Source: Rhizobium sp. SL86 (GTDB taxonomy: Bacteria; Pseudomonadota; Alphaproteobacteria; Rhizobiales; Rhizobiaceae). From it: 64,000 bases of DNA. Where the stretch lies: the NCBI RefSeq assembly GCF_026672545.1, contig NZ_JAPPRJ010000001.1:2419501-2483500 (forward strand). Direction: 5' to 3'. The notes beneath the pieces were generated by a model, which worked only from the letters and a program-made list of their open reading frames with translations, made no database searches and had not been told where the DNA came from. Shown piece after piece: positions 1 through 64,000 of this stretch (within the stretch, counting starts at the first letter, position 1; each line of letters opens with the position of its first letter). The position numbers and the translations under genes were made by a program.

Positions 1-370
1 CGCGGAAACCATCGAGAAGTTCTCCCCGAAGCTGATCGTCGGTGCGGGGCAGGCGGCGGATCGTCACACGGCGCTCGAAGTGGGCGAGGCGCGGCCGGAC
101 TACATTTTCTTCGGCAAACTGTCCGGCGACATCAAGCCGGAAGCCCATCCGAAGAACCTGGCGCTCGGCGAATGGTGGGCAGCCCTGGTCGAGATCCCTT
201 GCGTCGTCATGGGCGGCACGGACATTTCATCTGCGCTTGCGGTGGCCGAGACCGGTGCGGAATTCGTCGCGCTGCGCTCCGCCGTCTTCGACGCGCCCGC
301 CGGAGCGGCCGCTGCGGTTGCTGAAATCAATGCGATCTTGGACGAAAAAGCGCCACGGTTTGGCGCTTGA
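1..370 (+). CDS. thiE: Thiamine-phosphate synthase-like protein, 3' part only
   Basis: The reading frame is already open at base 2 and runs to TGA at 368-370, so only the C-terminal ~122 residues are present. The family joins the thiazole and pyrimidine moieties of thiamine in a TIM barrel. The visible piece carries late-barrel features: a VGAGQAA stretch, DYIFFGKLSG, a VVMGGTD segment typical of the phosphate-binding loop, and FVALRSAVFD near the end. Rhizobial genomes often carry such a divergent ThiE-like gene ahead of a Sel1-repeat gene, as here. The substrate cannot be fixed from a fragment. The next gene begins about 8 bases downstream, suggesting co-transcription. Confidence 0.7.
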   Translation, partial: AETIEKFSPKLIVGAGQAADRHTALEVGEARPDYIFFGKLSGDIKPEAHPKNLALGEWWAALVEIPCVVMGGTDISSALAVAETGAEFVALRSAVFDAPAGAAAAVAEINAILDEKAPRFGA

Positions 371-378
371 AGGGTTCC

Positions 379-1497
379 ATGTTTCGAAACGCCCGCCTGA
401 TCCTCATGAGTGCCGTGGCTGCCGCGCCGGCGGCAATGCTGCTGTTGCCTGCCGTTCCGGCCTTCGCGCAAGGCTCGCAGAAGGCGGTGACCCGACCACT
501 CGAGGGCAATGGCGAAACGCTCCAGCGTGAGGGCGAGACGTCTGCCGACCCGTCCTCGCAGCAGAAGGGGGACCGGTCTGGCGAGCAGCCATCGAGCGGC
601 ATCACGCTTCTGGAGCGGATGGGGACGTCGCTTCCGCCTCTGCCGCCGGAAAAGCCGTATCATGGGCCCGTCGACGAGGCTTACGGCGCCTATCAGCGCG
701 GGCTCTACGTCACGGCGCTCGCCAAGGCTCTGCCACGGGCGGAAGCCGGCGATGCGGTTGCCCAGACGCTGGTCGCCGAGATGATGATGCGCGGGCAGGG
801 CATTGCCCACGATGCGAAGGGAGCCGCCTTCTGGTATGGCCAGGCCGCCGAACGCGGCGATCCGGCCGCCATGTTCCAGTATGCGCTGATCCTGATGCAG
901 GGCCGGTATGTGACCCGCGACAAGGCGAAGGCGGACGAATACATGCGCCGCGCCGCGGAAGCCGGCAATGCCTCCGCGCAGTTCAACTGGGCGCAGATCC
1001 TGGTGGCGGACAATCCAGGCGAAAAGGGCCTGAAGCTCGCTCTGCCCTTTTATGAGAAGTCCGCCGAGCAGGGCATTTCCGACGCGCAATATGCGGTGGC
1101 GCAGCTTTATCTCGCGATCCACGACCTGCCGACGGACAAGAAGGCGAAGGCGCGCGAATGGCTGGAGCGGGCGGCCAAGGCCGGTTACGACACCGCACAG
1201 CTCGACATGGGGCTCTGGTATGTCAACGGTGTCGGCGGCGAGCGCGACTACGACAAGGGCTTCGAATGGATGCGCATTGCGGCGTTGCGCGGCAATGTGG
1301 TTGCGCAGAACAAACTTGCCCATCTCTACATCAATGCGCTCGGAACCCGGCCGAACCCGGTCGAGGCGGCCAAATGGTATGTGCTGTCCCGCCGTGCCGG
1401 CCTGCCGGATCCAGCATTGGAAGATTTCTATCTCGGCATCGAGGAAGACCAGCAGAAGCAGGCGATCGAGGCCGCCAACCGGTTTCGTCGCAGCTGA
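379..1497 (+). CDS. Exported Sel1-repeat (tetratricopeptide-like) protein
   Basis: A 372-residue protein. I chose ATG 379 because it gives a clean signal peptide (MFRNAR, a hydrophobic Ala/Leu core, then AFAQ). An in-frame TTG at 367 overlaps the thiE stop and would only add four residues. After a low-complexity segment to about residue 100 come tandem Sel1 repeats with the usual A-x-x-G-x-A/D-x-A-Q spacing, such as AEAGDAVAQTLVAEM, AAERGDPAAMFQYALI, AAEAGNASAQFNWAQI and SAEQGISDAQYAVAQL. Sel1 proteins are scaffolds for protein contacts; in rhizobia they occur in exopolysaccharide and envelope regulation. The partner is unknown. It is probably periplasmic. Confidence 0.8.
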   Translation: MFRNARLILMSAVAAAPAAMLLLPAVPAFAQGSQKAVTRPLEGNGETLQREGETSADPSSQQKGDRSGEQPSSGITLLERMGTSLPPLPPEKPYHGPVDEAYGAYQRGLYVTALAKALPRAEAGDAVAQTLVAEMMMRGQGIAHDAKGAAFWYGQAAERGDPAAMFQYALILMQGRYVTRDKAKADEYMRRAAEAGNASAQFNWAQILVADNPGEKGLKLALPFYEKSAEQGISDAQYAVAQLYLAIHDLPTDKKAKAREWLERAAKAGYDTAQLDMGLWYVNGVGGERDYDKGFEWMRIAALRGNVVAQNKLAHLYINALGTRPNPVEAAKWYVLSRRAGLPDPALEDFYLGIEEDQQKQAIEAANRFRRS

Positions 1498-1643
1498 TCA
1501 CCTGTCACAGACACGCTCGTTTTGGCCTGCGACTTGAATTGTCGCCGGTTTTGTGATTGTGAACGCGGCTATTCTGAAAAGACTGACACACAAAGGTCCC
1601 CGATGATGAGGGACGCCCGCCTTTTATCCCAAGGATCCCCGCA

Positions 1644-2444
1644 ATGGCTCGTTCTGCCCTTCTCAACGTCATGGTTCAGGCTGCGCTGAAAGCCGGCAAG
1701 TCTCTCTCGCGCGATTTCGGCGAGGTGCAGAACCTGCAGGTTTCGGTGAAGGGGCCGAGCGACTTCGTGTCCCAGGCCGACCTGAAGGCCGAGAAGATCG
1801 TGCATGACGAGCTGATGAAGGCCCGTCCGACCTACGGTTTCCTCGGCGAAGAAGGCGGCGAGGAGAAGGGCACCGACGGTTCGCACCGCTGGATCGTCGA
1901 TCCGCTCGACGGCACGACCAACTTCCTGCACGGCATTCCGCAATTCGCCGTCTCGATCGCGCTCGAGCGCAATGGTGAAATCGTCGCCGGCGTCATCTTC
2001 AATCCGGCGACCGACGAACTCTTCACGGCTGAAAAGGGTGGCGGTGCCTTCCTCAACGACCGTCGCCTGCGCGTGGCCGCACGCCGTGTTCTTTCCGACT
2101 GTGTCATCGGCTGCGGGGCCCCGCATCTCGGTCGTGGCAACCACGGCAAGTTCCTGGTGGAACTGCGCCATGTGATGGGTGAAGTGGCGGGCGTGCGCCG
2201 CTTCGGTGCCGCAGCACTCGATCTCGCCTATGTGGCCGCCGGTCGCATCGACGGGTTCTGGGAAACCGACCTTTCGGCCTGGGACATGGCGGCCGGCCTG
2301 ATCCTGATCCGCGAAGCAGGCGGTTTTGCCAGCGACATGAAGGGCTCGAACGATATCTTCGACCACGGCAGCGTCGTGGCTGGCAACGAGCTGATCCACA
2401 AGCAGCTCCTCGAGGTCATCAACCGCCCGATCCCGACGGCCTGA
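1644..2444 (+). CDS. suhB: Inositol monophosphatase family phosphatase (SuhB type)
   Basis: A 266-residue cytosolic Mg2+-dependent phosphatase, a normal length for the family. The metal and phosphate site is intact: GEE at about residues 68-70, DPLDGT at 86-91 (with TTNFLHG following) and a WDMAAG motif near the C-terminus. Members hydrolyse inositol-1-phosphate and related sugar phosphates; SuhB also affects rRNA transcription in enterobacteria, which cannot be assumed here. The gene stands alone between a Sel1 gene and a stator-like pair. I looked for the suhB/mmgR small RNA known near this gene in rhizobia and did not recognise it. Confidence 0.9.
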   Translation: MARSALLNVMVQAALKAGKSLSRDFGEVQNLQVSVKGPSDFVSQADLKAEKIVHDELMKARPTYGFLGEEGGEEKGTDGSHRWIVDPLDGTTNFLHGIPQFAVSIALERNGEIVAGVIFNPATDELFTAEKGGGAFLNDRRLRVAARRVLSDCVIGCGAPHLGRGNHGKFLVELRHVMGEVAGVRRFGAAALDLAYVAAGRIDGFWETDLSAWDMAAGLILIREAGGFASDMKGSNDIFDHGSVVAGNELIHKQLLEVINRPIPTA

Positions 2445-2475
2445 GCCCATTCCCTCCGGTTGTCCTGTGTACGCT

Positions 2476-2498
2476 TCGGAAATCTTGCCCGTTTCCGA
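2476..2498 (+). terminator. Weak hairpin downstream of suhB
   Basis: TCGGAAA (2476-2482) pairs perfectly with TTTCCGA (2492-2498) across a 9-base loop, about 30 bases after the suhB stop. No uridine tract follows directly, so termination is only a possibility. Confidence 0.3.
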
Positions 2499-2571
2499 GC
2501 CGGCGTCACTTCAATTCGTCTCATTTTTGCACTAGCCTCCGGCCACTTGTGGTACGGAGGTTGTGTGCGTC

Positions 2572-3612
2572 ATGGTGAATGATACCCTCGGGGATGTGAA
2601 CGGTTCCGAATTGGCACCCCGCAATCAAGGGTACAAGCTTTCGAATCCAGTGCCGTTTCTCTGGACCATGGTGGTCTTCCTGATCATCGTCGGTTTCATC
2701 GCGGCGATCCTCTACCGTCAGGCCCACACGGCCTTCATGACGAATCCGGGCCTGAACGGCCTCATTCTCGGCGTTCTGGCGATCGGCATCATCCTGATCT
2801 TCACGCAGGTGATCAGCCTCATTCCGGAGGTGCGCTGGTTCAACTCGTTCCGCGCCGCTGGCAGTGCCGACCGCGTCGGACGGGATCCGAAACTGCTGGC
2901 CCCGATGCGCGCGCTGATTGGCCGCAGCCAGCGGGTGGCGCTCTCCGCGCCGCTTCTGCGCTCGATTCTCGATTCGATCGGCACGCGGCTCGATGAAAGC
3001 CGCGACATTTCCCGTTATCTCATCGGCCTTCTCGTCTTTCTCGGCCTGCTCGGCACCTTCTGGGGCCTGATCGGCACGATCGGCTCGATCAGCGAGGTGA
3101 TCCAGGGGCTCGATCCGAATTCCGGCAATGGCAATGACGTGCTGACGGCGCTGAAAAGCGGCCTTACCGCGCCGCTTGCCGGCATGGGCACGGCTTTTTC
3201 CTCCTCGCTTCTCGGCCTGTCCGGCTCGCTGATCCTCGGTTTCCTCGACCTGCAGGCCGGCCGCGCGCAGAACCGTTTCTATACGGAGCTGGAAAACTGG
3301 CTGTCTTCGGTGACGGAAGTTGATGGCGGCGAGGCGGTGGTCAATCCGGCCGCCGGCAATGTCTCCGACGAGATGCGCCGGATCGTCGAACAACTGCGTA
3401 AACTGGTAACCGCCCAGACGAAGGCGGAGGCCGGGCAGACGGAAAAATCGCTGACCGCGCTCAGCAATCTGGCGGAAGGCATCCAGGGACTCGTCAAGAA
3501 CATGCGCAACGAGCAGCAGATGCTGCGCGACTGGATCGAGGCCCAGCAGGAGGAATCCAAGGCCATGCGCCGCACGCTCGACCGCCTCTCCGACAAGATC
3601 GGGGGGAAGTGA
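2572..3612 (+). CDS. MotA/TolQ/ExbB-type proton-channel protein, four membrane helices
   Basis: A 346-residue protein from ATG 2572, which has GGAGG (2556-2560) at a suitable distance; GTG 2563 is too close to it. Four hydrophobic segments are visible: PFLWTMVVFLIIVGF, LILGVLAIGIILIF, YLIGLLVFLGLLGTFWGLIG and a Gly/Ser-rich GMGTAFSSSLLGLSGSLILG. The last two resemble the MotA/TolQ channel helices. The C-terminal ~90 residues form a charged coiled coil with Gln- and Glu-rich heptads. The partner gene begins 3 bases after the stop and encodes a MotB-like protein. The pair is therefore a predicted ion-driven inner-membrane stator that is not part of a flagellar or tol locus. Its driven partner is unknown. 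Confidence 0.85.
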   Translation: MVNDTLGDVNGSELAPRNQGYKLSNPVPFLWTMVVFLIIVGFIAAILYRQAHTAFMTNPGLNGLILGVLAIGIILIFTQVISLIPEVRWFNSFRAAGSADRVGRDPKLLAPMRALIGRSQRVALSAPLLRSILDSIGTRLDESRDISRYLIGLLVFLGLLGTFWGLIGTIGSISEVIQGLDPNSGNGNDVLTALKSGLTAPLAGMGTAFSSSLLGLSGSLILGFLDLQAGRAQNRFYTELENWLSSVTEVDGGEAVVNPAAGNVSDEMRRIVEQLRKLVTAQTKAEAGQTEKSLTALSNLAEGIQGLVKNMRNEQQMLRDWIEAQQEESKAMRRTLDRLSDKIGGK

Positions 3613-3615
3613 GCG

Positions 3616-4647
3616 ATGGCGCTTGCGCGAAATCGCCGCCGCGAGCGCGGGGTGGATTATTGGCCGGGTTTCGTCGACGCCCTGTCGACGCTGTTGCTCG
3701 CCATCATGTTCCTGCTCACCGTCTTCGTGCTGGCGCAGTTCATCCTGGGCCGGGAAATCACGGGGCGCGACGAGGTGCTGAACCGGCTCAACAGTCAGAT
3801 CGCCGAGCTGACGGAGCTTCTGGCGCTGGAAAAGAGCGGCAAGCAGGATGTCGAGGATTCGCTTGCCAACCTGCAGGCCTCGCTTGCGCAATCCGAAAGC
3901 GAGCGGTCGCGGCTGCAGGCACTGCTGGAGCGTGGCGCAGGCTCAAGCGAGGCTGCGAATGCGCAGATCGTCGACCTGACGCAGAAATTGTCGGAAGAAC
4001 AGGCGGTCAGCGCCCGCGCCATGAGCCAGGTGGAGCTGCTGAACCAGCAGATCGCCGCTCTGCGCGCACAGATCGCCGCCGTCGAACAGGCGTTGCAGGC
4101 CTCCGAGGCACGCGACCAGTCCTCCCAGGCGAAGATCGCCGATCTTGGGCGCCGCCTCAACGTGGCGCTCGCCCAGCGGGTGCAGGAACTCAACCGCTAC
4201 CGGTCCGATTTCTTCGGTCGCCTGCGCGAAATCCTGTCGGATCGCGAAAACATCCGCATCGTCGGTGACCGTTTCGTCTTCCAGTCGGAAGTGTTGTTCC
4301 CGGTGGGCGGCGCTGACCTCGACGATGCCGGACGGGCCGAGATGGACAAACTTGCCCAGGCGATCATCGAGCTGGCGCAGGAAATCCCCGCGGAAATCAA
4401 CTGGGTGCTGCGCGTCGACGGCCACACGGACAATTCGCCGCTCTCCGGCACCGGGCGTTACCGCGACAACTGGGAGCTCTCCTCCGCACGCGCCACGTCG
4501 GTCGTCAAATATCTGATCAGCAAGGGCGTTCCGGCCAATCGCCTGGTGGCCGCCGGCTTTGGCGAATATCAGCCGATCGCGTCCGGCGACACGCCCGAGG
4601 TACGCTCGCAGAACCGGCGCATCGAACTCAAGCTGACCGAGCGCTGA
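3616..4647 (+). CDS. MotB-like protein with OmpA peptidoglycan-binding domain
   Basis: A 343-residue protein encoded directly after the channel subunit. A short basic N-terminus is followed by a single membrane helix (about residues 22-45). The helix is preceded by FVDALST, whose Asp21 sits where MotB/TolR proteins carry the proton-accepting aspartate. Residues ~50-195 are a long coiled coil (repeated NSQIAEL, ASLAQSESERSRL, LNQQIAALRAQIA). The C-terminal third is an OmpA/MotB domain with VDGHTDNSPL, NWELSSARATSVV and AAGFGEYQP. It is predicted to anchor the stator to peptidoglycan. The long coil separates it from TolR and makes it resemble gliding-motor or ZorB-like stators more than flagellar MotB. 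Confidence 0.85.
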   Translation: MALARNRRRERGVDYWPGFVDALSTLLLAIMFLLTVFVLAQFILGREITGRDEVLNRLNSQIAELTELLALEKSGKQDVEDSLANLQASLAQSESERSRLQALLERGAGSSEAANAQIVDLTQKLSEEQAVSARAMSQVELLNQQIAALRAQIAAVEQALQASEARDQSSQAKIADLGRRLNVALAQRVQELNRYRSDFFGRLREILSDRENIRIVGDRFVFQSEVLFPVGGADLDDAGRAEMDKLAQAIIELAQEIPAEINWVLRVDGHTDNSPLSGTGRYRDNWELSSARATSVVKYLISKGVPANRLVAAGFGEYQPIASGDTPEVRSQNRRIELKLTER

Positions 4648-4755
4648 TTGGCAATATGCCAAGGCACTTCTGCATCGGCCGCCTGTGCTACCGGCATTTC
4701 CTTGTCGTTTGCGCACGAGATCGTGGCTGGCGGAAATCCACGGCTTGCTCCTGAC

Positions 4756-4769
4756 TTACGTTTGCGTAA
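4756..4769. promoter_or_regulatory. Inverted repeat TTACG-TTTG-CGTAA, possible operator
   Basis: Perfect 5-base arms around 4 bases lie 33 bases upstream of the flavoprotein start. The arrangement resembles MerR/TetR-type operators controlling acyl-CoA or steroid-like catabolism genes. The regulator is not in this window. Confidence 0.35.
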
Positions 4770-4801
4770 AAGTAAGAGCAGAGACGTTCTGGGAGGGGCG
4801 C

Positions 4802-6442
4802 ATGGACGAATTCGATGTCATCGTCGTCGGCGGTGGTCTGGCGGGGCTGGTTGCGGCAACAGAAGCCTGTGATCGCGGCAGGAAGGTTTGCCTTGTCGAC
4901 CAGGAAGGAACGCAAAACCTTGGCGGCCAGGCGTTTTGGTCGCTGGGCGGCCTGTTTCTCATCGACAGTCCCGAACAGCGGCGCATGCGTATCCGCGACA
5001 GCCTCGATCTTGCCCGCCAGGACTGGCTGGGTTCGGCCGCCTTCGACCGCCCTGAGGATCACTGGCCGCGGTTATGGGCGGAGGCCTACCTGAATTTCGC
5101 TGCCGGCGAAAAACGCGCCTGGCTGCACCGGATGGGCATGCGCTGGTTTCCGGTGGTCGGCTGGGCGGAACGCGGCGGCGGTTCGGCGGATGGTCACGGC
5201 AATTCCGTGCCGCGCTTCCATGTGACCTGGGGCACAGGCCCCGGCGTGCTGGCGCCCTTTGTTGCCCGTGCCGAAGAGGCGGCGAGGGCAGGGCGCCTGA
5301 CGCTGCGCTTTCGCCACCAGGTGGACCGGTTGCTGCAGGAGAACGGGCGGGTGATCGGGGTTTCGGGCAGCCGGCTCTCAGAGGATCCGGTGCTGCGCGG
5401 TCAAAAGAGCACGCGCGATGTCATCGCCGAATTCGAGATGCGCGGCTCGGCGGTGATCGTCGCGTCGGGCGGCATTGGCGGCAATCTGGATCTGGTGCGG
5501 CGCAACTGGCCGCAGGAGCGGCTGGGCACGCCGCCGGCGGACATGGTCTGCGGTGTGCCGGCGCATGTCGATGGCCGGATGATCGGAATTTCGGAAGCGG
5601 CGGGCGCATCGATCATCAACCGCGACCGCATGTGGCACTACACGGAAGGCCTGAAGAACTGGGACCCGATCTGGCCGAACCACGGTATCCGCATCCTGCC
5701 CGGGCCGTCCTCCTTCTGGTGCGATGCCGACGGCAACCGGCTGCCGTCACCCGCCATGCCGGGCTTCGATACGCTTTCGACGCTGAAGATCCTGCGCGAG
5801 CGCAAGTCCGACTACAGCTGGTTCATTCTGACCAAGGCGATCATCAAGAAGGAATTTGCGCTCTCCGGTTCCGAACAGAACCCGGACCTGACGGGCAAGG
5901 ACATCCCGCTTCTGCTGAAACGGCTGGGGCGCAACCCGCCGGGCCCGGTGCAGGCCTTCATGGACAAGGGCGAGGATTTTGCCGTTCGCGATACGCTGGA
6001 GGATCTCGTTCAGGCGATGAATGCAATCAGCGGCGAGAACCGGCTGGACGCCCGCCATATCCGCGCCCAGGTGGAGGCGCGCGACCGGCAGATCGACAAC
6101 CCGTTCGCCAAGGATCAGCAGGTGACGGCGATCCGCGGCGCCCGCGCTTATCTTGGCGACAAACTGATGCGCACCGCCAAACCGCACCGGCTGCTCGATC
6201 CGAAGGCCGGGCCGCTGATCGGGGTTCGCCTGCATATCCTGACGCGCAAGACGCTGGGCGGCATCCACACGGATCTTTCGGCGCGGGTGCTGGATGCCGG
6301 TGGAGAGCCGGTGCCGGGGCTTTATGCGGTGGGCGAGGCGGCCGGGTTCGGCGGCGGCGGCATGCATGGTTACAGCGCGCTGGAAGGCACTTTCCTCGGC
6401 GGTTGCCTGTTTTCCGGTCGGGTGGCCGGGCGCAGCGTGTGA
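4802..6442 (+). CDS. FAD-binding dehydrogenase (fumarate-reductase/ketosteroid-dehydrogenase fold)
   Basis: A 546-residue flavoprotein. ATG 4802 follows a GGGAGGGG ribosome site; the frame is open upstream but that part is not protein-like. The N-terminus has a dinucleotide-binding fingerprint, DVIVVGGGLAGLVAA, followed by an acidic residue ending the second strand (VCLVDQE). The C-terminus has the second FAD motif, LYAVGEAAGFGGGGMHGYSA, and GGIHTDLSARVL, typical of FAD_binding_2 enzymes. These catalyse 1,2-dehydrogenation or reduction of ketosteroids, fumarate and similar substrates. The substrate here is unknown. No signal peptide is visible, so it is probably cytosolic. An inverted repeat just upstream suggests its own regulator. 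Confidence 0.85.
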   Translation: MDEFDVIVVGGGLAGLVAATEACDRGRKVCLVDQEGTQNLGGQAFWSLGGLFLIDSPEQRRMRIRDSLDLARQDWLGSAAFDRPEDHWPRLWAEAYLNFAAGEKRAWLHRMGMRWFPVVGWAERGGGSADGHGNSVPRFHVTWGTGPGVLAPFVARAEEAARAGRLTLRFRHQVDRLLQENGRVIGVSGSRLSEDPVLRGQKSTRDVIAEFEMRGSAVIVASGGIGGNLDLVRRNWPQERLGTPPADMVCGVPAHVDGRMIGISEAAGASIINRDRMWHYTEGLKNWDPIWPNHGIRILPGPSSFWCDADGNRLPSPAMPGFDTLSTLKILRERKSDYSWFILTKAIIKKEFALSGSEQNPDLTGKDIPLLLKRLGRNPPGPVQAFMDKGEDFAVRDTLEDLVQAMNAISGENRLDARHIRAQVEARDRQIDNPFAKDQQVTAIRGARAYLGDKLMRTAKPHRLLDPKAGPLIGVRLHILTRKTLGGIHTDLSARVLDAGGEPVPGLYAVGEAAGFGGGGMHGYSALEGTFLGGCLFSGRVAGRSV

Positions 6443-6460
6443 CCCCGCTTTGGCCGCGCT

Positions 6461-8260
6461 TTACTGCGCGGCCATGAATCCTTGCGCGCCGGCATCGAAT
6501 TGCAGCCTTGCGAGGCTGGCATAAAGCCCGTTCTGCGCCACCAGTTGCTGGTGCGTGCCTTCCTCGACGATACGGCCATCGTCCATCACCAGAATGCGGT
6601 CCGCCTTCAGCACGGTGGCGAGGCGGTGGGCGATTACGATCGTCGTGCGGTCGCGCATCAGCCCGTCGAGCGCCTTTTGCACCAGTGTTTCGCTTTCGGC
6701 ATCGAGCGCCGAGGTCGCCTCGTCGAGCAGCAGCACGGGCGCGTTCTTCAGGATGGCGCGGGCAATCGCGATGCGCTGACGCTGGCCGCCGGAGAGCGTC
6801 ACGCCCCGTTCGCCGGCGAGCGTGTCATACCCCTTGTCGAGGCGGGAGATGAACTCGTCCGCCTGCGCCGCAATCGCTGCCTGACGCACGGCCTCGCGGC
6901 TGGCGTCCGGCAGGCCGAAGGCGATGTTGTCGTGGATCGAGGCGGCAAAGATCGTCACGTCCTGCGGCACGATGGCCAAGCGGCTGCGCAGATCATGAAG
7001 CCGGGCGTCGCGCAGATCGACGCCATCGAGCCGCACGGCTCCGGCGGTCGGATCGTAGAAGCGCATCAGCAGCGACAGGATCGTGCTTTTTCCCGCACCG
7101 GAGGGGCCGACAATCGCGACCGTCTCGGCGGAGCGCACCGTAAACGACAGGTCGTGCAGGGTGACGGCGCTCACCCGTGACGGATAGGAGAAGGAGACGT
7201 TGTCGAAAGCCACTTCGCCGCGGGCAGGCACAGGCAGCGCGACCGGCTGTTCCGGATCGCGGATCGCCGGTACTTCGCGCAACAGTTCCGTCAGCCGTTC
7301 GGCAGCGCCGCCGGCCTGCGAGAGTTCCCCCCAGACTTCCGAGAGCTGGCCGAGCGAGCTTGCGGCAATCACCGAATAGAGCACGAACTGGCTGAGCGTT
7401 CCCGCCGTCATGGTGCCGGCGAGCACGCTCTGCGCGCCGTACCACAGGACGCCGACAATGCTGCCGAACACCATCAGGATGGCAAAACCGGTCAGAAAAG
7501 CGCGTGAACGGATGGCGGAGCGGGCGGCATCGTAAGCGGCCTCCACGGTCCGGCCATAACGTTCGCCGGCAGCCTTTTCCGCGCCGAAGGCCTGTACCGT
7601 GCGGGAGGCGGCAACGGTTTCCGAGGCAAAGGCGGAAGTTGCGGCAAGCGTGTCCTGCGCGGCGCGAGCTCTGCCCCGCACGGAACGGCCGAAGCCCACC
7701 AGCGGGAAGACGATCAGCGGAATGGCGGCGAGCACCAGGCCCGAGAGTTTTGCGCTCGTCAGGATCATCATGATCATGGCGCCGAGACAGAGGATGACAT
7801 TGCGCAGCGCCTGCGAGGCGGCGGAGCCGAAGGCGGACTTGATCTGCGTCGTATCCGCCGTCAGCCGCGAGACGATCTCGCCCGACTGGTTGACGTCGAA
7901 GAAGGCGGGCGACAGCGCGGTGACGCTGTTGAACACCTCGCGCCGCAGATCCGCCACCACCCGTTCGCCGATGGTGATGACATAATAATAACGCAGCGCG
8001 CTGGAGAGAGCGAGCACCGCGGCGAGCGCCATCAGCATGGCAAAATAGCTGTTGATGAAGGCGCCGTCGGCGGCCACAAACCCGTGGTCGATCATGCGGC
8101 GCACGGCCAGCGGCAGGGCAAGCGTCGTTGCTGCGGCAAAGACCAGGAAACAGGCGGCCGCCAGCACCAGCGACCGGTAGCGCAGAACATAAGGCACAAG
8201 GCGCAGCAGCGGCTGCGGTGTGCGGCGGGTCTTGTCGGATCTGTTCTGGTTATCGCTCAC
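6461..8260 (-). CDS. ABC transporter, fused membrane and ATPase domains (exporter type)
   Basis: A 599-residue half-transporter of the MsbA/LmrA class. About 320 residues with six predicted membrane helices (for example SLVLAAACFLVFAAATTLAL and YFAMLMALAAVLALSSAL) precede a complete nucleotide-binding domain. That domain has Walker A GPSGAGKST, the signature LSGGQRQRIAIARAIL, Walker B VLLLDEATSALD and the switch histidine in IVIAHRL. It presumably homodimerises and exports a lipid or hydrophobic compound; the substrate cannot be told. It is convergent with the flavoprotein gene (19 bases apart) and divergent from rpmE. Confidence 0.9.
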   Translation of the reverse strand: MSDNQNRSDKTRRTPQPLLRLVPYVLRYRSLVLAAACFLVFAAATTLALPLAVRRMIDHGFVAADGAFINSYFAMLMALAAVLALSSALRYYYVITIGERVVADLRREVFNSVTALSPAFFDVNQSGEIVSRLTADTTQIKSAFGSAASQALRNVILCLGAMIMMILTSAKLSGLVLAAIPLIVFPLVGFGRSVRGRARAAQDTLAATSAFASETVAASRTVQAFGAEKAAGERYGRTVEAAYDAARSAIRSRAFLTGFAILMVFGSIVGVLWYGAQSVLAGTMTAGTLSQFVLYSVIAASSLGQLSEVWGELSQAGGAAERLTELLREVPAIRDPEQPVALPVPARGEVAFDNVSFSYPSRVSAVTLHDLSFTVRSAETVAIVGPSGAGKSTILSLLMRFYDPTAGAVRLDGVDLRDARLHDLRSRLAIVPQDVTIFAASIHDNIAFGLPDASREAVRQAAIAAQADEFISRLDKGYDTLAGERGVTLSGGQRQRIAIARAILKNAPVLLLDEATSALDAESETLVQKALDGLMRDRTTIVIAHRLATVLKADRILVMDDGRIVEEGTHQQLVAQNGLYASLARLQFDAGAQGFMAAQ

Positions 8261-8446
8261 GCTGGCCCCGTTTTTTGCCCCGGCAACAGTCGGGTGCGGG
8301 TACTTGTGCTTTGGGAGACCTTCCTGTATAGGCTCCGCATTAAATTGGGAAGCCGTCGCCGGTTCCGGTGTGCGGCTTCATTTACGAACTAGGGGCCTCC
8401 GCTGCAATTGCGACAAATGGACCCCGCACAGCAGGAACAGAGTGTC

Positions 8447-8668
8447 ATGAAGGCCAACATTCATCCCGACTACCACAAGATCAAGGTCGTCATGACCGAC
8501 GGCACCGAATACGAGACCTATTCCACCTGGGGCTCGGAAGGCGCGGTCATGAACCTCGAAATCGATTCCAAGTCGCACCCGGCTTGGACCGGCGGCAACC
8601 AGCAGCTGATGGACCGCGGTGGCCGCGTGTCCAAGTTCAACAAGCGTTTCGGCGGCCTCGGCCTCTAA
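8447..8668 (+). CDS. rpmE: 50S ribosomal protein L31
   Basis: A 73-residue protein. It starts at ATG 8447 ([10 protein letters not shown]), the conserved L31 N-terminus; an upstream in-frame ATG at 8408 has no support. The core [16 protein letters not shown] and the C-terminal [12 protein letters not shown] are characteristic. There are no cysteines, so this is the zinc-free form, normal for this group. L31 bridges the ribosomal subunits. A strong terminator follows. Confidence 0.95.
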
Positions 8669-8726
8669 TCGATCCGCTTCGTTGCCCGGGGCTTGCGCCC
8701 GGCGACCTTGTCGTATCCTATCGCGA

Positions 8727-8750
8727 CCGTCCGAAGCCTGCTTCGGGCGG
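8727..8750 (+). terminator. Rho-independent terminator of rpmE
   Basis: A 10-bp stem, CCGTCCGAAG (8727-8736) with CTTCGGGCGG (8741-8750), one G-T pair, loop CCTG, then TTTTTCG. Confidence 0.85.
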
Positions 8751-8808
8751 TTTTTCGTTTCGGGCCGGTTTTCCCGTGCCTCAGTCTGCCGTCTTGCCAA
8801 GGTTTGCC

Positions 8809-9660
8809 ATGTTTTCCAGTCTCCGCGTCCTTCTCCTGTCCTCCGCGCTGATGGCGCTGTCGCTCTCGCCGGCCTTTGCCGGCCATGCTAAATTTCTGGT
8901 CGATGCCGATAGCGGCGTGGTGCTGGAATCGGACAATGCCGAAGAGCTGAACTATCCGGCCTCGCTGACGAAGATGATGACGCTCTACATGACCTTCGAG
9001 GCGCTGCATGACGGCCGCCTGACCTGGGACACAAGGCTGCCGATCTCGGAAAACGCCAATAGCAAGGAGCCGTTCAAGTTTGCGATTGGCGCCGGCAATA
9101 CGATCAGCGTCACCGAGGCGGTGACCGGCATGATCGTGCTCTCCACCAATGATGCGGCCGTCGCCGTTGCCGAAAAGCTCGGCGGTTCCGAGGAAAAGTT
9201 CGGCGAGATGATGACGGCAAAGGCCCGCCAGCTCGGCATGGCGCAGACGGTGTTCCGCAACCCGGCCGGCCTGCCGGACCCCGCGCAGGTGACCACGGCG
9301 AAGGATCTCGCCAAACTCGGGCTTGCGCTGATGCGCGACTATCCGGAAGAGTTCAAGCTGTTCTCGCAGAAGCGCATGGTGTTTCGCGGCATGAAGCTGC
9401 GCGGCCATAACGGCGTGCTCAACACCTATCCGGGCGCCACGGGCCTGAAGACCGGCTTTACCAATGCCTCCGGCTACAATCTCGTGACCAGCGTGGACCG
9501 CGACGGCCACCGGCTGATCGGCGTCGTGATGGGCGGCAAGACGGCGCAGGAACGCGACGAGGAGATGAAGGCGATGCTGGATAAGCACCTGCCGCAGATG
9601 AAGGCCGTGGTTGCGCCAAAGCCGGTGACGAAAGCCGCGATGGTGGCGGCAAAACCCTGA
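8809..9660 (+). CDS. D-alanyl-D-alanine carboxypeptidase (penicillin-binding protein)
   Basis: A 283-residue S11-type serine peptidase that trims the terminal D-Ala of peptidoglycan pentapeptides in the periplasm. ATG 8809 gives a clear signal peptide ending SPAFAG. All three catalytic motifs are present: SLTK (52-55), STN (112-114) and KTG (214-216). The protein ends soon after the catalytic domain and lacks the PBP5 C-terminal beta-domain and amphipathic anchor, so it may be soluble in the periplasm. The tail is Ala/Lys/Pro-rich. It follows the rpmE terminator and has its own transcription. Confidence 0.92.
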   Translation: MFSSLRVLLLSSALMALSLSPAFAGHAKFLVDADSGVVLESDNAEELNYPASLTKMMTLYMTFEALHDGRLTWDTRLPISENANSKEPFKFAIGAGNTISVTEAVTGMIVLSTNDAAVAVAEKLGGSEEKFGEMMTAKARQLGMAQTVFRNPAGLPDPAQVTTAKDLAKLGLALMRDYPEEFKLFSQKRMVFRGMKLRGHNGVLNTYPGATGLKTGFTNASGYNLVTSVDRDGHRLIGVVMGGKTAQERDEEMKAMLDKHLPQMKAVVAPKPVTKAAMVAAKP

Positions 9661-9792
9661 CAGAGCCTATCGGGGGAGGCGGGCCGACCGGTGGTGAACA
9701 CCGCTGCCGCTTGCCTCTCGCGTTCCATCTGCTACAGCCCAGGACAGATGGCCCCCATCCCGATTTCAAAAGATTTTCGACAGGAGAGACCG

Positions 9793-10023
9793 ATGAGCGA
9801 ACCGACCGTCGCCGAGGCGACAGACCGTATCTACCAGTCGCTGCAGAACGACAACGTGGACATCGACCTGCACATCGCCACGCTGAAGGCAGCGCTCGCC
9901 AAAGCCGGCCAGAAGCAAGCCGTGTTCGATCCCTCCCGCCTCGTGCAGAACAACCGCGCCGGCCGCAAGCTGATGCAGGCCTATTTTCGCCAGCGTGGGG
10001 TGATGGTGGTGTTTGCGGGGTGA
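9793..10023 (+). CDS. Small conserved hypothetical protein
   Basis: A 76-residue soluble protein from ATG 9793, preceded by AGGAGAG. It contains predicted helices (TVAEATDRIYQSLQND, LHIATLKAALAKAGQ) and a basic stretch (RLVQNNRAGRKLMQAYFRQRG). The helical, basic make-up suggests a nucleic-acid or protein-binding role, but no family function is known to me. Codon use is like that of its neighbours. Confidence 0.65.
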   Translation: MSEPTVAEATDRIYQSLQNDNVDIDLHIATLKAALAKAGQKQAVFDPSRLVQNNRAGRKLMQAYFRQRGVMVVFAG

Positions 10024-10085
10024 TGGGGGCGGCGGCTGGTGTTGCGTGATGGTGAGAGGCGGATTGGCGCCATGTGTGAACGTTC

Positions 10086-10286
10086 CTACTTACACATCTG
10101 GTAAATGACCAGGGCGGCGAATAACATCGCCATGGCTGCAAACGCCCTCTCGGCCCGCCGACGCCAGCGCGACTTGGCGGCCGCGCCATCGAAAAAGCCG
10201 CTTATTAGTTGACCGAGGAAATTCAGCAACTCACTCATAACCGTCGACCTATCAAGATCATCGAAACGCGCCATCATGGCAATCAT
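10086..10286 (-). CDS. Possible small membrane protein
   Basis: A frame of up to 66 residues ending in AMLFAALVIYQMCK, a single C-terminal membrane helix preceded by a very basic stretch (KSRWRRRAERAF). The start is uncertain: codon 1 has GAAGGG upstream, and an internal ATG at 10238 (MSELLNFLGQ) would give 50 residues. The positive-inside pattern fits a real tail-anchored peptide. The function is unknown. Confidence 0.45.
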   Translation of the reverse strand: MIAMMARFDDLDRSTVMSELLNFLGQLISGFFDGAAAKSRWRRRAERAFAAMAMLFAALVIYQMCK

Positions 10287-10419
10287 CGCCCTTCTATCCA
10301 GTCAAGATGACCGACATGGGCCGATAGCCTCATGGCGCTGATGCGCCATTAGCGGTCATTGCCCAAAACTCGCGGACGACCTAGCTTGTCTCCATCAGAA
10401 CGGGCGAAGCAGGGCTTCA

Positions 10420-10881
10420 ATGTTGCCTTCACTATTCGAGTCATACCAGGCTGGTCTGCATAAGCGGCGCGTTGCGGCCGTTTGGCGCGGGCATGGTTCT
10501 ACTGTTTTCTTGGAGATAGGAGAATTATTTCCTAGCCATAGGAATGACGGTTCTGATGGAAAGCCATATGGTGAATATACAATTATGATCGAATGGAGTT
10601 GGCGGATAGAAACAGAGCAGGCAATTCTAGCAGGTAGTTGGAGCGACGAAGCAAAATGGGAAAGCGCTTTTAACTCCCTCGTCGGACTTCGCGTTGAGGA
10701 TGTGAAAATCGTTGGCCGTCTGCCGGAATTACTGATTGAGCTTGAAGGCGGGCGATATGTCTCATCCTTCATGACCTGTGACGGCCAACCTGCATGGACC
10801 CTATTCAAGCGCTCTGAAGACGGGAAGAAGCTATCCTACCTATCAGTCAGCGAAGGACGAGTGGTTGAGACATTCGACTGA
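10420..10881 (+). CDS. Hypothetical protein in low-GC island
   Basis: A 153-residue soluble protein. Its base composition is clearly lower in GC than the flanks. It is acidic with many aromatic residues (MIEWSWRIE, GSWSDEAKW, AWTLFKRS). The layout of alternating strands is of a type often seen in small immunity or polymorphic-toxin accessory proteins (DUF6188-like), but I cannot confirm a family. The start is chosen as the first ATG; no strong ribosome site is seen. It has no toxin neighbour, so if it is an immunity gene it is an orphan. Confidence 0.55.
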   Translation: MLPSLFESYQAGLHKRRVAAVWRGHGSTVFLEIGELFPSHRNDGSDGKPYGEYTIMIEWSWRIETEQAILAGSWSDEAKWESAFNSLVGLRVEDVKIVGRLPELLIELEGGRYVSSFMTCDGQPAWTLFKRSEDGKKLSYLSVSEGRVVETFD

Positions 10882-10984
10882 AGGTCGGCGCCGAGAAACG
10901 ACTTCGCCCGGATGGCGATAATAGCAGTTATAAAAACGTGTAATCTCGTGTCATCTTCCGCCGTAATTGTTGAGGACGAAAACG

Positions 10985-11388
10985 ATGGCCGCGGCATGGC
11001 GTCCGATTGCCGACAAAGAAGAGCAGATCATCAAGTTGCTTTTGTCACAGGGATTCCCCGGCAATGCCAATAAAGCGATGCATGAAAGTGCAGTGTTGAA
11101 GATGAAAACGGTGGGAGCTTCTTCGTTGGTTCGCCAGCCCCGTCGCTTGACGTAAGTCAGCCCGTAGAAAATCGTACTATAGAGTGGACGGCCGAATGCG
11201 GTTATCAGGAGGCCGACCAGCGCAACAAACTTCGCCTTTTAACCATTGCAACTATCCCCGGCAAATGGCCAGGCAGCGTCTCACAAATTTACTACTTTGG
11301 CTTGCGGAGATCCGAAATAATCCGTGACGGGCATATGGCGAACATCGGCAGCCTTACCGCTGTCGCCTCTCGCTGTGATGCAGTCTGA
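10985..11388 (+). pseudogene. Probable frameshifted gene, DUF6984-like
   Basis: Two overlapping frames join into one plausible protein. The first, from ATG 10985, reads MAAAWRPIADKEEQIIKLLL then SQGFPGNANKA and closes at 11155. The second frame is open from 11086 to TGA 11386-11388 and reads VEDENGGSFFVGSPAPSLD, then EWTAECGYQEADQRNKLRLL and beyond. The RP(L/I)-x-x-E-E start and FPG segment followed by a DENG segment recall DUF6984 proteins. A -1 type shift between about 11086 and 11150 would restore continuity. The last ~25 residues look degenerate. A sequencing error, or two unrelated frames, are alternatives. Confidence 0.35.
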
Positions 11389-11416
11389 CGCGCCTCCCCC
11401 ATCCCCACGCACAAAA

Positions 11417-11437
11417 AAGCGGGCACCCGGCCCGCTT
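11417..11437 (-). terminator. Terminator of rcdA
   Basis: AAGCGGGC (11417-11424) pairs with GCCCGCTT (11430-11437). On the minus strand it is followed by a T run (complement of the A tract at 11413-11418). It lies 28 bases beyond the rcdA stop. Confidence 0.85.
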
Positions 11438-11464
11438 CCCTCATTCCAAAATCATCTGCCCCGC

Positions 11465-11977
11465 TCAGTTCGCGGTAAACGCCGTGCGCAAAAGGTCGAG
11501 CTGGGCGCGGACGCCGTTTTCGTTGTCGGGAACGATGGCTTCCTGCGGGCGGTAGATTTCGCGGTCGAGGATGGCGACGCGGTTCTGCAGGCGCAGCGAC
11601 CGTTCGACGAGGTCACGGAAGGATTCCGGCAGGTCGCCCCAGCCGGGTGCCATGCGGTCAACGTTGAAGCCGTCGAGGCGCACCTTGCTCTTTTCGGAGA
11701 GCACCTGCTCGTAGCTCATCTCGCCATTGTTGACGGCGCGCTGCAGGAGCAGCCAGGAGGCCATCTGCATCAGGCGGGTGGTCAGCCGCATGGATTCGGC
11801 TGCATAAAGCACGGTCGCCTGGCGCGGCAGAACCTTGGAGGCAGCGCGGCCCGGGCCATCCAGATAGGCGGCGGTCTCTTCGACCAGCGACATGCCTTCC
11901 GAATACAGCGCCTTGAACTGCGGCGAGTTAGCGGCGCGGCCGGCGAAACTGACGGTATTCAATACCTGTTCTGACAT
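11465..11977 (-). CDS. rcdA: RcdA, adaptor for regulated CtrA proteolysis (DUF1465)
   Basis: A 170-residue helical protein matching the DUF1465/RcdA family in length and in blocks such as FKALYSEGMSLVEETAAYLDG, VLYAAESMRLTTRLMQMASW, LLLQRAVNNGEMS and LPESFRDLVERSLRLQNRVA. In Caulobacter RcdA binds CpdR-primed ClpXP and helps deliver CtrA for destruction at the G1-S transition. A conserved cell-cycle role is expected here but is inferred. The gene is monocistronic with its own terminator. An exact TTAA-N7-TTAA box about 120 bases upstream suggests CtrA controls the gene whose product helps degrade it. Confidence 0.88.
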   Translation of the reverse strand: MSEQVLNTVSFAGRAANSPQFKALYSEGMSLVEETAAYLDGPGRAASKVLPRQATVLYAAESMRLTTRLMQMASWLLLQRAVNNGEMSYEQVLSEKSKVRLDGFNVDRMAPGWGDLPESFRDLVERSLRLQNRVAILDREIYRPQEAIVPDNENGVRAQLDLLRTAFTAN

Positions 11978-12097
11978 CGAGATTATCCTGCTAACGCATC
12001 CACTTGATCAGGCAATGAAGGAGGGCAGAAAAAGTTCCGCGTTCCTTCGTTCATGCTCGGAGGATGATACCAGTAGCCGAAATCCGCAAGCCAATTC

Positions 12098-12112
12098 TTA
12101 AGGAAAGGTTAA
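12098..12112. promoter_or_regulatory. CtrA-type box upstream of rcdA
   Basis: TTAA (12098-12101), seven bases, TTAA (12109-12112): an exact full site for the cell-cycle regulator CtrA, 121-135 bases ahead of the rcdA start. Confidence 0.6.
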
Positions 12113-12162
12113 TTCCCACAGTTTACATGGGGCTGGAACACGCAAATGTGCGGGTAAAAAGA

Positions 12163-12182
12163 AGAGCCGCGAAAGCGGCTCT
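12163..12182 (-). terminator. Terminator at the end of the zapA-to-DUF1192 minus-strand series
   Basis: AGAGCCGC (12163-12170), loop GAAA, GCGGCTCT (12175-12182), followed on the minus strand by TC and a run of five T. It lies 27 bases after the possible small gene at 12209-12349. Confidence 0.85.
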
Positions 12183-12208
12183 CAAGGTAAAACAGGGAGA
12201 AATCAGAC

Positions 12209-12349
12209 CTATTCGCCGACTGGAGAAACCGTCTGAGCCCGGGCAAACCAGGCATAATCATCATCTGACAGAATGCTTAATGGGCGGTTAACAAAGAAGA
12301 TCCAAGTATAGTTTCTTCTTGCCAGACGTATTGCTTTGGTCCGTTTCAC
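12209..12349 (-). CDS. Possible 46-residue protein overlapping DUF1192
   Basis: A GTG at 12347-12349 overlaps the DUF1192 stop in the coupling arrangement GTGA. The frame runs to TAG at 12209-12211, just before the terminator. The N-terminal half is basic and hydrophobic (KRTKAIRLARRNYTWIFF). The C-terminal half reads RPLSILSDDDYAWFARAQTV and looks protein-like. Against it: no ATG, short length, and a TTAA-N7-TTAA box inside the frame, which could mean the stretch is promoter DNA. Confidence 0.33.
   Translation of the reverse strand: MKRTKAIRLARRNYTWIFFVNRPLSILSDDDYAWFARAQTVSPVGE
12277..12291. promoter_or_regulatory. Second TTAA-N7-TTAA box near rcdA
   Basis: TTAA (12277-12280), seven bases, TTAA (12288-12291). 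It lies inside the possible small frame on the minus strand and upstream of the 12163-12182 terminator. If active it could drive a short transcript of roughly 100 bases. Confidence 0.4.
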
Positions 12350-12537
12350 CGCTTGAAGATGCTGTCGGCGGCAGCCCTGCCGGCCTGCTTTTGAGCCCGA
12401 TCCGTCCGCAAACGTACGATCTCCTCCTCGAGCAGTCCGATTCGCCTGTCGATCTCCTCGACGGAGAGGGAGGAGAGGTCGCAGCCCACCTCGTGAGCAA
12501 CCGGCTTCTTTGGTCTGTCGTCGTCCAGAAAGCTCAT
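12346..12537 (-). CDS. DUF1192 family protein
   Basis: A 63-residue protein beginning MSFLDDDRPKKP. The conserved core reads LSSLSVEEIDRRIGLLEEEI then VRLRTDRAQKQ, a short coiled coil, and the end (ADSIFK) is typical of DUF1192 members. The family is restricted to alphaproteobacteria and has no established function. The start lies 13 bases after the stop of the phosphoesterase pseudogene, so it is in the same transcript. Confidence 0.85.
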   Translation of the reverse strand: MSFLDDDRPKKPVAHEVGCDLSSLSVEEIDRRIGLLEEEIVRLRTDRAQKQAGRAAADSIFKR

Positions 12538-12550
12538 GGGGCGCCTCTTC

Positions 12551-13376
12551 CTATCGCCAGAATGACGGGATCGCTTCGGCAAGCCGCGGGCCGATGCGCA
12601 AGGGTTCGATCTTCTCCGCCAGTCCCGTCGTGTCGGAAATCTCCACGCCGACGCCGCAGATGGTGGCCGGGCCGGAGGCCGCCTCAAAACGGCCCTTCGG
12701 CATCTTGGAGATGAAGCGGTTCAGCGGTTCTTCCTTGTCCATGCCGAGGGAGGAGTCGTAATCACCGCACATGCCGGCATCCGACATGTAGGCGGTGCCG
12801 CCGTTCAAGATCTGGTGGTCGGCGGTCGGCACATGCGTATGGGTGCCGACGACGAAGCTTGCGCGGCCATCGACGAAATGGCCAAAACACTGTTTTTCGC
12901 TCGTCGCCTCGGCATGGAAATCGAAGATGATGGCGTCGGCCTGTTCCTTCAGCGGGCAGGCATCGAGGATGCTTTCAGCGCTCTTGAAGGGGTCGTCCAG
13001 TTCCGGATGCATGAAAACCCGGCCCATGATGTTGGCGACCAGGATGCGCGCCCCGTTGCGGGCATAAAACAGGCCGGAGCCGCGGCCGGGCGTGCCGGCG
13101 GGATAATTGGCGGGGGCGCAGGAACTGGTCGTGTCGGCCGGCAAAGGCCACCGCATCCTTCTGGTCCCAGACATGGTTGCCGGTGGTCACCACATCGGCG
13201 CCGGCATTGATGGTCTCGAGAAAGATGTCTTCGGTGATGCCGAAGCCGCCGGCGGCGTTTTCGCCGTTGACGATGACGAAATCCAGCTTGAGATCCGAAA
13301 TGAGGCCCGGCAGGCGATCCCAGACGGCCGTCCGGCCCGTCTTGCCTACCATGTCGCCGAGAAACAGAAGTCGCAT
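12551..13376 (-). pseudogene. YmdB-like metallophosphoesterase (TIGR00282), broken by one extra base
   Basis: The frame from ATG 13374-13376 encodes MRLLFLGDMVGKTGR, VIVNGENAAGG and TTGNHVWDQKDAVAFA, then leaves the family at about 13117. A second frame continues exactly from PANYPAG, through NGARILVANIMGRVF, FHAEATSEKQ and GTHTHVPTAD, to the stop at 12551. The full span is 826 bases, one more than 275 codons. The change maps to a run of five G on the plus strand (13112-13116); removing one restores LRPANYPAG. YmdB-type enzymes are dinuclear-metal phosphodiesterases. It may be a true null allele, phase variation in a homopolymer, or a sequencing error. The flanking genes remain in operon order. 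Confidence 0.85.
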
Positions 13377-13386
13377 ACCTGTCCGA

Positions 13387-13968
13387 TCAAGGGTTGAAGC
13401 GTCTCAGCCCGCTTTCGGTCAAGATCGCATGCAGCCGGACGTCGTGTTGTTCTACCGGAACTGATGCCACCTCCTGGCAATCAAAGGCAATGCCGATCAG
13501 CTCCGGAAAGAGGCCTTTTTTGTTGAGACGGTCAATGGCGCGGTCATAATAACCGCCGCCATAACCGATCCGTTGTCCTTGCGCATCGAAGGCGGAGAGG
13601 GGAACCAGCATCAGGTCCGGGTCGAGTTCTTCCGCTTCCGGGCCGGGACCGAAGGTGCCAAAACCCATCGGCACGAGGTCTGCGCCCGGCACGAGTTCGC
13701 GGAAGATGATGGTCTGCTTGTCGACAATCACCGGCAGGCAGAGCCGGGCGCCGCGCCGTTTCAGGTCTGCCATCAGCGGGCGAATGTCGGCCTCCGAGCG
13801 GATCGGCGAAAAACCCGACACGATGGTGCCGGGCTCGATTGCCAGGCTCGCGCTGCCATGGTCGCACAGTTCGAGGCTCTTTTCGATGCGCAGGTCTGCG
13901 GCGATCCGGTCGCGTTCGGCGAGCCGTTCGGAGCGGAGGCGGCTCTTTTCGAGCACCACCTCGCTCAT
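13387..13968 (-). CDS. ygfA: 5-formyltetrahydrofolate cyclo-ligase
   Basis: A 193-residue enzyme that converts 5-formyl-THF to 5,10-methenyl-THF with ATP, salvaging folate. The hallmark RIGYGGGYYDRAI is present, along with VSGFSPIRSEADIRPL and LMLVPLSAFD. Its ATG overlaps the stop of the upstream CNNM-like gene by 4 bases (ATGA), indicating translational coupling. As in enterobacteria, where 6S RNA sits between zapA and ygfA, the 6S gene here is also between zapA and this gene, but with one membrane-protein gene interposed. Confidence 0.92.
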   Translation of the reverse strand: MSEVVLEKSRLRSERLAERDRIAADLRIEKSLELCDHGSASLAIEPGTIVSGFSPIRSEADIRPLMADLKRRGARLCLPVIVDKQTIIFRELVPGADLVPMGFGTFGPGPEAEELDPDLMLVPLSAFDAQGQRIGYGGGYYDRAIDRLNKKGLFPELIGIAFDCQEVASVPVEQHDVRLHAILTESGLRRFNP

Positions 13969-15275
13969 GCCGGCTCCGGCATCTTCTGCACGAGAAGCTT
14001 GTCGATGCGCCGGCCGTCAAGGTCGATCACTTCGAAGGACCAGCCGTTCCAGGTAAACCGCTCGCCAAGCTCGGGCAGGCGTTTCAACTCGTCGAGAACG
14101 AAACCGGCCACCGTCTCGTAGTCGGGGTCGTCCTTCATGTTAAAGCCCATCTGGTGGGCAAATTCATCGACCGGCATCCAGCCGGCGACGAGGAAGGAGC
14201 CGTCCTCGCGCTGCATCAGCGCCGGTTCCTCGACCTCATCCTCCTGGAAAACGCCGGTGATGGCTTCCAGAATGTCGCCCGAGGTGATGATGCCTTCGAA
14301 ATGGCCGTATTCGTCATAGACCAGCACCATCTGGGCCGGCGCGCGGCGCAGGGCCTGGATCACGTCGATCGCACCGGTCAGGTCGGAAACCACCGGCGCT
14401 TCGCGCATGTGCTGGCGCACATCGAGTGCCTCACCGCGGCTGATCGCCTCGTAGGCGTCCTTGACGAACAGCACGCCGAGGATCTCGTCGGAGGCGCCGT
14501 TGCGCACCGGCAGGCGCGAACGTTGCGTCTTTCTGAGCTGCTCGCGGATTTCCTGCGCATCGTCCTCGATATCGATCACCTCGACATCGCGGCGCGGCGT
14601 CATCAGGCCACGGGCGGCGCGGTCGGCGAGGCGCATCACGCCGGAAATCATCGCCGATTCCTCGGTCTCGATGACGCCGGCGCTCTGGGCTTCGGCCAGC
14701 ACGTTGCGGATTTCCTGGTCGGTCATGCGCTCGTCCGTCTCCCCCTTCTGGCCAAGCAGGGCAAGGACGGCACTTCCCGAGGCATTCAGCAGCCAGACGA
14801 GCGGCAAAGCCAGCTTCGACAGCAGCACCATGGCCGGCGCAACCCGCGCGGCGATCGCTTCGGGCGCGCGCAGCGCAATCTGCTTCGGCACCAGTTCGCC
14901 GATGATGAGCGACAGATAGGTGATGGCGACGACGACGGAACCGACGCCGAGACCATCAGCAACGCCATCGGAGAGACCCTGCAGCTCCAGCCAGTCGGCC
15001 AGCCGTGCGCCGAGCGTGGCGCCGGAAAAGGCGCCGGACAGGACGCCGACCAGGGTGATGCCGATCTGCACGGTGGAGAGGAAACGGCCGGGATCTTCCG
15101 CCAGCCGCATGGCAAGGGCCGCACCCTTGTTGCCGTCATCGGCAAGGATCTTCAGGCGAACGGGTCTTGCCGAGACCACGGCCAGCTCGGACATGGCGAG
15201 GACGCCGTTCAGGAAGGTGAGAAGGACGACGATGAGAATTTCGGTTATCAAAACGCGCTCATTGGGTATCGCCAA
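13965..15275 (-). CDS. CNNM/CorC-type membrane protein with CBS domains (hemolysin family)
   Basis: A 436-residue protein. The N-terminal DUF21 membrane domain has about four helices (EILIVVLLTFLNGVLAMSE, STVQIGITLVGVLSGAFSG). Two CBS domains follow (LMTPRRDVEVIDIEDD, MVLVYDEYGHFEGIITSGDI), then a C-terminal CorC_HlyC domain (SFLVAGWMPVDEF, VAGFVLDELKRLPELGE). Relatives export or regulate Mg2+ or Co2+; the name 'hemolysin' is historical. It precedes ygfA in the same transcript with overlapping stop and start. Confidence 0.9.
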   Translation of the reverse strand: MAIPNERVLITEILIVVLLTFLNGVLAMSELAVVSARPVRLKILADDGNKGAALAMRLAEDPGRFLSTVQIGITLVGVLSGAFSGATLGARLADWLELQGLSDGVADGLGVGSVVVAITYLSLIIGELVPKQIALRAPEAIAARVAPAMVLLSKLALPLVWLLNASGSAVLALLGQKGETDERMTDQEIRNVLAEAQSAGVIETEESAMISGVMRLADRAARGLMTPRRDVEVIDIEDDAQEIREQLRKTQRSRLPVRNGASDEILGVLFVKDAYEAISRGEALDVRQHMREAPVVSDLTGAIDVIQALRRAPAQMVLVYDEYGHFEGIITSGDILEAITGVFQEDEVEEPALMQREDGSFLVAGWMPVDEFAHQMGFNMKDDPDYETVAGFVLDELKRLPELGERFTWNGWSFEVIDLDGRRIDKLLVQKMPEPA

Positions 15276-15493
15276 GGATCATACCGCGAAATGATGCGGC
15301 CTGTATCCCGGATCGGCACGATGAACCGGCCAATCCTGCCGCGTCGACTGCAGGTTCTATGATCGATGACCTTGCAGGGCAGCTGGCGTGCCCGAATAAT
15401 AGGGGCACCAACCGTCATTTGCAATCAGCCAGACCCGCGAAAGCGCAGGGCAGGGGATTTGCCTTGCTTTTTGTGAGGCGATGACCCTGACCC

Positions 15494-15553
15494 GGCGGTT
15501 GCAGCCGCCTTGCGTGAATGCCGTGCCGGACCTTCGTCCGAGAGCCCTGGCAT
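15494..15553. other. Folded element beside 6S RNA, unassigned
   Basis: Several perfect short stems lie together in the gap between the CNNM gene and 6S RNA. GGCGG (15494-15498) pairs with CCGCC (15505-15509). CGGAC (15527-15531) pairs with GTCCG (15536-15540) across a 4-base loop. ATGCC (15518-15522) pairs with GGCAT (15549-15553), enclosing the second. On the minus strand the middle loop is GAAG. No reading frame explains it. It could be a separate small RNA or a leader of the downstream minus-strand genes. Confidence 0.4.
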
Positions 15554-15599
15554 CCGAGAGACCCTGTCGCCGATTGGGAAGGGTGCGATCCACGACGAC

Positions 15600-15740
15600 C
15601 GATGGAGATTTACGATCCTGGGTGCCTACAAACGTAGGTGGGCGCCATATGTCCAAGCCCACGGGCCTGGTCAGGGACAGCTCCCTTTGGATCGAGTATG
15701 GCCCCAGGGATTGTGGTTCCTGTCGGGAAGCGCAGACCGC
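15600..15740 (-). ncRNA. ssrS: 6S RNA (approximate ends)
   Basis: The location directly downstream of zapA and ahead of ygfA is the classic one for 6S RNA, the open-promoter mimic that binds sigma70 RNA polymerase. On the minus strand a TATATT -10-like box (15747-15752) precedes the proposed 5' end. A closing stem is formed by ATCCCTGGGG (complement of 15702-15711) and CACCCAGGAT (complement of 15615-15624). The 3' part contains GGCGCCCACCTAC, which I recall from rhizobial 6S genes, followed by a small hairpin (15625-15638). The interior is largely unpaired, as expected of the 6S bubble. The ends are uncertain by about 20 bases. Confidence 0.7.
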
Positions 15741-15786
15741 AAAATCAATATAGGGGATGATGATGGGGTCCGCCAGAGGGGGCGGA

Positions 15787-16164
15787 TCAATTCACCGGTG
15801 TTTGCGGACGCGCGTTCAGCTTGGCGGTAATGCCGTTCAGCCGGGTGGCGAGTTCACTCAGCACGTCGACCACCGCCGCCTCGCTTTTCTGCCTGGCCTC
15901 CGCGGCCCCCTCACGCACGGTGCGCAGTGCCTCCACCTCACGTTCGAGGTTTGCCAGCCGACGATTGGTCTCGGCCAGCTCGTCCATCACCATGATGCCG
16001 GCCATCACCGTAACGCGCAGGTCGCCGATCTCGCCGAACTGTGTCTTCAGGTGACCGACATAACGGTCGAAACGTTGGGCGAGCTCTTCCAGATGGCCTT
16101 CCTGGCCTTCCTCGCAGGCCATGCGATAGGCCTTGCCATCGATCGTTACGGTCACTTGCGCCAT
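15787..16164 (-). CDS. zapA: Cell division protein ZapA
   Basis: A 125-residue protein with the ZapA N-terminal strand pattern (MAQVTVTIDGKAYRMACEEG), a globular helix (EELAQRFDRYVGHLKT) and a C-terminal coiled coil (TNRRLANLEREVEALRT). ZapA dimers crosslink FtsZ protofilaments at the division ring. The C-terminal extension after about residue 100 is typical of alphaproteobacteria. The DUF4164 gene lies 22 bases upstream in the same orientation, and 6S RNA lies just downstream. Confidence 0.88.
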   Translation of the reverse strand: MAQVTVTIDGKAYRMACEEGQEGHLEELAQRFDRYVGHLKTQFGEIGDLRVTVMAGIMVMDELAETNRRLANLEREVEALRTVREGAAEARQKSEAAVVDVLSELATRLNGITAKLNARPQTPVN

Positions 16165-16186
16165 GGGGCTGTTGATCCCTTTAGGA

Positions 16187-16459
16187 TTACCGGTCGAGGA
16201 CCGCGCGGATGGTTTCCATGGCCGTCACAAGCCTGCGGGAGACTTCGCGGTTGACTTCTTCCAGGCGGTTCGCACGGAATTCCGACTGGTCCAGCTCCTG
16301 GGCAAGGCGAGCGCGGTCGGCATGCACCCGACGGACCTCGTTTTCCGCATCGACGGCCTCACGCTGGCGCTCGATGCGGGCATCCACAGCGTTTTCGAGG
16401 CTGTTGACCGCGGCCCAGAGGTCTGAAATGGCAGCGTCTAAGGTCTTTTCCACCGGCAT
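16187..16459 (-). CDS. DUF4164 coiled-coil protein
   Basis: A 90-residue protein from ATG 16457-16459 (MPVEKTLDAA). An upstream in-frame ATG at 16558 would add 33 residues that lack coding character. Nearly all of it is a coiled coil (LENAVDARIERQREAVDAE, RLAQELDQSEFRANRLEEVN). DUF4164 genes habitually sit before zapA in Rhizobiales, which suggests a division-related partner, but no function is established. Confidence 0.8.
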   Translation of the reverse strand: MPVEKTLDAAISDLWAAVNSLENAVDARIERQREAVDAENEVRRVHADRARLAQELDQSEFRANRLEEVNREVSRRLVTAMETIRAVLDR

Positions 16460-16768
16460 CCTGCTGGTACTCGGGTCCGCGCGACAATCAGACGCGAATC
16501 GCGTCCCTTCGCCAACTAATATAGGCGGCACCCTAAGCGGGGCGCACCGGGCGGTCAATAAAGTGGCGGGATGCGTGCCGCCGCTAAGCTGTGGATCGCG
16601 CCCTTTACGGCGCTGGAGGGAGGCCTAGTTAACAGGGGGCGAAATACTTTCGCAATGCGTCGGCGTCCGTGCCTTTTGTTGACTTGGCCGTTGCACCTGC
16701 TAAGGATCAGCCGCGCCTCACTTGGTCCGTCCAGGGCCGTGATTGACACCGAAAACAGCGGACTAGCC
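16460..16768 (+). promoter_or_regulatory. Divergent promoter region DUF4164 / tkt
   Basis: No gene is seen in these 309 bases. A perfect inverted repeat, GCGAAA (16639-16644), TAC, TTTCGC (16648-16653), lies about 25 bases before a plausible TTGACT -35 (near 16679) with TAAGGA about 16 bases further. The repeat is placed like an operator for the carbon-metabolism genes that follow. Confidence 0.4.
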
Positions 16769-18742
16769 ATGACCTCTCGCGAAAAACACAACCGGATGGC
16801 AAATGCGATCCGTTTCCTCTCGATGGATGCTGTCGAGAAGGCCAATTCCGGCCATCCCGGCCTGCCTCTCGGGGCTGCCGATGTCGCCACGGTCCTTTTT
16901 AGCCGCTACCTGAAGTTCGATCCGAAGAACCCGCTCTGGCCGGACCGCGATCGTTTCGTGCTGTCTGCCGGCCATGGCTCGATGCTTCTCTATTCGCTCC
17001 TCTACCTCACCGGTTACGAGGACATGACGATCGAGGACATCAAGCAGTTCCGTCAGCTCGGTTCCAAGACCGCCGGCCATCCGGAATACGGTCATGCGTC
17101 CGGCATCGAGACGACGACCGGCCCGCTCGGCCAGGGCATCGCAAACGCCGTCGGCATGGCAATCGCCGAACGCAAGCTGTCGGAAGAATTCGGCGCGGGC
17201 TTGCAGAACCACTTCACCTATGCACTCGTCGGCGATGGTTGCCTGATGGAAGGCATCAGCCAGGAAGCGATTGCGCTTGCCGGTCACCTGAAGCTCAACA
17301 AGCTGATCGTCTTCTGGGATAACAACAACATCACGATCGACGGTGCGGTCTCGCTGTCGGATTCGACGGATCAGATCGCCCGCTTCAAGTCGGTGCACTG
17401 GAACACGATCGAGATCGACGGCCATGATCCGGACGCGATCGCTGCCGCCATCGAAGCAGCCCAGACGTCCGATCGCCCGACCTTCATTGCCGCCAAGACC
17501 ATCATCGGCTTCGGCGCGCCGAACAAGCAGGGCACGCACAAGGTGCACGGCTCGCCGCTCGGCGCGGAAGAAATCGCTGCTGCCCGCAAGGCGCTGAACT
17601 GGGAGGCGGAAGCCTTCGTCGTTCCGGCGGACGTGCTGGATGCCTGGCGCCTCGTTGGCCTGCGCTCCACCAAGGCGCGCAAGGAATGGGAAGAGCGTCT
17701 TGCTGCTGCCGAGACCCGCGCCGAGTTCGTGCGTCGTTTTGCCGGCGACCTGCCGGGCGGCTTCGACAGCGCGATCGACGCGTTCAAGCAGAAGGTTGCC
17801 GCCAACCCGCCGACGGTTGCCACCCGCAAGGCTTCCGAAGACGTGCTCGAAGTCATCAACGGCCTGCTGCCGGAAACGCTCGGTGGTTCGGCCGACCTGA
17901 CGCCGTCCAACAACACCAAGACCAGCCAGATGAAGGCGATCACGCCGACGGACTTCTCCGGTCGCTACATGCACTGGGGCATCCGCGAGCATGCGACCGC
18001 TGCCGCGATGAACGGTATTGCGCTGCATGGCGGTCTCATCCCCTATTCGGGCGGCTTCCTGATCTTCTCCGATTATTGCCGTCCGTCCGTTCGCCTGGCG
18101 GCCCTCATGGGCATCCGTGTCGTGCATGTCTGGACGCATGATTCCATCGGCGTCGGCGAAGACGGCCCGACGCACCAGCCGGTCGAACATGTGGCGGCGT
18201 TGCGTGCGATCCCGAACCTGCTGCTCTTCCGTCCGGCCGATGAGACCGAGACGGCCGAATGCTGGCAGATCGCGCTGAAGACGAAGGATCGTCCGTCGGG
18301 CCTGGCGCTGACCCGCCAGAACCTGATGCCGGTGCGCAAGGAATATGAAGAGAAGAACCTGTCTTCTCACGGCGCCTACGAACTGGTGCCCTCTGCCGAT
18401 GCGAAGGTCTCGATCTTCGCCTCCGGTTCGGAAGTCGAGATCGCCGTCAAGGCCGCCGAGGTTCTGGAAGGCAAGGGCATTGCAACCCGCGTCGTTTCCG
18501 TGCCCTGCGTCGAGCTGTTCTTCGAGCAGTCGGAGGATTACCGTGAGGCGATCCTCGGCACCTCGCCGGTCAAGATTGCCGTGGAAGCGGCGGTGCGTGA
18601 GGGCTGGGATGCCTTCATCGGCAGCGACAGCACCTTCATCGGCATGAAGTCCTTCGGCGCCTCCGGCCCGGCCAAGGATCTCTACAAGCATTTCGGCATC
18701 ACGGTAGACGCCGTTGTTGCTGCGGCAGAAGCCAAGCTCTGA
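16769..18742 (+). CDS. tkt: Transketolase
   Basis: A 657-residue thiamine-diphosphate enzyme of the pentose phosphate/Calvin-type pathway, exchanging two-carbon units. ATG 16769 gives the family N-terminus [20 protein letters not shown]. Visible motifs are [17 protein letters not shown], the ThDP motif [13 protein letters not shown] with [10 protein letters not shown] about 28 residues on, the pyrimidine-domain ...[19 protein letters not shown], and a [17 protein letters not shown] loop. It is first in a tkt-gap-(...)-pgk-fda carbon cluster common in rhizobia. The length is normal. Confidence 0.97.
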
Positions 18743-18813
18743 GCCATTCTGGGAGGCGCCGTCAGGCGCCTTCCGCGATTTCAGAAAAGCCCATGTTAAG
18801 GGAGTGGACGTAA

Positions 18814-19824
18814 ATGACTGTGAAGGTTGCCATCAATGGCTTCGGCCGCATCGGCCGCAACGTGCTGCGTGCCATCGTCGAGTCGGGTCGTACCGATATC
18901 GAAGTGGTCGCGATCAACGACCTCGGTCCGGTTGAGACCAATGCGCACCTGCTGCGCTACGATTCGATCCACGGCAAGTTTCCGGCCGATGTGAAGGTCG
19001 ACGGCGACAGCATCATCGTGGGCGGCGGCAAGCCGATCAAGGTCACGGCGATCAAGGATCCGTCGACACTGCCGCACGGCGAACTCGGCGTTGACATCGC
19101 CATGGAATGCACCGGTATCTTCACCGCCCGTGACAAGGCTGCAGCCCACCTGACGGCTGGCGCCAAGCGCGTCATCGTTTCGGCTCCGGCCGATGGTGCC
19201 GACCTGACGGTCGTCTACGGCGTCAACCACGACAAGCTGACCAAGGATCACCTGGTCATCTCCAACGCATCCTGCACGACGAACTGCCTGGTTCCGGTCG
19301 TCAAGGTTCTGAACGACGCGCTCGGCATCGATCATGGTTTCATGACCACGATCCACTCCTACACGGGTGACCAGCCGACGCTCGACACCATGCACAAGGA
19401 TCTCTACCGCGCCCGCGCGGCAGCGCTCTCGATGATCCCGACCTCGACCGGTGCCGCAAAGGCCGTCGGCCTGGTTCTGCCGGAACTGAAGGGCAAGCTC
19501 GACGGCACCTCGATCCGCGTGCCTACCCCGAACGTCTCGGTCGTCGATTTCAAGTTCGTCGCCAAGAAGAACACCACGAAGGACGAAGTCAACGAGGCCA
19601 TCATCGCTGCTTCGAACGGCGCGCTGAAGGGCATTCTCGGTTACACCGACGAGCCGCTCGTCTCCCGTGACTTCAACCACGACAGCCATTCGTCGATCTT
19701 CGCACTCGACCAGACCAAGGTTCTGGAAGGCAATTTCGTGCGCATCCTGACCTGGTACGACAACGAGTGGGGCTTCTCCAACCGTATGTCGGACACGGCC
19801 GTGGCGCTCGCAAAGCTGATCTGA
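18814..19824 (+). CDS. gap: Glyceraldehyde-3-phosphate dehydrogenase, type I
   Basis: A 336-residue NAD-dependent enzyme. It begins [20 protein letters not shown]. The catalytic cysteine is Cys154 in [12 protein letters not shown], and the His of [11 protein letters not shown] and the C-terminal [12 protein letters not shown] are present. Transketolase ends 71 bases upstream; that gap holds a GC-rich hairpin (GGCGCC, GTCA, GGCGCC) without a T tract, so read-through from tkt is likely. Confidence 0.97.
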
Positions 19825-19848
19825 TCTATTGATCATCGCAGGCAATAA

Positions 19849-19876
19849 AGGGCGGTCCGGATCTCCGGGCCGCCCT
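19849..19876. terminator. Bidirectional terminator between gap and the Tad-like gene
   Basis: AGGGCGGTCCGG (19849-19860), loop ATCT, CCGGGCCGCCCT (19865-19876), nearly perfect. It lies between convergent genes. The T tract on the plus side is weak. Confidence 0.7.
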
Positions 19877-19903
19877 CTTCGTTTCACGTCGGATGATCTT
19901 CTC

Positions 19904-21166
19904 TTACTTGGTCAATCGGATCGTCTGCGAACCGCTGCCGCCATTGGACGGACCGCCGTCATAGGGTTCGACCATCCAGTTGGACGAATTCATGATGACG
20001 GTGTTGACCACCAGGCTGATCCTGGACGTCTGGTTGGTGGTCGAATTGTAGGTCACGTCGCGGTTCGGCAGGTAGATGATCCCTTCGAGGGTCTCGCCTT
20101 TGGATCCGTTGAAGACATATTGCTGTTTGTTGGCGTTGTTGGCGGCGTTCGAGGTTTTCTCGAACATCAGGATGCCCTTGTAGGTTCCGCTGGTCGGGGC
20201 CGTGCCCGTAAAGGTGAGGCCGCCATTGGCGCGCAGTTCGCTGTAGACGTCCGGGAAATAGAAGGTCACGCCATTGGCGATGATGGTCGAGCCCGAATTG
20301 ACGATCATGCGGCCCTTGATGATGTGCAGGCCGGGTTTGAAGGTGATCGTCGGGCTGCCGTTGAAAATCACGTCGCAATGGACGCCTGGCTCGAGCGTGA
20401 TCGTCTTGACGTCCTTCACGCCGCTCGTGGTGCAGGTCGAGGGTACCGCCGGTTCCGGAAGCTGGCCGGCATAGGGATCGGTATTGATCTGGCAGCCCAC
20501 CTCCAGATTGGTCAGCGTGCCGCCGTTCTTGATATAGTTCGTTCCCTTGACGCAGAATTTTGCCGTCTGAACTGTCGAACCGCCGTTCATGATGAACGCC
20601 GGGGCAGAGGTCGAGGCGACATCGACGCGGCAGTTCGTCGACTTCAGGTTGACGCCCGAGTTGATCAGCACCGCCTGGCTCTTGTTGCCGAGCACGTAGA
20701 TGCAGGAGGCCGGGCTGCTGGTCTCGGTGGAAACGGAGCCCAGCACGGAGGATTCGACACTGAGCGGCAGAGTAGAGAGACCAATGAGCCCGAGGAAGCT
20801 CGTCGGGTAGTTCTGCGCATAACCGCCGGTCAGGCTGCCATCCTTGTTCTGCGTCACCTCGAGGCGGTCTGCGAGCGAGATCTCCTCGTCGGGGTCGTTG
20901 GTTTCTCCATCGAATGCAGACAAGAAATTCGTGACCGTTTGCTTCTGACTGTCGTAATCGCTTTCGCGCGCTGCCGCCAGCATTGCGCCATCCAACTGGG
21001 TTTGCATCTGCAGCCTTTGATTGTAGGCTGCGTAAAGATCGACCGATCCGCCTGCCGCCACAAGAAGAAGCGGCAATAGAAGCGCCGTCAGCATTCCGAA
21101 ATTTCCATCGCGGTTTGCAAGATACGATGCAGTCAATGATCTGGAGCGCGGCATATTGAACGACAT
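19904..21166 (-). CDS. Tad-like (TadE/TadG N-terminus) envelope protein
   Basis: A 420-residue protein from ATG 21164-21166 (MSFNMPRSRSL); an in-frame upstream extension is rich in Arg and unlikely. The N-terminal ~50 residues show the TadG-like pattern: basic, then a GNFGMLTALLLPLLLVAAGG membrane segment and VDLYAAYNQRLQMQTQLDGA. The remainder is a large Ser/Thr/Asn-rich domain with many short strands (NSGSTIIANGVTFYFPDV, IIKGRMIVNSGS), four or more Cys and no VWA MIDAS motif. It is probably exported and beta-rich. No other tad genes are nearby, so it is an orphan; adhesion is only a guess. Confidence 0.7.
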   Translation of the reverse strand: MSFNMPRSRSLTASYLANRDGNFGMLTALLLPLLLVAAGGSVDLYAAYNQRLQMQTQLDGAMLAAARESDYDSQKQTVTNFLSAFDGETNDPDEEISLADRLEVTQNKDGSLTGGYAQNYPTSFLGLIGLSTLPLSVESSVLGSVSTETSSPASCIYVLGNKSQAVLINSGVNLKSTNCRVDVASTSAPAFIMNGGSTVQTAKFCVKGTNYIKNGGTLTNLEVGCQINTDPYAGQLPEPAVPSTCTTSGVKDVKTITLEPGVHCDVIFNGSPTITFKPGLHIIKGRMIVNSGSTIIANGVTFYFPDVYSELRANGGLTFTGTAPTSGTYKGILMFEKTSNAANNANKQQYVFNGSKGETLEGIIYLPNRDVTYNSTTNQTSRISLVVNTVIMNSSNWMVEPYDGGPSNGGSGSQTIRLTK

Positions 21167-21547
21167 GGTGCTCTCATCCCGGGAATTCGGATCTCGACTT
21201 CGACCCAATACTGCAAATTCTCTGCTTTTCCGTTGCCTTCGTCGTTCGAATTGAAACCAATCCTTCTTTTGCACATTCTTCCGGCTGATCGCCGGTTGCG
21301 GGCGTGGAACTTTCTGACACGAATGGTCGGTTTGCCCTTCTCTTGCCGGATTTGAACAGGTCTAATGGACCGTCGCCTGATTCCCGCCGTTGCGACACAT
21401 CTCTCATGGCAACTTTAGCAGGTGTCTCGTGCCGGATGCGGAGATGGCGGGCAGGATGGCGTCTTGCGCAGGGGATCCCGCGGCACGCGACATACGCGCT
21501 GCCGCTGCGGATCAAGGCAACAGGCCAGTTGGAAAGAGGGTGTCAGG
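21167..21547. other. Intergenic region between divergent genes, no gene seen
   Basis: These 381 bases separate the Tad-like gene (minus) and the antiporter (plus). Frames that are open here have no ribosome sites and read as Arg/Cys-rich noise. It presumably holds both promoters. I found no convincing repeat or RNA. Confidence 0.5.
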
Positions 21548-23461
21548 TTGGAGGCTTTTTATCTCATCGTGTTGGTCGGCACTATTCTCGTGCTGGTCGC
21601 CGCCTTCTCCAGTCTGCTCGCCTTCCGCTTCGGCGCCCCCTTGCTTCTTGTCTTCCTGATGATCGGCCTGCTTGCCGGCGTCGATGGTCTCGGCATCAAT
21701 TTCAGCAATTTCCCGCTGGCCTATATGCTGGGTTCGCTGGCGCTGGCGGTCATCCTGTTCGATTCCGGTTTCGGAACCTCGCTGCATTCCTTCCGGATTG
21801 CCGCGGTGCCGGCCATTACCATGGCGTCGATCGGCGTGGTGCTGACCGCTGCCATCTTTGCCTTTGCCGCCTCTCTTCTGCTCGGCCTCAGCTGGCTCGA
21901 AGGCATGTTGCTCGGCTCGATCGTCGCCTCGACGGATGCGGCGGCCGTCTTTTTCCTGCTGCGTATCGGCGGCATCCACATCCGCGACAAGGTGCGTTCG
22001 TCGCTCGAAGTCGAATCGGGCACCAACGATCCGATGGCGGTGTTCCTGACGATTGCGCTGGTGGAGCTGATCAGTTCGGGGCAGGGAAGCAGCGGCTTCA
22101 ACCTCGAGCTTTTTGCGATGTTCGTCAAGCAGATGGGGCTCGGCGGCGTGATGGGCCTGCTGGGCGGCATAATGATCGTCAACGTGCTGAACCGCCTGCC
22201 GGTCGACCGGGGTTTGGCACCGATCTTCGTGCTCGCCCTTGCGCTCCTCGTCTTCTCCATTACCGGTGCGCTGGATGGCAGCGGCTTCCTTGCGGTTTAT
22301 GTCGCCGGAATTTACGCCGGCAATCGCAAGATATTCGCCAAGGAGGCAATCTCGCGGTTCCAGGACGGCATGACCTGGCTTGCGCAGATCATTATGTTCC
22401 TGTTGCTCGGCCTGCTCGCAACGCCATCGGAATTCCCGTCACTCCTGCTGCCGGCGGTCGGGCTGGCGCTTTTCCTCATCTTCGTCGCACGACCGATCGC
22501 GGTCTGGCTCAGCCTGCTGCCCTTCGATTTCACCCAGCAGGAAATCGGCTTCGTCGCCTGGGTCGGCCTGCGCGGCGCCGTGTCGGTGCTTCTCGGCATC
22601 ATGCCGATCCTCGGCGGCATCGATCATGCGCATGTCTATTTCAACAGCGCCTTCATCATCGTGCTGGTTTCGCTTCTGTTGCAGGGCTGGACGATCAAAC
22701 CGGTTGCCGAGCGGCTCGGCCTCATCATCCCGCCGCGCATCGGCGAGGTGGACAAGGTGGAACTCGACCTGCCGGGACGCGCCAATCACGAGCTGATCTC
22801 CTACCGTGTCATCCGTGACAGCCCGGTCTTGCGCGGCGAGCGCATTCCGCGCTGGGCAACGCCTTCGCTCGTCATCCGCGACGGGCGCAGCATGCGCTAC
22901 CAGTATGCCGGTCGCCTGCGCGAGAACGATCAGGTCTATCTTTTCATTGCTCCCGGCTATTCGCGCCTGCTCGACCGTCTGTTTGCCAGCCGTGCGCCGG
23001 TGGACGAGGACGATGCGGATTTCTTCGGCGCCTTTGCCATCTCGCCCTCTCGCCCGGCCAAGGAACTGGATGCGGCTTATGGTCCAGGGCTCCTCAGCGT
23101 CGCCGAGCAGGCGATGTCGATCGGCGATCTGATGACCTATAGGCTGGGCGGCCGGGCGGAATATGCCGACCGCGTCCGGCTCGGCTCGATCATCCTGATC
23201 GTGCGCGACATCGACGAACACGGGCACATCGAATCCGTCGGGATTTCGCTCGAAGCGGTCGAGCCCGCCACCCGCCTGCCGATCTTCATCAACATGCGCG
23301 AAATCGCTCACCGGGTGCGCGACACGCTGCGGCGTTATCGCGGCAAGCCTGTGCCCGCAGCCCCGGTTCCGGCGTCAGCTGGACCTGCCGAAAAGACCGA
23401 GAAACCGATTGACGGGACGCCGGCCGCCAATGCATCCGGCGAGGGCGAAAAACGCCCCTGA
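21548..23461 (+). CDS. Potassium/proton antiporter (CPA1, NhaP2/CvrA type)
   Basis: A 637-residue inner-membrane transporter. I place the start at TTG 21548 ([13 protein letters not shown]), 5-10 bases after GAAAGAGGG; longer frames upstream are not protein-like. About 12-13 membrane helices span residues 5-390, including the ion-site region [15 protein letters not shown] and [15 protein letters not shown] (Asp pair). A cytosolic RCK_C (TrkA-C) domain follows, with [20 protein letters not shown], then a C-terminal CorC_HlyC-like domain and a Pro/Ala-rich tail. NhaP2-type proteins expel K+ in exchange for protons. The gene is inserted between gap and pgk. Confidence 0.88.
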
Positions 23462-23531
23462 ATGTCTTTGCGTCCCCGGTCAGGTCGGTTATGGTCCGCT
23501 TCGAAATTCAACACCAGAACGGATCCATACC

Positions 23532-24734
23532 ATGCCGGCCTTCAAGACCCTTGACGACCTCTCCGACATCGCGGGCAAGCGCGTTCTCGTGCGCGTCGAT
23601 CTCAACGTCCCGGTTGCGGACGGGAAGGTGACGGACGCGACGCGCATCGAGCGCGTGGCGCCCACCATTCTCGAACTGTCCGGCAAGGGCGCCAAGGTGA
23701 TCCTGCTCGCCCATTTCGGCCGCCCGAAGGGCGCGCCGGTCGCCGACATGTCGCTGAAGCTGATCGCGCCGGCTGTCGAGGCGGTTCTCGACCATGCGGT
23801 CCTGTTTGCCGATGATTGCATCGGCGAGGCGGCAGCCTCCGCCGTTGCCAAGATGGAAAACGGCGACATCCTGCTTCTGGAAAACACCCGCTTCCACAAG
23901 GGCGAAGAAAAGAACGACGCCGATTTCACCGCGGCACTCGCGGCCAATGGCGATATTTTCGTCAATGACGCTTTCTCGGCTGCCCACCGTGCGCATGCCT
24001 CGACGGAAGGTCTTGCCCACCATATGCCGGCCTATGCCGGCCGCACCATGCAGCAGGAACTGGAGGCGCTGGAAAAGGGCCTCGGCAACCCGGTTCGCCC
24101 GGTCGTCGCGATCGTCGGCGGCGCAAAAGTCTCCACCAAGATCGACCTCCTGATGAACCTCGTCAAGAAGGTCGACGCGCTGGTGATCGGTGGCGGCATG
24201 GCCAACACCTTCATCGCCGCACGCGGCACCAATGTCGGCAAGTCGCTCTGCGAGCATGACCTTGCCGAAACTGCCAAGCAGATCATGATCGAGGCGGCGA
24301 GCGCCCAGTGCGCCATCATCCTGCCGATCGACGGCGTGGTTGCCCGCGAGTTTAAGGCGGGTGCCGCAAACGAAGTGGTCGCGATCGACGCGATCCCGGC
24401 CGATGCCATGGTGCTCGATGTCGGCCCGAAGTCGATCGAGGCGATCAATGACTGGATCAGCCGCGCCCAGACGCTGGTCTGGAACGGTCCGCTCGGCGCC
24501 TTCGAAATCGAACCCTTCGATGCCGCAACCGTCGCAGCCGCAAAACATGCCGCCGAACGCACCAAGGCCGGCCAGCTCGTCTCCGTCGCCGGTGGCGGTG
24601 ATACGGTCGCGGCCCTCAACCATGCCGGTGTCGCCGACGACTTCTCGTATGTCTCGACCGCCGGCGGTGCCTTCCTGGAATGGATGGAAGGCAAGGAACT
24701 GCCGGGCGTTTCCGTCCTCACCAAGGCCGGTTGA
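23532..24734 (+). CDS. pgk: Phosphoglycerate kinase
   Basis: A 400-residue glycolytic/gluconeogenic kinase. ATG 23532 gives [10 protein letters not shown]; the family motif [18 protein letters not shown] follows. [26 protein letters not shown], a hinge [13 protein letters not shown] and the nucleotide loop [15 protein letters not shown] are all intact. A strong terminator lies 22 bases past the stop, so the downstream aldolase is likely transcribed separately. Confidence 0.97.
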
Positions 24735-24755
24735 TGCGTCAGCCCTAAAAAACGG

Positions 24756-24783
24756 GAGCGCACCTATATAGAAAGGTGCGCTC
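24756..24783 (+). terminator. Terminator of pgk
   Basis: A perfect 10-bp stem, GAGCGCACCT (24756-24765) with AGGTGCGCTC (24774-24783), loop of 8. Confidence 0.75.
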
Positions 24784-24790
24784 TCCGGTA

Positions 24791-24852
24791 AATCGGTTTA
24801 AATAATTTTTTATGTTTTAAACGATTGAAAAAAATTCAATCGTTTCAAGCGC
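24791..24852. promoter_or_regulatory. Cluster of related palindromes ahead of fda
   Basis: An AT-rich stretch holds AATCGGTTTAAA (from 24791), TTTAAACGATT (from 24816) and a perfect 11-bp inverted repeat, AAACGATTGAA (24819-24829) with TTCAATCGTTT (24835-24845). AAGCGCT follows at 24848. Several units centre on CG with AT-rich flanks, as LacI-family operators do. The location between pgk and fda suggests control by a sugar-responsive repressor or activator. Confidence 0.5.
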
Positions 24853-24954
24853 TAAGCGTAGGATTTCCCTGTTAAAAAACTTCTGTTATCCGCGAATGAT
24901 ATTGAGCGAGATATGGACGCATTGTGCGCCGACTTGAGGGACAGGAGTGTAAGC

Positions 24955-25854
24955 ATGGGGTACGCCAAGATGTTGGACAAGATGAGCTCTGCGCCTGGAT
25001 TTATTGCGGCGCTGGATCAGAGCGGTGGTTCAACACCGGGAGCCTTGCGTCTCTATGGCGTGTCTGAATCCGATTATCAGACCGAAGAAGACATGTTCCG
25101 CCTGATGCACGCCATGCGCGTGCGCATCATGAGCGCCCCGGCCTTCACCGGCGACAAGGTGATCGGCGCGATCCTGTTCGAGCGGACGATGGACGGCGAT
25201 GTGGATGGCGAGCCGGTCCCCACTTTCCTCTGGGAGAAGCGCGGCGTCGTGCCCTTCCTCAAGGTGGACAAGGGCCTGAATGCTGAAGAGAACGGCGTGC
25301 AGACGATGAAGGCGATGCCGGATCTCGACGCGCTGCTCATCCGTGGCCGCGAGAAGGGAATTTTCGGCACCAAGATGCGCTCCGTGATCGCCCATGCGGA
25401 CAAAGCTGGCATCGCGGCCGTCGTCAAGCAGCAGTTCGAGGTGGGTCGCCAGATCATCGGCCAGGGCCTGATGCCGATCATCGAGCCGGAAGTCTCGATC
25501 AAGAGCCCGACCAAGCAGGAAGCCGAAGCCATTCTGCGCGATGAAATTGCTGAACAGCTCGACAAGCTTCCCGCTGGCGAAACCGTCATGCTGAAGCTGA
25601 CGATCCCGACGGTTGCCGATTTCTATGCGCCGCTCATCGCCCACAAATCCGTCGTGCGGCTCGTCGCCCTCTCCGGCGGTTACACCACGGCGGATGCTTG
25701 CGAGAAGCTCAGCCACAATCACGGCATGATCGCCAGTTTTTCGCGCGGCCTCACCGAGGGGCTTCGTGTGTCGATGAGCGACGACGAGTTCAATGCAAGC
25801 ATCGCCCAGACGATCGACCAGATCTACGCCGCAAGCGTCAACAAGGTCGGCTGA
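24955..25854 (+). CDS. fda: Class I fructose-bisphosphate aldolase
   Basis: A 299-residue Schiff-base aldolase of the bacterial class I group, cleaving or forming fructose-1,6-bisphosphate. ATG 24955 has AGGAG 8 bases upstream; ATG 24913 does not. Visible are AALDQSGGSTPGALRLYGV, PFLKVDKGLN, LMPIIEPEVSIKSP and VMLKLTIPT, whose Lys fits the catalytic lysine, plus LSGGYTTADAC near the end. It completes the tkt-gap-pgk-fda set. An AT-rich operator cluster sits in its leader. Confidence 0.93.
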   Translation: MGYAKMLDKMSSAPGFIAALDQSGGSTPGALRLYGVSESDYQTEEDMFRLMHAMRVRIMSAPAFTGDKVIGAILFERTMDGDVDGEPVPTFLWEKRGVVPFLKVDKGLNAEENGVQTMKAMPDLDALLIRGREKGIFGTKMRSVIAHADKAGIAAVVKQQFEVGRQIIGQGLMPIIEPEVSIKSPTKQEAEAILRDEIAEQLDKLPAGETVMLKLTIPTVADFYAPLIAHKSVVRLVALSGGYTTADACEKLSHNHGMIASFSRGLTEGLRVSMSDDEFNASIAQTIDQIYAASVNKVG

Positions 25855-25884
25855 TCTTTGAAGCCCCTTTTTGGAGGGGAGGCG

Positions 25885-25914
25885 AAAGGCCGTTCTCGCA
25901 GGAGGGCGGCCTTT
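25885..25914 (+). terminator. Terminator of fda
   Basis: AAAGGCCG (25885-25892) pairs with CGGCCTTT (25907-25914). Confidence 0.6.
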
Positions 25915-26008
25915 CACTGTTTCTGATGGGTGACGTCACAAACATTCGTTGGCGCATCGCCGCCCGGCACGTTAGCCATTCCGCTGTTTGGGTCAGGAGG
26001 AGGCAGGC

Positions 26009-26926
26009 ATGCGCAAGGCAGCATTCGTGACGGTGGACGTGTTTACCGGCGAGAGGTTCACCGGCAACCCACTGGCGGTCATTCTGGATGCGCGCGGCAT
26101 GTCGGATGAGGACATGCAGAACGTTGCTGCCGAATTCGGCTATTCCGAATCCACCTTCATCCTGCCGCCGGATGATCCTGCCCATCACGCCAGGGTGCGC
26201 ATCTTCACGCCGGTCACCGAAGTGCCCTTTGCCGGCCACCCGAATGTCGGCACGGCCTATGTGATCGGCCAGAGGAGCGAGATTTTCGGCAAGCCGGTCG
26301 CGGATCGGCTGGTGTTCGAGGAGAAGGCGGGACTGGTCGAGGTCACGCTGCAGCGGCAGGATGGTCGTGTGACGGCGGCTGCGATCCGCGCGCCGAAAGC
26401 GCTTGAGGTCGGGTCCACCGTTCCGGTCGAAGTGGTTGCCACCTGCCTCTCGCTCGAACCGTCGCAGATCCGCACCGCAAGTCATCTGCCATGCATGGCC
26501 TCCGTCGGGCTTGCCTTCGTTATGGTCGAACTTGTCGATCTCGCGGCGCTCGCCGCCGCCCGCACGGATCGTTCGCTGTTTGAAAAAGCGCGGGAGAGCC
26601 ATGCGACGCCGGAGAACGACTTTCCCGTCTTCCTTTATGTCCGCGATCCGTCCCATCCGTTTCGGCTGCGCGCCCGCATGTTCGCGCCGCTCGACAATGT
26701 GCCGGAAGATCCGGCAACGGGGAGCGCGTCCGGCGCGCTCGCAGCCCTTCTTGCAAGCCTGGACCCGCGGGCGGACGGTCTCTTCGAGGTGATGATCGAA
26801 CAGGGCGTGGAAATGGGCCGCCGCAGCATCATTCGGGTGACGGTCGAGAAACGCGACGGCAAACCAGGTTCCGTGGTCATTTCCGGCGAAAGTGCCGCGG
26901 TGATGGAAGGCCAGATCGCGTTCTGA
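26009..26926 (+). CDS. PhzF-family isomerase-like protein
   Basis: A 305-residue protein from ATG 26009 with AGGAGGAGG upstream. The PhzF fold is recognisable from VDVFTGERFTGNPLAVI at the N-terminus, FGYSESTFI with the likely catalytic Glu, EVPFAGHPNVGTAYV and NVPEDPATGSASGALAA. Members isomerise small metabolites; phenazine synthesis is only one case and no phz genes are nearby. The reaction is unknown. A GTGACGTCAC palindrome at 25930-25939 lies in the leader. Confidence 0.88.
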   Translation: MRKAAFVTVDVFTGERFTGNPLAVILDARGMSDEDMQNVAAEFGYSESTFILPPDDPAHHARVRIFTPVTEVPFAGHPNVGTAYVIGQRSEIFGKPVADRLVFEEKAGLVEVTLQRQDGRVTAAAIRAPKALEVGSTVPVEVVATCLSLEPSQIRTASHLPCMASVGLAFVMVELVDLAALAAARTDRSLFEKARESHATPENDFPVFLYVRDPSHPFRLRARMFAPLDNVPEDPATGSASGALAALLASLDPRADGLFEVMIEQGVEMGRRSIIRVTVEKRDGKPGSVVISGESAAVMEGQIAF

Positions 26927-26938
26927 GGTGAGGGCCGT

Positions 26939-27100
26939 TCAGGTAAAGTCACGCAACAGCAGGGTGATCGCCCAGAGCGCCAGCGCCAGAAGCGCGAGTT
27001 TCCAGAAGTCTGCACGTCGCCTGAGGCCCGGCCATCCGAGCGGCTTGATGATCTGGACGACCATGGCCAGGATGAGCAGAAGGCCGATGAGCTTTGTCAT
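26939..27100 (-). CDS. Small two-helix membrane protein
   Basis: A 53-residue frame from ATG 27098-27100 to TGA 26939-26941, with CAGGA 6 bases before the start. It consists almost entirely of two hydrophobic helices, LIGLLLILAMVVQIIKPLG and WKLALLALALWAITLLL, joined by a basic loop (GLRRRADF). The composition and ribosome site support a genuine gene. It is convergent with the phzF-like gene, 12 bases apart. The function is unknown. Confidence 0.65.
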   Translation of the reverse strand: MTKLIGLLLILAMVVQIIKPLGWPGLRRRADFWKLALLALALWAITLLLRDFT

Positions 27101-27343
27101 GATTTTCCTGTAGCACGATCACGTCAGCCACAGGCTGGACATTTTTGCACGTCACCACAGATAGCGTTCGGGGGAGAGATTCGGAACCGTCAATCGGTCC
27201 GGGTGCACGGGTTGTTGTTTTTGGCTCCGCGTCTTCCTCAAAGTCGTTTTTCTTGATCCGGGCGGGTTTCGCGCGGAGCAAGTTTAACGATTGTCGTGCA
27301 ACATCGTCTGGACACCTGAACCGGAACGCAAACGGTCTTTCTC

Positions 27344-28600
27344 ATGCCACGCAACATCCTGCCTGTCCTCAGCCTGCTCCTCGGCACCCTTTTCCTGTTT
27401 CTCGGCAATGGCTTGCAGGGCCTGCTGCTGCCGGTTCGCGGGACGATGGAGGGGTATTCGAACGAGGTGCTGGGCCTGCTCGGCACCACCTGGGCCGGCG
27501 GTTTCGTGGCGGGCTGTTTCGTGGCGCCGATCCTCGTGCGTCGCATCGGCCATGTACGGGCCTTTTCGGGCTTCGGGGCGATCATCTGCCTCAACGTGCT
27601 TCTGACAGGCATCGTCGTCAACGACGTTGCCTGGCTGACACTGCGCGCGGTCACCGGTTTCTGCACGGCCGGCACCTCGATGATCATCGAAAGCTGGCTG
27701 AACGAGCGGGCAACCAATGAAAGCCGCGGGGCGATCTTCTCCTTCTATATCGCGATTACCCTGCTCGGCGTTGTCGGCGGCCAGCTTCTGGTCGGCGTCA
27801 TCGACGTCTCGACGCCGATCCTGTTCATGATCTGCGGCATTCTTTATTGCATCGCCATCCTGCCGACGACGCTGTCGACGGCGGCCTCGCCGCAACCGCT
27901 GAAACGGGTCAGTCTCGACCTGCCGGGGCTTTATCGCAATTCTCCCGTCTCCTTCGTCGGCATCCTGATGATCGGCATCGCCAACGGCGCCTATGGTACG
28001 CTGGTCGCCGTGTTTGCCGCGCAGGCCGGCATGCACCAGGGCACGATCGCCGTCATGGTGTCGATCACCATCTTTGCCGGGGCGATCATGCAGTTTCCCG
28101 CCGGCCGGCTGTCGGACCGCATGGACCGCCGTTACGTGCTTGCGGCGCTGTCGGCGCTGTCGGCCATCGCTGCTGTGCTGCTCGTTCTGTTCGAGCCGAT
28201 GAATGTCTATGTCATCATCGTGCTGGTTGCCGTCTACGGTGCGGCGGCCAATGCGCTTTATCCGATCGCGGTGGCGCATGCGAACGACTTCGCGGCGCCG
28301 GAGGACTTCGTCAAGATTTCCGGCGGCCTGCTTTTGCTCTTCGGCATCGGCACGATCATCGGTCCGACGATCGGCGGACCGGTGATGACGCATTTCGGGG
28401 CGCATGCGCTGTTTGCCGTCACGGCGGTTGCGCATGTGGCCGTCGTTGTCCATGCCATCCTGCGCAGCCGGATCCGGCCGGCGATTGCAACGGCCGACAA
28501 GGACAATTACACGACCGCTCCGACCGCCACCGCGCCGCTGGCAACGCCTGAAAGCCTGATGCTTGATCCGCGCGCACCGGCGGACGGCGAGGCGCGCTGA
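27344..28600 (+). CDS. MFS transporter, YcaD-like
   Basis: A 418-residue protein with 12 predicted membrane helices, opening LPVLSLLLGTLFLFLGNGLQ. The segment FVAPILVRRIGHVRAFSGFG fits the MFS loop 2-3 motif and RLSDRMDRRYVLAALSALSA fits the loop between helices 8 and 9. The conserved TAGTSMIIESWLNERAT matches the YcaD/MFS_1-like group of uncharacterised exporters. The C-terminal tail is Ala/Thr-rich and cytosolic. The substrate is unknown. Confidence 0.88.
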   Translation: MPRNILPVLSLLLGTLFLFLGNGLQGLLLPVRGTMEGYSNEVLGLLGTTWAGGFVAGCFVAPILVRRIGHVRAFSGFGAIICLNVLLTGIVVNDVAWLTLRAVTGFCTAGTSMIIESWLNERATNESRGAIFSFYIAITLLGVVGGQLLVGVIDVSTPILFMICGILYCIAILPTTLSTAASPQPLKRVSLDLPGLYRNSPVSFVGILMIGIANGAYGTLVAVFAAQAGMHQGTIAVMVSITIFAGAIMQFPAGRLSDRMDRRYVLAALSALSAIAAVLLVLFEPMNVYVIIVLVAVYGAAANALYPIAVAHANDFAAPEDFVKISGGLLLLFGIGTIIGPTIGGPVMTHFGAHALFAVTAVAHVAVVVHAILRSRIRPAIATADKDNYTTAPTATAPLATPESLMLDPRAPADGEAR

Positions 28601-28711
28601 GGCGGCTTTACCCGACAATGACAAGATTGTGAGGCGCAGGGCGCAAGTTCGCGCTTTACGCTCTCCCTCTGCTGCCCCATCCTTCCTGCACAGGAGAGAC
28701 AAGGGAGTGGC

Positions 28712-29533
28712 ATGATGCTGCGGACTGTCGCATTCGCTGTCGTTTCAACGGTGTGGTCGGCAGGGCTTGCGCTGGCCCAGTCGGCCCAGATGCCGGTCAG
28801 TCAGTGCCAGGCCATCGCCGAGGCCATTCCCAAGGTCACCTTCGCAAGCTTCAAACCGGTTCAACTGGCGCAACGTCAGCTCAAGGAAGACGTGACGATC
28901 ACCTTCGTCGGTCACTCGACCTATCAGATCGAGAGCCCGGAGGGCATTGTGATCGCGACGGATTATTCCGGCGTCCACCGCACCTCCCTTCTGCCCGACG
29001 TCATCACGATGAACAAGGCGCATTCGACGCATTACACCCTCAACCCCGATGCGGGCATCGAGCATGTGCTGCCGGGCTGGAGCGATGTTCCGGGCGAGAA
29101 GGCCGTGCACAACGTGATGGTGGGTGACGCCTATATCCGGAATGTCGCGACCGATATCCGGTCCTATGGCGGCTTCGAGGAAAACGGCAACTCGATCTTC
29201 ATCTTCGAGATTGCGGGTCTCTGCATCGGGCATCTCGGCCATCTGCATCATGAACTGACGGACGACCACTATACCGAGATCGGCCGCCTCGACATCCTGA
29301 TGGTGCCGACGGATGGCGGGCTGACGATGGGAGCCGACAGCATGAGCCGGGTGGTGCAGCGGCTCCGGTCCTCGCTGATCCTGCCGATGCATCGCGGTGG
29401 GCCGCCGCTCGACCGGTTCCTGGCGATGTTCGACGGGCGGTTCGACATCGTCTACGGACAGTCGGACACGATGACGGTGTCGATGCGCAGCCTGCCGCGC
29501 AAGCCGCAGATTGTCGTCCCGCCGGGGCTCTGA
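28712..29533 (+). CDS. Exported MBL-fold hydrolase-like protein
   Basis: A 273-residue protein with a signal peptide (MLRTVAFAVVSTVWSAGLALAQ). The metallo-beta-lactamase fold of the UlaG-like subgroup is recognisable from ITFVGHSTYQIESPEGIVIATDYSG, GLCIGHLGHLHHELT, DILMVPTDGG and SLILPMHRGG. The usual HxHxDH is replaced by KAHSTHYT, so metal binding may be altered. The reaction is unknown; the location would be periplasmic. RBS AGGAGAG is some distance upstream; either of two adjacent ATGs could start it. Confidence 0.78.
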   Translation: MMLRTVAFAVVSTVWSAGLALAQSAQMPVSQCQAIAEAIPKVTFASFKPVQLAQRQLKEDVTITFVGHSTYQIESPEGIVIATDYSGVHRTSLLPDVITMNKAHSTHYTLNPDAGIEHVLPGWSDVPGEKAVHNVMVGDAYIRNVATDIRSYGGFEENGNSIFIFEIAGLCIGHLGHLHHELTDDHYTEIGRLDILMVPTDGGLTMGADSMSRVVQRLRSSLILPMHRGGPPLDRFLAMFDGRFDIVYGQSDTMTVSMRSLPRKPQIVVPPGL

Positions 29534-29565
29534 GACCATCGGCGAGACGGAGCGACGGTATCGCG

Positions 29566-30069
29566 TCAGGCGAAGGTCAGGTGCTGCTTGACGCCGACAT
29601 CCGGCATTTTTTCCTCGTTCATGTTGGCTTTCGCGATTTCCCAGCCGAACTTCAGGCTGCTGTCGGTCGAGGCCCAGATCTCGGCATCGTCCACATGCAG
29701 CGCCAGAAGCGTCAAATGCGGGTCGGTCTTGCCGTGTTCGTACCAGGCGGCGGTGACGGCGCTCCAGTATTCATCGATCTTGGCGGAATCCTTGCGCACC
29801 TCGATCACACCCGCCAGACAGGCGTGATAGTCGTGATCCTTGCCGACCACGCAGAAATGCGCGCGGGTGCCGGGCCGGATCGCCTGCACCAGATCGGTGT
29901 CGTTGCGGCTGAAGAACCAGACCGTGTTCGTCTTGGGATCGGCATGCGGGGCCATCGGCTGCATGTGCATCGACGAGCCCTCGATCCCGAGCATGCCGGC
30001 GTGAACCGCATCGATCTCGCTCCAAAGCTGCCGGGCGGGGGCTTCACGTGCTTCTGTCAGACTGACCAT
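29566..30069 (-). CDS. Pyridoxamine 5'-phosphate oxidase-like flavin-binding protein
   Basis: A 167-residue protein from ATG 30067-30069, with GAAAGGA upstream; a frame from 30117 is a poor alternative. The split-barrel FMN-binding (general stress protein 26) pattern is seen in MQPMAPHADPKTNTVWFFS, FCVVGKDHDYHACLAGVIEV, the DEYWSAVTAAWYEHGKTDP block and LLALHVDDAEIWAS. Members bind FMN or F420 and are often stress related; true PNPOx activity is unlikely. It stands alone. Confidence 0.85.
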   Translation of the reverse strand: MVSLTEAREAPARQLWSEIDAVHAGMLGIEGSSMHMQPMAPHADPKTNTVWFFSRNDTDLVQAIRPGTRAHFCVVGKDHDYHACLAGVIEVRKDSAKIDEYWSAVTAAWYEHGKTDPHLTLLALHVDDAEIWASTDSSLKFGWEIAKANMNEEKMPDVGVKQHLTFA

Positions 30070-30230
30070 TGGCAATCCTTTCCTGATGAATGGGTCGCGG
30101 AGAAAACGCCCGCCCATGGCCTTTGTTCCGCATGGGCGCAGGCGGCGGGCAGCCGCTTTTTTCTTGAACGGCTGCCGTTTCGTGCCTATAAGCCGCCCAT
30201 TCCAGACATATTACGCGATGAAGGGGTGCC

Positions 30231-30977
30231 ATGGCTGGCCATTCACAGTTCAAGAACATCATGCACCGCAAGGGTCGGCAGGATTCGATCCGGTCGAAGA
30301 TGTTCTCCAAGCTTGCACGCGAAATCACCGTCGCCGCCAAGGCCGGTCTGCCTGATCCTACCATGAACGCGGCCCTGCGCCTGGCAATCCAGAACGCCAA
30401 GGCTCAGTCCATGCCGAAGGACAACATCGACCGCGCGATCAAAAAGGCCTCCGGCGCCGATGCCGAAAGCTATGACGCGATCCGTTACGAAGGTTACGGC
30501 CCGGGTGGCGTTGCCGTCATCGTCGAGGCGCTGAGCGACAACCGCAACCGCACCGCCTCCAACATCCGTTCGATCTTCACCAAGGCCGGTGGCGCTCTGG
30601 GCGAAACCGGCTCGGTGTCCTTCTCCTTCGACCACGTCGGCGAAATCGTCTACAAGCTTTCGGCGGGTAGTGCCGATGCCGTCATGGAAGCGGCGATCGA
30701 GGCCGGTGCCGACGACGTGATCTCCGACGAAGACAGCCATACGATCATCTGCGGTTTTGAGAGCATCGGCGAAGTGTCCAAGGCGCTCGAAGCCACGCTC
30801 GGCGAAGCGGAAACCGTCAAGGCCGTCTGGAAGCCGCAGAACACGGTTCCGGTCGATGAGGAAAAGGCGCAGTCGCTGATGAAGCTGATCGACAGCCTGG
30901 AAGACGATGACGACGTGCAGACCGTCTATTCGAACTTCGAGGTATCGGACGAGGTGATGGCAAAGCTTTCGGCCTGA
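30231..30977 (+). CDS. yebC: YebC/PmpR family translation or regulatory protein
   Basis: A 248-residue protein with the invariant N-terminus [71 protein letters not shown] and [20 protein letters not shown] follow. The family was long annotated as a DNA-binding regulator; recent work ties YebC to relief of ribosome stalling. In many rhizobia it neighbours ruvC; here five genes intervene. Confidence 0.95.
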
Positions 30978-31008
30978 TCGGTCCGCTTTCGCAAGGTTTT
31001 TATGGATG

Positions 31009-31035
31009 ACGCCGGCCCGGTTCTCGGGACGGCGT
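31009..31035 (+). terminator. Terminator of yebC
   Basis: ACGCCG (31009-31014) and CGGCGT (31030-31035) with additional GC pairs inside, followed by TTTTCG. Confidence 0.7.
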
Positions 31036-31129
31036 TTTTCGTTTCGGGCGATAGGAATAGATTTCGGTTCCTTTTTCGGCTCTTCTGTTTCGGGTAGCTC
31101 TTTCAGTGTCGTCAACAGGAGCAGCGCGA

Positions 31130-31873
31130 ATGCCCGAATTTCTGAATTCCGATTTTCTCGCTTTCGTCGCCATCGGGTTCTTCGCGCAGATCGTCGACGG
31201 GGCGCTGGGCATGGCCTTCGGTGTGCTTTGCACGACAGCGTTGCTGTCGGTTGGCGTGCCGCCCGCTGTCGCAAGTGCCATGACGCATGTGACGGAATGT
31301 TTTACGACGGCCGCCTCCGGCCTTTCGCATGCCTATCACCGCAATGTGGACTGGCGGCTTGTGGCGCGGCTGGCGCCTGCCGGCATGCTGGGCGGCGCGA
31401 TTGGCGCCTATCTCCTGTCCAGCCTGGACGGTTCGGTGATCTCGCCGTTCATTTCCGTCTACCTGATCTGCATTGGCCTCTACATCCTCTACAAGGCCTT
31501 TCGTCCACGGTGGCCGCGTGACGTCAGCGACTGGATCATTCCTTATGTCGGCGGTTTTGGCGGCCTGATGGATTCGATCGGCGGCGGTGGCTGGGGGCCC
31601 GTCGTCACCAGCACGCTTCTCGGACGTGGCCATGATGCCAAGACGGTGATCGGTTCGACGAATTTCACCGAATTTGCGGTTACCATGGTGATTTCGCTCA
31701 CCTTCATCCTGACGCTTGGCTGGACGCAGCTGAGTTCGGCTGCAGGCCTTATCGTCGGCGGCGTCCTGGCCGCACCGGTGGGGGCGGTGCTCGTCAAGCA
31801 CCTGCCGGTCCGTCCGCTGATGATTGCGGTCTCGCTTCTCATCGTCGCCACGGCGATCATCCGGCTGCTCTGA
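31130..31873 (+). CDS. TauE/SafE family anion exporter
   Basis: A 247-residue membrane protein from ATG 31130, 8 bases after AGGAG; an in-frame ATG at 31106 lacks this. About eight helices are visible, with the family's conserved FFAQIVDGALGMAFGVLCTT and GGFGGLMDSIGGGGWGPVVT repeats. Relatives move sulfite, sulfonates or other organic anions. The substrate is not inferable from context. Confidence 0.88.
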   Translation: MPEFLNSDFLAFVAIGFFAQIVDGALGMAFGVLCTTALLSVGVPPAVASAMTHVTECFTTAASGLSHAYHRNVDWRLVARLAPAGMLGGAIGAYLLSSLDGSVISPFISVYLICIGLYILYKAFRPRWPRDVSDWIIPYVGGFGGLMDSIGGGGWGPVVTSTLLGRGHDAKTVIGSTNFTEFAVTMVISLTFILTLGWTQLSSAAGLIVGGVLAAPVGAVLVKHLPVRPLMIAVSLLIVATAIIRLL

Positions 31874-31995
31874 CCGCGGAGGTTCCGGGCAAGCCTGGGG
31901 CATGCCAGCTGTGGCAGCCTCGTCCTGCATTTGAGCCCTTGTCCGATTCCATCTCCCCCAGCGGGATCGTGACCCCTCATTTTCAGGAGATATCC

Positions 31996-32622
31996 ATGGT
32001 GTCCGCCCTTGATTCGACCCGGCTCTGGTCCATGCAGACCACGCTGCGCATCATGAAGGAAGAGGAGGCCAGAACCTCCCAGGAAGACAGCAGCGAGAGT
32101 TCCGCCAGCAGTATTCTGGCGCAATACGGCGTCGATACTTCCGAAGACGATAGCAGTGACAGTTCGACCTATACGCTGGCCGATTACCTGACCGGGACCA
32201 CGTCCTCGGATACCGACGAGACGTCGGAAGAGACTGTCTCCGACGACATCGAAAGCACCTCCTTCATGAAGGGTTTGAAGGCGAAGCTGGAGGAAATGAC
32301 GGAGACGTCGTCGACCAAGGCGCAGGCCGAAGCCATGCTCGCCGCCCTGGAGGCGGGCACGCTGACGGTGACCGACGCGCAGAAGGGCGAGACGATCACC
32401 GCCTGGGATGTCGAGGCCGAGGACGTAACGGCGAATACGGCAACGACGATGGAGACATCCGAATGGAGCTCCTATCTGCGGGATCATCTCAGCCGCGAAA
32501 GCGGCGGCAAATATGCGCTGAACGAGGATGGCAGCTATACCGACAAGGCGACCGGCAACAGCGCCTATTTCGGCATGGTGGGCGACAGCTATTATTATCT
32601 CAGCTGGCCTGCCGCCAGCTGA
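31996..32622 (+). CDS. Acidic Ser/Thr-rich hypothetical protein
   Basis: A 208-residue protein from ATG 31996 with AGGAGATAT upstream. It is extremely acidic, with runs such as SQEDSSESSASSILAQYGVD and SDTDETSEETVSDDIEST, then a helical part (AKLEEMTETSSTKAQAEAML). A C-terminal segment contains SYLRDHLSRESGGKYAL, then DGSYTDKATGNSAYFGMVGD and SYYYLSW. No signal peptide and few hydrophobic residues are seen. The pattern (unstructured acidic N-terminus, compact aromatic C-terminus) could fit a secreted or protein-interaction role. I do not recognise a family. Confidence 0.65.
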   Translation: MVSALDSTRLWSMQTTLRIMKEEEARTSQEDSSESSASSILAQYGVDTSEDDSSDSSTYTLADYLTGTTSSDTDETSEETVSDDIESTSFMKGLKAKLEEMTETSSTKAQAEAMLAALEAGTLTVTDAQKGETITAWDVEAEDVTANTATTMETSEWSSYLRDHLSRESGGKYALNEDGSYTDKATGNSAYFGMVGDSYYYLSWPAAS

Positions 32623-32668
32623 GCCTGTTCATCCCGTGGCCGTCCGGGATCATGAGGGTTCGGGGGCG

Positions 32669-33667
32669 CTACTGGATCTTCTGCATGAGCGGCAGAGAGG
32701 CAAACCGTTCCACGGAGCGCAGACGGGCCTCGATGTCGTGAACGGGCATCGAGATGATCAGCTCGTCCGCGCCGGTAGCGGCGACGAAATCCTCCAACTT
32801 CTGTCGCACTGTCTCCGATGAACCGACGGCCGCATAACGCAACGTGTGTTCCACGTTGATGCGTTCCATATCGGTCCAGAAGCCATCCATGCTCTCGACC
32901 GGCCGCGGGAAGCGACCCCGGACATTGCGTCGCAGATTGACGAATTGCTGCTGCGCCGAGGTGAAATGATACTGCGCCTCCTCGTCCGTTTCTGCTGCAA
33001 CGCCCATCAGGCCGGCAATCACGTAAGGTTTGTCCAGCTGGTCGGACGGCTGGAAGCGCTCCCGATAGATCGCCAGCGCATCGAGCAGCATATCGGGCGC
33101 AAAATGCGAGGCGAACGCATAAGGAAGGCCCAGCGCTGCGGCCAGATGTGCGCTGTAGAGGCTGGAGCCGAGCAGCCAGATCGGCACCTTCGCATTCATG
33201 CCGGGCACGGCGAGGATCGCCTGGTCCTCGCGTGGCGCGCCGAGAAGCTGCTGGAGTTCGACGATATCATGCGGAAAATTCTCGGCACCGGCCTCCAGGT
33301 TGCGGCGCAGCGCGCGTGCGGTGCGCATGTCCGTTCCTGGCGCGCGGCCAAGACCCAGATCGACACGACCCGGAAACAGCGCTTCCAGCGTGCCGAACTG
33401 TTCTGCAATCACCAGCGGCGAGTGGTTGGGCAGCATGATGCCGCCGGAGCCGATGCGGATGCGTTTGGTGGCGGCCCCGATGTGGCCGATGACGACGGCG
33501 GTCGCGGCACTGGCAATGCCGGGCATGCCGTGATGTTCGGCCAGCCAGACGCGTTTGTAACCCTGTTCCTCGGCCGTCTGCGCCAGCCGGCGTGAGTGGT
33601 CGAGCGCCTGGCTTGCATCCGCGCCGTCGGGAATGGGAGAGAGATCGAGAAGAGAAAAGGGGATCAT
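32669..33667 (-). CDS. LLM-class flavin-dependent oxidoreductase
   Basis: A 332-residue luciferase-like monooxygenase (TIM barrel, FMNH2 dependent) of the YhbW/MsnO8 subgroup. It starts [15 protein letters not shown]. Conserved parts are [57 protein letters not shown] and [19 protein letters not shown]. The substrate is unknown. It is divergent from nothing close, and the gene on its upstream side ends at a strong terminator. Confidence 0.9.
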
Positions 33668-33738
33668 GGCACTGCTTTGCGTGTTCGGTTCATCATCGAC
33701 GGTGTGTTGACTGCCATGTAGTCATTCGACGACGAAAA

Positions 33739-33777
33739 CGAAGGGCCGGGTCTCGATTTCCGAGACCCGGCCCTTCG
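33739..33777 (-). terminator. Strong terminator of the chemoreceptor-like gene
   Basis: Arms 33739-33755 and 33761-33777 are perfectly complementary over 17 bp with a 5-base loop. On the minus strand TTTTCG follows. It can act in both directions. Confidence 0.85.
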
Positions 33778-33797
33778 GCTCACCTGTTGGCGCCTGA

Positions 33798-35111
33798 TCA
33801 GGTAATGCAGCGCAGGTTCGGCTTTTCGCCGGCTCTTGTCCGGCCAGACTGTGCCGGTGCCGCGAACTGGAAGGCCGCAAGCCGCGTCTCGACAGCACTG
33901 ACCTCGCTCATCATACGGATCAGCGCACCTTCACTCGCCTGGACGATGTCCAGCGAACGGGCCAACACGTTGTCGGTTTCCGCCGCCGCCAGATGCGCGA
34001 GCGACAGGCGCTGCATTTCGAGATCCGCATTGCGGGCAAGCCGCTCTGCCGGTTCCTTCAGCTCGGCGATTGCCGAACCGACCTGCACCGCCGAGCGCTC
34101 CAGGCGCAATAGCGCCCGGTTGCTTTCTGCAACATGCTGCTCCGTTTCCCGGCACTGACGCAGCAGGTTCCGGGCCGTCTGCATGCTGGAATCGGCCAGC
34201 GCACGGGTGAGCCGCACGGGTTCGCCGCCATCGCTTTTCGCGGGATCTTCCCCCTGCCGCGCCTCGTCCTGCAGGACGACGGACAGCTGTTCTGCCTGAA
34301 TGGCCAGATCGCCGACCGCATGGGCCAGTTCGGTCAGGCGGTCGAGCGACCGGCTGGCGCCATCGCCGGCGTCGCGAAGGGAGTTTGCGGTTTCCGTCAA
34401 TTGCCTGTCCGTACCGCCGAGCGCATCCACCCGGCGGGCAATGAATTCAGCGTCATCGTGGCGGAGCCGCGCGGAGCGCTGCAGCACGTCGAGCGCGGTC
34501 GAGGCCTTCTTTGCCGTCGGAATGGCGTTGGTGATGCGGTCGCCGATGACGGCAAGGTCACCCTGGCTGCTGCGGGCCTGTTCCTTCAGCACAGCGCTGT
34601 TTTCCCGCATCGCATAGAGGTTGACGTTGAGCATGGCCGCCAGCCGGTTGACGCGCATCCGCAGGGCTTCGAACGGTCCCTCGAACTCCTCCTGGATCTG
34701 GCAATTGAGATCGCCGTTCGACAGGCGCCGCAGCGTCTCATCGATGCGGCGCAGCGTCTCGTCCGGTTGTGCCGGCGTTTCGGGCAGAGCCGGCTGCGGA
34801 CGCATCAGGGCGCGTGCGAGCACGCCGATTTCGTCGCGCCGCCTGGACTCGGGGCCCTCGTGAGGGGTGGATCCTGCCCGCTGTGATGCCTGCGCATCGC
34901 GCGCAAGGCGCCTCAGGGGCATATCGATCGTCAATGCGATCATGCCCATTGCTGCGCATGCGGACAAAGCCGCGAGGATGCTGAAGCCCAGGATCTCAGG
35001 CGACATCCGCATGGCCTTAACGGCGATGAGGAGAACAGCCACGAGATTGAACGCGACGAACAACAGGATCGTCTCGATCGGCCGGATCTTCAAGCGGGTG
35101 AACATCATCAT
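33798..35111 (-). CDS. Degenerate chemoreceptor-like membrane protein (HAMP, coiled coil)
   Basis: A 437-residue protein. The start is ATG 35109-35111, since GGAGG lies 6 bases before it; an upstream TTG would place that site inside the gene. Two membrane helices ([38 protein letters not shown]) are separated by only a few residues, so there is almost no periplasmic sensor. A HAMP-like segment ([12 protein letters not shown]) and a second ([20 protein letters not shown]) follow, then a long coiled coil resembling MCP signalling helices. The highly conserved hairpin tip of true receptors is not seen, so CheA/CheW coupling is doubtful. A CtrA-type box lies in its promoter. Confidence 0.7.
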
Positions 35112-35208
35112 GATGACCTCCAATCTTGGTTCCTGGGAACCCCTAATGCGATTCGGCCGTGCCGGTTGCCTTCGTTTAACGGTACGGGTGAGGTCCGAAT
35201 TGGTAACT

Positions 35209-35223
35209 TTAAGACTTGGTTAA
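35209..35223. promoter_or_regulatory. CtrA-type box between the chemoreceptor-like gene and ruvC
   Basis: TTAA (35209-35212), seven bases, TTAA (35220-35223): 98 bases from the start of the minus-strand gene and 78 from ruvC. Confidence 0.55.
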
Positions 35224-35300
35224 CGCTCGTGCGGCTTTGTTTCGTTTTTGTTCACATCGCCGCTGGCCCGGGTGGCGGCAAACAGAGTAGGATTGCGGTC

Positions 35301-35813
35301 ATGAGCAACACGATTCGGATCATCGGTATCGACCCCGGCCTGCGCCGCACCGGCTGGGGCATCATCGAGACCTTGGGCAACAGCCTGAAATTCGTCGCCT
35401 CCGGTACGGTGACCTCGGATGGCGACATGGATCTTGCCTCGCGCCTGTGCCAGCTGCACGACGGACTGGCGGAGGTGGTGCATAGCTATCAACCCGACGA
35501 GGCGGCGGTCGAGCAGACCTTCGTCAACAAGGATGCGGTTGCGACCCTGAAGCTTGGCCAGGCGCGCGGCGTGGTGATGCTGGTGCCGGCTCGCGCCGGG
35601 CTTCCGGTCGCCGAATATGCACCGAATGCCGTGAAGAAGGCGGTGATCGGTGTCGGCCACGGCGAAAAGCAGCAGATCCACATGATGCTGAAGATCCTGA
35701 TGCCGAAGGTGGAGTTCAAGGGCAACGACGCCGCCGATGCGCTCGCGATTGCCATCTGCCACGCCCACAATCGCGGCGGCCACCGCATGCGCCAGGTGCT
35801 GGCTTCCGCATAG
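35301..35813 (+). CDS. ruvC: Holliday junction endonuclease RuvC
   Basis: A 170-residue nuclease that resolves four-way junctions after RuvAB branch migration. ATG 35301 gives [20 protein letters not shown]; the upstream frame is noise. The acidic catalytic set is present: Asp11, Glu71 (AAVEQTF), Asp143 and Asp146 ([13 protein letters not shown]). It is first of the ruvC-ruvA-ruvB set, which here is split by two toxin-antitoxin pairs. Confidence 0.95.
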
Positions 35814-35832
35814 ATGTTCTTGACTTGTTCTC

Positions 35833-35855
35833 CCGGTAAGGATATTTCTTACTGG
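35833..35855. promoter_or_regulatory. Palindrome ahead of the first antitoxin
   Basis: CCGGTAAG (35833-35840), 7 bases, CTTACTGG (35848-35855), one mismatch in 8 bp. It lies 15 bases before the antitoxin start, where TA operators usually are. The half-site GTAAG recurs at the second module. Confidence 0.55.
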
Positions 35856-35870
35856 AAAGGGAGCCGGTCA

Positions 35871-36122
35871 ATGCGTGTGACGTCCAAAGGTCAGGTAACG
35901 ATACCCCGCGATCTTCGCGAGATGGTGGGCATTGCGCCCAATTCCGAGGTCGTCTTCGCAATCGAGAATGGCAGGCTGACGCTTGCCCCCAAGCAGATGG
36001 TTCACCCCGAGGCAGAACGGGACCGCCTTGCCAGGTTCATTGAGACCCTCGACCGGCTTGAAGGGTCGGGCGCGCAGGATGTCGATGCAGATGCCCTGAT
36101 GCGTCTGACGCGGGACCGATAA
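35871..36122 (+). CDS. vapB: AbrB/SpoVT-type antitoxin (VapB-like), first module
   Basis: An 83-residue protein from ATG 35871 with AAAGGGAG upstream. The N-terminal 45 residues are an AbrB swapped-hairpin DNA-binding domain (MRVTSKGQVTIPRDLREMVG, then IAPNSEVVF). The C-terminal tail (ERDRLARFIETLDRLEGSG) is helical and charged, as expected of the toxin-wrapping part. Antitoxins of this kind bind their own promoter palindrome, here at 35833-35855, and neutralise the adjacent PIN toxin. The toxin gene starts 2 bases after the stop. Confidence 0.88.
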   Translation: MRVTSKGQVTIPRDLREMVGIAPNSEVVFAIENGRLTLAPKQMVHPEAERDRLARFIETLDRLEGSGAQDVDADALMRLTRDR

Positions 36123-36124
36123 TC

Positions 36125-36541
36125 TTGGCGGTTCTGGTTGATACGAATGTGCTGGTGGATCTGGCCGTTCGGGATCCGGCCTGGTACGGCTGGTCGCGAA
36201 GCTGTCTGATGAAGATTGCCGGGCGCGAACCGCTTGTGATCAACCCGGTCATCTATGCCGAGTTTTCTGTTCGCTACCGAGATATCGATGAGGTGGATCG
36301 GCTCTTGCCGCCCGACGAGTTTCATCGTGAGAGCCTGCCATGGTCTGCCGCATTCGCAGCCGGTGCCGCCTTTCGTGTATATCGTGCTGCTGGTGGAGCG
36401 AAGGATCGCGTGCTGCCTGATTTCCTCATCGGAGCGCATGCGGCGATCAGCGGATATGCAATCCTGACGCGCGATCCGAAAGGCTACCGCGCCTACTTTC
36501 CCGACGTGCCCCTTATCTCTCCTGAAACCCATCCGCTTTAA
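36125..36541 (+). CDS. vapC: PIN-domain ribonuclease toxin (VapC-like), first module
   Basis: A 138-residue PIN-domain protein. It must start at TTG 36125 ([15 protein letters not shown]), since that codon opens the PIN core 2 bases after the antitoxin. The acidic residues that bind Mg2+ are all there: Asp6, Glu46 (VIYAEFSV), Asp99 ([10 protein letters not shown]) and Asp117 (TRDPKGY). VapC toxins cut tRNA or rRNA when freed from the antitoxin. ruvA begins only 16 bases downstream with no visible promoter, so ruvA expression probably depends on a transcript crossing this module. Confidence 0.88.
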
Positions 36542-36557
36542 GGCTTGGACCCCTTTC

Positions 36558-37175
36558 ATGATCGGCAAACTCAAAGGCACCATCGACGAGATCGGTGAGG
36601 ACTATGTTCTGGTGGATGTGCATGGCGTCTGTTACGTCGCCCATTGTTCGTCCCGCACGCTGTCGCGCATCGGATCGGTGGGCGAGGCGGTGATCCTGTT
36701 CATCGAGACCTATGTGCGCGAGGACCAGTTGAAGCTGTTCGGCTTCATGAGCGCCTTGGAGCGGGAATGGTTCAATCTGCTGCAGAGCGTACAGGGCGTC
36801 GGCGCGAAGGTGGCGCTGGCCGTGCTCTCGACGCTGACGCCGTCCGAGCTGGCTAATTCTATCGCCCTGCAGGACCGGGCGGCTGTCTCCCGCGCGCCGG
36901 GGGTCGGTCCGAAGGTTGCGATGCGCATCGTGACCGAACTGAAGAACCGTGCCCCGGCCTTTGCGGGCGAGGCGAGTGGCACCATCGGCTTGAAGCAGGA
37001 GCTGGGCGAGGGGGTCGCTGCCGCACCGGTTGCCGATGCCGTTTCCGCGCTCACCAACCTCGGCTATTCGCGCGACCAGGCCGCCAATGCCGTGGCTGCC
37101 GCACTGAAAATTGCCGGGGAAGGGGCCGACAGCGCCAAGCTGATCCGGCTGGGTTTGAAGGAGCTCTCGCGGTGA
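36558..37175 (+). CDS. ruvA: Holliday junction DNA helicase subunit RuvA
   Basis: A 205-residue protein that tetramerises on the junction and loads RuvB. The N-terminal OB fold ([20 protein letters not shown]) is followed by two helix-hairpin-helix segments ([38 protein letters not shown]). The C-terminal UBA-like domain III ([18 protein letters not shown]) contacts RuvB. The length is normal and all domains are intact. It is flanked on both sides by AbrB/PIN modules. Confidence 0.95.
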
Positions 37176-37194
37176 TTTCCTTGCCTTTTCATTC

Positions 37195-37224
37195 TCTCCT
37201 TACTAATCTCACAGAGTAAGGAGA
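37195..37224. promoter_or_regulatory. Perfect palindrome ahead of the second antitoxin
   Basis: TCTCCTTACT (37195-37204), 10 bases, AGTAAGGAGA (37215-37224), all 10 bp matching. The right arm contains the AGGAG ribosome site for the antitoxin at 37233, so a bound repressor or an mRNA hairpin could both block translation. Confidence 0.7.
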
Positions 37225-37232
37225 TCGGTGCG

Positions 37233-37493
37233 ATGAATGTCTTTTACGGAACCATGACCTCCAAGGGGCAGACGACGGTGCCGGCCGAAGTTCGAGAGTT
37301 GCTGAAGCTGAAACCGGGAGACCGGATCCGCTACGTCGTTCAGGACGGCAAGGTCAGTCTGAAGGCCAAGAACAAACGCCTGAGCGATCTGGCCGGCATC
37401 CTGCATCGCCCCGGCATGGCACCTCTCAGTCTTGAAGACATGGATGACGCCGTCGGCGAGGCGGTGTCCGAGCATGTGATGCGATCCGAATGA
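37233..37493 (+). CDS. vapB: AbrB-type antitoxin (VapB-like), second module
   Basis: An 86-residue protein. An AbrB domain (TMTSKGQTTVPAEVRELLKL, then KPGDRIRYVV) is followed by a C-terminal segment ending [16 protein letters not shown]. The start could be ATG 37233 or the internal ATG at 37254 (MTSKGQ); the first has AGGAG 7 bases upstream. The toxin ATG overlaps its stop by 4 bases. A perfect palindromic operator precedes it. Confidence 0.88.
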   Translation: MNVFYGTMTSKGQTTVPAEVRELLKLKPGDRIRYVVQDGKVSLKAKNKRLSDLAGILHRPGMAPLSLEDMDDAVGEAVSEHVMRSE

Positions 37494-37888
37494 TCGGCAT
37501 AGACACTAACATTCTGTTGCGCCTCGTCTGTCAGGATGACGAAACGCAATCGAGGCTTGTGACGGCCTGGGTGGAGAGCCTGACGCCAGAGGAGCCGGGC
37601 TTCATCAACAGCGCGGTCCTGCTCGAATTCATCTGGACCGCCCGCCGGCGTCTCAAGATGTCGCGGGAGGAGTTGAAGCTGATCCTGTCGGGGTTTCTTG
37701 ATTCCGACAATCTTGTCATGGAAGACGAAAACCTGATCGAGCTGGCCCTCGATGAAATGGATCGTTCGACCGAAGAGTTCGCAGATATCTATATAGCTCT
37801 GAAGAACCGGGAGTTAGGATGCCGGACCACCATGACGTTGGATAAAAAAGCCGCGGAGCGAGTCCCCGGCATGGAATTGCTCGCATGA
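37490..37888 (+). CDS. vapC: PIN-domain ribonuclease toxin (VapC-like), second module
   Basis: A 132-residue PIN protein, [17 protein letters not shown] at the start, overlapping the antitoxin stop (ATGA). Metal-binding acids are Asp5, Glu46 (AVLLEFIWT), Asp99 ([10 protein letters not shown]) and Asp118 (TMTLDKKA). Its own stop overlaps the ruvB ATG by 4 bases, so toxin and RuvB translation are coupled. The sequence differs clearly from the first module's toxin outside the catalytic core, so the two are not a recent duplication. Confidence 0.88.
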
Positions 37889-38925
37889 CCTTACCCAATC
37901 CCATCCTGTCGCCGGAAAAAAAGGGCGAAGATCTTGATGCGGCGCTGCGCCCGCAGACGCTGGACGAGTTTACCGGCCAGGCGGAGGCGCGCGCCAATCT
38001 GAAGGTCTTCATCGAGGCGGCAAAGAACCGCGGCGAGGCGCTGGACCATGTGCTGTTCGTCGGTCCTCCCGGTCTTGGCAAGACGACGCTGGCGCAGATC
38101 ATGGCCAAGGAACTCGGCGTCAATTTCCGCTCCACCTCCGGGCCGGTGATCGCGAAAGCCGGGGATCTTGCGGCGCTTCTCACCAATCTCGAAGAACGCG
38201 ATGTGCTGTTCATTGACGAGATCCACCGGCTGAACCCGGCGGTTGAGGAAATCCTCTATCCGGCCATGGAGGATTTCCAGCTCGATCTCATCATCGGCGA
38301 GGGCCCGGCGGCGCGCTCTGTGAAAATCGACCTGTCAAAGTTCACCCTGGTTGCCGCCACCACGCGTCTCGGCCTGCTGACGACACCGTTGCGCGACCGT
38401 TTCGGCATTCCGGTGCGGCTGAACTTTTATACCGTCGATGAGCTGGAACTAATCGTGCGGCGCGGTGCGCGGCTGATGGGGCTCGGCATGACCGATGCCG
38501 GCGCTCGCGAGATCGCCCGCCGCGCGCGCGGCACGCCGCGTATTGCCGGCCGGCTGTTGCGCCGCGTGCGCGATTTTGCCGAGGTGGCGCGGGCCGAAGC
38601 GGTGACGAAGGAGATCGCCGATGAGGCGCTGACCCGCCTGCACGTCGACCATGCCGGCCTCGATCAGCTCGACAAACGCTATCTCAGCATGATCGCCGTC
38701 AATTTCGGCGGGGGCCCGGTGGGGATCGAGACGATTGCCGCGGGTCTTTCGGAACCACGCGATGCGATCGAGGACATCATCGAGCCCTACATGATCCAGC
38801 AGGGGTTCATTCAGCGCACCCCGCGCGGGCGCGTGCTGACGGCAACCGCCTGGCGGCACCTCGGGCTGCAGCCGCCAAAGGATCTGGAGGCGGCGCAATT
38901 CCGTCTGTTCAGCGAGGACGACTGA
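37885..38925 (+). CDS. ruvB: Holliday junction branch-migration ATPase RuvB
   Basis: A 346-residue AAA+ motor. It has [20 protein letters not shown], Walker [14 protein letters not shown], Walker [12 protein letters not shown], sensor 1 [19 protein letters not shown] and the C-terminal winged helix ([17 protein letters not shown]). It is intact. The ATG lies in an ATGA overlap with the PIN toxin, an arrangement I would not expect in ordinary ruvCAB operons. A phosphoesterase gene starts immediately after the stop. Confidence 0.96.
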
Positions 38926-39822
38926 GTGCTCACACGTCGTTCGCTGTTGAAGCTGCTGGCGGGCGGCTTCGTTGCCGCTGTCGGCACGGTGGCCTTTCCG
39001 TTTCTTGAGGCCTTTGCCAAGCCGCGCATCGAGAGCTATCGGCTGACGCCAAAACGCTGGACGCCGGGCCTTTCGCTGAAGATCTGCGTGATTGCCGATA
39101 TCCATGCCTGCCGGCCGTGGATGGATGGGCGACGTGTCGCAAGCATCTGCGCGCAGGCCCAAGCGCTTGAGGCCGACATGATCCTGCTGCTCGGGGATTA
39201 CATGCCGGGCATCCACAAGCTGGCCGAGCCGATCGCGCTTGAGGATTGGTCGAAGCCGCTCGGCGCGCTCCATGCGCCGCTTGGCGTGCATGCGGTGCTC
39301 GGCAACCACGATTACTGGTCCGACAGTGCCTTTCAGCGTGATCCGACGCGGGAACCGGTTGTCAGGCAGGCAATGCAAGCCGCTGGCGTCTCCGTTCTCG
39401 TCAATCAGGCGCTCCGGCTGGAAAAGGACGGGCGTGCCTTTTGGCTGGCGGGTCTCGGCGACCAGATCGCCTTGCTTGCCCGATATGGGCACGGTTATGA
39501 TACCGGCGTGGACGATCTTGCCGGGACGCTCTCGCAGGTCACAGACGATGCGCCGGTGATCATGATGGCGCATGAGCCGGATGTCTTCCTCAATCCCAAT
39601 CCGCGTGTCAGCCTCACCCTGTCGGGACACACACATGGCGGCCAGGTCAACCTGTTCGGCTGGCGACCCGTCAATGCGTCTTACGGTTCCGCGCTTTATC
39701 CGGCGGGTCTGTTCCGCAAATCTGCAGGCGATCTCATCGTCTCGCGCGGGCTTGGCTGCTCTTCGCTGCCGATGCGCATCGGCAACTGGCCTGAAATCCT
39801 GATGATCGAACTCGGAGCATGA
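38926..39822 (+). CDS. Exported metallophosphoesterase (YaeI-like)
   Basis: A 298-residue protein starting at GTG 38926, the codon immediately after the ruvB stop. The N-terminus carries a twin-arginine-like signal (TRRSLLKLLAGGFVAAVG). The calcineurin-like site is complete: IADIHACRPW, LLLGDYMPG, AVLGNHDYWSD, MMAHEPDVF and LSGHTHGGQVN. It resembles YaeI/UDP-diacylglucosamine pyrophosphatase-like enzymes; the substrate is unknown. A location outside the membrane via Tat is inferred. A Nudix gene follows one base later. Confidence 0.85.
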   Translation: MLTRRSLLKLLAGGFVAAVGTVAFPFLEAFAKPRIESYRLTPKRWTPGLSLKICVIADIHACRPWMDGRRVASICAQAQALEADMILLLGDYMPGIHKLAEPIALEDWSKPLGALHAPLGVHAVLGNHDYWSDSAFQRDPTREPVVRQAMQAAGVSVLVNQALRLEKDGRAFWLAGLGDQIALLARYGHGYDTGVDDLAGTLSQVTDDAPVIMMAHEPDVFLNPNPRVSLTLSGHTHGGQVNLFGWRPVNASYGSALYPAGLFRKSAGDLIVSRGLGCSSLPMRIGNWPEILMIELGA

Positions 39823-39823
39823 C

Positions 39824-40339
39824 ATGGGAACCCGCATCCGCATCAAAACGAAGCCGAAGCGCACCTTTCAGATGCGGATTGCCGGGCTCGGTTTCCGCAA
39901 CGGCCACGTTCTGGTGCACCGGGCAACGCATGAGAGCTTCTGGACCTTTCCCGGCGGCGGTGCGGAGATCGGCGAGACGTCGGAAGAGACACTGAAGCGG
40001 GAAATGGTGGAGGAGCTTGGCGTCGAGGTTCAGGTGGAGCGGCTGCTCTGGATGGTGGAGAATTTTTTCCACTACGAAGGGCGCGACTGGCACGAACTCG
40101 GCCTTTATTACCTGATGCAGATCCCGGAGAGTTTTCCGTTCGCGCCGGAGGGGATCATCCACCGCGTGCAGGACGGCAACAACGACCTGGAGTTCAAATG
40201 GGTCGAGGCGACGACGGCTGCGCTCACCGCCCTCGACAATCCGCCCTATTTCATCGCCGGCGAGATCGAGGCGCTGCCTGAAACGCCGCGCCATCTCGTC
40301 TGGGACGATCGTAATCTCGATATCAAGCCGCCTCGCTGA
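39824..40339 (+). CDS. Nudix hydrolase
   Basis: A 171-residue protein with a full Nudix box (GGGAEIGETSEETLKREMVE, then ELG) around residues 45-67. It hydrolyses nucleoside diphosphates linked to another moiety. Beta strands on both sides (RIAGLGFRNGHVLVHRAT, YLMQIPESFPFAPEG) fit the fold. The N-terminus is very basic (RIRIKTKPKRT). The stop of the phosphoesterase and this ATG are practically contiguous, so the two are probably co-expressed. Confidence 0.88.
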   Translation: MGTRIRIKTKPKRTFQMRIAGLGFRNGHVLVHRATHESFWTFPGGGAEIGETSEETLKREMVEELGVEVQVERLLWMVENFFHYEGRDWHELGLYYLMQIPESFPFAPEGIIHRVQDGNNDLEFKWVEATTAALTALDNPPYFIAGEIEALPETPRHLVWDDRNLDIKPPR

Positions 40340-40374
40340 GCCTTTTGCCCTGCCTCAACGGGAAGGCTTGCAAC

Positions 40375-40402
40375 CGTCCCTGTCGTCAGTATGACAGGGA
40401 CG
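40375..40402. repeat. Perfect 10-bp inverted repeat ahead of ybgC
   Basis: CGTCCCTGTC (40375-40384), 8 bases, GACAGGGACG (40393-40402). No T tract follows. It could be an RNA hairpin ending the nudix transcript or an operator. Confidence 0.5.
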
Positions 40403-40447
40403 CGGGCCATGCACCCGCCTTTGATATCAGAAGCTGGTGGCGTGCCC

Positions 40448-40903
40448 ATGTCGGATCTTATGTCGGATTTTTCCGTTTCCCTGTCCGGTGACCTTGTTGA
40501 TGGCGGCCACCGCCTTGTGCAACGGGTCTATTACGAGGACACGGATTTCTCCGGCCTCGTCTACCATGCCCGCTACCTGCATTTCCTGGAGCGTGGTCGC
40601 ACGGATTACCTTCGGTGTCTCGGCTGCGAGCAGAGCGCGCTTCTGTCGGTCGATGACGAAGGGCTGGTTTTTGTCGTGCACCGCATGGAGATCGACTTCA
40701 AGGCGCCGGCACGCATGGATGATATCCTCACCGTCCTGACCCGGACGGAAAAGGCCGGCGGCGCGAAGATGGTGCTGACGCAGGAAATCCGCCGCGGCGA
40801 GACACTGCTGATTGCCGCGAAGGTCGTCATTGCCGTCATCAACAAGCATGGTCGTCCGCGCCGTCTGCCGGAAACCATCGCTTCCTCCTTCCTCGCCGGT
40901 TGA
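40448..40903 (+). CDS. ybgC: Acyl-CoA thioesterase YbgC (Tol-Pal associated)
   Basis: A 151-residue hot-dog-fold thioesterase. I use ATG 40448 (MSDLMSDFSVSLSGDL), the start expected from rhizobial relatives; ATG 40409 would add 13 residues. The active-site region YYEDTDFSGLVYHARYL with FLERGRTDYL is intact. YbgC usually heads the tol-pal cluster and is thought to act on phospholipid-related acyl thioesters. Here it is separated from tolQ by the di-haem/CRTAC1 gene pair. Confidence 0.9.
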   Translation: MSDLMSDFSVSLSGDLVDGGHRLVQRVYYEDTDFSGLVYHARYLHFLERGRTDYLRCLGCEQSALLSVDDEGLVFVVHRMEIDFKAPARMDDILTVLTRTEKAGGAKMVLTQEIRRGETLLIAAKVVIAVINKHGRPRRLPETIASSFLAG

Positions 40904-40960
40904 ACGGACGGCTGACAGTTCGCTCTGCCTGCTGTATCAAGGAGCAGGGAGGACGAATTC

Positions 40961-42382
40961 ATGCCGCACGCACTCTGTCGCGCGGTTGCCGTGGTGTTGT
41001 GTGCACTGGCGGGCAACCCGGTTCTGGCTGCCGAGCCGTGGGAGGAACGGACACCGGAGATCGGTCAGGCAGGGCCTGAGGTCTCCGGTCTCTTGAGTGC
41101 CGAACACCTCGCGCGTCTGACATCGATCGGTGAAAAGCTGTTTGCCGCGCGCTTCACCAGCCTCGACGGCAATGGCCGCCCCTTTGCCACGCAGGCGATC
41201 GTGCCCACCCGCCGCAAACACCCGCCGGCGGCGGGCGAATTTTCCCGCACGGCCGGCATGGATGCCAATGGCTGTTCCGGCTGTCATAACCTGCCGTTTC
41301 CCGGCGGTGCCGGCGAATTCGTCACCAATGTTTTCGTCTCGGAGGGTTTTGAAAGCGCGGATTTCGATTCCACCGATCCGCAGTTCTCCAATGAGCGCGG
41401 CACGAATTCCCTGTTCGGCGCCGGCCTGATCGAACTTCTGGCACGCGAAATCACCGAGGATCTGCACCGGCAGCGGTCCGAGGCGCGAAGCGAGGCGGCG
41501 CGGCGGGGCGAAACCGTGCGCGTCCGGCTTGTCTCGAAGGGCATCGATTACGGTTTCCTGACCGTCTCCCCGGACGGCATGGTGGACATGCGCGAACTCG
41601 ACGGCATCGACATGGATCTCGTCATCCGCCCCTTCAGCCAGAAGGGGGTCATGACCTCGCTGCGCCAATTCACGGTCAATGCGCTGAACCATCATCATGG
41701 CATGGAAGCACGCGAACGTTTCGGGGCTCGCTGGACCGGCACCCCGGATTTCGATGGCGACGAAAAGCCCGACGAGATCTCCGACGGCGATGTCTCGGCG
41801 CTCGTCGCCTGGCAGGCGACCCTTTACGCGCCGCAACAGGCGGCGCCTCAGGATGCCAGATGGCAACAGATGGCCGAACGCGGCGCGAAGGCCTTCGACA
41901 CGCTGGGCTGCGCGGTCTGCCACAAACCGAGCCTGCCGCTCTCGTCCTTGAGCTTTGCCGATCCAGGTCCCTTCGATGTGGCCGGCACGCTGAACGACCG
42001 GCAGGTGCGCGAGCCCGCCATCTACGATCTCAACCTGTTCGCCTGGGCAAAGATCTTGCCGCGCAACGAAAAGGGCGAGGTTCTGGTGCCGCTCTTCGGC
42101 GACCTGAAGCGGCATGTGATGACGGATGGCGGTCGCGAGACGCTCGGCAACGAGCTGATGGCGCAGCGTTTCGTCGACCGCAACATCTTCATGACGGCGG
42201 AACTCTGGGGTGTTGCCTCGACCCCGCCTTATGGCCACCGCAACGACATGACGACGCTGGACGAGATCATCCGCGCGCATGGCGGGTCCGGAAGGGCGGC
42301 CAGCGACGCCTATCAGGCGGCGGAAGAGGTCGACCGCCAGGCCATTATCGCTTTCCTCAAGACCCTGGTGATCGGGCCATGA
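40961..42382 (+). CDS. Di-haem oxidoreductase (DHOR family, DUF1111)
   Basis: A 473-residue periplasmic c-type cytochrome with a signal peptide (VVLCALAGNPVLAAEP). Two haem-attachment motifs are present, CSGCH (105-109) and CAVCH (317-321), as in the DHOR family related to MauG-like peroxidases. Other conserved pieces are LFAARFTSLDGNGRP, SLRQFTVNALNHHHGM and VASTPPYGHRNDMTTLDEII, followed by RAHGG. The enzymatic reaction is not established for most members. The CRTAC1 gene overlaps its stop by 4 bases, so the two products likely work together. Confidence 0.88.
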   Translation: MPHALCRAVAVVLCALAGNPVLAAEPWEERTPEIGQAGPEVSGLLSAEHLARLTSIGEKLFAARFTSLDGNGRPFATQAIVPTRRKHPPAAGEFSRTAGMDANGCSGCHNLPFPGGAGEFVTNVFVSEGFESADFDSTDPQFSNERGTNSLFGAGLIELLAREITEDLHRQRSEARSEAARRGETVRVRLVSKGIDYGFLTVSPDGMVDMRELDGIDMDLVIRPFSQKGVMTSLRQFTVNALNHHHGMEARERFGARWTGTPDFDGDEKPDEISDGDVSALVAWQATLYAPQQAAPQDARWQQMAERGAKAFDTLGCAVCHKPSLPLSSLSFADPGPFDVAGTLNDRQVREPAIYDLNLFAWAKILPRNEKGEVLVPLFGDLKRHVMTDGGRETLGNELMAQRFVDRNIFMTAELWGVASTPPYGHRNDMTTLDEIIRAHGGSGRAASDAYQAAEEVDRQAIIAFLKTLVIGP

Positions 42383-44052
42383 AGTTTTCGTCCATTCTCG
42401 TCACGTTCTACGCTCTGAACCTTTCCGCCATGACAGCGGCCGCGGAGGGCAAGGCGCCTTTTCTGATGGACGTGCCGCACTTCCAGGAGGAAGCGACATC
42501 GGCGGGCATCGACCATCGCTATATGGGGCCGTGGGAATATTTCGTCGGCGGCGGGGTCGCGAGTTTCGACTGCAACAGCGATCGCAAACCGGACCTGTTT
42601 CTGGCCGGCGGCAGCAGCGCAGCCGCCTTCTACGTCAACCATTCGCCCACCGGCGGCGCGCTGCGCTTCGAGAAGACGGACGCCGGCATCGATCCGAAGG
42701 ACCTGGAGAAAGTCCTCGGCGCCTATCCGCTCGACATCGACAATGATCGGATCCTGGATCTCGTCGTCCTGCGGCTCGGTGAAAATCTTGTGCTGCGCGG
42801 CAAGGGGGGCTGCCGGTTCGAGAAGGCCAATCGCAGCCTCGCCTTCGAAGGTGGGCGTGAATGGACCACCGCCTTTGCCGCCACCTGGGAGCCGGAACAG
42901 CTGTTTCCGACACTCGCCTTCGGCAACTATGTCGATCGCTCCGCGCCCGGCACCCCGTTCGGCACCTGCGCGCCGAACGTGTTGATGCGGCCGCGGCCGG
43001 GCGAAACGGCCGATTACGGTGAGCCTTTGTCGCTCGAACCGGGTTACTGCGCGCTCTCCATGCTGTTCACCGACTGGAACAATACCGGCGAGCGGGATCT
43101 GCGCATTACCAATGACCGCCAATATTATCGCGGCGGTCAGGAGCAGTTGTGGGCCGTCCCGGCCGCCCGGGCGCCAAAGCTCTATTCGGCGGGGCAGGGC
43201 TGGAAGCCGCTCACCATCTGGGGCATGGGCATTGCGGAAGCGGATCTCAATGGCGATGGCCGGCCGGATTACGCGCTGACCTCGATGGGCGACACGAAGC
43301 TGCAGACGCTGGACGATGATGCGGAGGAAGACCGGCCGACCTATCGCGACATCGCATTCGAGCGGCAGGCGACGGCCCACCGGCCTTACACCGGGTCCGA
43401 CGTGAAACCATCGACCGGCTGGCATGCACAGTTCGCCGACGTCAACAACGACACCAACATCGATCTCTTCATCGCCAAGGGCAATGTTGAGGCCATGCCG
43501 GAATTCGCGTCCGAGGATCCGAACAACCTTCTGCTCGGCGATTTTGACGGCATTTTTCACGAAGAGGGGCTGGCGGCCGGCCTTGCTGATCGGGCCCGCA
43601 GCCGCGGGGCGGCGGTCGATGATTTCAACAATGACGGGATGCTCGACATCGTCATCGTCAACCGCATGGCGCCGGCAAGTCTTCTGCGCAATCTCGGGGC
43701 GCGCACCGACTGGGGTCACCGGCCGCTCGGCAACTGGACGAAAATCGCCCTCGACAATGGCAAGGTGAACCCGTTTGCGGTCGGAGCCAAGATCAATGTC
43801 AGGATCGGCACCCGCACGATCACCCGCACGGTGTCGGTCGGCGGCGGTCATGTGTCGGGGCAGGCGGGTTTCGTGCATCTCGGGCTCGGGGTCAACGAGC
43901 GGGCGGTGGTCCGGGTACAATGGCCGGATGGCGAATGGAGCCAGCCCTATCGCATCTTCGCCAACAATCACGTGGTCATCGAACGGGGTGCGACGGCGGC
44001 AAAATACTGGCTACCCCTTGATGGCGATGCGGCGCTGGCAAGCCGGCAGTAG
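42379..44052 (+). CDS. CRTAC1-type protein with FG-GAP repeats and UnbV/ASPIC domain
   Basis: A 557-residue exported protein (signal MKFSSILVTFYALNLSAMTA), starting in an ATGA overlap with the di-haem gene. Calcium-binding VCBS/FG-GAP loops recur: DCNSDRKPDLF, DIDNDRILDLV, DLNGDGRPDY, DVNNDTNIDLF and DFNNDGMLDIV, fitting a seven-bladed propeller. The C-terminus has the ASPIC/UnbV module (VGAKINVRIGTRTITRTVSV, HLGLGVNERAVVRVQWPDG). Pairing of such propellers with di-haem proteins is seen in scattered bacteria; the role is unknown. Confidence 0.88.
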   Translation: MKFSSILVTFYALNLSAMTAAAEGKAPFLMDVPHFQEEATSAGIDHRYMGPWEYFVGGGVASFDCNSDRKPDLFLAGGSSAAAFYVNHSPTGGALRFEKTDAGIDPKDLEKVLGAYPLDIDNDRILDLVVLRLGENLVLRGKGGCRFEKANRSLAFEGGREWTTAFAATWEPEQLFPTLAFGNYVDRSAPGTPFGTCAPNVLMRPRPGETADYGEPLSLEPGYCALSMLFTDWNNTGERDLRITNDRQYYRGGQEQLWAVPAARAPKLYSAGQGWKPLTIWGMGIAEADLNGDGRPDYALTSMGDTKLQTLDDDAEEDRPTYRDIAFERQATAHRPYTGSDVKPSTGWHAQFADVNNDTNIDLFIAKGNVEAMPEFASEDPNNLLLGDFDGIFHEEGLAAGLADRARSRGAAVDDFNNDGMLDIVIVNRMAPASLLRNLGARTDWGHRPLGNWTKIALDNGKVNPFAVGAKINVRIGTRTITRTVSVGGGHVSGQAGFVHLGLGVNERAVVRVQWPDGEWSQPYRIFANNHVVIERGATAAKYWLPLDGDAALASRQ

Positions 44053-44290
44053 GGGGAGGGGCCATCAATTGGCCCTGCGCATCAATACATCCTTAACCAT
44101 AATATTGTCTTACTGGCTGCCATAGCGTTTGTGCGGTGCACGCCTTCGTTTGACCAAATTTAACGGTCAGAAGCAGGCTGAAATCTCAGGCAAACGGGCA
44201 ATTCTGCGCAAGTCGCGTCTTCTGGATGAGAACTGGCGAACCGGTCCGTATTGGTACGTGCCGGGTAATTTGATTCGGGGTAGTGGGTAG
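44053..44290 (+). promoter_or_regulatory. Leader and promoter region of the tol operon
   Basis: No gene is seen. TTAACCAT at 44093-44100 matches the rhizobial CtrA half-site. The ribosome site before tolQ (GGGGTAGTGGGTAG) is unusually loose. Confidence 0.45.
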
Positions 44291-45010
44291 ATGGAACACG
44301 CGGATTTGGCAGCTGCGGCGAGCTCGGTGAGCCTCTGGTCTCTGTTCATGCAGGCCGGCTTGATCGTAAAGCTGGTCATGATCGGGTTGATCGGCGCATC
44401 GGTCTGGACCTGGGCGATCGTCATCGACAAGTACATGACCTTTGCCAAGGCAAAACGTCAGTTCGACCAGTTCGAACAGGTCTTCTGGTCGGGACAGTCG
44501 CTTGAGGAGCTGTACCGGACGCTGGCCGAACGCCAGAATAGCGGTCTTGCGGCGATCTTCGTGGCGGCCATGCGCGAATGGAAAAAGAGCTTCGAGCGCG
44601 GTGCGCGTTCGCCGATCGGCCTCCAGATGCGCATCGACCGCGCCATGGATGTGACGATTGCCCGTGAGAGCGAAACCTATGAGGCGCGTCTTCCGTCGCT
44701 CGCCACCATCGGTTCGGCCGGTCCCTTCATCGGTCTCTTCGGTACGGTCGTCGGTATCATGACCTCCTTCCAGGCGATTGCCGGTTCGAAATCCACCAAC
44801 CTCGCCGTCGTGGCGCCGGGTATTGCCGAAGCGCTTCTGGCAACTGCCATCGGTCTCGTTGCGGCTATTCCGGCCGTCATGGCCTACAACAAGTTCATGG
44901 GCGATGCCGGAAAGCTGTCGTCGCGCATGGAAGGATTTGCCGACGAGTTCTCGGCCATCCTGTCGCGCCAGATCGACGAGAAGCTGCAGCCGCGCCAGGC
45001 TGCCCAGTAA
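44291..45010 (+). CDS. tolQ: TolQ, proton-channel subunit of Tol-Pal
   Basis: A 239-residue inner-membrane protein with three helices (LIVKLVMIGLIGASVWTWAI, TIGSAGPFIGLFGTVVGIMT, GIAEALLATAIGLVAAIPAV). The last two carry the conserved TolQ/ExbB/MotA residues. It forms the TolQR motor that energises TolA to pull Pal and constrict the outer membrane during division. tolR follows 27 bases later. Confidence 0.95.
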   Translation: MEHADLAAAASSVSLWSLFMQAGLIVKLVMIGLIGASVWTWAIVIDKYMTFAKAKRQFDQFEQVFWSGQSLEELYRTLAERQNSGLAAIFVAAMREWKKSFERGARSPIGLQMRIDRAMDVTIARESETYEARLPSLATIGSAGPFIGLFGTVVGIMTSFQAIAGSKSTNLAVVAPGIAEALLATAIGLVAAIPAVMAYNKFMGDAGKLSSRMEGFADEFSAILSRQIDEKLQPRQAAQ

Positions 45011-45037
45011 ACCCGTCGAGATCCAGGAGAGCGTATC

Positions 45038-45496
45038 ATGGGTATGTCTGCAGGAGGATCGAAGGGCTCGGGGGGCGGCCGGCGCCGTCGTGGCGGCCGT
45101 GGCCGCGGCGGGGCGATCAGCGAAATCAACGTGACCCCGCTCGTCGACGTCATGCTCGTGCTGCTGATCATCTTCATGGTCGCCGCACCGATGATGACGG
45201 TCGGCGTGCCGATCGACCTGCCGGAAACGCAGGCGAAGGCGATGAATTCCGATACGCAGCCGATCACGGTATCCGTCAATCCGGAAGGCCAGATCTATCT
45301 GCAGGAAACCCCGATCCAGCTGGACGAGGTGGTGCCGAAGCTCGAGGCCATTGCCACGACCGGTTACAACGAACGCATCTATGTACGCGGCGATACGGCT
45401 GCCGCCTATGGCGTCGTCATGAAGGTCATGGCGCGCATCTCCGCAGCGGGCTTCAAGAATATCGGTCTTGTGACGCTGCAGGAAACGCAGAATTGA
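45038..45496 (+). CDS. tolR: TolR, motor subunit
   Basis: A 152-residue protein. A Gly/Arg-rich cytosolic tail (GGGRRRRGGRGRGG) precedes the single membrane helix. ISEINVTPLVDVMLVLLIIF contains Asp37, the proton-carrying residue. The periplasmic ExbD/TolR fold follows (VSVNPEGQIYLQETPIQLDE, YGVVMKVMARISAAGFKNIG). The order tolQ-tolR-tolA-tolB is standard. Confidence 0.95.
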   Translation: MGMSAGGSKGSGGGRRRRGGRGRGGAISEINVTPLVDVMLVLLIIFMVAAPMMTVGVPIDLPETQAKAMNSDTQPITVSVNPEGQIYLQETPIQLDEVVPKLEAIATTGYNERIYVRGDTAAAYGVVMKVMARISAAGFKNIGLVTLQETQN

Positions 45497-45505
45497 CGGG
45501 TCGAC

Positions 45506-46639
45506 ATGAAGACTAGTCTCGGCACATCGCTGGTTATGCATACGCTCGTGCTGAGCTGGGCGCTTCTGTCCCTCAGCGCGCCGGCCTCGTTCGAGGTCGC
45601 GCCGGTCGATGCGCTGCCGGTCGATATCGTGCCCGTCGAGTCGATCACCCAGACGCAGAAGGGCGAACAGAACGCCCCGAAAACCGAAAAACCGGCGCCG
45701 AAGGAAACCAAGAACCAGAAGGTCGTCGAGAATGCCGAGAATGCCGGCGACAACGATATAGACCTGAAGAACCCGCCGACTCCTGCCAAGCGTCCGGTGG
45801 AAACCGAGGTTGCGGCGGCCCCTCCCAAGGTCGAAAAGCCGCTGCCCAACCCGACCAACGAAAACAATCAGGTGAAGGACATCGCGCCGGAAGAGACGGT
45901 CGAGAAGCCGCAGGAGGTTGCAGCCCTGCCGCAGCCGAAGCCGGAGATCACGCCGCCAACGCCGAAACCTGAACCACAGCCGGAACCCAAACCCGTCGAG
46001 AAGCAGGCCGAGGAAATTCCCCTTCCCGATGCCGCTCCGATACCGGCTGCCCGCCCGAAGCCCGAGCCGCCGAAGCCGCAGGAAGCCAAGCCTGCGGAAA
46101 AGCCGGCCGAGCAGAAACCGGATGCCAAGGCTGCCGAAAAGACGCCGGACAAGAAGGTGTCGGACAAGAAGCAGGAGGTCGCCAAGGCCGCTTCTTCGCA
46201 GCAGAGCGACTTCAACGCCGATGAGATCGCCACCATGCTCAACAAGCAGGAAGCGGCCGGCGGCGGCGCGAAGCGCTCGACGGAAGTCGCCTCGCGTGGC
46301 GACAAGAAGACCATCGGCGTCGGCCTCAGCGCCACGGAAATCGATTCCGTCAAGGGCCAGATCCAGGGCAACTGGTCGCTGGTGGCGGGCCTGACCGGCG
46401 TGCAGGAAGTGCGCGTGCGCATCCGCGTTGAGCTGGACCAGGCCGGCAATATCGTCGGCCAGCCGGAAGTCACCGCAACCGGGGGACCGGAAGGCACGCG
46501 TCGGGCGGTCGAAAGCAGCACGCGCCGCGCGCTCTTCAAATCCGCCCCATTGAAGAATTTGCCGCCCGAGAAATATGAGGGCGAAAAGGGATGGAATGTT
46601 CTGGTCCTGAACTTCGATCCTTCCGAATTCGCTCTTTAA
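45506..46639 (+). CDS. tolA: TolA, energy-transducing envelope-spanning protein
   Basis: A 377-residue protein. An N-terminal membrane helix (LVMHTLVLSWALLSLSAP) is followed by a long Lys/Glu/Pro/Ala-rich segment (about residues 50-240), which here is Pro-rich rather than the helical domain II of E. coli. The C-terminal TonB/TolA-like domain reads EIDSVKGQIQGNWSLVAGL, VRIRVELDQAGNIVGQPEV and EGTRRAVESSTRRALF. It links TolQR to TolB/Pal. Reverse frames over it are long only because of its composition. Confidence 0.92.
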   Translation: MKTSLGTSLVMHTLVLSWALLSLSAPASFEVAPVDALPVDIVPVESITQTQKGEQNAPKTEKPAPKETKNQKVVENAENAGDNDIDLKNPPTPAKRPVETEVAAAPPKVEKPLPNPTNENNQVKDIAPEETVEKPQEVAALPQPKPEITPPTPKPEPQPEPKPVEKQAEEIPLPDAAPIPAARPKPEPPKPQEAKPAEKPAEQKPDAKAAEKTPDKKVSDKKQEVAKAASSQQSDFNADEIATMLNKQEAAGGGAKRSTEVASRGDKKTIGVGLSATEIDSVKGQIQGNWSLVAGLTGVQEVRVRIRVELDQAGNIVGQPEVTATGGPEGTRRAVESSTRRALFKSAPLKNLPPEKYEGEKGWNVLVLNFDPSEFAL

Positions 46640-46658
46640 GCTGGGAGGTTTTGGAACG

Positions 46659-46727
46659 ATGAAAAACCGTCCGATCCGAAAGCCTCGCCTCAATATCCGT
46701 GCAAAGCTGAAAGGCTTGTCTCAATGA
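46659..46727 (+). CDS. 22-codon ORF coupled to tolB
   Basis: ATG 46659 follows GGGAGG (46643-46648) at a 10-base distance; the frame ends TGA 46725-46727, overlapping the tolB ATG at 46724 (ATGA). The peptide is strongly basic, starting [18 protein letters not shown]. tolB itself has no other convincing ribosome site, so the small frame may deliver ribosomes to tolB. It could also be a leader peptide. Confidence 0.5.
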
Positions 46728-48037
46728 TCAAAAGTTATCTTCTCCGTGCCGTGATGGTGGCGGCGAGCATGCTGACCGCCACTGCGGTCGTGACCCCGGC
46801 CAAGGCCGAAGTCGTGATCAACATCAACAAGGGCAACGTTCAGCCGCTGCCGATCGCGATCACGGACTTCCAGTCCAACGGAGACCTCGGTGCGCAGGTA
46901 TCGAGCGTCATTGCCGCCGATCTGCAGCGGTCGGGCCTGTTTGCGCCGATCAACAAGGCGGCCTTCATCCAGAAGATCACCGATCCCAACCAGATGCCCC
47001 GGTTCGAGGACTGGAAGGCCATCAACGCCCAGGCACTGGTGACCGGTCGTGTGACGCGTGAGGCCGATGGCCGTCTTCGCGCCGAATTCCGTCTGTGGGA
47101 CAGTTTTGCCGGCCAGCAGATGACCGGCCAGCAGTTCTTCACCCAGCCGGAAAACTGGCGTCGCGTGGCGCACATCATCGCCGACGCGATCTATGAAAAG
47201 ATCACCGGCGAGAAGGGTTATTTCGATACCCGCGTCGTCTTCGTGTCCGAAAGCGGTCCGAAGACCGCCCGCCAGCGCCAGCTCGCCATCATGGACCAGG
47301 ACGGTTTTAACGTCCGCATGCTGACGGATGCCAAGAACATCGTTCTGACGCCGCGCTTTTCGCCGAACCGTCAGGAAGTGACCTACATGTCCTTCGAGGG
47401 CCAGCAGCCGCGTGTCTACCTGCTCCAGTTGGAGACCGGGCAGCGCGAGGTGGTCGGCAACTTCCCCGGCATGACCTTTTCGCCGCGCTTTTCGCCGGAT
47501 GGCCAGAAGGTCATCATGAGCCTGCAGCAGGACGGCAACTCGAACATCTATACGATGGACCTGCGTTCGCGCACGACGACCCGGCTGACCAGCACGGCGG
47601 CGATCGACACGTCGCCCTCCTATTCGCCGGATGGTGCCCGCATCGTCTTCGAAAGCGACCGCGGCGGGCGTCAGCAGCTTTACGTGATGAATGCCGACGG
47701 GACGGGCCAGACGCGCATCTCCTTCGGCGACGGTGCCTATTCGACGCCGGTCTGGTCGCCGCGCGGCGATCTGATTGCCTTCACCAAGCAGTCGGGCGGC
47801 AAGTTCTCGATCGGCGTGATGAAGCCGGACGGGTCTGGCGAACGTATCCTGACGAGCGGTTTCCACAATGAAGGCCCGACCTGGGCACCGAACGGCCGCG
47901 TCCTGATGTTCTTCCGTCAGGCCGCCGGTGCCGGTGGCCCGCAGCTCTATTCGATCGATCTGACCGGTTACAACGAGCAGCTGGTCAAGACCCCGGCCTT
48001 CGGATCGGATCCGGCCTGGTCGCCGCTGCTTGAATAA
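46724..48037 (+). CDS. tolB: TolB, periplasmic beta-propeller
   Basis: A 437-residue exported protein (signal [20 protein letters not shown], then PAKAE). An N-terminal alpha/beta domain ([20 protein letters not shown]) precedes a WD40-like six-bladed propeller with PD40 repeats such as [45 protein letters not shown] and [14 protein letters not shown]. TolB binds Pal and TolA. Its ATG overlaps the stop of a 22-codon basic ORF. Confidence 0.95.
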
Positions 48038-48065
48038 GGGCAACAATCTGGCCTTGTGCCATGGT

Positions 48066-48095
48066 CATGCCGCATTCTCCTGAGAATTCGGCATG
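48066..48095 (+). other. Long hairpin between tolB and pal
   Basis: CATGCCG (48066-48072) with CGGCATG (48089-48095), and ATTCTC (48074-48079) with GAGAAT (48082-48087): 13 pairs and one mismatch, 2-base tip. No T tract follows, so it is more likely an mRNA-processing or stability element than a terminator. Confidence 0.5.
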
Positions 48096-48116
48096 ATAGC
48101 TGATCTTCACGTCCTG

Positions 48117-48144
48117 TTAACCATGATGGTTGGGAATGGGTTAA
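48117..48144. promoter_or_regulatory. CtrA-type half-sites upstream of pal
   Basis: TTAACCAT (48117-48124) and TTAACC (48141-48146) flank ATGGTTGG. They are about 75-100 bases before the pal start, consistent with a separate pal promoter under cell-cycle control. Confidence 0.4.
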
Positions 48145-48219
48145 CCAGGAAAGCATACAGTCCGGAAACGATAAAACACCAGACACTGCTTCCTATTTGT
48201 GATCAAGGAGAGACCGGCG

Positions 48220-48750
48220 ATGAGCCGCAACCATACCCCGGCGATGAGCCGCATGCAGAACCTGGCCCGCAATCCGGCCGTTATCGCACTGACGCTTGCT
48301 CTTGCACTGGCTGGCTGCGCCAACAAGAAGAACATGCCGAACAGTGCCGGCGAGCTCGGCCTTGGCGCCGGTGCCGCGACCCCGGGTTCGTCTCAGGACT
48401 TCACCGTTAACGTCGGCGACCGTATTTTCTTCGACACCGATTCCTCGTCGATCCGTGCAGACGCCCAGCAGACGCTTGACCGTCAGGCCCAGTGGCTGAT
48501 GCGCTACCCGAACTATGCGATCACCGTCGAAGGCCATGCCGACGAACGCGGCACGCGCGAATACAACCTGGCACTCGGTGCACGCCGCGCCGCAGCGACC
48601 CGCGATTACCTCGCATCGCGTGGCGTTCCGGCCAACCGCATGCGCACCATTTCCTACGGCAAGGAGCGCCCGGTCGCTGTTTGCGACGACATCTCGTGCT
48701 GGTCGCAGAACCGCCGCGCCGTCACCGTTCTCGGTGGCGCCGGTTCCTGA
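48220..48750 (+). CDS. pal: Peptidoglycan-associated lipoprotein Pal
   Basis: A 176-residue outer-membrane lipoprotein. ATG 48220 has AAGGAGAG upstream and matches rhizobial starts (MSRNHTPAMSRMQ). The lipobox LALAGC places the lipidated Cys at residue 33. The OmpA-like domain has DRIFFDTDSSSIRADA, ITVEGHADERGTREYNLALG and ARRAAATRDYLASRGVPANR. A hairpin, half-CtrA boxes and about 180 bases separate it from tolB. Confidence 0.95.
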   Translation: MSRNHTPAMSRMQNLARNPAVIALTLALALAGCANKKNMPNSAGELGLGAGAATPGSSQDFTVNVGDRIFFDTDSSSIRADAQQTLDRQAQWLMRYPNYAITVEGHADERGTREYNLALGARRAAATRDYLASRGVPANRMRTISYGKERPVAVCDDISCWSQNRRAVTVLGGAGS

Positions 48751-48772
48751 TCAGCCGCCGATGGCAGATGGA

Positions 48773-48793
48773 AAGGCGGCCGATGGTCGCCTT
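48773..48793 (+). terminator. Terminator of pal
   Basis: AAGGCG (48773-48778) and CGCCTT (48788-48793), extended by one A-T pair, followed by TTTC. Confidence 0.7.
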
Positions 48794-48925
48794 TTTCTTT
48801 TCACCACGACATGCCGTCTTCATAGTTTGGCCGAACTTGGCCTATTGTTGATGGGTCAACGTGGTTATTCTTCTGCCGGGTGTTTGAAGGACCATCTGTC
48901 TGCACTTTAAGGGAGCAGCTTCAAG

Positions 48926-49927
48926 ATGAGCAGGACGAAGGACATGAACAGATTTGTCTTGGCAACGGTGCTGGGGTTTGCCGCAACCGGTGGAACGGCT
49001 TCGGCCTTTACCCTGTCGGACGTCTTCCAGGGCGGCCAGCGGCCGGTTGCGCAGCAGCAGGCGCCCGTTGTGCGCACGCAAAGCGCCGGTGATGCGGTGC
49101 GCATTCAGCAGCTGCAGGAAGAAATCCGCCAGCTGAACGGACGCGTCGAGGAAATGAGCTTCCAGCTGCTGCAGATGCAGGAGCAGATGCGCAAGACCCA
49201 AGAGGATAACGAATTCCGCTTCCAGGAGCTCGAAAAGAGCCAGACGGGAAGCGCTTCGGCTCCCTCAGTCGCTGCCGCTCCGGCAGCCGGCTCAAAAAAA
49301 AACAGTAGCGACCAGGTAGGAGCGATCATCGAGAGCGCGCCGCCGGTGGCGAGCGCCTCTCGTCCGTCTTCGTCCACCACCCAGACCGCGCCGGGCCAGG
49401 CGACGCTTGGTTCGCTCGAGGTCGACAAGAGCGGCCAGCCGGTGGGTGCGAGCATCAACCGCGGTGCCCGCAACTCTTCCGATCTGCCGGGTGTCGATCT
49501 CGGCCCGGCTGCCAAACCGGCCGAACAGCAGACCGCATCTCTCGGCAATGAGAGTGACGCCTATCGTGGCGCCTACAATCATGTGCTCTCGGGCGACTAC
49601 AAGCTCGCCGAAAGCGAGTTCACCCAGTACCTGCAGAGTTTCCCGAAAAGCGCCCGCGCGGCGGATGCAAATTTCTGGCTGGGCGAAGCGCAATATTCGC
49701 AAGGCAAATATAACGAGGCCGCGAAAACCTTCCTCAACGCGCACCAGGCTTATGGCACCTCGCCGAAGGCGCCGGAAATGTTGCTGAAGCTCGGCATGTC
49801 GCTCGCCGCCCTGGACAATCGCGACACCGCCTGTGCCACGCTGCGCGAGGTGGGCAAACGTTACCCCAACGCCTCGAAACCGGTTCTGAGCAAGGTTGCG
49901 AGCGAACAAAAGCGGCTGAGCTGCTGA
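48926..49927 (+). CDS. cpoB: CpoB/YbgF, Tol-Pal coordinator
   Basis: A 333-residue periplasmic protein. The signal peptide ends GTASAF; starts at ATG 48926 or 48944 are both possible. A coiled coil at about residues 55-105 (IQQLQEEIRQLNGRVEEMSF) is followed by a Ser/Pro-rich linker. C-terminal TPRs follow (YNHVLSGDYKLAESEFTQYL, FWLGEAQYSQGKYNEAAKTF, LKLGMSLAALDNRDTACATL). CpoB links Tol to PBP1B activity in enterobacteria. tilS begins 1 base after the stop. Confidence 0.92.
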   Translation: MSRTKDMNRFVLATVLGFAATGGTASAFTLSDVFQGGQRPVAQQQAPVVRTQSAGDAVRIQQLQEEIRQLNGRVEEMSFQLLQMQEQMRKTQEDNEFRFQELEKSQTGSASAPSVAAAPAAGSKKNSSDQVGAIIESAPPVASASRPSSSTTQTAPGQATLGSLEVDKSGQPVGASINRGARNSSDLPGVDLGPAAKPAEQQTASLGNESDAYRGAYNHVLSGDYKLAESEFTQYLQSFPKSARAADANFWLGEAQYSQGKYNEAAKTFLNAHQAYGTSPKAPEMLLKLGMSLAALDNRDTACATLREVGKRYPNASKPVLSKVASEQKRLSC

Positions 49928-49928
49928 C

Positions 49929-51290
49929 GTGATCGATCCGGCGCAGGCACACGCCCCGTCGCCGCTTCCGCCGGTTGAGGCCATCGAGCGCTTCCTGGTG
50001 GATCTTGCCAAGCCCGCGCGCATTCTTGTCGCCGTCTCCGGCGGGAGCGATTCGCTTGGCCTTCTCTTTCTGCTGCAGCGTTGCGCGGCGACCTGCAAAA
50101 CTCCTGTTGATCTGCTGGCGGTGACGATCGACCATGCGCTGAGGCCGCAGTCTGCGGTGGAAGCCCGCGAGGTCTCCCGTATCTGCCAGAGCCTCGCCAT
50201 CCGTCACATCACCGATCGATGGGAGGGGGTCAAACCGGCCAGCGGCCTTTCTGCCGCCGCCCGGGAGGCCCGCTACGACCGCCTCTGCCGTGTCGCTCTG
50301 ACGGAGCAGGCGAGCCTCATCGTCACCGGCCATACGCTGGACGACCAGATCGAAACGGTGCTGATGCGCGCCGGAAGACCCGGCAGCGAGGGGTCGATCG
50401 GGCTTGCCGGCATGGCGCCTTCTGTACTCGTCAACCGTTCCATCTGGCTGCACCGTCCCTTGCTCTCCGCACGCCGGCAGGCGATCCGGGACTGCCTGTC
50501 TACCGCCGGCATCGGCTGGATCGAGGACCCGAGCAATACGGACCCCCGCTTTGAACGGGCCCGCATTCGGGCAGGCCTGACACTCGATGATGAGGCGGTG
50601 CGCGGCCACATCGCGCAGATTTCCAAGGCATCGGCCATGCGCGAAGGCCTGAGCATGGCCGCGGCGCACCTGTTTGAACAGCATCTGACGCTGCATCGCG
50701 GGGTCGCGGCCGAACTCTTCACGGACATGCTCCAGGCCGACGAGGCCGTGTGGATGCACGCGCTGAGCGCGCTTACCTCGGTCATCGGCGGACGGTCCTA
50801 TGGTCCCTCGCGTGACAGCTTGGCGCGTCTCGCCGACTTTCTCGCAACCGGCAGGCCAGGGCGGATGACGGTGGGCCGGGTCGTGTTCGATCGCCGCCGA
50901 GACCGGCTTTATCTTGTGCGCGAGAGCCGCAACCTGCCCGAGCTTGCCATTGCGGCGGGTGGGACCGTTGCCTGGGACGGCCGCTTCTCCCTTGAGAACG
51001 TGAATGACGGGGAGGTCGTCATACGCCCGTGCCCGGCGGATCGGGCAGCAGCGAGCGCCGCATTTCCAACTCTTCCCGGAAGCCTGGCACTGCAAGCCTA
51101 TCGCTCGCTTCCGGACATCATTCCGCAGGAAATGGCGGCAAACGGACGCACCTGGGTTCGGCCTCTTCTCGCGCCCTATGACCGGTTCCTGCCGCAATTC
51201 GATCTGAAACTTGCGGTATCACTGGCAAAACAAGCGGGACTGGATGAATTTCCACCATCGCCGCTTAACGTTTTCATGCGTAAAACATAA
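49929..51290 (+). CDS. tilS: tRNA(Ile)-lysidine synthase
   Basis: A 453-residue enzyme that attaches lysine to C34 of the CAU-anticodon tRNA-Ile. It starts at GTG 49929. The N-type ATP pyrophosphatase P-loop SGGSDS is at residues 37-42; DHALRPQSAVEAREVSRICQ, GHTLDDQIETVLMRAGRPGS and GWIEDPSNTDPRFERARIR follow. The C-terminal domain is divergent, as usual for alphaproteobacteria. Confidence 0.93.
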   Translation: MIDPAQAHAPSPLPPVEAIERFLVDLAKPARILVAVSGGSDSLGLLFLLQRCAATCKTPVDLLAVTIDHALRPQSAVEAREVSRICQSLAIRHITDRWEGVKPASGLSAAAREARYDRLCRVALTEQASLIVTGHTLDDQIETVLMRAGRPGSEGSIGLAGMAPSVLVNRSIWLHRPLLSARRQAIRDCLSTAGIGWIEDPSNTDPRFERARIRAGLTLDDEAVRGHIAQISKASAMREGLSMAAAHLFEQHLTLHRGVAAELFTDMLQADEAVWMHALSALTSVIGGRSYGPSRDSLARLADFLATGRPGRMTVGRVVFDRRRDRLYLVRESRNLPELAIAAGGTVAWDGRFSLENVNDGEVVIRPCPADRAAASAAFPTLPGSLALQAYRSLPDIIPQEMAANGRTWVRPLLAPYDRFLPQFDLKLAVSLAKQAGLDEFPPSPLNVFMRKT

Positions 51291-51392
51291 GGACTGTGCG
51301 GCGTTGCCTTGGCAAGGCCGTGCCTCAATCCTATGTTAGACGGCAAGTAAGGCGGCTGCCGGAGAGTAGGCCGTCATTGTCCGGGGAGTTCG

Positions 51393-53330
51393 ATGAAGCC
51401 AAACTTTCGTAATTTCGCCCTGTGGGCGATAATCGCCCTCTTGCTGATCGCTCTGTTCAGCATGTTCCAGACGGCGCCCACACAAACGAGCTCACGGGAA
51501 ATCCCGTATTCGCAGTTCCTGCGCGACGTGGATTCCGGCCGGGTGCGTGACGTCATGGTCACCGGCAACCGGGTCACGGGGACCTATACCGACAGCGGAG
51601 CAGGCTTCCAGACCTATTCGCCCGTCATCGATGACGGTCTGATCGACCGTCTTCAGTCGAAGAACGTGACGATCGCCGCACGTCCGGAGACCGACGGTTC
51701 CTCCGGGTTCCTGAGTTATATCGGCACGCTTCTGCCGATGCTTCTCATCCTCGGTGTCTGGCTGTTCTTCATGCGCCAGATGCAGGGCGGCTCGCGCGGT
51801 GCGATGGGGTTTGGCAAGTCCAAGGCGAAGCTGCTGACGGAAGCGCATGGCCGCGTCACTTTCGATGACGTCGCCGGCGTCGACGAAGCCAAGCAAGACC
51901 TCGAAGAAATCGTTGAATTCCTGCGCGACCCGCAGAAGTTCCAGCGGCTCGGCGGACGCATTCCGCGCGGTGTGCTGCTCGTCGGCCCTCCGGGTACCGG
52001 TAAGACGCTTCTCGCCCGCTCTGTGGCTGGCGAAGCGAATGTTCCCTTCTTCACTATCTCCGGTTCGGACTTCGTTGAAATGTTCGTCGGTGTCGGCGCA
52101 AGCCGCGTCCGCGACATGTTCGAACAGGCCAAGAAGAACGCGCCCTGCATCATCTTCATCGACGAAATCGATGCCGTCGGTCGTCACCGCGGTGCCGGTC
52201 TCGGCGGCGGCAATGACGAGCGCGAACAGACGCTGAACCAGCTGCTGGTCGAGATGGACGGTTTCGAGGCGAATGAAGGCATCATCCTGATCGCCGCAAC
52301 GAACCGTCCGGACGTTCTCGACCCGGCGCTCCTGCGTCCCGGCCGTTTCGACCGTCAGGTCGTCGTTCCGAACCCGGATATCGTTGGCCGCGAACGCATC
52401 CTCAAGGTGCATGCGCGCAACGTGCCGCTGGCACCGAATGTCGATCTCAAGGTTCTGGCACGCGGAACGCCCGGTTTCTCCGGTGCGGACCTGATGAACC
52501 TCGTCAACGAAGCCGCCCTGATGGCCGCGCGCCGCAACAAGCGGCTTGTCACCATGGCGGAATTCGAAGACGCCAAGGACAAGATCATGATGGGTGCGGA
52601 ACGCCGCTCCTCTGCCATGACCGAGGCCGAAAAGAAGCTCACCGCCTATCACGAAGCCGGTCACGCCATCACCGCGCTCAACGTGCCGGTGGCCGACCCT
52701 CTGCACAAGGCGACGATCATTCCGCGCGGTCGTGCGCTCGGCATGGTCATGCAGTTGCCGGAAGGCGACCGCTATTCGATGAGCTACAAGTGGATGGTGT
52801 CCCGCCTCGTCATCATGATGGGCGGCCGCGTTGCCGAAGAGCTGACCTTCGGCAAGGAGAACATCACGTCCGGTGCATCCTCGGACATCGAGCAGGCCAC
52901 CAAGCTTGCCCGTGCCATGGTCACCCAATGGGGTTTCTCCGACATCCTCGGCCAGGTTGCCTATGGTGAAAACCAGCAGGAAGTCTTCCTCGGACACTCT
53001 GTCTCGCAGTCGAAGAACGTGTCGGAAGCGACCGCCCAGAAGATCGACACGGAAGTCCGTCGTCTGATCGATGAGGCCTACACCGAGGCGCGCCGGATCC
53101 TGACCGACAAGCACGACGAGTTCGTCACCTTGGCCGAAGGCCTGCTCGAATACGAGACGCTCTCCGGCGAAGAGATCAAGGCGCTGCTGAGGGGTGAAAA
53201 GCCCTCCCGCGATGCCGGCGACGACACCCCGACTGCGCGCGGTTCCGCCGTGCCGAAGGCCGGCCCGAAGCGGGACGAGCCGAAGAGCGACGGTGAGCCG
53301 GAAAGCGGGCTTGAGCCGCAGCCGCACTGA
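51393..53330 (+). CDS. ftsH: ATP-dependent membrane zinc protease FtsH
   Basis: A 645-residue hexameric inner-membrane protease. It has two membrane helices (residues ~8-25 and ~107-127). The AAA+ module has Walker A GPPGTGKT (near residue 198), Walker [21 protein letters not shown] and second-region-of-homology [19 protein letters not shown]. The zinc motif HEAGH is at about residues 420-424. The acidic/Pro C-terminal tail is typical. It is placed after tilS with about 100 bases between, and a terminator follows. Confidence 0.97.
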
Positions 53331-53355
53331 GATCGCCCTTTCAGGGACCCATAAC

Positions 53356-53383
53356 AAGGCCGTCGGGGAAACCCGGCGGCCTT
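53356..53383 (+). terminator. Terminator of ftsH
   Basis: AAGGCCG (53356-53362) with CGGCCTT (53377-53383) and further CGGG/CCCG pairing inside. Confidence 0.7.
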
Positions 53384-53567
53384 TAGCGTTGTCGATTCGC
53401 AGCAAAGATTGAGACTTCGGTAACGGGATATAATCGATTTTGACGGTAATTTAGATGCTCGCCCGGAGTTTCTGTGGCAAGAGCGAGCATGGATGCTGGC
53501 GCGATACTGCCGGCTGACGTCAAAACAAGACGCGCTATGAAGAGCGCGCAGCACTCAAGGAGCACGT

Positions 53568-54920
53568 ATGGCACGTCGTTACTTTGGCACGGATGGCATT
53601 CGCGGACAGTCGAACGTTTTCCCCATGACCCCGGATCTCGCCATGCGCGTTGGGATCGCGGTCGGGACGATCTTCCGGCGCGGCAACCACCGTCATCGCG
53701 TCGTCATCGGCAAGGATACGCGCCTGTCCGGTTACATGCTGGAAAATGCGCTGGTGGCCGGTTTCACCGCTGCCGGGCTCGACGTTTTCCTGCTCGGCCC
53801 GATCCCGACGCCTGCCGTTGCCATGTTGACCCGGTCTTTGCGCGCCGATATCGGCGTGATGATCTCGGCCTCGCACAATCCGTTTGCCGATAACGGCATC
53901 AAGCTTTTCGGCCCGGATGGCTACAAGCTGTCCGACGAGCTGGAGCTGGAAATCGAGGACCTGCTCGACAAGGATCTTTATTCGCAGCTTGCCAAGCCGA
54001 GCGAGATCGGCCGGGCAAAGCGCGTTGATGGCGACATCTATCGTTACATCGAATTCGTCAAGCGCACACTGCCGCGCGACGTCACCCTGTCCGGGCTGCG
54101 CATCGCCATCGATTGCGCCAATGGCGCGGCCTACAAGGTGGCGCCGGCAGCGCTCTGGGAACTCGGCGCGGATGTGGTGACCATCGGCAACACGCCAAAC
54201 GGCACCAACATCAATCTCGACTGCGGTTCGACGAGCCCGGAGGCGCTGCGCAACAAGGTGCACGAGGTGCGTGCCGATATCGGCATCGCGCTCGATGGTG
54301 ACGCCGACCGGGTGATCATCGTCGACGAAAACGGCAGCATCATCGACGGCGACCAGCTGATGGCGGTGATTGCCGAAAGCTGGGCCGAGGATGAAAAGCT
54401 GCGCGGTGGCGGCATTGTCGCAACCGTCATGTCCAATCTCGGTCTCGAGCGTTTCCTGCAGGGCAGGGGCTTGAGCTTGGCGCGCACCAAGGTTGGCGAC
54501 CGTTATGTGGTCGAGCATATGCGCAACCACGATTTCAACGTCGGCGGCGAACAGTCCGGCCATATCGTCCTGTCCGATTTTGGCACGACGGGTGACGGCC
54601 TGGTGGCGGCGCTGCAGATTCTCGCCCGCGTCAAGCGGCTGGGGCTCTCCGTCAGCGAAGTGTGCCGCCGGTTCGAGCCTGTGCCGCAGCTGCTGCGCAA
54701 TGTGCGGATCGGTGGCGGCAAGCCGCTCGAAGACATCATCGTGCGACAGGCGATCGAAAGCGCGGAAGCCGAACTCGGCGCAAAGGGCCGCCTCGTCATC
54801 CGTCCTTCCGGCACGGAGCCACTCATCCGCGTGATGGCGGAAGGCGATGACCGCGCCCAGATCGAACGCATCGTCGGCGATCTCGTCGGTGCGATCTCGA
54901 ATGTGCGCACCGCCGCCTGA
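53568..54920 (+). CDS. glmM: Phosphoglucosamine mutase
   Basis: A 450-residue enzyme converting glucosamine-6-P to glucosamine-1-P for UDP-GlcNAc, hence cell wall and lipopolysaccharide. It begins [16 protein letters not shown]. The phosphorylated serine is Ser102 in [15 protein letters not shown]. The metal loop [12 protein letters not shown], the sugar loop [13 protein letters not shown] and the phosphate loop [15 protein letters not shown] are complete. It follows ftsH as in most rhizobia. Confidence 0.97.
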
Positions 54921-54947
54921 TTTTCGGCCACACCCTCAGTCTTCCTC

Positions 54948-54970
54948 AAGGCCCGCTGCGTGCGGGCCTT
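54948..54970 (+). terminator. Terminator of glmM
   Basis: AAGGCCCGC (54948-54956), loop TGCGT, GCGGGCCTT (54962-54970), then a T run. Confidence 0.9.
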
Positions 54971-55020
54971 TTTTGTGCCTGTCGAAGAGGTTGTCATTCA
55001 ACCTTTACGGGTTGTTATCC

Positions 55021-55035
55021 TTAAGTGCTCCTTAA
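55021..55035. promoter_or_regulatory. CtrA-type box upstream of the outer-membrane protein gene
   Basis: TTAA (55021-55024), seven bases, TTAA (55032-55035), with two more TTAA within 45 bases downstream (55046, 55064). It lies 82-96 bases before the coding start. Confidence 0.6.
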
Positions 55036-55116
55036 CCTTTATCGTTAATGATCATGTCCAGATTTAAGGAAGACCGACGCTACGTGCGCGCACATTTCGA
55101 ACCTGGAGTAGGAGCC

Positions 55117-55968
55117 ATGAAAAAGACCTTGATGGGCGCGCTTGCCATTGCATTGGCAGCAAGCGCGGCACACTCGGCAGACTTATATCAGCCGCAGCCG
55201 GAACCGGTTTATACCGATGTCCCGGAAGTGGTTGTCCAGCAGTCGTCGAGCGGCTGGTACCTGCGCGGCGATATCGGCTATGGATTTACCGATTTTGACG
55301 GCGCCAATTTTTACCAGGGCAATTACACCGGTTCCAAGACGGATTTCCATACCGCCAAGCTGCGTGACGGCCTGACGCTCGGCGTCGGTGTTGGTTACCA
55401 GGTCAACAGCTACCTGCGCACCGACCTGACCTTCGACTACCTGAACAAGACCGATTTCGAGGGCTCCACCAAGGGCAGCGGCGCTTCGTTCGGCGCTTGC
55501 GTTGGTCCCTGCACCTCGCGCGATACGTCCAGCATGCGCGCCTACAGCCTGCTGGCCAATGCTTATGTCGATCTCGGCACCTATGGTTATGTCACGCCTT
55601 ATGTCGGCGGCGGTATCGGCGGCACCTATGTCAAGTGGGACAAGCTGCGCAATACCTCCTGCGCCGACAGCGGCGCGGGTTGCGACGCCACCGTCGAGCA
55701 TGACGGCAAGGGCAGCTGGCGTTTCACCTATGCCTTGATGGCCGGTGCGACGATCGACGTGACCTGCAATCTGAAGGCCGATGTCGGTTACCGTTATCGC
55801 CACGTCCAGGGCGGCGACATGTTCGGTTACGCCCAGAACGGCGGCCCCGGTTATGACAAGGGCTTTGATGTGCATGAGGCCCGTATCGGTGCCCGCTACA
55901 GCTTCGGCGGTTGCGCGACCCCTTACGTTCCGGAAGAGCCGCCACCGGCTCCGATCGTCTACAAGTAA
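55117..55968 (+). CDS. Outer-membrane beta-barrel protein (Omp25/RopB-like)
   Basis: A 283-residue protein from ATG 55117 (GTAGGAG upstream) with a signal peptide (MKKTLMGALAIALAASAAHS). A proline-rich segment precedes an 8-stranded barrel with alternating strands (GWYLRGDIGYGFTDF, LGVGVGYQVNSYLRTDLTFD, YGYVTPYVGGGIGGTYVKWD, ARIGARYSFGG). Two cysteine pairs lie in extracellular-type loops (GACVGPC, TSCADSGAGC). The tail PEEPPPAPIVYK is rhizobial. Such proteins are abundant surface antigens. A CtrA-type box sits in its promoter. Confidence 0.85.
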   Translation: MKKTLMGALAIALAASAAHSADLYQPQPEPVYTDVPEVVVQQSSSGWYLRGDIGYGFTDFDGANFYQGNYTGSKTDFHTAKLRDGLTLGVGVGYQVNSYLRTDLTFDYLNKTDFEGSTKGSGASFGACVGPCTSRDTSSMRAYSLLANAYVDLGTYGYVTPYVGGGIGGTYVKWDKLRNTSCADSGAGCDATVEHDGKGSWRFTYALMAGATIDVTCNLKADVGYRYRHVQGGDMFGYAQNGGPGYDKGFDVHEARIGARYSFGGCATPYVPEEPPPAPIVYK

Positions 55969-55986
55969 GATTCTGCCAGACAGCAG

Positions 55987-56018
55987 AAAGGCCGCCCGGA
56001 GTGTTTCGGGCGGCCTTT
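55987..56018. terminator. Terminator between the barrel protein and DoxX
   Basis: AAAGGCCGCCCG (55987-55998), 8 bases, CGGGCGGCCTTT (56007-56018), T-rich on both sides; it can serve both convergent genes. Confidence 0.85.
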
Positions 56019-56045
56019 TGCGTTTGTCGTCGATGCGTCAGCGGT

Positions 56046-56639
56046 TCAGAACTCGCGTTTCATGAAAAGCTTGTCCATCGACCAGTAACCGCCGCCGAAA
56101 GCGGCGAAAAAGAAGGCGCCGCCGCACCAGAAAAGCGAGGCCAGTTCCGCTTTTGTCTGTACCTGCTCCAGGAACTTGGTTCCGCCGTCCATCAGGCGTT
56201 TTGTCGCTTCCGGGGTGAAGAATTCACTGCCGCCCTTCAGTGCCGCAATGCCCTCATTGGTCAGGAAAGCGTGCCCATAAGGGAAGGCGAAGTGGAACCA
56301 CAAGGTGATTGCCAGCATCACAGCGTTTGCCAGCGCAATCGGGCGGGTGAAGAGGCCAAGCGCGATCAGGGCGCCGCCGAAAAACTGCATGGCGGCCAGC
56401 GTCGGCGACCACAGCCAGCCCGGATGGAAGCCAAGGTTCTCGACGAAACCGACCTGCGCCATCGGAGCCATGATCTTCGGATAGCCTTCGATCATCAGCA
56501 TGCCGCCGATCGCGACACGAAAGGCAGTCCAGGCGAAGGGCTGGGCGAACTTCTCGTAGAAACCGGCAAGAAACGGCAGGTAGAGGCGTCCGTTTTCTGT
56601 TGTTTTCGGCTCTGTGGTGAATGTGGTGTGCATGGCCAT
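56046..56639 (-). CDS. DoxX family membrane protein
   Basis: A 197-residue protein with four predicted helices and the DoxX pattern (TAFRVAIGGMLMIEGYPKIM, LAAMQFFGGALIALGLFTRP, NAVMLAITLWFHFAFPYGHA, ASLFWCGGAFFFAAFGGGYW). DoxX-like proteins are linked to quinone or redox metabolism. The start is ATG 56637-56639 or the second ATG two codons on. A TTGAT-N4-GTCAA box about 150 bases upstream suggests FNR/FixK control. Confidence 0.85.
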   Translation of the reverse strand: MAMHTTFTTEPKTTENGRLYLPFLAGFYEKFAQPFAWTAFRVAIGGMLMIEGYPKIMAPMAQVGFVENLGFHPGWLWSPTLAAMQFFGGALIALGLFTRPIALANAVMLAITLWFHFAFPYGHAFLTNEGIAALKGGSEFFTPEATKRLMDGGTKFLEQVQTKAELASLFWCGGAFFFAAFGGGYWSMDKLFMKREF

Positions 56640-56788
56640 GGTGGGTTATCCTTGTGCGTTGGAAATCATTTCGTCATGGGATTGCGTCTGCACGTCGCCT
56701 GCTGCCGGGATATCCTTTCAGCGCGTCGTGCCGGGCTCGGTGTTCTCACAGCCGATACCTGATCATAGAATTCTGGCGTCAATTGTTG

Positions 56789-56802
56789 TTGATTCAGGTC
56801 AA
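56789..56802. promoter_or_regulatory. FNR/FixK-type box
   Basis: TTGATTCAGGTCAA fits TTGAY-N4-RTCAA exactly. It lies in the 304-base region between doxX (minus) and serC (plus), which otherwise holds no gene and the serC leader RNA. Confidence 0.5.
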
Positions 56803-56879
56803 GTTTTTCTCCGCCTGCTGGGCCGCGCAAAAAAGACATTTGCGGTTCCAGTTGCGACTTGACCAAATCGGCGTGTTCC

Positions 56880-56940
56880 ACTAACACCGACGGCGGGACA
56901 CCCTTCCCCAACGAAGGGCTTTCTATCTGGAAGGATAGCC
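56880..56940 (+). ncRNA. serC-motif leader RNA
   Basis: Immediately before serC are GCGGGACACCC, a hairpin CCCTTC (56901-56906) with GAAGGG (56913-56918), and a second hairpin CTATC (56923-56927) with GATAG (56934-56938). The second loop presents the ribosome site GGAAGGA. This matches the known serC RNA motif of alphaproteobacteria, thought to regulate serC translation. Confidence 0.8.
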
Positions 56941-56943
56941 AAG

Positions 56944-58122
56944 ATGGCGACCATCGCGAAGCCGGACGTACGTCCGAACAATACCCATTTTTCTTCTGGC
57001 CCTTGCTCGAAGCGCCCCGGTTGGACGCTCGACGCCCTTGCTGATGCCCCGCTCGGTCGATCGCACCGCGCCAAGGTCGGCAAGACGAAGCTGAAGCAGG
57101 CCATCGATCTTACCCGCGAAATTCTGAACGTGCCGGCGGATTACCGCATCGGCATCGTGCCGGCCTCCGATACGGGCGCCGTGGAAATGGCCATGTGGTC
57201 GCTGCTCGGCGAACGTGGCGTGGACATGCTTTCCTGGGAAAGCTTTGGCGCCGGCTGGGTCACCGATGTGGTGAAGCAGCTGAAGCTTGCTGATGTCCGC
57301 AAGTTCAATGCCGATTACGGCCTGCTGCCGGACCTGACCCAGGTTGATTTCGACCGTGACGTCGTCTTCACCTGGAACGGCACCACCTCTGGCGTGCGGG
57401 TGCCGAATGCTGACTTCATCCCTGCCGACCGCAAGGGCCTGACGATCTGCGACGCCACCTCGGCCGCTTTCGCGCAGGACATGGATTTCTCCAAGCTCGA
57501 CGTCGTCACCTTCTCCTGGCAGAAGGTTCTGGGCGGTGAGGGCGGTCACGGCGTGATCATCCTCAGCCCGCGTGCCGTCGAGCGCCTGACGACCTATGTT
57601 CCGGCCTGGCCGCTGCCGAAGATTTTCCGCATGACCTCTGGCGGCAAGCTGATCGAGGGCATCTTCGTCGGCGAGACCATCAATACGCCCTCCATGCTCT
57701 GCGTCGAGGACTATATCGATGCGCTGAACTGGGCAAAGTCGATCGGTGGTCTTGAGGCCCTGATCGCCCGCGCTGACGCCAATGCCAAGGTCATCTTCGA
57801 TTTCGTCGACGCCAATGACTGGATCGCCAACCTGGCGGTCGATCCGGCCACCCGCTCCAATACCTCCGTGTGCCTGAAGATCGTTGATCCCGAGGTGACG
57901 GCTCTGGACGCGGATGCGCAGGCTAACTTTGCCAAGGGCGTCGTTGCCCTTCTGGAAAAGGAAAATGTTGCGCTCGACATCGGCGCCTATCGCGATGCGC
58001 CGTCCGGCCTTCGCATCTGGGCCGGTGCAACGATCGAGACCGCCGACATGCAGGCCGTCATGCCGTGGCTGACCTGGGCTTTCGAGACCCAGAAGGCAGC
58101 ACTCGCCAAGGCCGCCGCGTAA
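56944..58122 (+). CDS. serC: Phosphoserine aminotransferase, alphaproteobacterial type
   Basis: A 392-residue PLP enzyme making phosphoserine from 3-phosphohydroxypyruvate. It begins [20 protein letters not shown]. The PLP lysine is in [27 protein letters not shown] and [20 protein letters not shown] are family blocks. It is translated from the serC-motif leader; serA follows 98 bases later, completing the first two steps of serine synthesis. Confidence 0.96.
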
Positions 58123-58220
58123 ACAGCGCCGATGCGTCCGGCTTCGCCCCGACAGGCGAAGCCGCTTTCCCGATACAGACTGAACCCTTTTTGCTTGAAC
58201 TCTTCTGAAGGAGGCCTCTC

Positions 58221-59816
58221 GTGGCACCTCGCGTTCTCGTGTCCGACGAACTGTCGGAAACCGCCGTCCAGATCTTCCGCGATCGCGGTGTTGAAGTCGA
58301 TTTCCAGCCGCAGCTTGGCAAGGACAAGGACAAGCTGGCCGAAATCATCGCCAATTACGATGGTCTTGCCATCCGCTCCGCCACCAAGGCGACGGAAAAG
58401 CTGATCGCTGCCGCCACCAACCTGAAGGTGATCGGCCGCGCCGGCATCGGGGTCGACAATGTCGACATTCCGGCTGCGTCGAAGCGCGGTATCATCGTGA
58501 TGAACACGCCGTTCGGCAATTCCATCACGACTGCCGAACATGCCATCGCGCTGATGTTTGCCGTTGCCCGCCAGATCCCGGCAGCCGACGTCTCGACCCA
58601 GGCCGGCAAGTGGGAAAAGTCGAAGTTCATGGGTGTCGAAATCACCGGCAAGACGCTCGGCGTCATTGGCGCCGGCAATATCGGCTCCATCGTCTGCTCG
58701 CGCGCCATCGGGCTTAAGATGCACGTTCTGGCCTATGACCCCTTCCTCTCGGCCGAGCGCGCCCAGGAAATGGGCGTCACCAAGGTCGAGCTGGACGAGC
58801 TGCTGGCGAAGGCCGACTTCATCACGCTGCACGTGCCGATGACCGACAAGACGCGCGGCATCCTCTCCAAGGAAGCGCTTGCCAAGACGAAGCCGGGCGT
58901 GCGCATCATCAACTGCGCCCGAGGCGGTCTGGTCGATGAGGCAGCGCTTGCCGAAGCCATCAAGTCCGGCCATGTGGCCGGTGCCGGTTTCGACGTGTTC
59001 GAGGTCGAGCCTGCCAAGGAAAGCCCGCTCTTCGGCCTGCCGAACGTCGTCTGCACCCCGCATCTTGGCGCTTCGACCACGGAAGCCCAGGAAAATGTGG
59101 CGCTGCAGGTGGCCGAGCAGATGTCGGACTACCTCGTCAAGGGTGCCGTTTCCAACGCCATCAACATGCCGTCGATCACCGCGGAAGAGGCGCCGATCCT
59201 GAAGCCGTTCATCCGTCTGGCGGATGTTTTGGGCTCGTTTGCCGGCCAGGTGACGGAGAACCCGATCAAGGCGATCGAGATCCTTTACGATGGCGTCACC
59301 GCCACCATGAACACCAAGGCGCTCACCTCGGCGCTGCTCGCCGGCCTCATCCGCAATCAGGTGTCGGATGTGAACATGGTTTCCGCGCCGATCATGATCA
59401 AGGAAAAGGGCATCGTGCTCTCCGAGGTCAAGCGCGACAAGACCGGCGTTTATGATGGCTACATCAAGCTGACGGTGACGACCGAAAAGCAGACGCGCTC
59501 GGTGGCCGGTACCGTCTTCTCCGACGGCAAGCCGCGCTTCATCCAGATCAAGGGCATCAACATGGATGCCGATGTCGGTCAGAACATGATCTACATCTCC
59601 AACACCGACGTTCCGGGCATGATCGGCTTCATGGGCACCACGCTCGGCAATGCCGGCGTCAACATCGCCAACTTCCAGCTCGGCCGCGAAAAGGAAGGCG
59701 GCGACGCGATCGCGCTGCTTTACGTCGACGGCATGGTGGACAAGGCGGTTCTCGACCAGCTGACCGCAAATCCGGCGATCAAGCAGGCAAAGCCGCTCAC
59801 CTTCAACGTCGACTGA
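58221..59816 (+). CDS. serA: D-3-phosphoglycerate dehydrogenase
   Basis: A 531-residue NAD-dependent enzyme of the long type. The substrate domain (VLVSDELSETAVQIFRDRG) precedes a Rossmann domain with GVIGAGNIGSIVCSRAIGLK. The catalytic region has INCARGGLVDEAALAEAI (Arg), FDVFEVEPAKESPLFGL (Glu) and PHLGASTTEAQENVALQ (His). An intervening domain and a C-terminal ACT domain (TDVPGMIGFMGTTLGNAGVN) suggest serine feedback control. Confidence 0.96.
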   Translation: MAPRVLVSDELSETAVQIFRDRGVEVDFQPQLGKDKDKLAEIIANYDGLAIRSATKATEKLIAAATNLKVIGRAGIGVDNVDIPAASKRGIIVMNTPFGNSITTAEHAIALMFAVARQIPAADVSTQAGKWEKSKFMGVEITGKTLGVIGAGNIGSIVCSRAIGLKMHVLAYDPFLSAERAQEMGVTKVELDELLAKADFITLHVPMTDKTRGILSKEALAKTKPGVRIINCARGGLVDEAALAEAIKSGHVAGAGFDVFEVEPAKESPLFGLPNVVCTPHLGASTTEAQENVALQVAEQMSDYLVKGAVSNAINMPSITAEEAPILKPFIRLADVLGSFAGQVTENPIKAIEILYDGVTATMNTKALTSALLAGLIRNQVSDVNMVSAPIMIKEKGIVLSEVKRDKTGVYDGYIKLTVTTEKQTRSVAGTVFSDGKPRFIQIKGINMDADVGQNMIYISNTDVPGMIGFMGTTLGNAGVNIANFQLGREKEGGDAIALLYVDGMVDKAVLDQLTANPAIKQAKPLTFNVD

Positions 59817-59842
59817 GCCTGATTTTCCAAGACTGACAAGAG

Positions 59843-59876
59843 AAAAGCCCGGTGCGAGACCTCGCACCGGGCTTTT
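59843..59876 (+). terminator. Terminator of serCA
   Basis: Arms AAAAGCCCGGTGCGAG (59843-59858) and CTCGCACCGGGCTTTT (59861-59876), perfect, then T and CGT. Confidence 0.92.
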
Positions 59877-60012
59877 TCGTGTCGGATGTCGTCATTTCCG
59901 GTCAATTTTTCTCATAACACCGAAAAATCGGGTCGAACCTCTAAAAGCGTCAACCGTTGATCGCTATATGGGAGCCATAACCCGCGAAAAGCGGAACTGT
60001 GAGGAGAAAGAA

Positions 60013-61029
60013 ATGTTTTCGACGCTTCGGCGCTTCAAGCACGTCGCATCGGTGTTGGCCATCGGCTTGGTCGTGTCTCTTGCTGCCGTTGATTTTGCCG
60101 AGGCTCGCCGCGCCGGCTCAAGCGGTTTCGGCAGCCGTGGCACGCGCACCTTTTCCGCGCCGCCCGCCACCAGCACCGCGCCGGCTCCGGCGGCCCCGAT
60201 CCAGCGCACGATGACGCCGAACCAGGCGACCAGTCCGGCAGCGCAGAACGCAGCGCGTCCGCAGACAGCCCAGCCGCAGCAGCGCCGCGGCCTGTTCGGC
60301 GGTCTTGCTGGCGGCATTCTCGGCGGCCTCTTTCTCGGTGGCCTGTTCGGCATGCTGATGGGCCACGGCTTTGGCGGCCTTGCCGGCATGTTTGGCCTGT
60401 TGTTCCAGATGCTTCTGATCGGCGGCGCCATCTTCCTGCTGATGCGCCTGTTTGCTCGTCGTTCGCAGCCGGCAACCCAGTCGGCCAACGGTATGGGGCG
60501 CAATGCCTATCAGGCACCGAACGCACAGGGCGCCGGTTTCAAGATCCCGCAGATGGGGTCGATGGCCGGGGGTGCTGCGGCAGCCGCCGCGTCCAAGCCG
60601 CGCGCGCCGGGCGTGACTGACGAGATCGGCATCACCTCGGCGGATCTTGATTCCTTCGAGCGCCTGCTGACCGAAGTGCAGACCGCCTATGGCGCGGAGG
60701 ACTATGCCAAGCTGCGCGCTCTCGCCACGCCGGAAGCCATGTCCTATCTTGCGGAAGAACTGGGCGAAAACGCCACCCAGGGCCTGCGCAACGACGTGAA
60801 GGATGTCAAGCTTCTGCAGGGTGATCTGGCGGAAGCCTGGCGTGAAGACGGCAAGGAATTCGCCACCGTCGCGCTGCGTTACGAAAGCATCGACGTGATG
60901 CGCCACCGCAATACCGGCAAGCTGGTGCAGGGCAATGCCGAGGTCCCCAGCGAAAGCACCGAGATCTGGACCTTCGTGCGCAATCCCGGCGGTCAGTGGA
61001 TTCTCTCCGCCATCCAGGGTACCGATTGA
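60013..61029 (+). CDS. Tim44-like domain protein
   Basis: A 338-residue protein from ATG 60013, preceded by GAGGAGAAAG. An N-terminal hydrophobic segment (VLAIGLVVSLAAVDFAEA) may be a signal or anchor. A Pro/Ala/Gln-rich linker and a Gly/Leu-rich membrane region (LFGGLAGGILGGLFLGGLFG, MFGLLFQMLLIGGAIFLLM) lead to a C-terminal Tim44 domain (about residues 205-338: LDSFERLLTEVQTAYGAED, YESIDVMRHRNTGKLVQG). Bacterial TimA-like proteins are relatives of the mitochondrial import motor component; here it is presumably an inner-membrane protein of unknown role. Confidence 0.85.
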   Translation: MFSTLRRFKHVASVLAIGLVVSLAAVDFAEARRAGSSGFGSRGTRTFSAPPATSTAPAPAAPIQRTMTPNQATSPAAQNAARPQTAQPQQRRGLFGGLAGGILGGLFLGGLFGMLMGHGFGGLAGMFGLLFQMLLIGGAIFLLMRLFARRSQPATQSANGMGRNAYQAPNAQGAGFKIPQMGSMAGGAAAAAASKPRAPGVTDEIGITSADLDSFERLLTEVQTAYGAEDYAKLRALATPEAMSYLAEELGENATQGLRNDVKDVKLLQGDLAEAWREDGKEFATVALRYESIDVMRHRNTGKLVQGNAEVPSESTEIWTFVRNPGGQWILSAIQGTD

Positions 61030-61031
61030 TG

Positions 61032-61460
61032 TTATCCGAGCCGGGCGAGCGTCGCGTCGTCCGGTTCCCCGTCATAAAACTGCAGAAGGGCTTGGCCAAA
61101 GGCTGAGCCCTTTTTGCTGACCGCGTCGAACAGTGTCATCGAAGAACGGAACTTCAGATCGTCCGGCGAGCCCAGAATGGCATGGGCCGAGCGGTCCTTG
61201 TGGGTCAGCATGGCCTCGGTGCAGTCCCTCAGCCGCGCCCCAAGCAGCGGGTGGGCGAGGTAGGCCTCCGCCTCCGCCCGACCGGAGATCGCATAACGCT
61301 CTGCCATCGCCGAATGGCCAAGCCCCTCGATTTGCGGAAAGATGAACCACATCCAGTGGGAGCGTTTTCGCCCATCGCGCAATTCCTGGAGCGCCTGATC
61401 GTAAACCGGCTGCTGGGCGGCGAGGAAGCGGGCGAGGTCATGGGTATCGTCGGTCATCAA
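61032..61460 (-). CDS. DUF1810 family protein
   Basis: A 142-residue soluble protein. The family blocks are all visible: DLARFLAAQQPVYDQALQEL, SHWMWFIFPQIEGLGHSAMA, YAISGRAEAEAYLAHPLLGA, RLRDCTEAML and SMTLFDAV. The family is widespread; its activity is unproven to my knowledge. It is convergent with the Tim44-like gene, 2 bases apart. Confidence 0.9.
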   Translation of the reverse strand: MMTDDTHDLARFLAAQQPVYDQALQELRDGRKRSHWMWFIFPQIEGLGHSAMAERYAISGRAEAEAYLAHPLLGARLRDCTEAMLTHKDRSAHAILGSPDDLKFRSSMTLFDAVSKKGSAFGQALLQFYDGEPDDATLARLG

Positions 61461-61574
61461 GTGGGTCTCCTTGCCCTGCCAAACGGTCTTCTGGCGCGGC
61501 GGTTGCTGTCGTCTTCACCCTTTTGTCAGCCGGTTTCCCTTTTCCTTGCCGCACCGCACCCTAACTGCTGCAGC

Positions 61575-62702
61575 ATGGAACAACCTCTGGAATATTATAT
61601 CGAGATGGTGATCCGCTGGCTGCCCAATTGGCTGCTGAGCATGATGACGCTCATTGCCGCCGTTTTTGTCGGCTGGCTGATCCACCGCTTCGCCTTTCGG
61701 CTTCTGACCCGCATCGTGGCCAATCGCGATCTTTTCTGGCGCTCGCTGGTGTCGCGGACGGAACGGCCGCTCCGGCTGGCCGTGGTCACCTGGGTCATGG
61801 TGCCGGCCGTCTCCATTGCGCCGCTGAACGACAGCGAGACCGGCATTCTGCGCCACATCCTGCTGCTCTGTTTCATCGTGCTCATCGGCTGGATGTCGCG
61901 CACCACGCTGCATATCTGGACCACCGTCTATCTGAGGCGTTTCAAGCTCGATGCGGAAGACAATCTCTTGGCGCGCAAACATGTCACGCAGTCGCGGATC
62001 ATGGAGCGGGTGGCCGCAACGCTGATCATCGCGTTTACGCTGTCGGCGGCGCTGATGACCTTTCCGGCGGTGCGCCAGTATGGCGTTTCGCTGATGGCGT
62101 CCGCCGGTGTCGCCGGTATCGTGCTCGGTCTGGCACTTCAACCGGTTTTGAAGAACCTGTTCGCCGGCATCCAGCTTGCGATCACCCAGCCGATCCGCAT
62201 CGATGACGCGCTTTTGGTGGAAGGCGAGTGGGGCAAGGTGGAGGAAATCACCTCGACCTATGTGGTGGTGAAGCTCTGGGACTGGCGCCGCCTCATCCTG
62301 CCGCTCGGTTATTTCATCGAAAAGCCGTTCCAGAACTGGACGCGCGAGGGGGCTGCCCTGATCGGAACCGTGATGATCTATCTGGATTACACCATTCCCG
62401 TCGCAGATGTCCGCCGCAAGGTCGAGGAAATCGCCGCCGCTTCCTCGCTCTGGGATCGGCAGGTCGTCAATGTCGCGGTGACCGATTTCCGCGAAAACGT
62501 CATGGAGGTGCGCATTCTCGTTTCCGCCAGCGATGCCGGCAAGGCGTTTGACCTGCGCTGCGAGGTGCGCGAAAAACTGATCGCCTTCATCCAGCAGGAT
62601 TACCCGGCCTCGCTGCCGAAGGTGCGGGCGGAAAGCGCGGAGGGACAGGACGTGCGCACGGCAGCGCTCGGCGATGGCGCGGCGCGGGTGATGCAGTCGT
62701 GA
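61575..62702 (+). CDS. MscS-type mechanosensitive ion channel
   Basis: A 375-residue inner-membrane channel. I choose ATG 61575 (MEQPLEYYIEMVIRW); upstream frame lies antisense to DUF1810. About five helices precede the pore helix and beta domain, with YGVSLMASAGVAGIVLGLAL then QPVLKNLFAGIQLAITQPIR and the family's DALLVEGEWGKVEEITSTYV followed by VVKLWDWRRLILPLGYF. It resembles YbdG/MscM-like proteins protecting against osmotic downshock. No strong ribosome site is seen. Confidence 0.9.
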   Translation: MEQPLEYYIEMVIRWLPNWLLSMMTLIAAVFVGWLIHRFAFRLLTRIVANRDLFWRSLVSRTERPLRLAVVTWVMVPAVSIAPLNDSETGILRHILLLCFIVLIGWMSRTTLHIWTTVYLRRFKLDAEDNLLARKHVTQSRIMERVAATLIIAFTLSAALMTFPAVRQYGVSLMASAGVAGIVLGLALQPVLKNLFAGIQLAITQPIRIDDALLVEGEWGKVEEITSTYVVVKLWDWRRLILPLGYFIEKPFQNWTREGAALIGTVMIYLDYTIPVADVRRKVEEIAAASSLWDRQVVNVAVTDFRENVMEVRILVSASDAGKAFDLRCEVREKLIAFIQQDYPASLPKVRAESAEGQDVRTAALGDGAARVMQS

Positions 62703-62857
62703 TCAGCGCTCGAAGGGCGGGGCGCCGAAAACCTTGCGTTTTGGCCGTGTCCTTTCTATATCCCCGGTTCAGATGAAGGGCGGACGATCCCGCCGATGAG
62801 AATGAGCTTGAGCCGGCGCCATCTGTCGCCAGGGCAATGTCGAGCGAGAGAGTTCCT

Positions 62858-64000
62858 GTGAATACGCTGGATTTTGACAAGAAGCCGGAAGATACGCGCA
62901 TCGTCGTCGCCATGTCGGGCGGCGTGGATTCCTCCGTCGTGGCCGGGCTCCTGAAACGTCAGGGTTATGACGTGCTCGGCATCACCCTGCAGCTTTACGA
63001 TCATGGCGCGGCTGTCCATCGCGCCGGCTCCTGCTGCGCCGGCCAGGACATCGAGGATGCGCGCCGCGTCTCGGAAACGCTCGGCATCCCGCATTATGTG
63101 CTGGACTACGAAAAGCGGTTCCGCGAAACGGTGATCAATCCCTTTGCCGAAGCCTATGCCATGGGCGAAACGCCGGTGCCGTGTGTTGCCTGCAACCAGA
63201 CGGTCAAGTTCGCCGATCTTCTGGCAACCGCCCGCGAGCTGGGCGCCGATGCGCTGGCGACCGGCCACTATATCCGCTCGAGCCGCAATCCGTCCGCCGA
63301 CAATCCGAACCGCCGCGCGCTCTACCGTCCGATCGATGCCGATCGTGACCAGAGCTGGTTCTTGTTCGCCACCACCCAGGAGCAGATCGACTATCTGCGG
63401 TTTCCGCTCGGCGGCATGTCGAAGGCGGAGGTGCGGCTGCTTGCCGAGGAGATGGGCCTCGTCGTGGCCAAGAAGGCCGACAGCCAGGACATCTGTTTCG
63501 TGCCGCAGGGCAAATATGCCGATATCATCAACAAGGTGAAGCCGAATGCGGCGCTCGCTGGCGAGATCGTGCATCTGGATGGCCGTGTGCTTGGCCGCCA
63601 CGAAGGCATCGTGCATTACACGATCGGCCAGCGGAAGGGGCTGGGGGTTGCGACCGGCGAGCCGCTTTATGTCGTCTATCTCGACGCCCGCTCGCGCCGG
63701 GTGATCGTCGGGCCGAAGGAAGCGCTCGATACGCACCGTGTTTACCTGCGCGACATGAACTGGCTCGGCGATCGGGCGCTCAGTGAGGATGCGGCGGCAG
63801 GTTTTGCTTGCTTCGCCAAGGTTCGTTCCACCCGCCCGCCGACACCGGCGACGCTTTTTGCCGACGAGAAGGGCATCTATGTCGATCTCGCGATCGGCGA
63901 AGCGGGCGTGGCACCGGGCCAAGCCTGTGTGCTCTATTCGGCGGAAGGTGCGGATGCGCGCGTCTGGGGCGGCGGTTTCATCGAGCGCTCGGAACGGGCA
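62858..64000 (+). CDS. mnmA: tRNA-specific 2-thiouridylase MnmA, 5' part
   Basis: The frame starts at GTG 62858 ([20 protein letters not shown]), the start expected from rhizobial relatives; ATG 62837 is an in-frame alternative adding seven residues. It runs off the window end after 381 codons, so perhaps 15-25 residues are missing. The P-loop [21 protein letters not shown] with the first catalytic Cys, and [12 protein letters not shown] with the second are intact. The enzyme makes s2U34 of tRNA Lys, Glu and Gln. Confidence 0.93.

Follow-up and report, generated by a model that had tools for sequence, protein, structure and literature searches.

VapBC toxin-antitoxin cassettes within the ruvCAB operon of Rhizobiaceae: slot-specific lineages with a predicted link to the SOS response

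Background

A free-standing VapBC toxin-antitoxin (TA) pair with which the genes described here can be compared is VapBC2 of Rickettsia felis (PDB 3zvk), whose antitoxin we take to be of the AbrB type. TA pairs linked to the SOS response are known from Escherichia coli, and a DNA-damage-inducible TA of Caulobacter crescentus, an alphaproteobacterium, is said to have been described by Kirkpatrick et al. in 2016; the damage-linked TAs of both species belong to other toxin families and occupy separate loci, and are not known to lie within repair operons. In Rhizobium leguminosarum 3841, RL3987-RL3990 correspond to vapB-vapC-ruvA-ruvB, and insertion sequencing found all four genes to be needed for root attachment, according to the accessible part of the report (PMC11406972); that part makes no mention of a second slot, recurrence, a slot lock, a LexA box or a ruvB overlap, nor does its text use the words "polar" or "operon" in connection with vapBC-ruv. 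For Caulobacter, the accessible part of another report gives the motif GTTCN7GTTC and names ruvC as an SOS gene (PMC12700426). In a search of the open-access literature PMC11406972 alone described ruv-linked VapBC, and we claim no wider absence; the words "ruv" and "Holliday" do not occur in PMC2701414, and PMC7593589, available in part, is unrelated.

Here we describe two VapBC-type cassettes in the ruv genes of Rhizobium sp. SL86, located in a window of 64,000 nucleotides (the whole stretch of DNA that was analysed), together with their counterparts in relatives. These cassettes share with free-standing AbrB-antitoxin pairs such as 3zvk the antitoxin-toxin order, the AbrB-type and PIN domains, the four acids and an operator-like palindrome, but differ from free-standing VapBC in lying inside an operon, in being locked to their slots, in having (in one case) a LexA-type box in front, and in having (in the other) a 3' end in common with ruvB. 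As in the damage-linked TAs of Caulobacter crescentus and E. coli, a TA pair is predicted to stand under DNA-damage control, here through a LexA-type box. As in R. leguminosarum 3841, a VapBC pair lies directly upstream of ruvA (PMC11406972, accessible part), and both the motif and the repair genes are those of the Caulobacter SOS ruv genes; unlike in Caulobacter, as far as the available text goes, an exact box lies inside the operon ahead of the TA, in addition to a near-box ahead of ruvC (PMC12700426). We consider it probable, though some way from certain, that both are ancient VapBC cassettes, locked to their slots and probably active, which have become tied into the SOS response and ruv expression.

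Results

Open reading frames (ORFs) and Pfam matches give the gene order ruvC - vapB1/vapC1 - ruvA - vapB2/vapC2 - ruvB, in which we call the ruvC-ruvA joint CA and the ruvA-ruvB joint AB. The features, in window coordinates, are as follows.

35239..35253, + strand: LexA-type box with one mismatch (GTTTCGTTTTTGTTC), upstream of ruvC
35301..35813, + strand: ruvC (PF02075, TIGR00228)
35816..35830, + strand: exact LexA/SOS-type box GTTCTTGACTTGTTC, 2 nt past the ruvC stop, including a -35-like TTGACT (35820-35825)
35836..35852, no strand: palindrome GTAAG-GATATTT-CTTAC across the -10 region (candidate TATTTC, 35843-35848); candidate VapB1 operator
35871..36122, + strand: vapB1, AbrB-type antitoxin, 83 aa (PF04014, E 2.5e-11)
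36125..36541, + strand: vapC1, PIN-domain toxin, 138 aa, TTG start, CA-slot lineage, type CA2 (PF01850, E 3.5e-8)
36558..37175, + strand: ruvA (ORF and profile)
37181..37209, + strand: promoter-like TTGCCT-17-TAATCT preceding vapB2
37196..37223, no strand: palindrome CTCCTTACT-N10-AGTAAGGAG; candidate VapB2 operator
37233..37493, + strand: vapB2, AbrB/PrlF-type antitoxin, 86 aa (PF04014, E 6.2e-8)
37490..37888, + strand: vapC2, PIN-domain toxin, 132 aa, AB-slot lineage, type AB3 (PF01850, E 5.6e-8)
37865..37888, + strand: last eight codons of vapC2 (PGMELLA, stop), predicted to serve also as the ruvB translation-start region
37885..38925, + strand: ruvB, start codon within the vapC2 end (ORF and profile)

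The spacing is as tight as originally predicted, with 2 and 16 bases flanking toxin 1 and 4-base overlaps at antitoxin 2/toxin 2 and toxin 2/ruvB, and the placement of ruvA and ruvB means that their transcripts would need to start at, or pass through, the TA genes. Taken alone, ruvA and ruvB indeed lack an obvious promoter, as claimed, but the cassettes do not, since a promoter-like region and a palindrome can be made out by eye just before each antitoxin. A consensus promoter scan reported neither cassette promoter, and terminator matches were at the level of shuffled sequence. Palindromes with arms of at least 7 precede the antitoxin in 68 of 101 CA and 52 of 106 AB cassettes (4.4% and 2.8% in shuffles), and those before vapB1 and vapB2 are candidate autoregulatory operators.

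Both toxins carry a PIN domain above the PF01850 cut-off of 23.6 (34.5 bits for VapC1, 33.9 for VapC2) and both antitoxins an AbrB domain above the PF04014 cut-off of 24.7 (43.8 and 32.9 bits), and in each pair an antitoxin with a DNA-binding domain lies upstream of an adjacent or overlapping toxin, the arrangement expected of VapBC. All four metal-binding acids are present in each toxin, as claimed at the outset (D6/E46/D99/D117 in VapC1, D5/E46/D99/D118 in VapC2), and are kept, position by position, in 102, 102, 101 and 101 of 102 CA toxins and in 107, 107, 104 and 105 of 107 AB toxins. Close pairs of loci give a median dN/dS of 0.096-0.107 for the two toxin and two antitoxin genes. Both VapC toxins are, judging from these sequences, probably active. 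The predicted model of VapC1 matches the VapC fold of 3zvk (TM 0.74, E 1.5e-7), and the AF2 model of VapC2 has a pLDDT of 95.4, yet taken as a whole superposes poorly on known VapCs, with the misfit beyond about residue 80. None of the NCBIfam VapC models passed its cut-off (VapC1 reached 20.4 bits against 80, VapC2 had no match), the four TA proteins had no PADLOC match at E 0.01, and single-sequence PDB searches returned no convincing relative.

In order to follow the arrangement across the Rhizobiaceae, we counted 179 distinct ruv loci, drawn from 196 annotated loci after the removal of 14 identical to another over ruvC-ruvB and of 3 in which the fetched stretch lacked ruvC, ruvA or ruvB; near-identical loci are still present among the 179, and the loci that carry names are the best 80 among 482 relatives. 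A full-length PIN toxin occurs at CA in 101 and at AB in 106 of the 179 loci (both joints in 74, CA only in 27, AB only in 32, neither in 46), and 25 of 59 one-per-genus loci have none at either joint. The original prediction of two VapBC-type modules within ruvCAB is borne out by ORFs and Pfam, and the layout recurs in many genera, which rules out a one-off insertion in a single genome. In the 196 annotated loci, scored with profiles grown from the window's TA pairs, 216 of the 217 gaps between 500 and 899 nt long contain a single toxin ORF together with a single antitoxin ORF, which rules out other kinds of insert in family gaps of this size; the lone exception is the 519-nt AB gap of L204, with neither ORF. 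No minus-strand TA match was found in these gaps, in a listing that would have included such matches. Long gaps without a TA were also seen in L198, L185 and L189, as in L204, and make up most long out-of-family gaps.

Decayed TA remnants occupy some slots. Because empty and remnant slots occur in nature, loss of a TA appears survivable at least sometimes, and the common order, empty joints and remnants count against strict addiction and against rarity. The opposing case named at the outset, of inactive toxins in a common and neutral order, is matched by these data solely in that the order is common.

An exact GTTC-N7-GTTC lies at the start of the CA slot in all 101 occupied loci, nearly always as one identical 15-mer with TTGACT as a -35 element inside. 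The motif is present in 8 of 9 scarred and in 9 of 69 empty CA slots, in none of the 179 AB gaps and in 0.3% of shuffled gaps. Allowing one mismatch at most, 162 of the 179 loci have a box in the 150 nt preceding ruvC (6 exact), against 20 of 179 AB gaps and 8 of 179 ruvC starts as controls. The SL86 genome encodes LexA (PF01726), and an exact box precedes lexA at -58; its recA has one-mismatch sites alone, the nearest at -73. Exact copies number 207 genome-wide, compared with 102 for the reversed-pattern control, so the motif is not rare in itself and the case for the CA box rests on its conservation and place. VapBC1 looks SOS-controlled and positioned to drive ruvA, and because an exact LexA-type box stands in every occupied CA slot, the link between TA and ruv would be to the SOS response, beyond TA autoregulation alone.

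The box and promoter might instead be an older internal ruvAB promoter, downstream of which the TA was inserted and which it now uses, an account that is compatible with cassettes wired into SOS control and differs in which came first. It would explain why the box is kept in nine empty CA slots (several of them near-identical loci) and why, among the out-of-family set (40 genomes fetched of 49 whose CA or AB gap reaches 250 nt), the box occurs in two loci without a CA TA, L267 (in a 143-nt gap, directly behind ruvC) and L251 (in a 776-nt gap, towards its 3' end). It does not explain the absence of the box from 60 of 69 empty CA slots, nor the absence of an exact box from the CA gap of 34 of 36 out-of-family loci without a CA cassette, many of these gaps being a few bases long, and we regard it as somewhat unlikely. 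None of four out-of-family CA cassettes and none of ten CA-type relatives outside ruv has an exact box, and with the latter boxless, the box need not have arrived together with the TA. The box in empty slots and the near-box of ruvC itself imply that SOS control of ruv need not run through the cassette.

The toxins at the two joints are not close copies, as the first reading of the locus held (BLASTP E 0.002 over 48 residues between VapC1 and VapC2). In the toxin tree (103 CA and 109 AB toxins, without ORFs below 110 aa, and with the window's toxins entered once, as L104, omitting the copies L019 and L020) one CA/AB change suffices, compared with 65-80 when labels are shuffled; the antitoxin tree (102 CA, 109 AB) likewise needs one, compared with 64-79. 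Toxins and antitoxins alike thus fall into one lineage per joint, which bears out the suggestion of separate insertions, and two separate old entries into the ruv operon are well supported by these trees. Recent mutual copying of the two TAs was ruled out by BLASTP, a profile comparison (probability 55) and the trees.

Within a slot, clearly different TA pairs occupy the same joint in loci about 95% identical in ruv, which points to exchangeable slots. Slot-state changes number 47 at CA (shuffled mean 86) and 79 at AB (shuffled mean 105), counted on a ruv-protein tree that is weakly resolved and may recombine. Median pS is 0.52-0.57 in TA genes and 0.32-0.36 in ruv genes, although TA genes were paired only at matching slot types, so that pair sets differ, and ruv synonymous sites may be constrained. 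This turnover, the remnants, the differing pairs in close loci and the higher pS would all suit selfish passengers in a safe harbour, maintained by conserved, DNA-exchanging ruv flanks and by hindered clean removal, with no benefit to the cell. By itself, however, such a passenger life predicts neither the nearly invariant LexA-type box of the occupied CA slots nor the strict slot identity, and we hold it to be unlikely.

At the AB joint, the 4-base toxin/ruvB overlap is found in 97 of 102 loci, and five of the last eight toxin codons, including the ATG and stop, carry 1.25-1.92 bits of third-position information, compared with mostly 0.1-0.5 bits in earlier codons. Because of this overlap and third-position conservation, the 3' end of the AB toxin seems to be the ruvB translation-start region. 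The MELL end is missing in all nine fetched AB-type relatives outside ruv. Such overprinting is compatible with passengers and with wired-in cassettes alike. That the cassettes are domesticated regulators, whose value now lies chiefly in supplying promoter, operator and ribosome-binding modules while VapC activity is marginal, would fit the overprinted start, the incomplete toxin ORFs of certain AB slots (L093, L101) and the final toxin codons retained in otherwise empty ones, but is quite improbable given the nearly invariant catalytic acids and a dN/dS of about 0.10 in toxin and antitoxin alike.

Discussion

On the reading that we favour, in which old cassettes are tied into SOS and the expression of ruv, the two joints of the operon would have been entered by two distinct AbrB-PIN VapBC lineages before the Rhizobiaceae diversified or while they did so. 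The lineages would have remained slot-specific ever since, while alleles within each slot were lost, decayed or exchanged between species, most likely via homologous recombination across the conserved ruv flanks. The CA cassette, preceded by a LexA-box promoter and an AbrB-type palindrome, would be repressed by LexA and VapBC while DNA is intact; DNA damage should then raise vapBC1 along with ruvA and downstream genes, so that RuvA(B) and the TA increase jointly during SOS. The AB cassette carries its own promoter-like region, and ruvB is predicted to be translationally coupled to vapC2. By analogy with general TA biology, instability of the antitoxin may allow VapC to slow growth while repair proceeds.

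More tentatively, and at a level of confidence well short of even, the TA cassettes might be working parts of the repair operon: an SOS-triggered VapBC, the LexA/VapB promoter of which sets RuvA(B) supply, and a second VapBC with a toxin gene carrying the ruvB ribosome-binding region, such that removing the toxin damages a repair gene. A single damage-gated unit, kept in place by shared nucleotides, would then comprise growth arrest and Holliday-junction processing, and exchange of cassettes at the two fixed sites would renew its toxins.

Conclusions

Why chromosomes retain so many TA pairs is a long-standing question, for which the 179 distinct loci offer a natural experiment, with the same two sites, two slot-specific lineages, catalytic residues kept, and occupied, swapped, remnant and empty forms of the slots all present among relatives. 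The system permits direct tests of whether a TA serves the SOS response, of whether it sets the expression of neighbouring repair genes, and of whether an overprinted translation start of a neighbour explains TA persistence. Insertions in ruv-linked vapBC may act through ruvA and ruvB, which calls for caution in transposon screens, e.g. that for root attachment in R. leguminosarum (PMC11406972, accessible part). In many of these bacteria the TA pairs of the ruv joints differ even between close relatives, and look as if they have been integrated into the switching of repair genes.

Gene content of the operon

The original prediction placed two AbrB-PIN (VapBC-type) toxin-antitoxin (TA) pairs within ruvCAB, and gene order was confirmed, with agreeing spacings, for the pair in the ruvC-ruvA joint (CA slot) and the pair in the ruvA-ruvB joint (AB slot):

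35301-35813, +, ruvC (ORF and profile match)
35871-36122, +, AbrB antitoxin, vapB1 (Pfam MazE/AbrB above cut-off)
36125-36541, +, PIN toxin, vapC1 (Pfam PIN above cut-off)
36558-37175, +, ruvA (ORF and profile match)
37233-37493, +, AbrB antitoxin, vapB2 (Pfam MazE/AbrB above cut-off)
37490-37888, +, PIN toxin, vapC2 (Pfam PIN above cut-off)
37885-38925, +, ruvB (ORF and profile match)

The toxins are, as was also predicted, not close copies (E 0.002 over 48 residues; profile comparison probability 55), and the NCBIfam VapC model gave VapC1 20.4 bits against a cut-off of 80 and VapC2 no match. The structure model of VapC1 (pLDDT 94.7) matches VapCs, the top one being R. felis VapBC2 (3zvk, TM 0.74); the VapC2 model superposes poorly on known VapCs over its full length, and the nearest solved relative of the AB toxins (window 37490-37888) by profile is PcrIIC1, a CbCas9-bound protein (8wmm, E 2.4e-6). 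There are 23 PIN matches in the 5.98 Mb genome, both ruv-operon toxins included; the neighbouring partial matches L022 and L023 (G000:C1:323583-323965) may be one broken PIN gene.

Occupancy of the two joints

We compared named loci around RuvA (the best 80 of 482), the window's genus (57 genomes, its own included) and 59 other genera of the GTDB family at one locus each, drawn from among matches listed with a RuvA place (247 genomes, 109 genera), a set from which the most distant genera are missing. All three ruv genes were placed on a single strand in 193 of 196 annotated loci, and 179 loci were distinct over the region, near-identical ones still among them. Occupancy was close to all-or-none: 216 of the 217 gaps of 500-899 nt contain exactly one ORF of each kind, toxin and antitoxin, always on the operon strand, and the remaining one contains neither.

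The arrangement had been taken as unusual, a view not supported in Rhizobiaceae. Among the 179 distinct loci, full-length toxins occupy both joints in 74, CA only in 27, AB only in 32 and neither in 46, and strict addiction is likewise not supported; the odds ratio for co-occupancy is 3.9 (Fisher, uncorrected for kinship). With one locus per genus (n = 59) the counts are 12, 9, 11 and 25, plus one AB toxin with ruvC unplaced and one locus with CA empty and AB unscorable. Cassettes can also build up in the slots, as two VapCs and two antitoxins by profile lie in tandem in one AB gap (L038, 1568 nt) and one CA gap (L167, 1523 nt), another AB gap (L042, 1568 nt) has two toxins, one of them split in two pieces, and three toxin ORFs lie about ruvA in L238. 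VapBC was absent by profile from the long ruvA-ruvB gaps of L204, L185, L189 and L198 and from most long gaps of the out-of-family loci L240-L279; several of these VapBC-free gaps contain other ORFs.

Both slots are occupied in R. leguminosarum Tri-43 (L103). In strain 3841, the available text of PMC11406972 gives vapB-vapC-ruvA-ruvB as RL3987-3990, and the consecutive RL3989-3990 for ruvA-ruvB suggests an empty AB slot, so slot polymorphism within the species is possible. According to the same text, insertion sequencing showed all four genes to be needed for root attachment; polarity on ruvAB would be expected to produce a ruv phenotype upon loss of the toxin gene, a reading that is ours and not stated in that text. 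In the open-access literature searched, we found no report of the recurrence, the slot lock, the LexA box or the ruvB overlap.

In the wider order we sampled 130 genomes, 126 of them outside the family; 121 listed both genes, with measurable gaps in 113 (CA) and 109 (AB), and out-of-family gaps were below 250 nt in 93/113 and 72/109, respectively. Among the 40 loci fetched from the 49 out-of-family genomes with a gap of at least 250 nt (L240-L279), most long gaps lacked VapBC by profile; four carry it in CA (L243, L244, L247, L249) and two in AB (L263, L266).

Slot-specific lineages and their maintenance

The toxin tree separates 103 CA-slot toxins with 10 non-ruv relatives (support 100) from 109 AB-slot toxins with nine non-ruv relatives and L013 (support 99), the latter being a PIN protein of the window's own genome encoded outside the ruv operon (G000:C9:932809-933153), on a long branch. 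Slot labels change once on the toxin tree (65-80 times when shuffled) and once on the antitoxin tree (64-79). Out-of-family toxins group with those of their own joint, the clade around L243 and L247 being without support and that around L263 and L266 also including non-ruv copies. Most top family-wide matches of VapC2 adjoin ruvA (by eye, in genomes with a listed ruvA place), at least two lying elsewhere (G272 and G168), and non-ruv copies are intermixed among VapC1 matches from ~53% identity down.

The toxins are kept: the catalytic positions are conserved in 102, 102, 101 and 101 of 102 CA toxins and in 107, 107, 104 and 105 of 107 AB toxins, and close pairs have a median dN/dS of 0.096-0.107 in the four TA genes versus 0.019-0.024 in the ruv genes.

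Exchange and loss of cassettes

On a weakly resolved tree of the RuvC, RuvA and RuvB proteins, we count 47 changes of slot state for CA against a mean of 86 in shuffles, and 79 for AB against a mean of 105, a kinship signal above chance, yet with much turnover. Among locus pairs >90% identical in ruv, 49 of 113 differ in a slot; for L028 and L034 this is true of both slots, the place of a TA in L071 is taken by 126 nt in L077, and L127 and L132 are 94-97% identical in the 300 nt on each side and 55% between, where they hold different AB cassette types (AB1 versus AB2). The simplest mechanism would be cassette exchange by homologous recombination through the flanks. In testable empty or scarred slots, the sequence leading up to the next gene resembled a toxin 3' end above the 99th percentile of shuffles in 18 of 69 (AB) and 11 of 51 (CA), which points to former occupancy of those slots.

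The start of ruvB and the LexA-type box

Of the 102 AB slots with a single TA, 97 show an overlap of exactly 4 bases between the toxin gene and ruvB. Near their C-terminus the AB toxins have M, E, L and L (104, 107, 105 and 107 of 107), with PGMELL in 81, and MELL is missing there from all nine fetched non-ruv relatives of AB type. Third-position information, mostly 0.1-0.5 bits over the preceding 32 codons (four columns near 1), is 1.25, 0.63, 1.92, 1.64, 0.52, 0.82, 1.47 and 1.92 bits in the last eight, both 1.92 columns being the ATG and the stop. The nucleotides too are thus constrained, as for a translation-start region, and we infer that vapC2 and ruvB are translationally coupled. Some empty slots (L028, L026, L079) retain the AB-toxin end alone. 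The C-terminal end of the CA toxins (window 36524-36541) keeps an ETHP-type motif as protein, without a third-position rise; this motif was not found in the ten CA-type non-ruv relatives fetched.

Directly 3' of ruvC, GTTCTTGACTTGTTC (35816-35830) fits GTTC-N7-GTTC, given in the available text of PMC12700426 as the LexA motif of Caulobacter. Within 150 nt of the start of the CA gap, the exact motif is present in 101/101 occupied, 8/9 scarred and 9/69 empty slots, with an identical 15-mer in 115 of 118 copies; it occurs in 0.3% of simple shuffles of CA gaps and in none of the 179 AB gaps, and is not rare genome-wide (207 copies versus 102 for the reversed pattern). The box includes a -35-like hexamer, TTGACT. 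The commonest distance from the end of the box to the antitoxin start is 37 nt, seen at 49 of at least 97 measured loci, and in the window a palindrome covering the -10 region comes after the box. One scarred CA gap (L108, 288 nt) keeps the box and has, by eye, short direct repeats where the TA genes would be. The exact box was not found at the ten CA-type non-ruv copies or the four out-of-family CA cassettes, and is present in the ruvC-ruvA gap of L251 and L267, out-of-family loci without a CA cassette. Upstream of ruvC, 162/179 loci have a box with no more than a single mismatch (6 exact), against 20/179 for AB gaps and 8/179 for the start of ruvC as controls. LexA is encoded in the window's own genome; its gene is preceded by an exact box at -58, and recA has no better than one-mismatch sites, the closest at -73.

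The original interpretation of the arrangement was partly right; it understated the translation side, seen in the overlaps and third-position conservation, and the SOS side, seen in the exact box of every occupied CA slot, where we infer that LexA binds.
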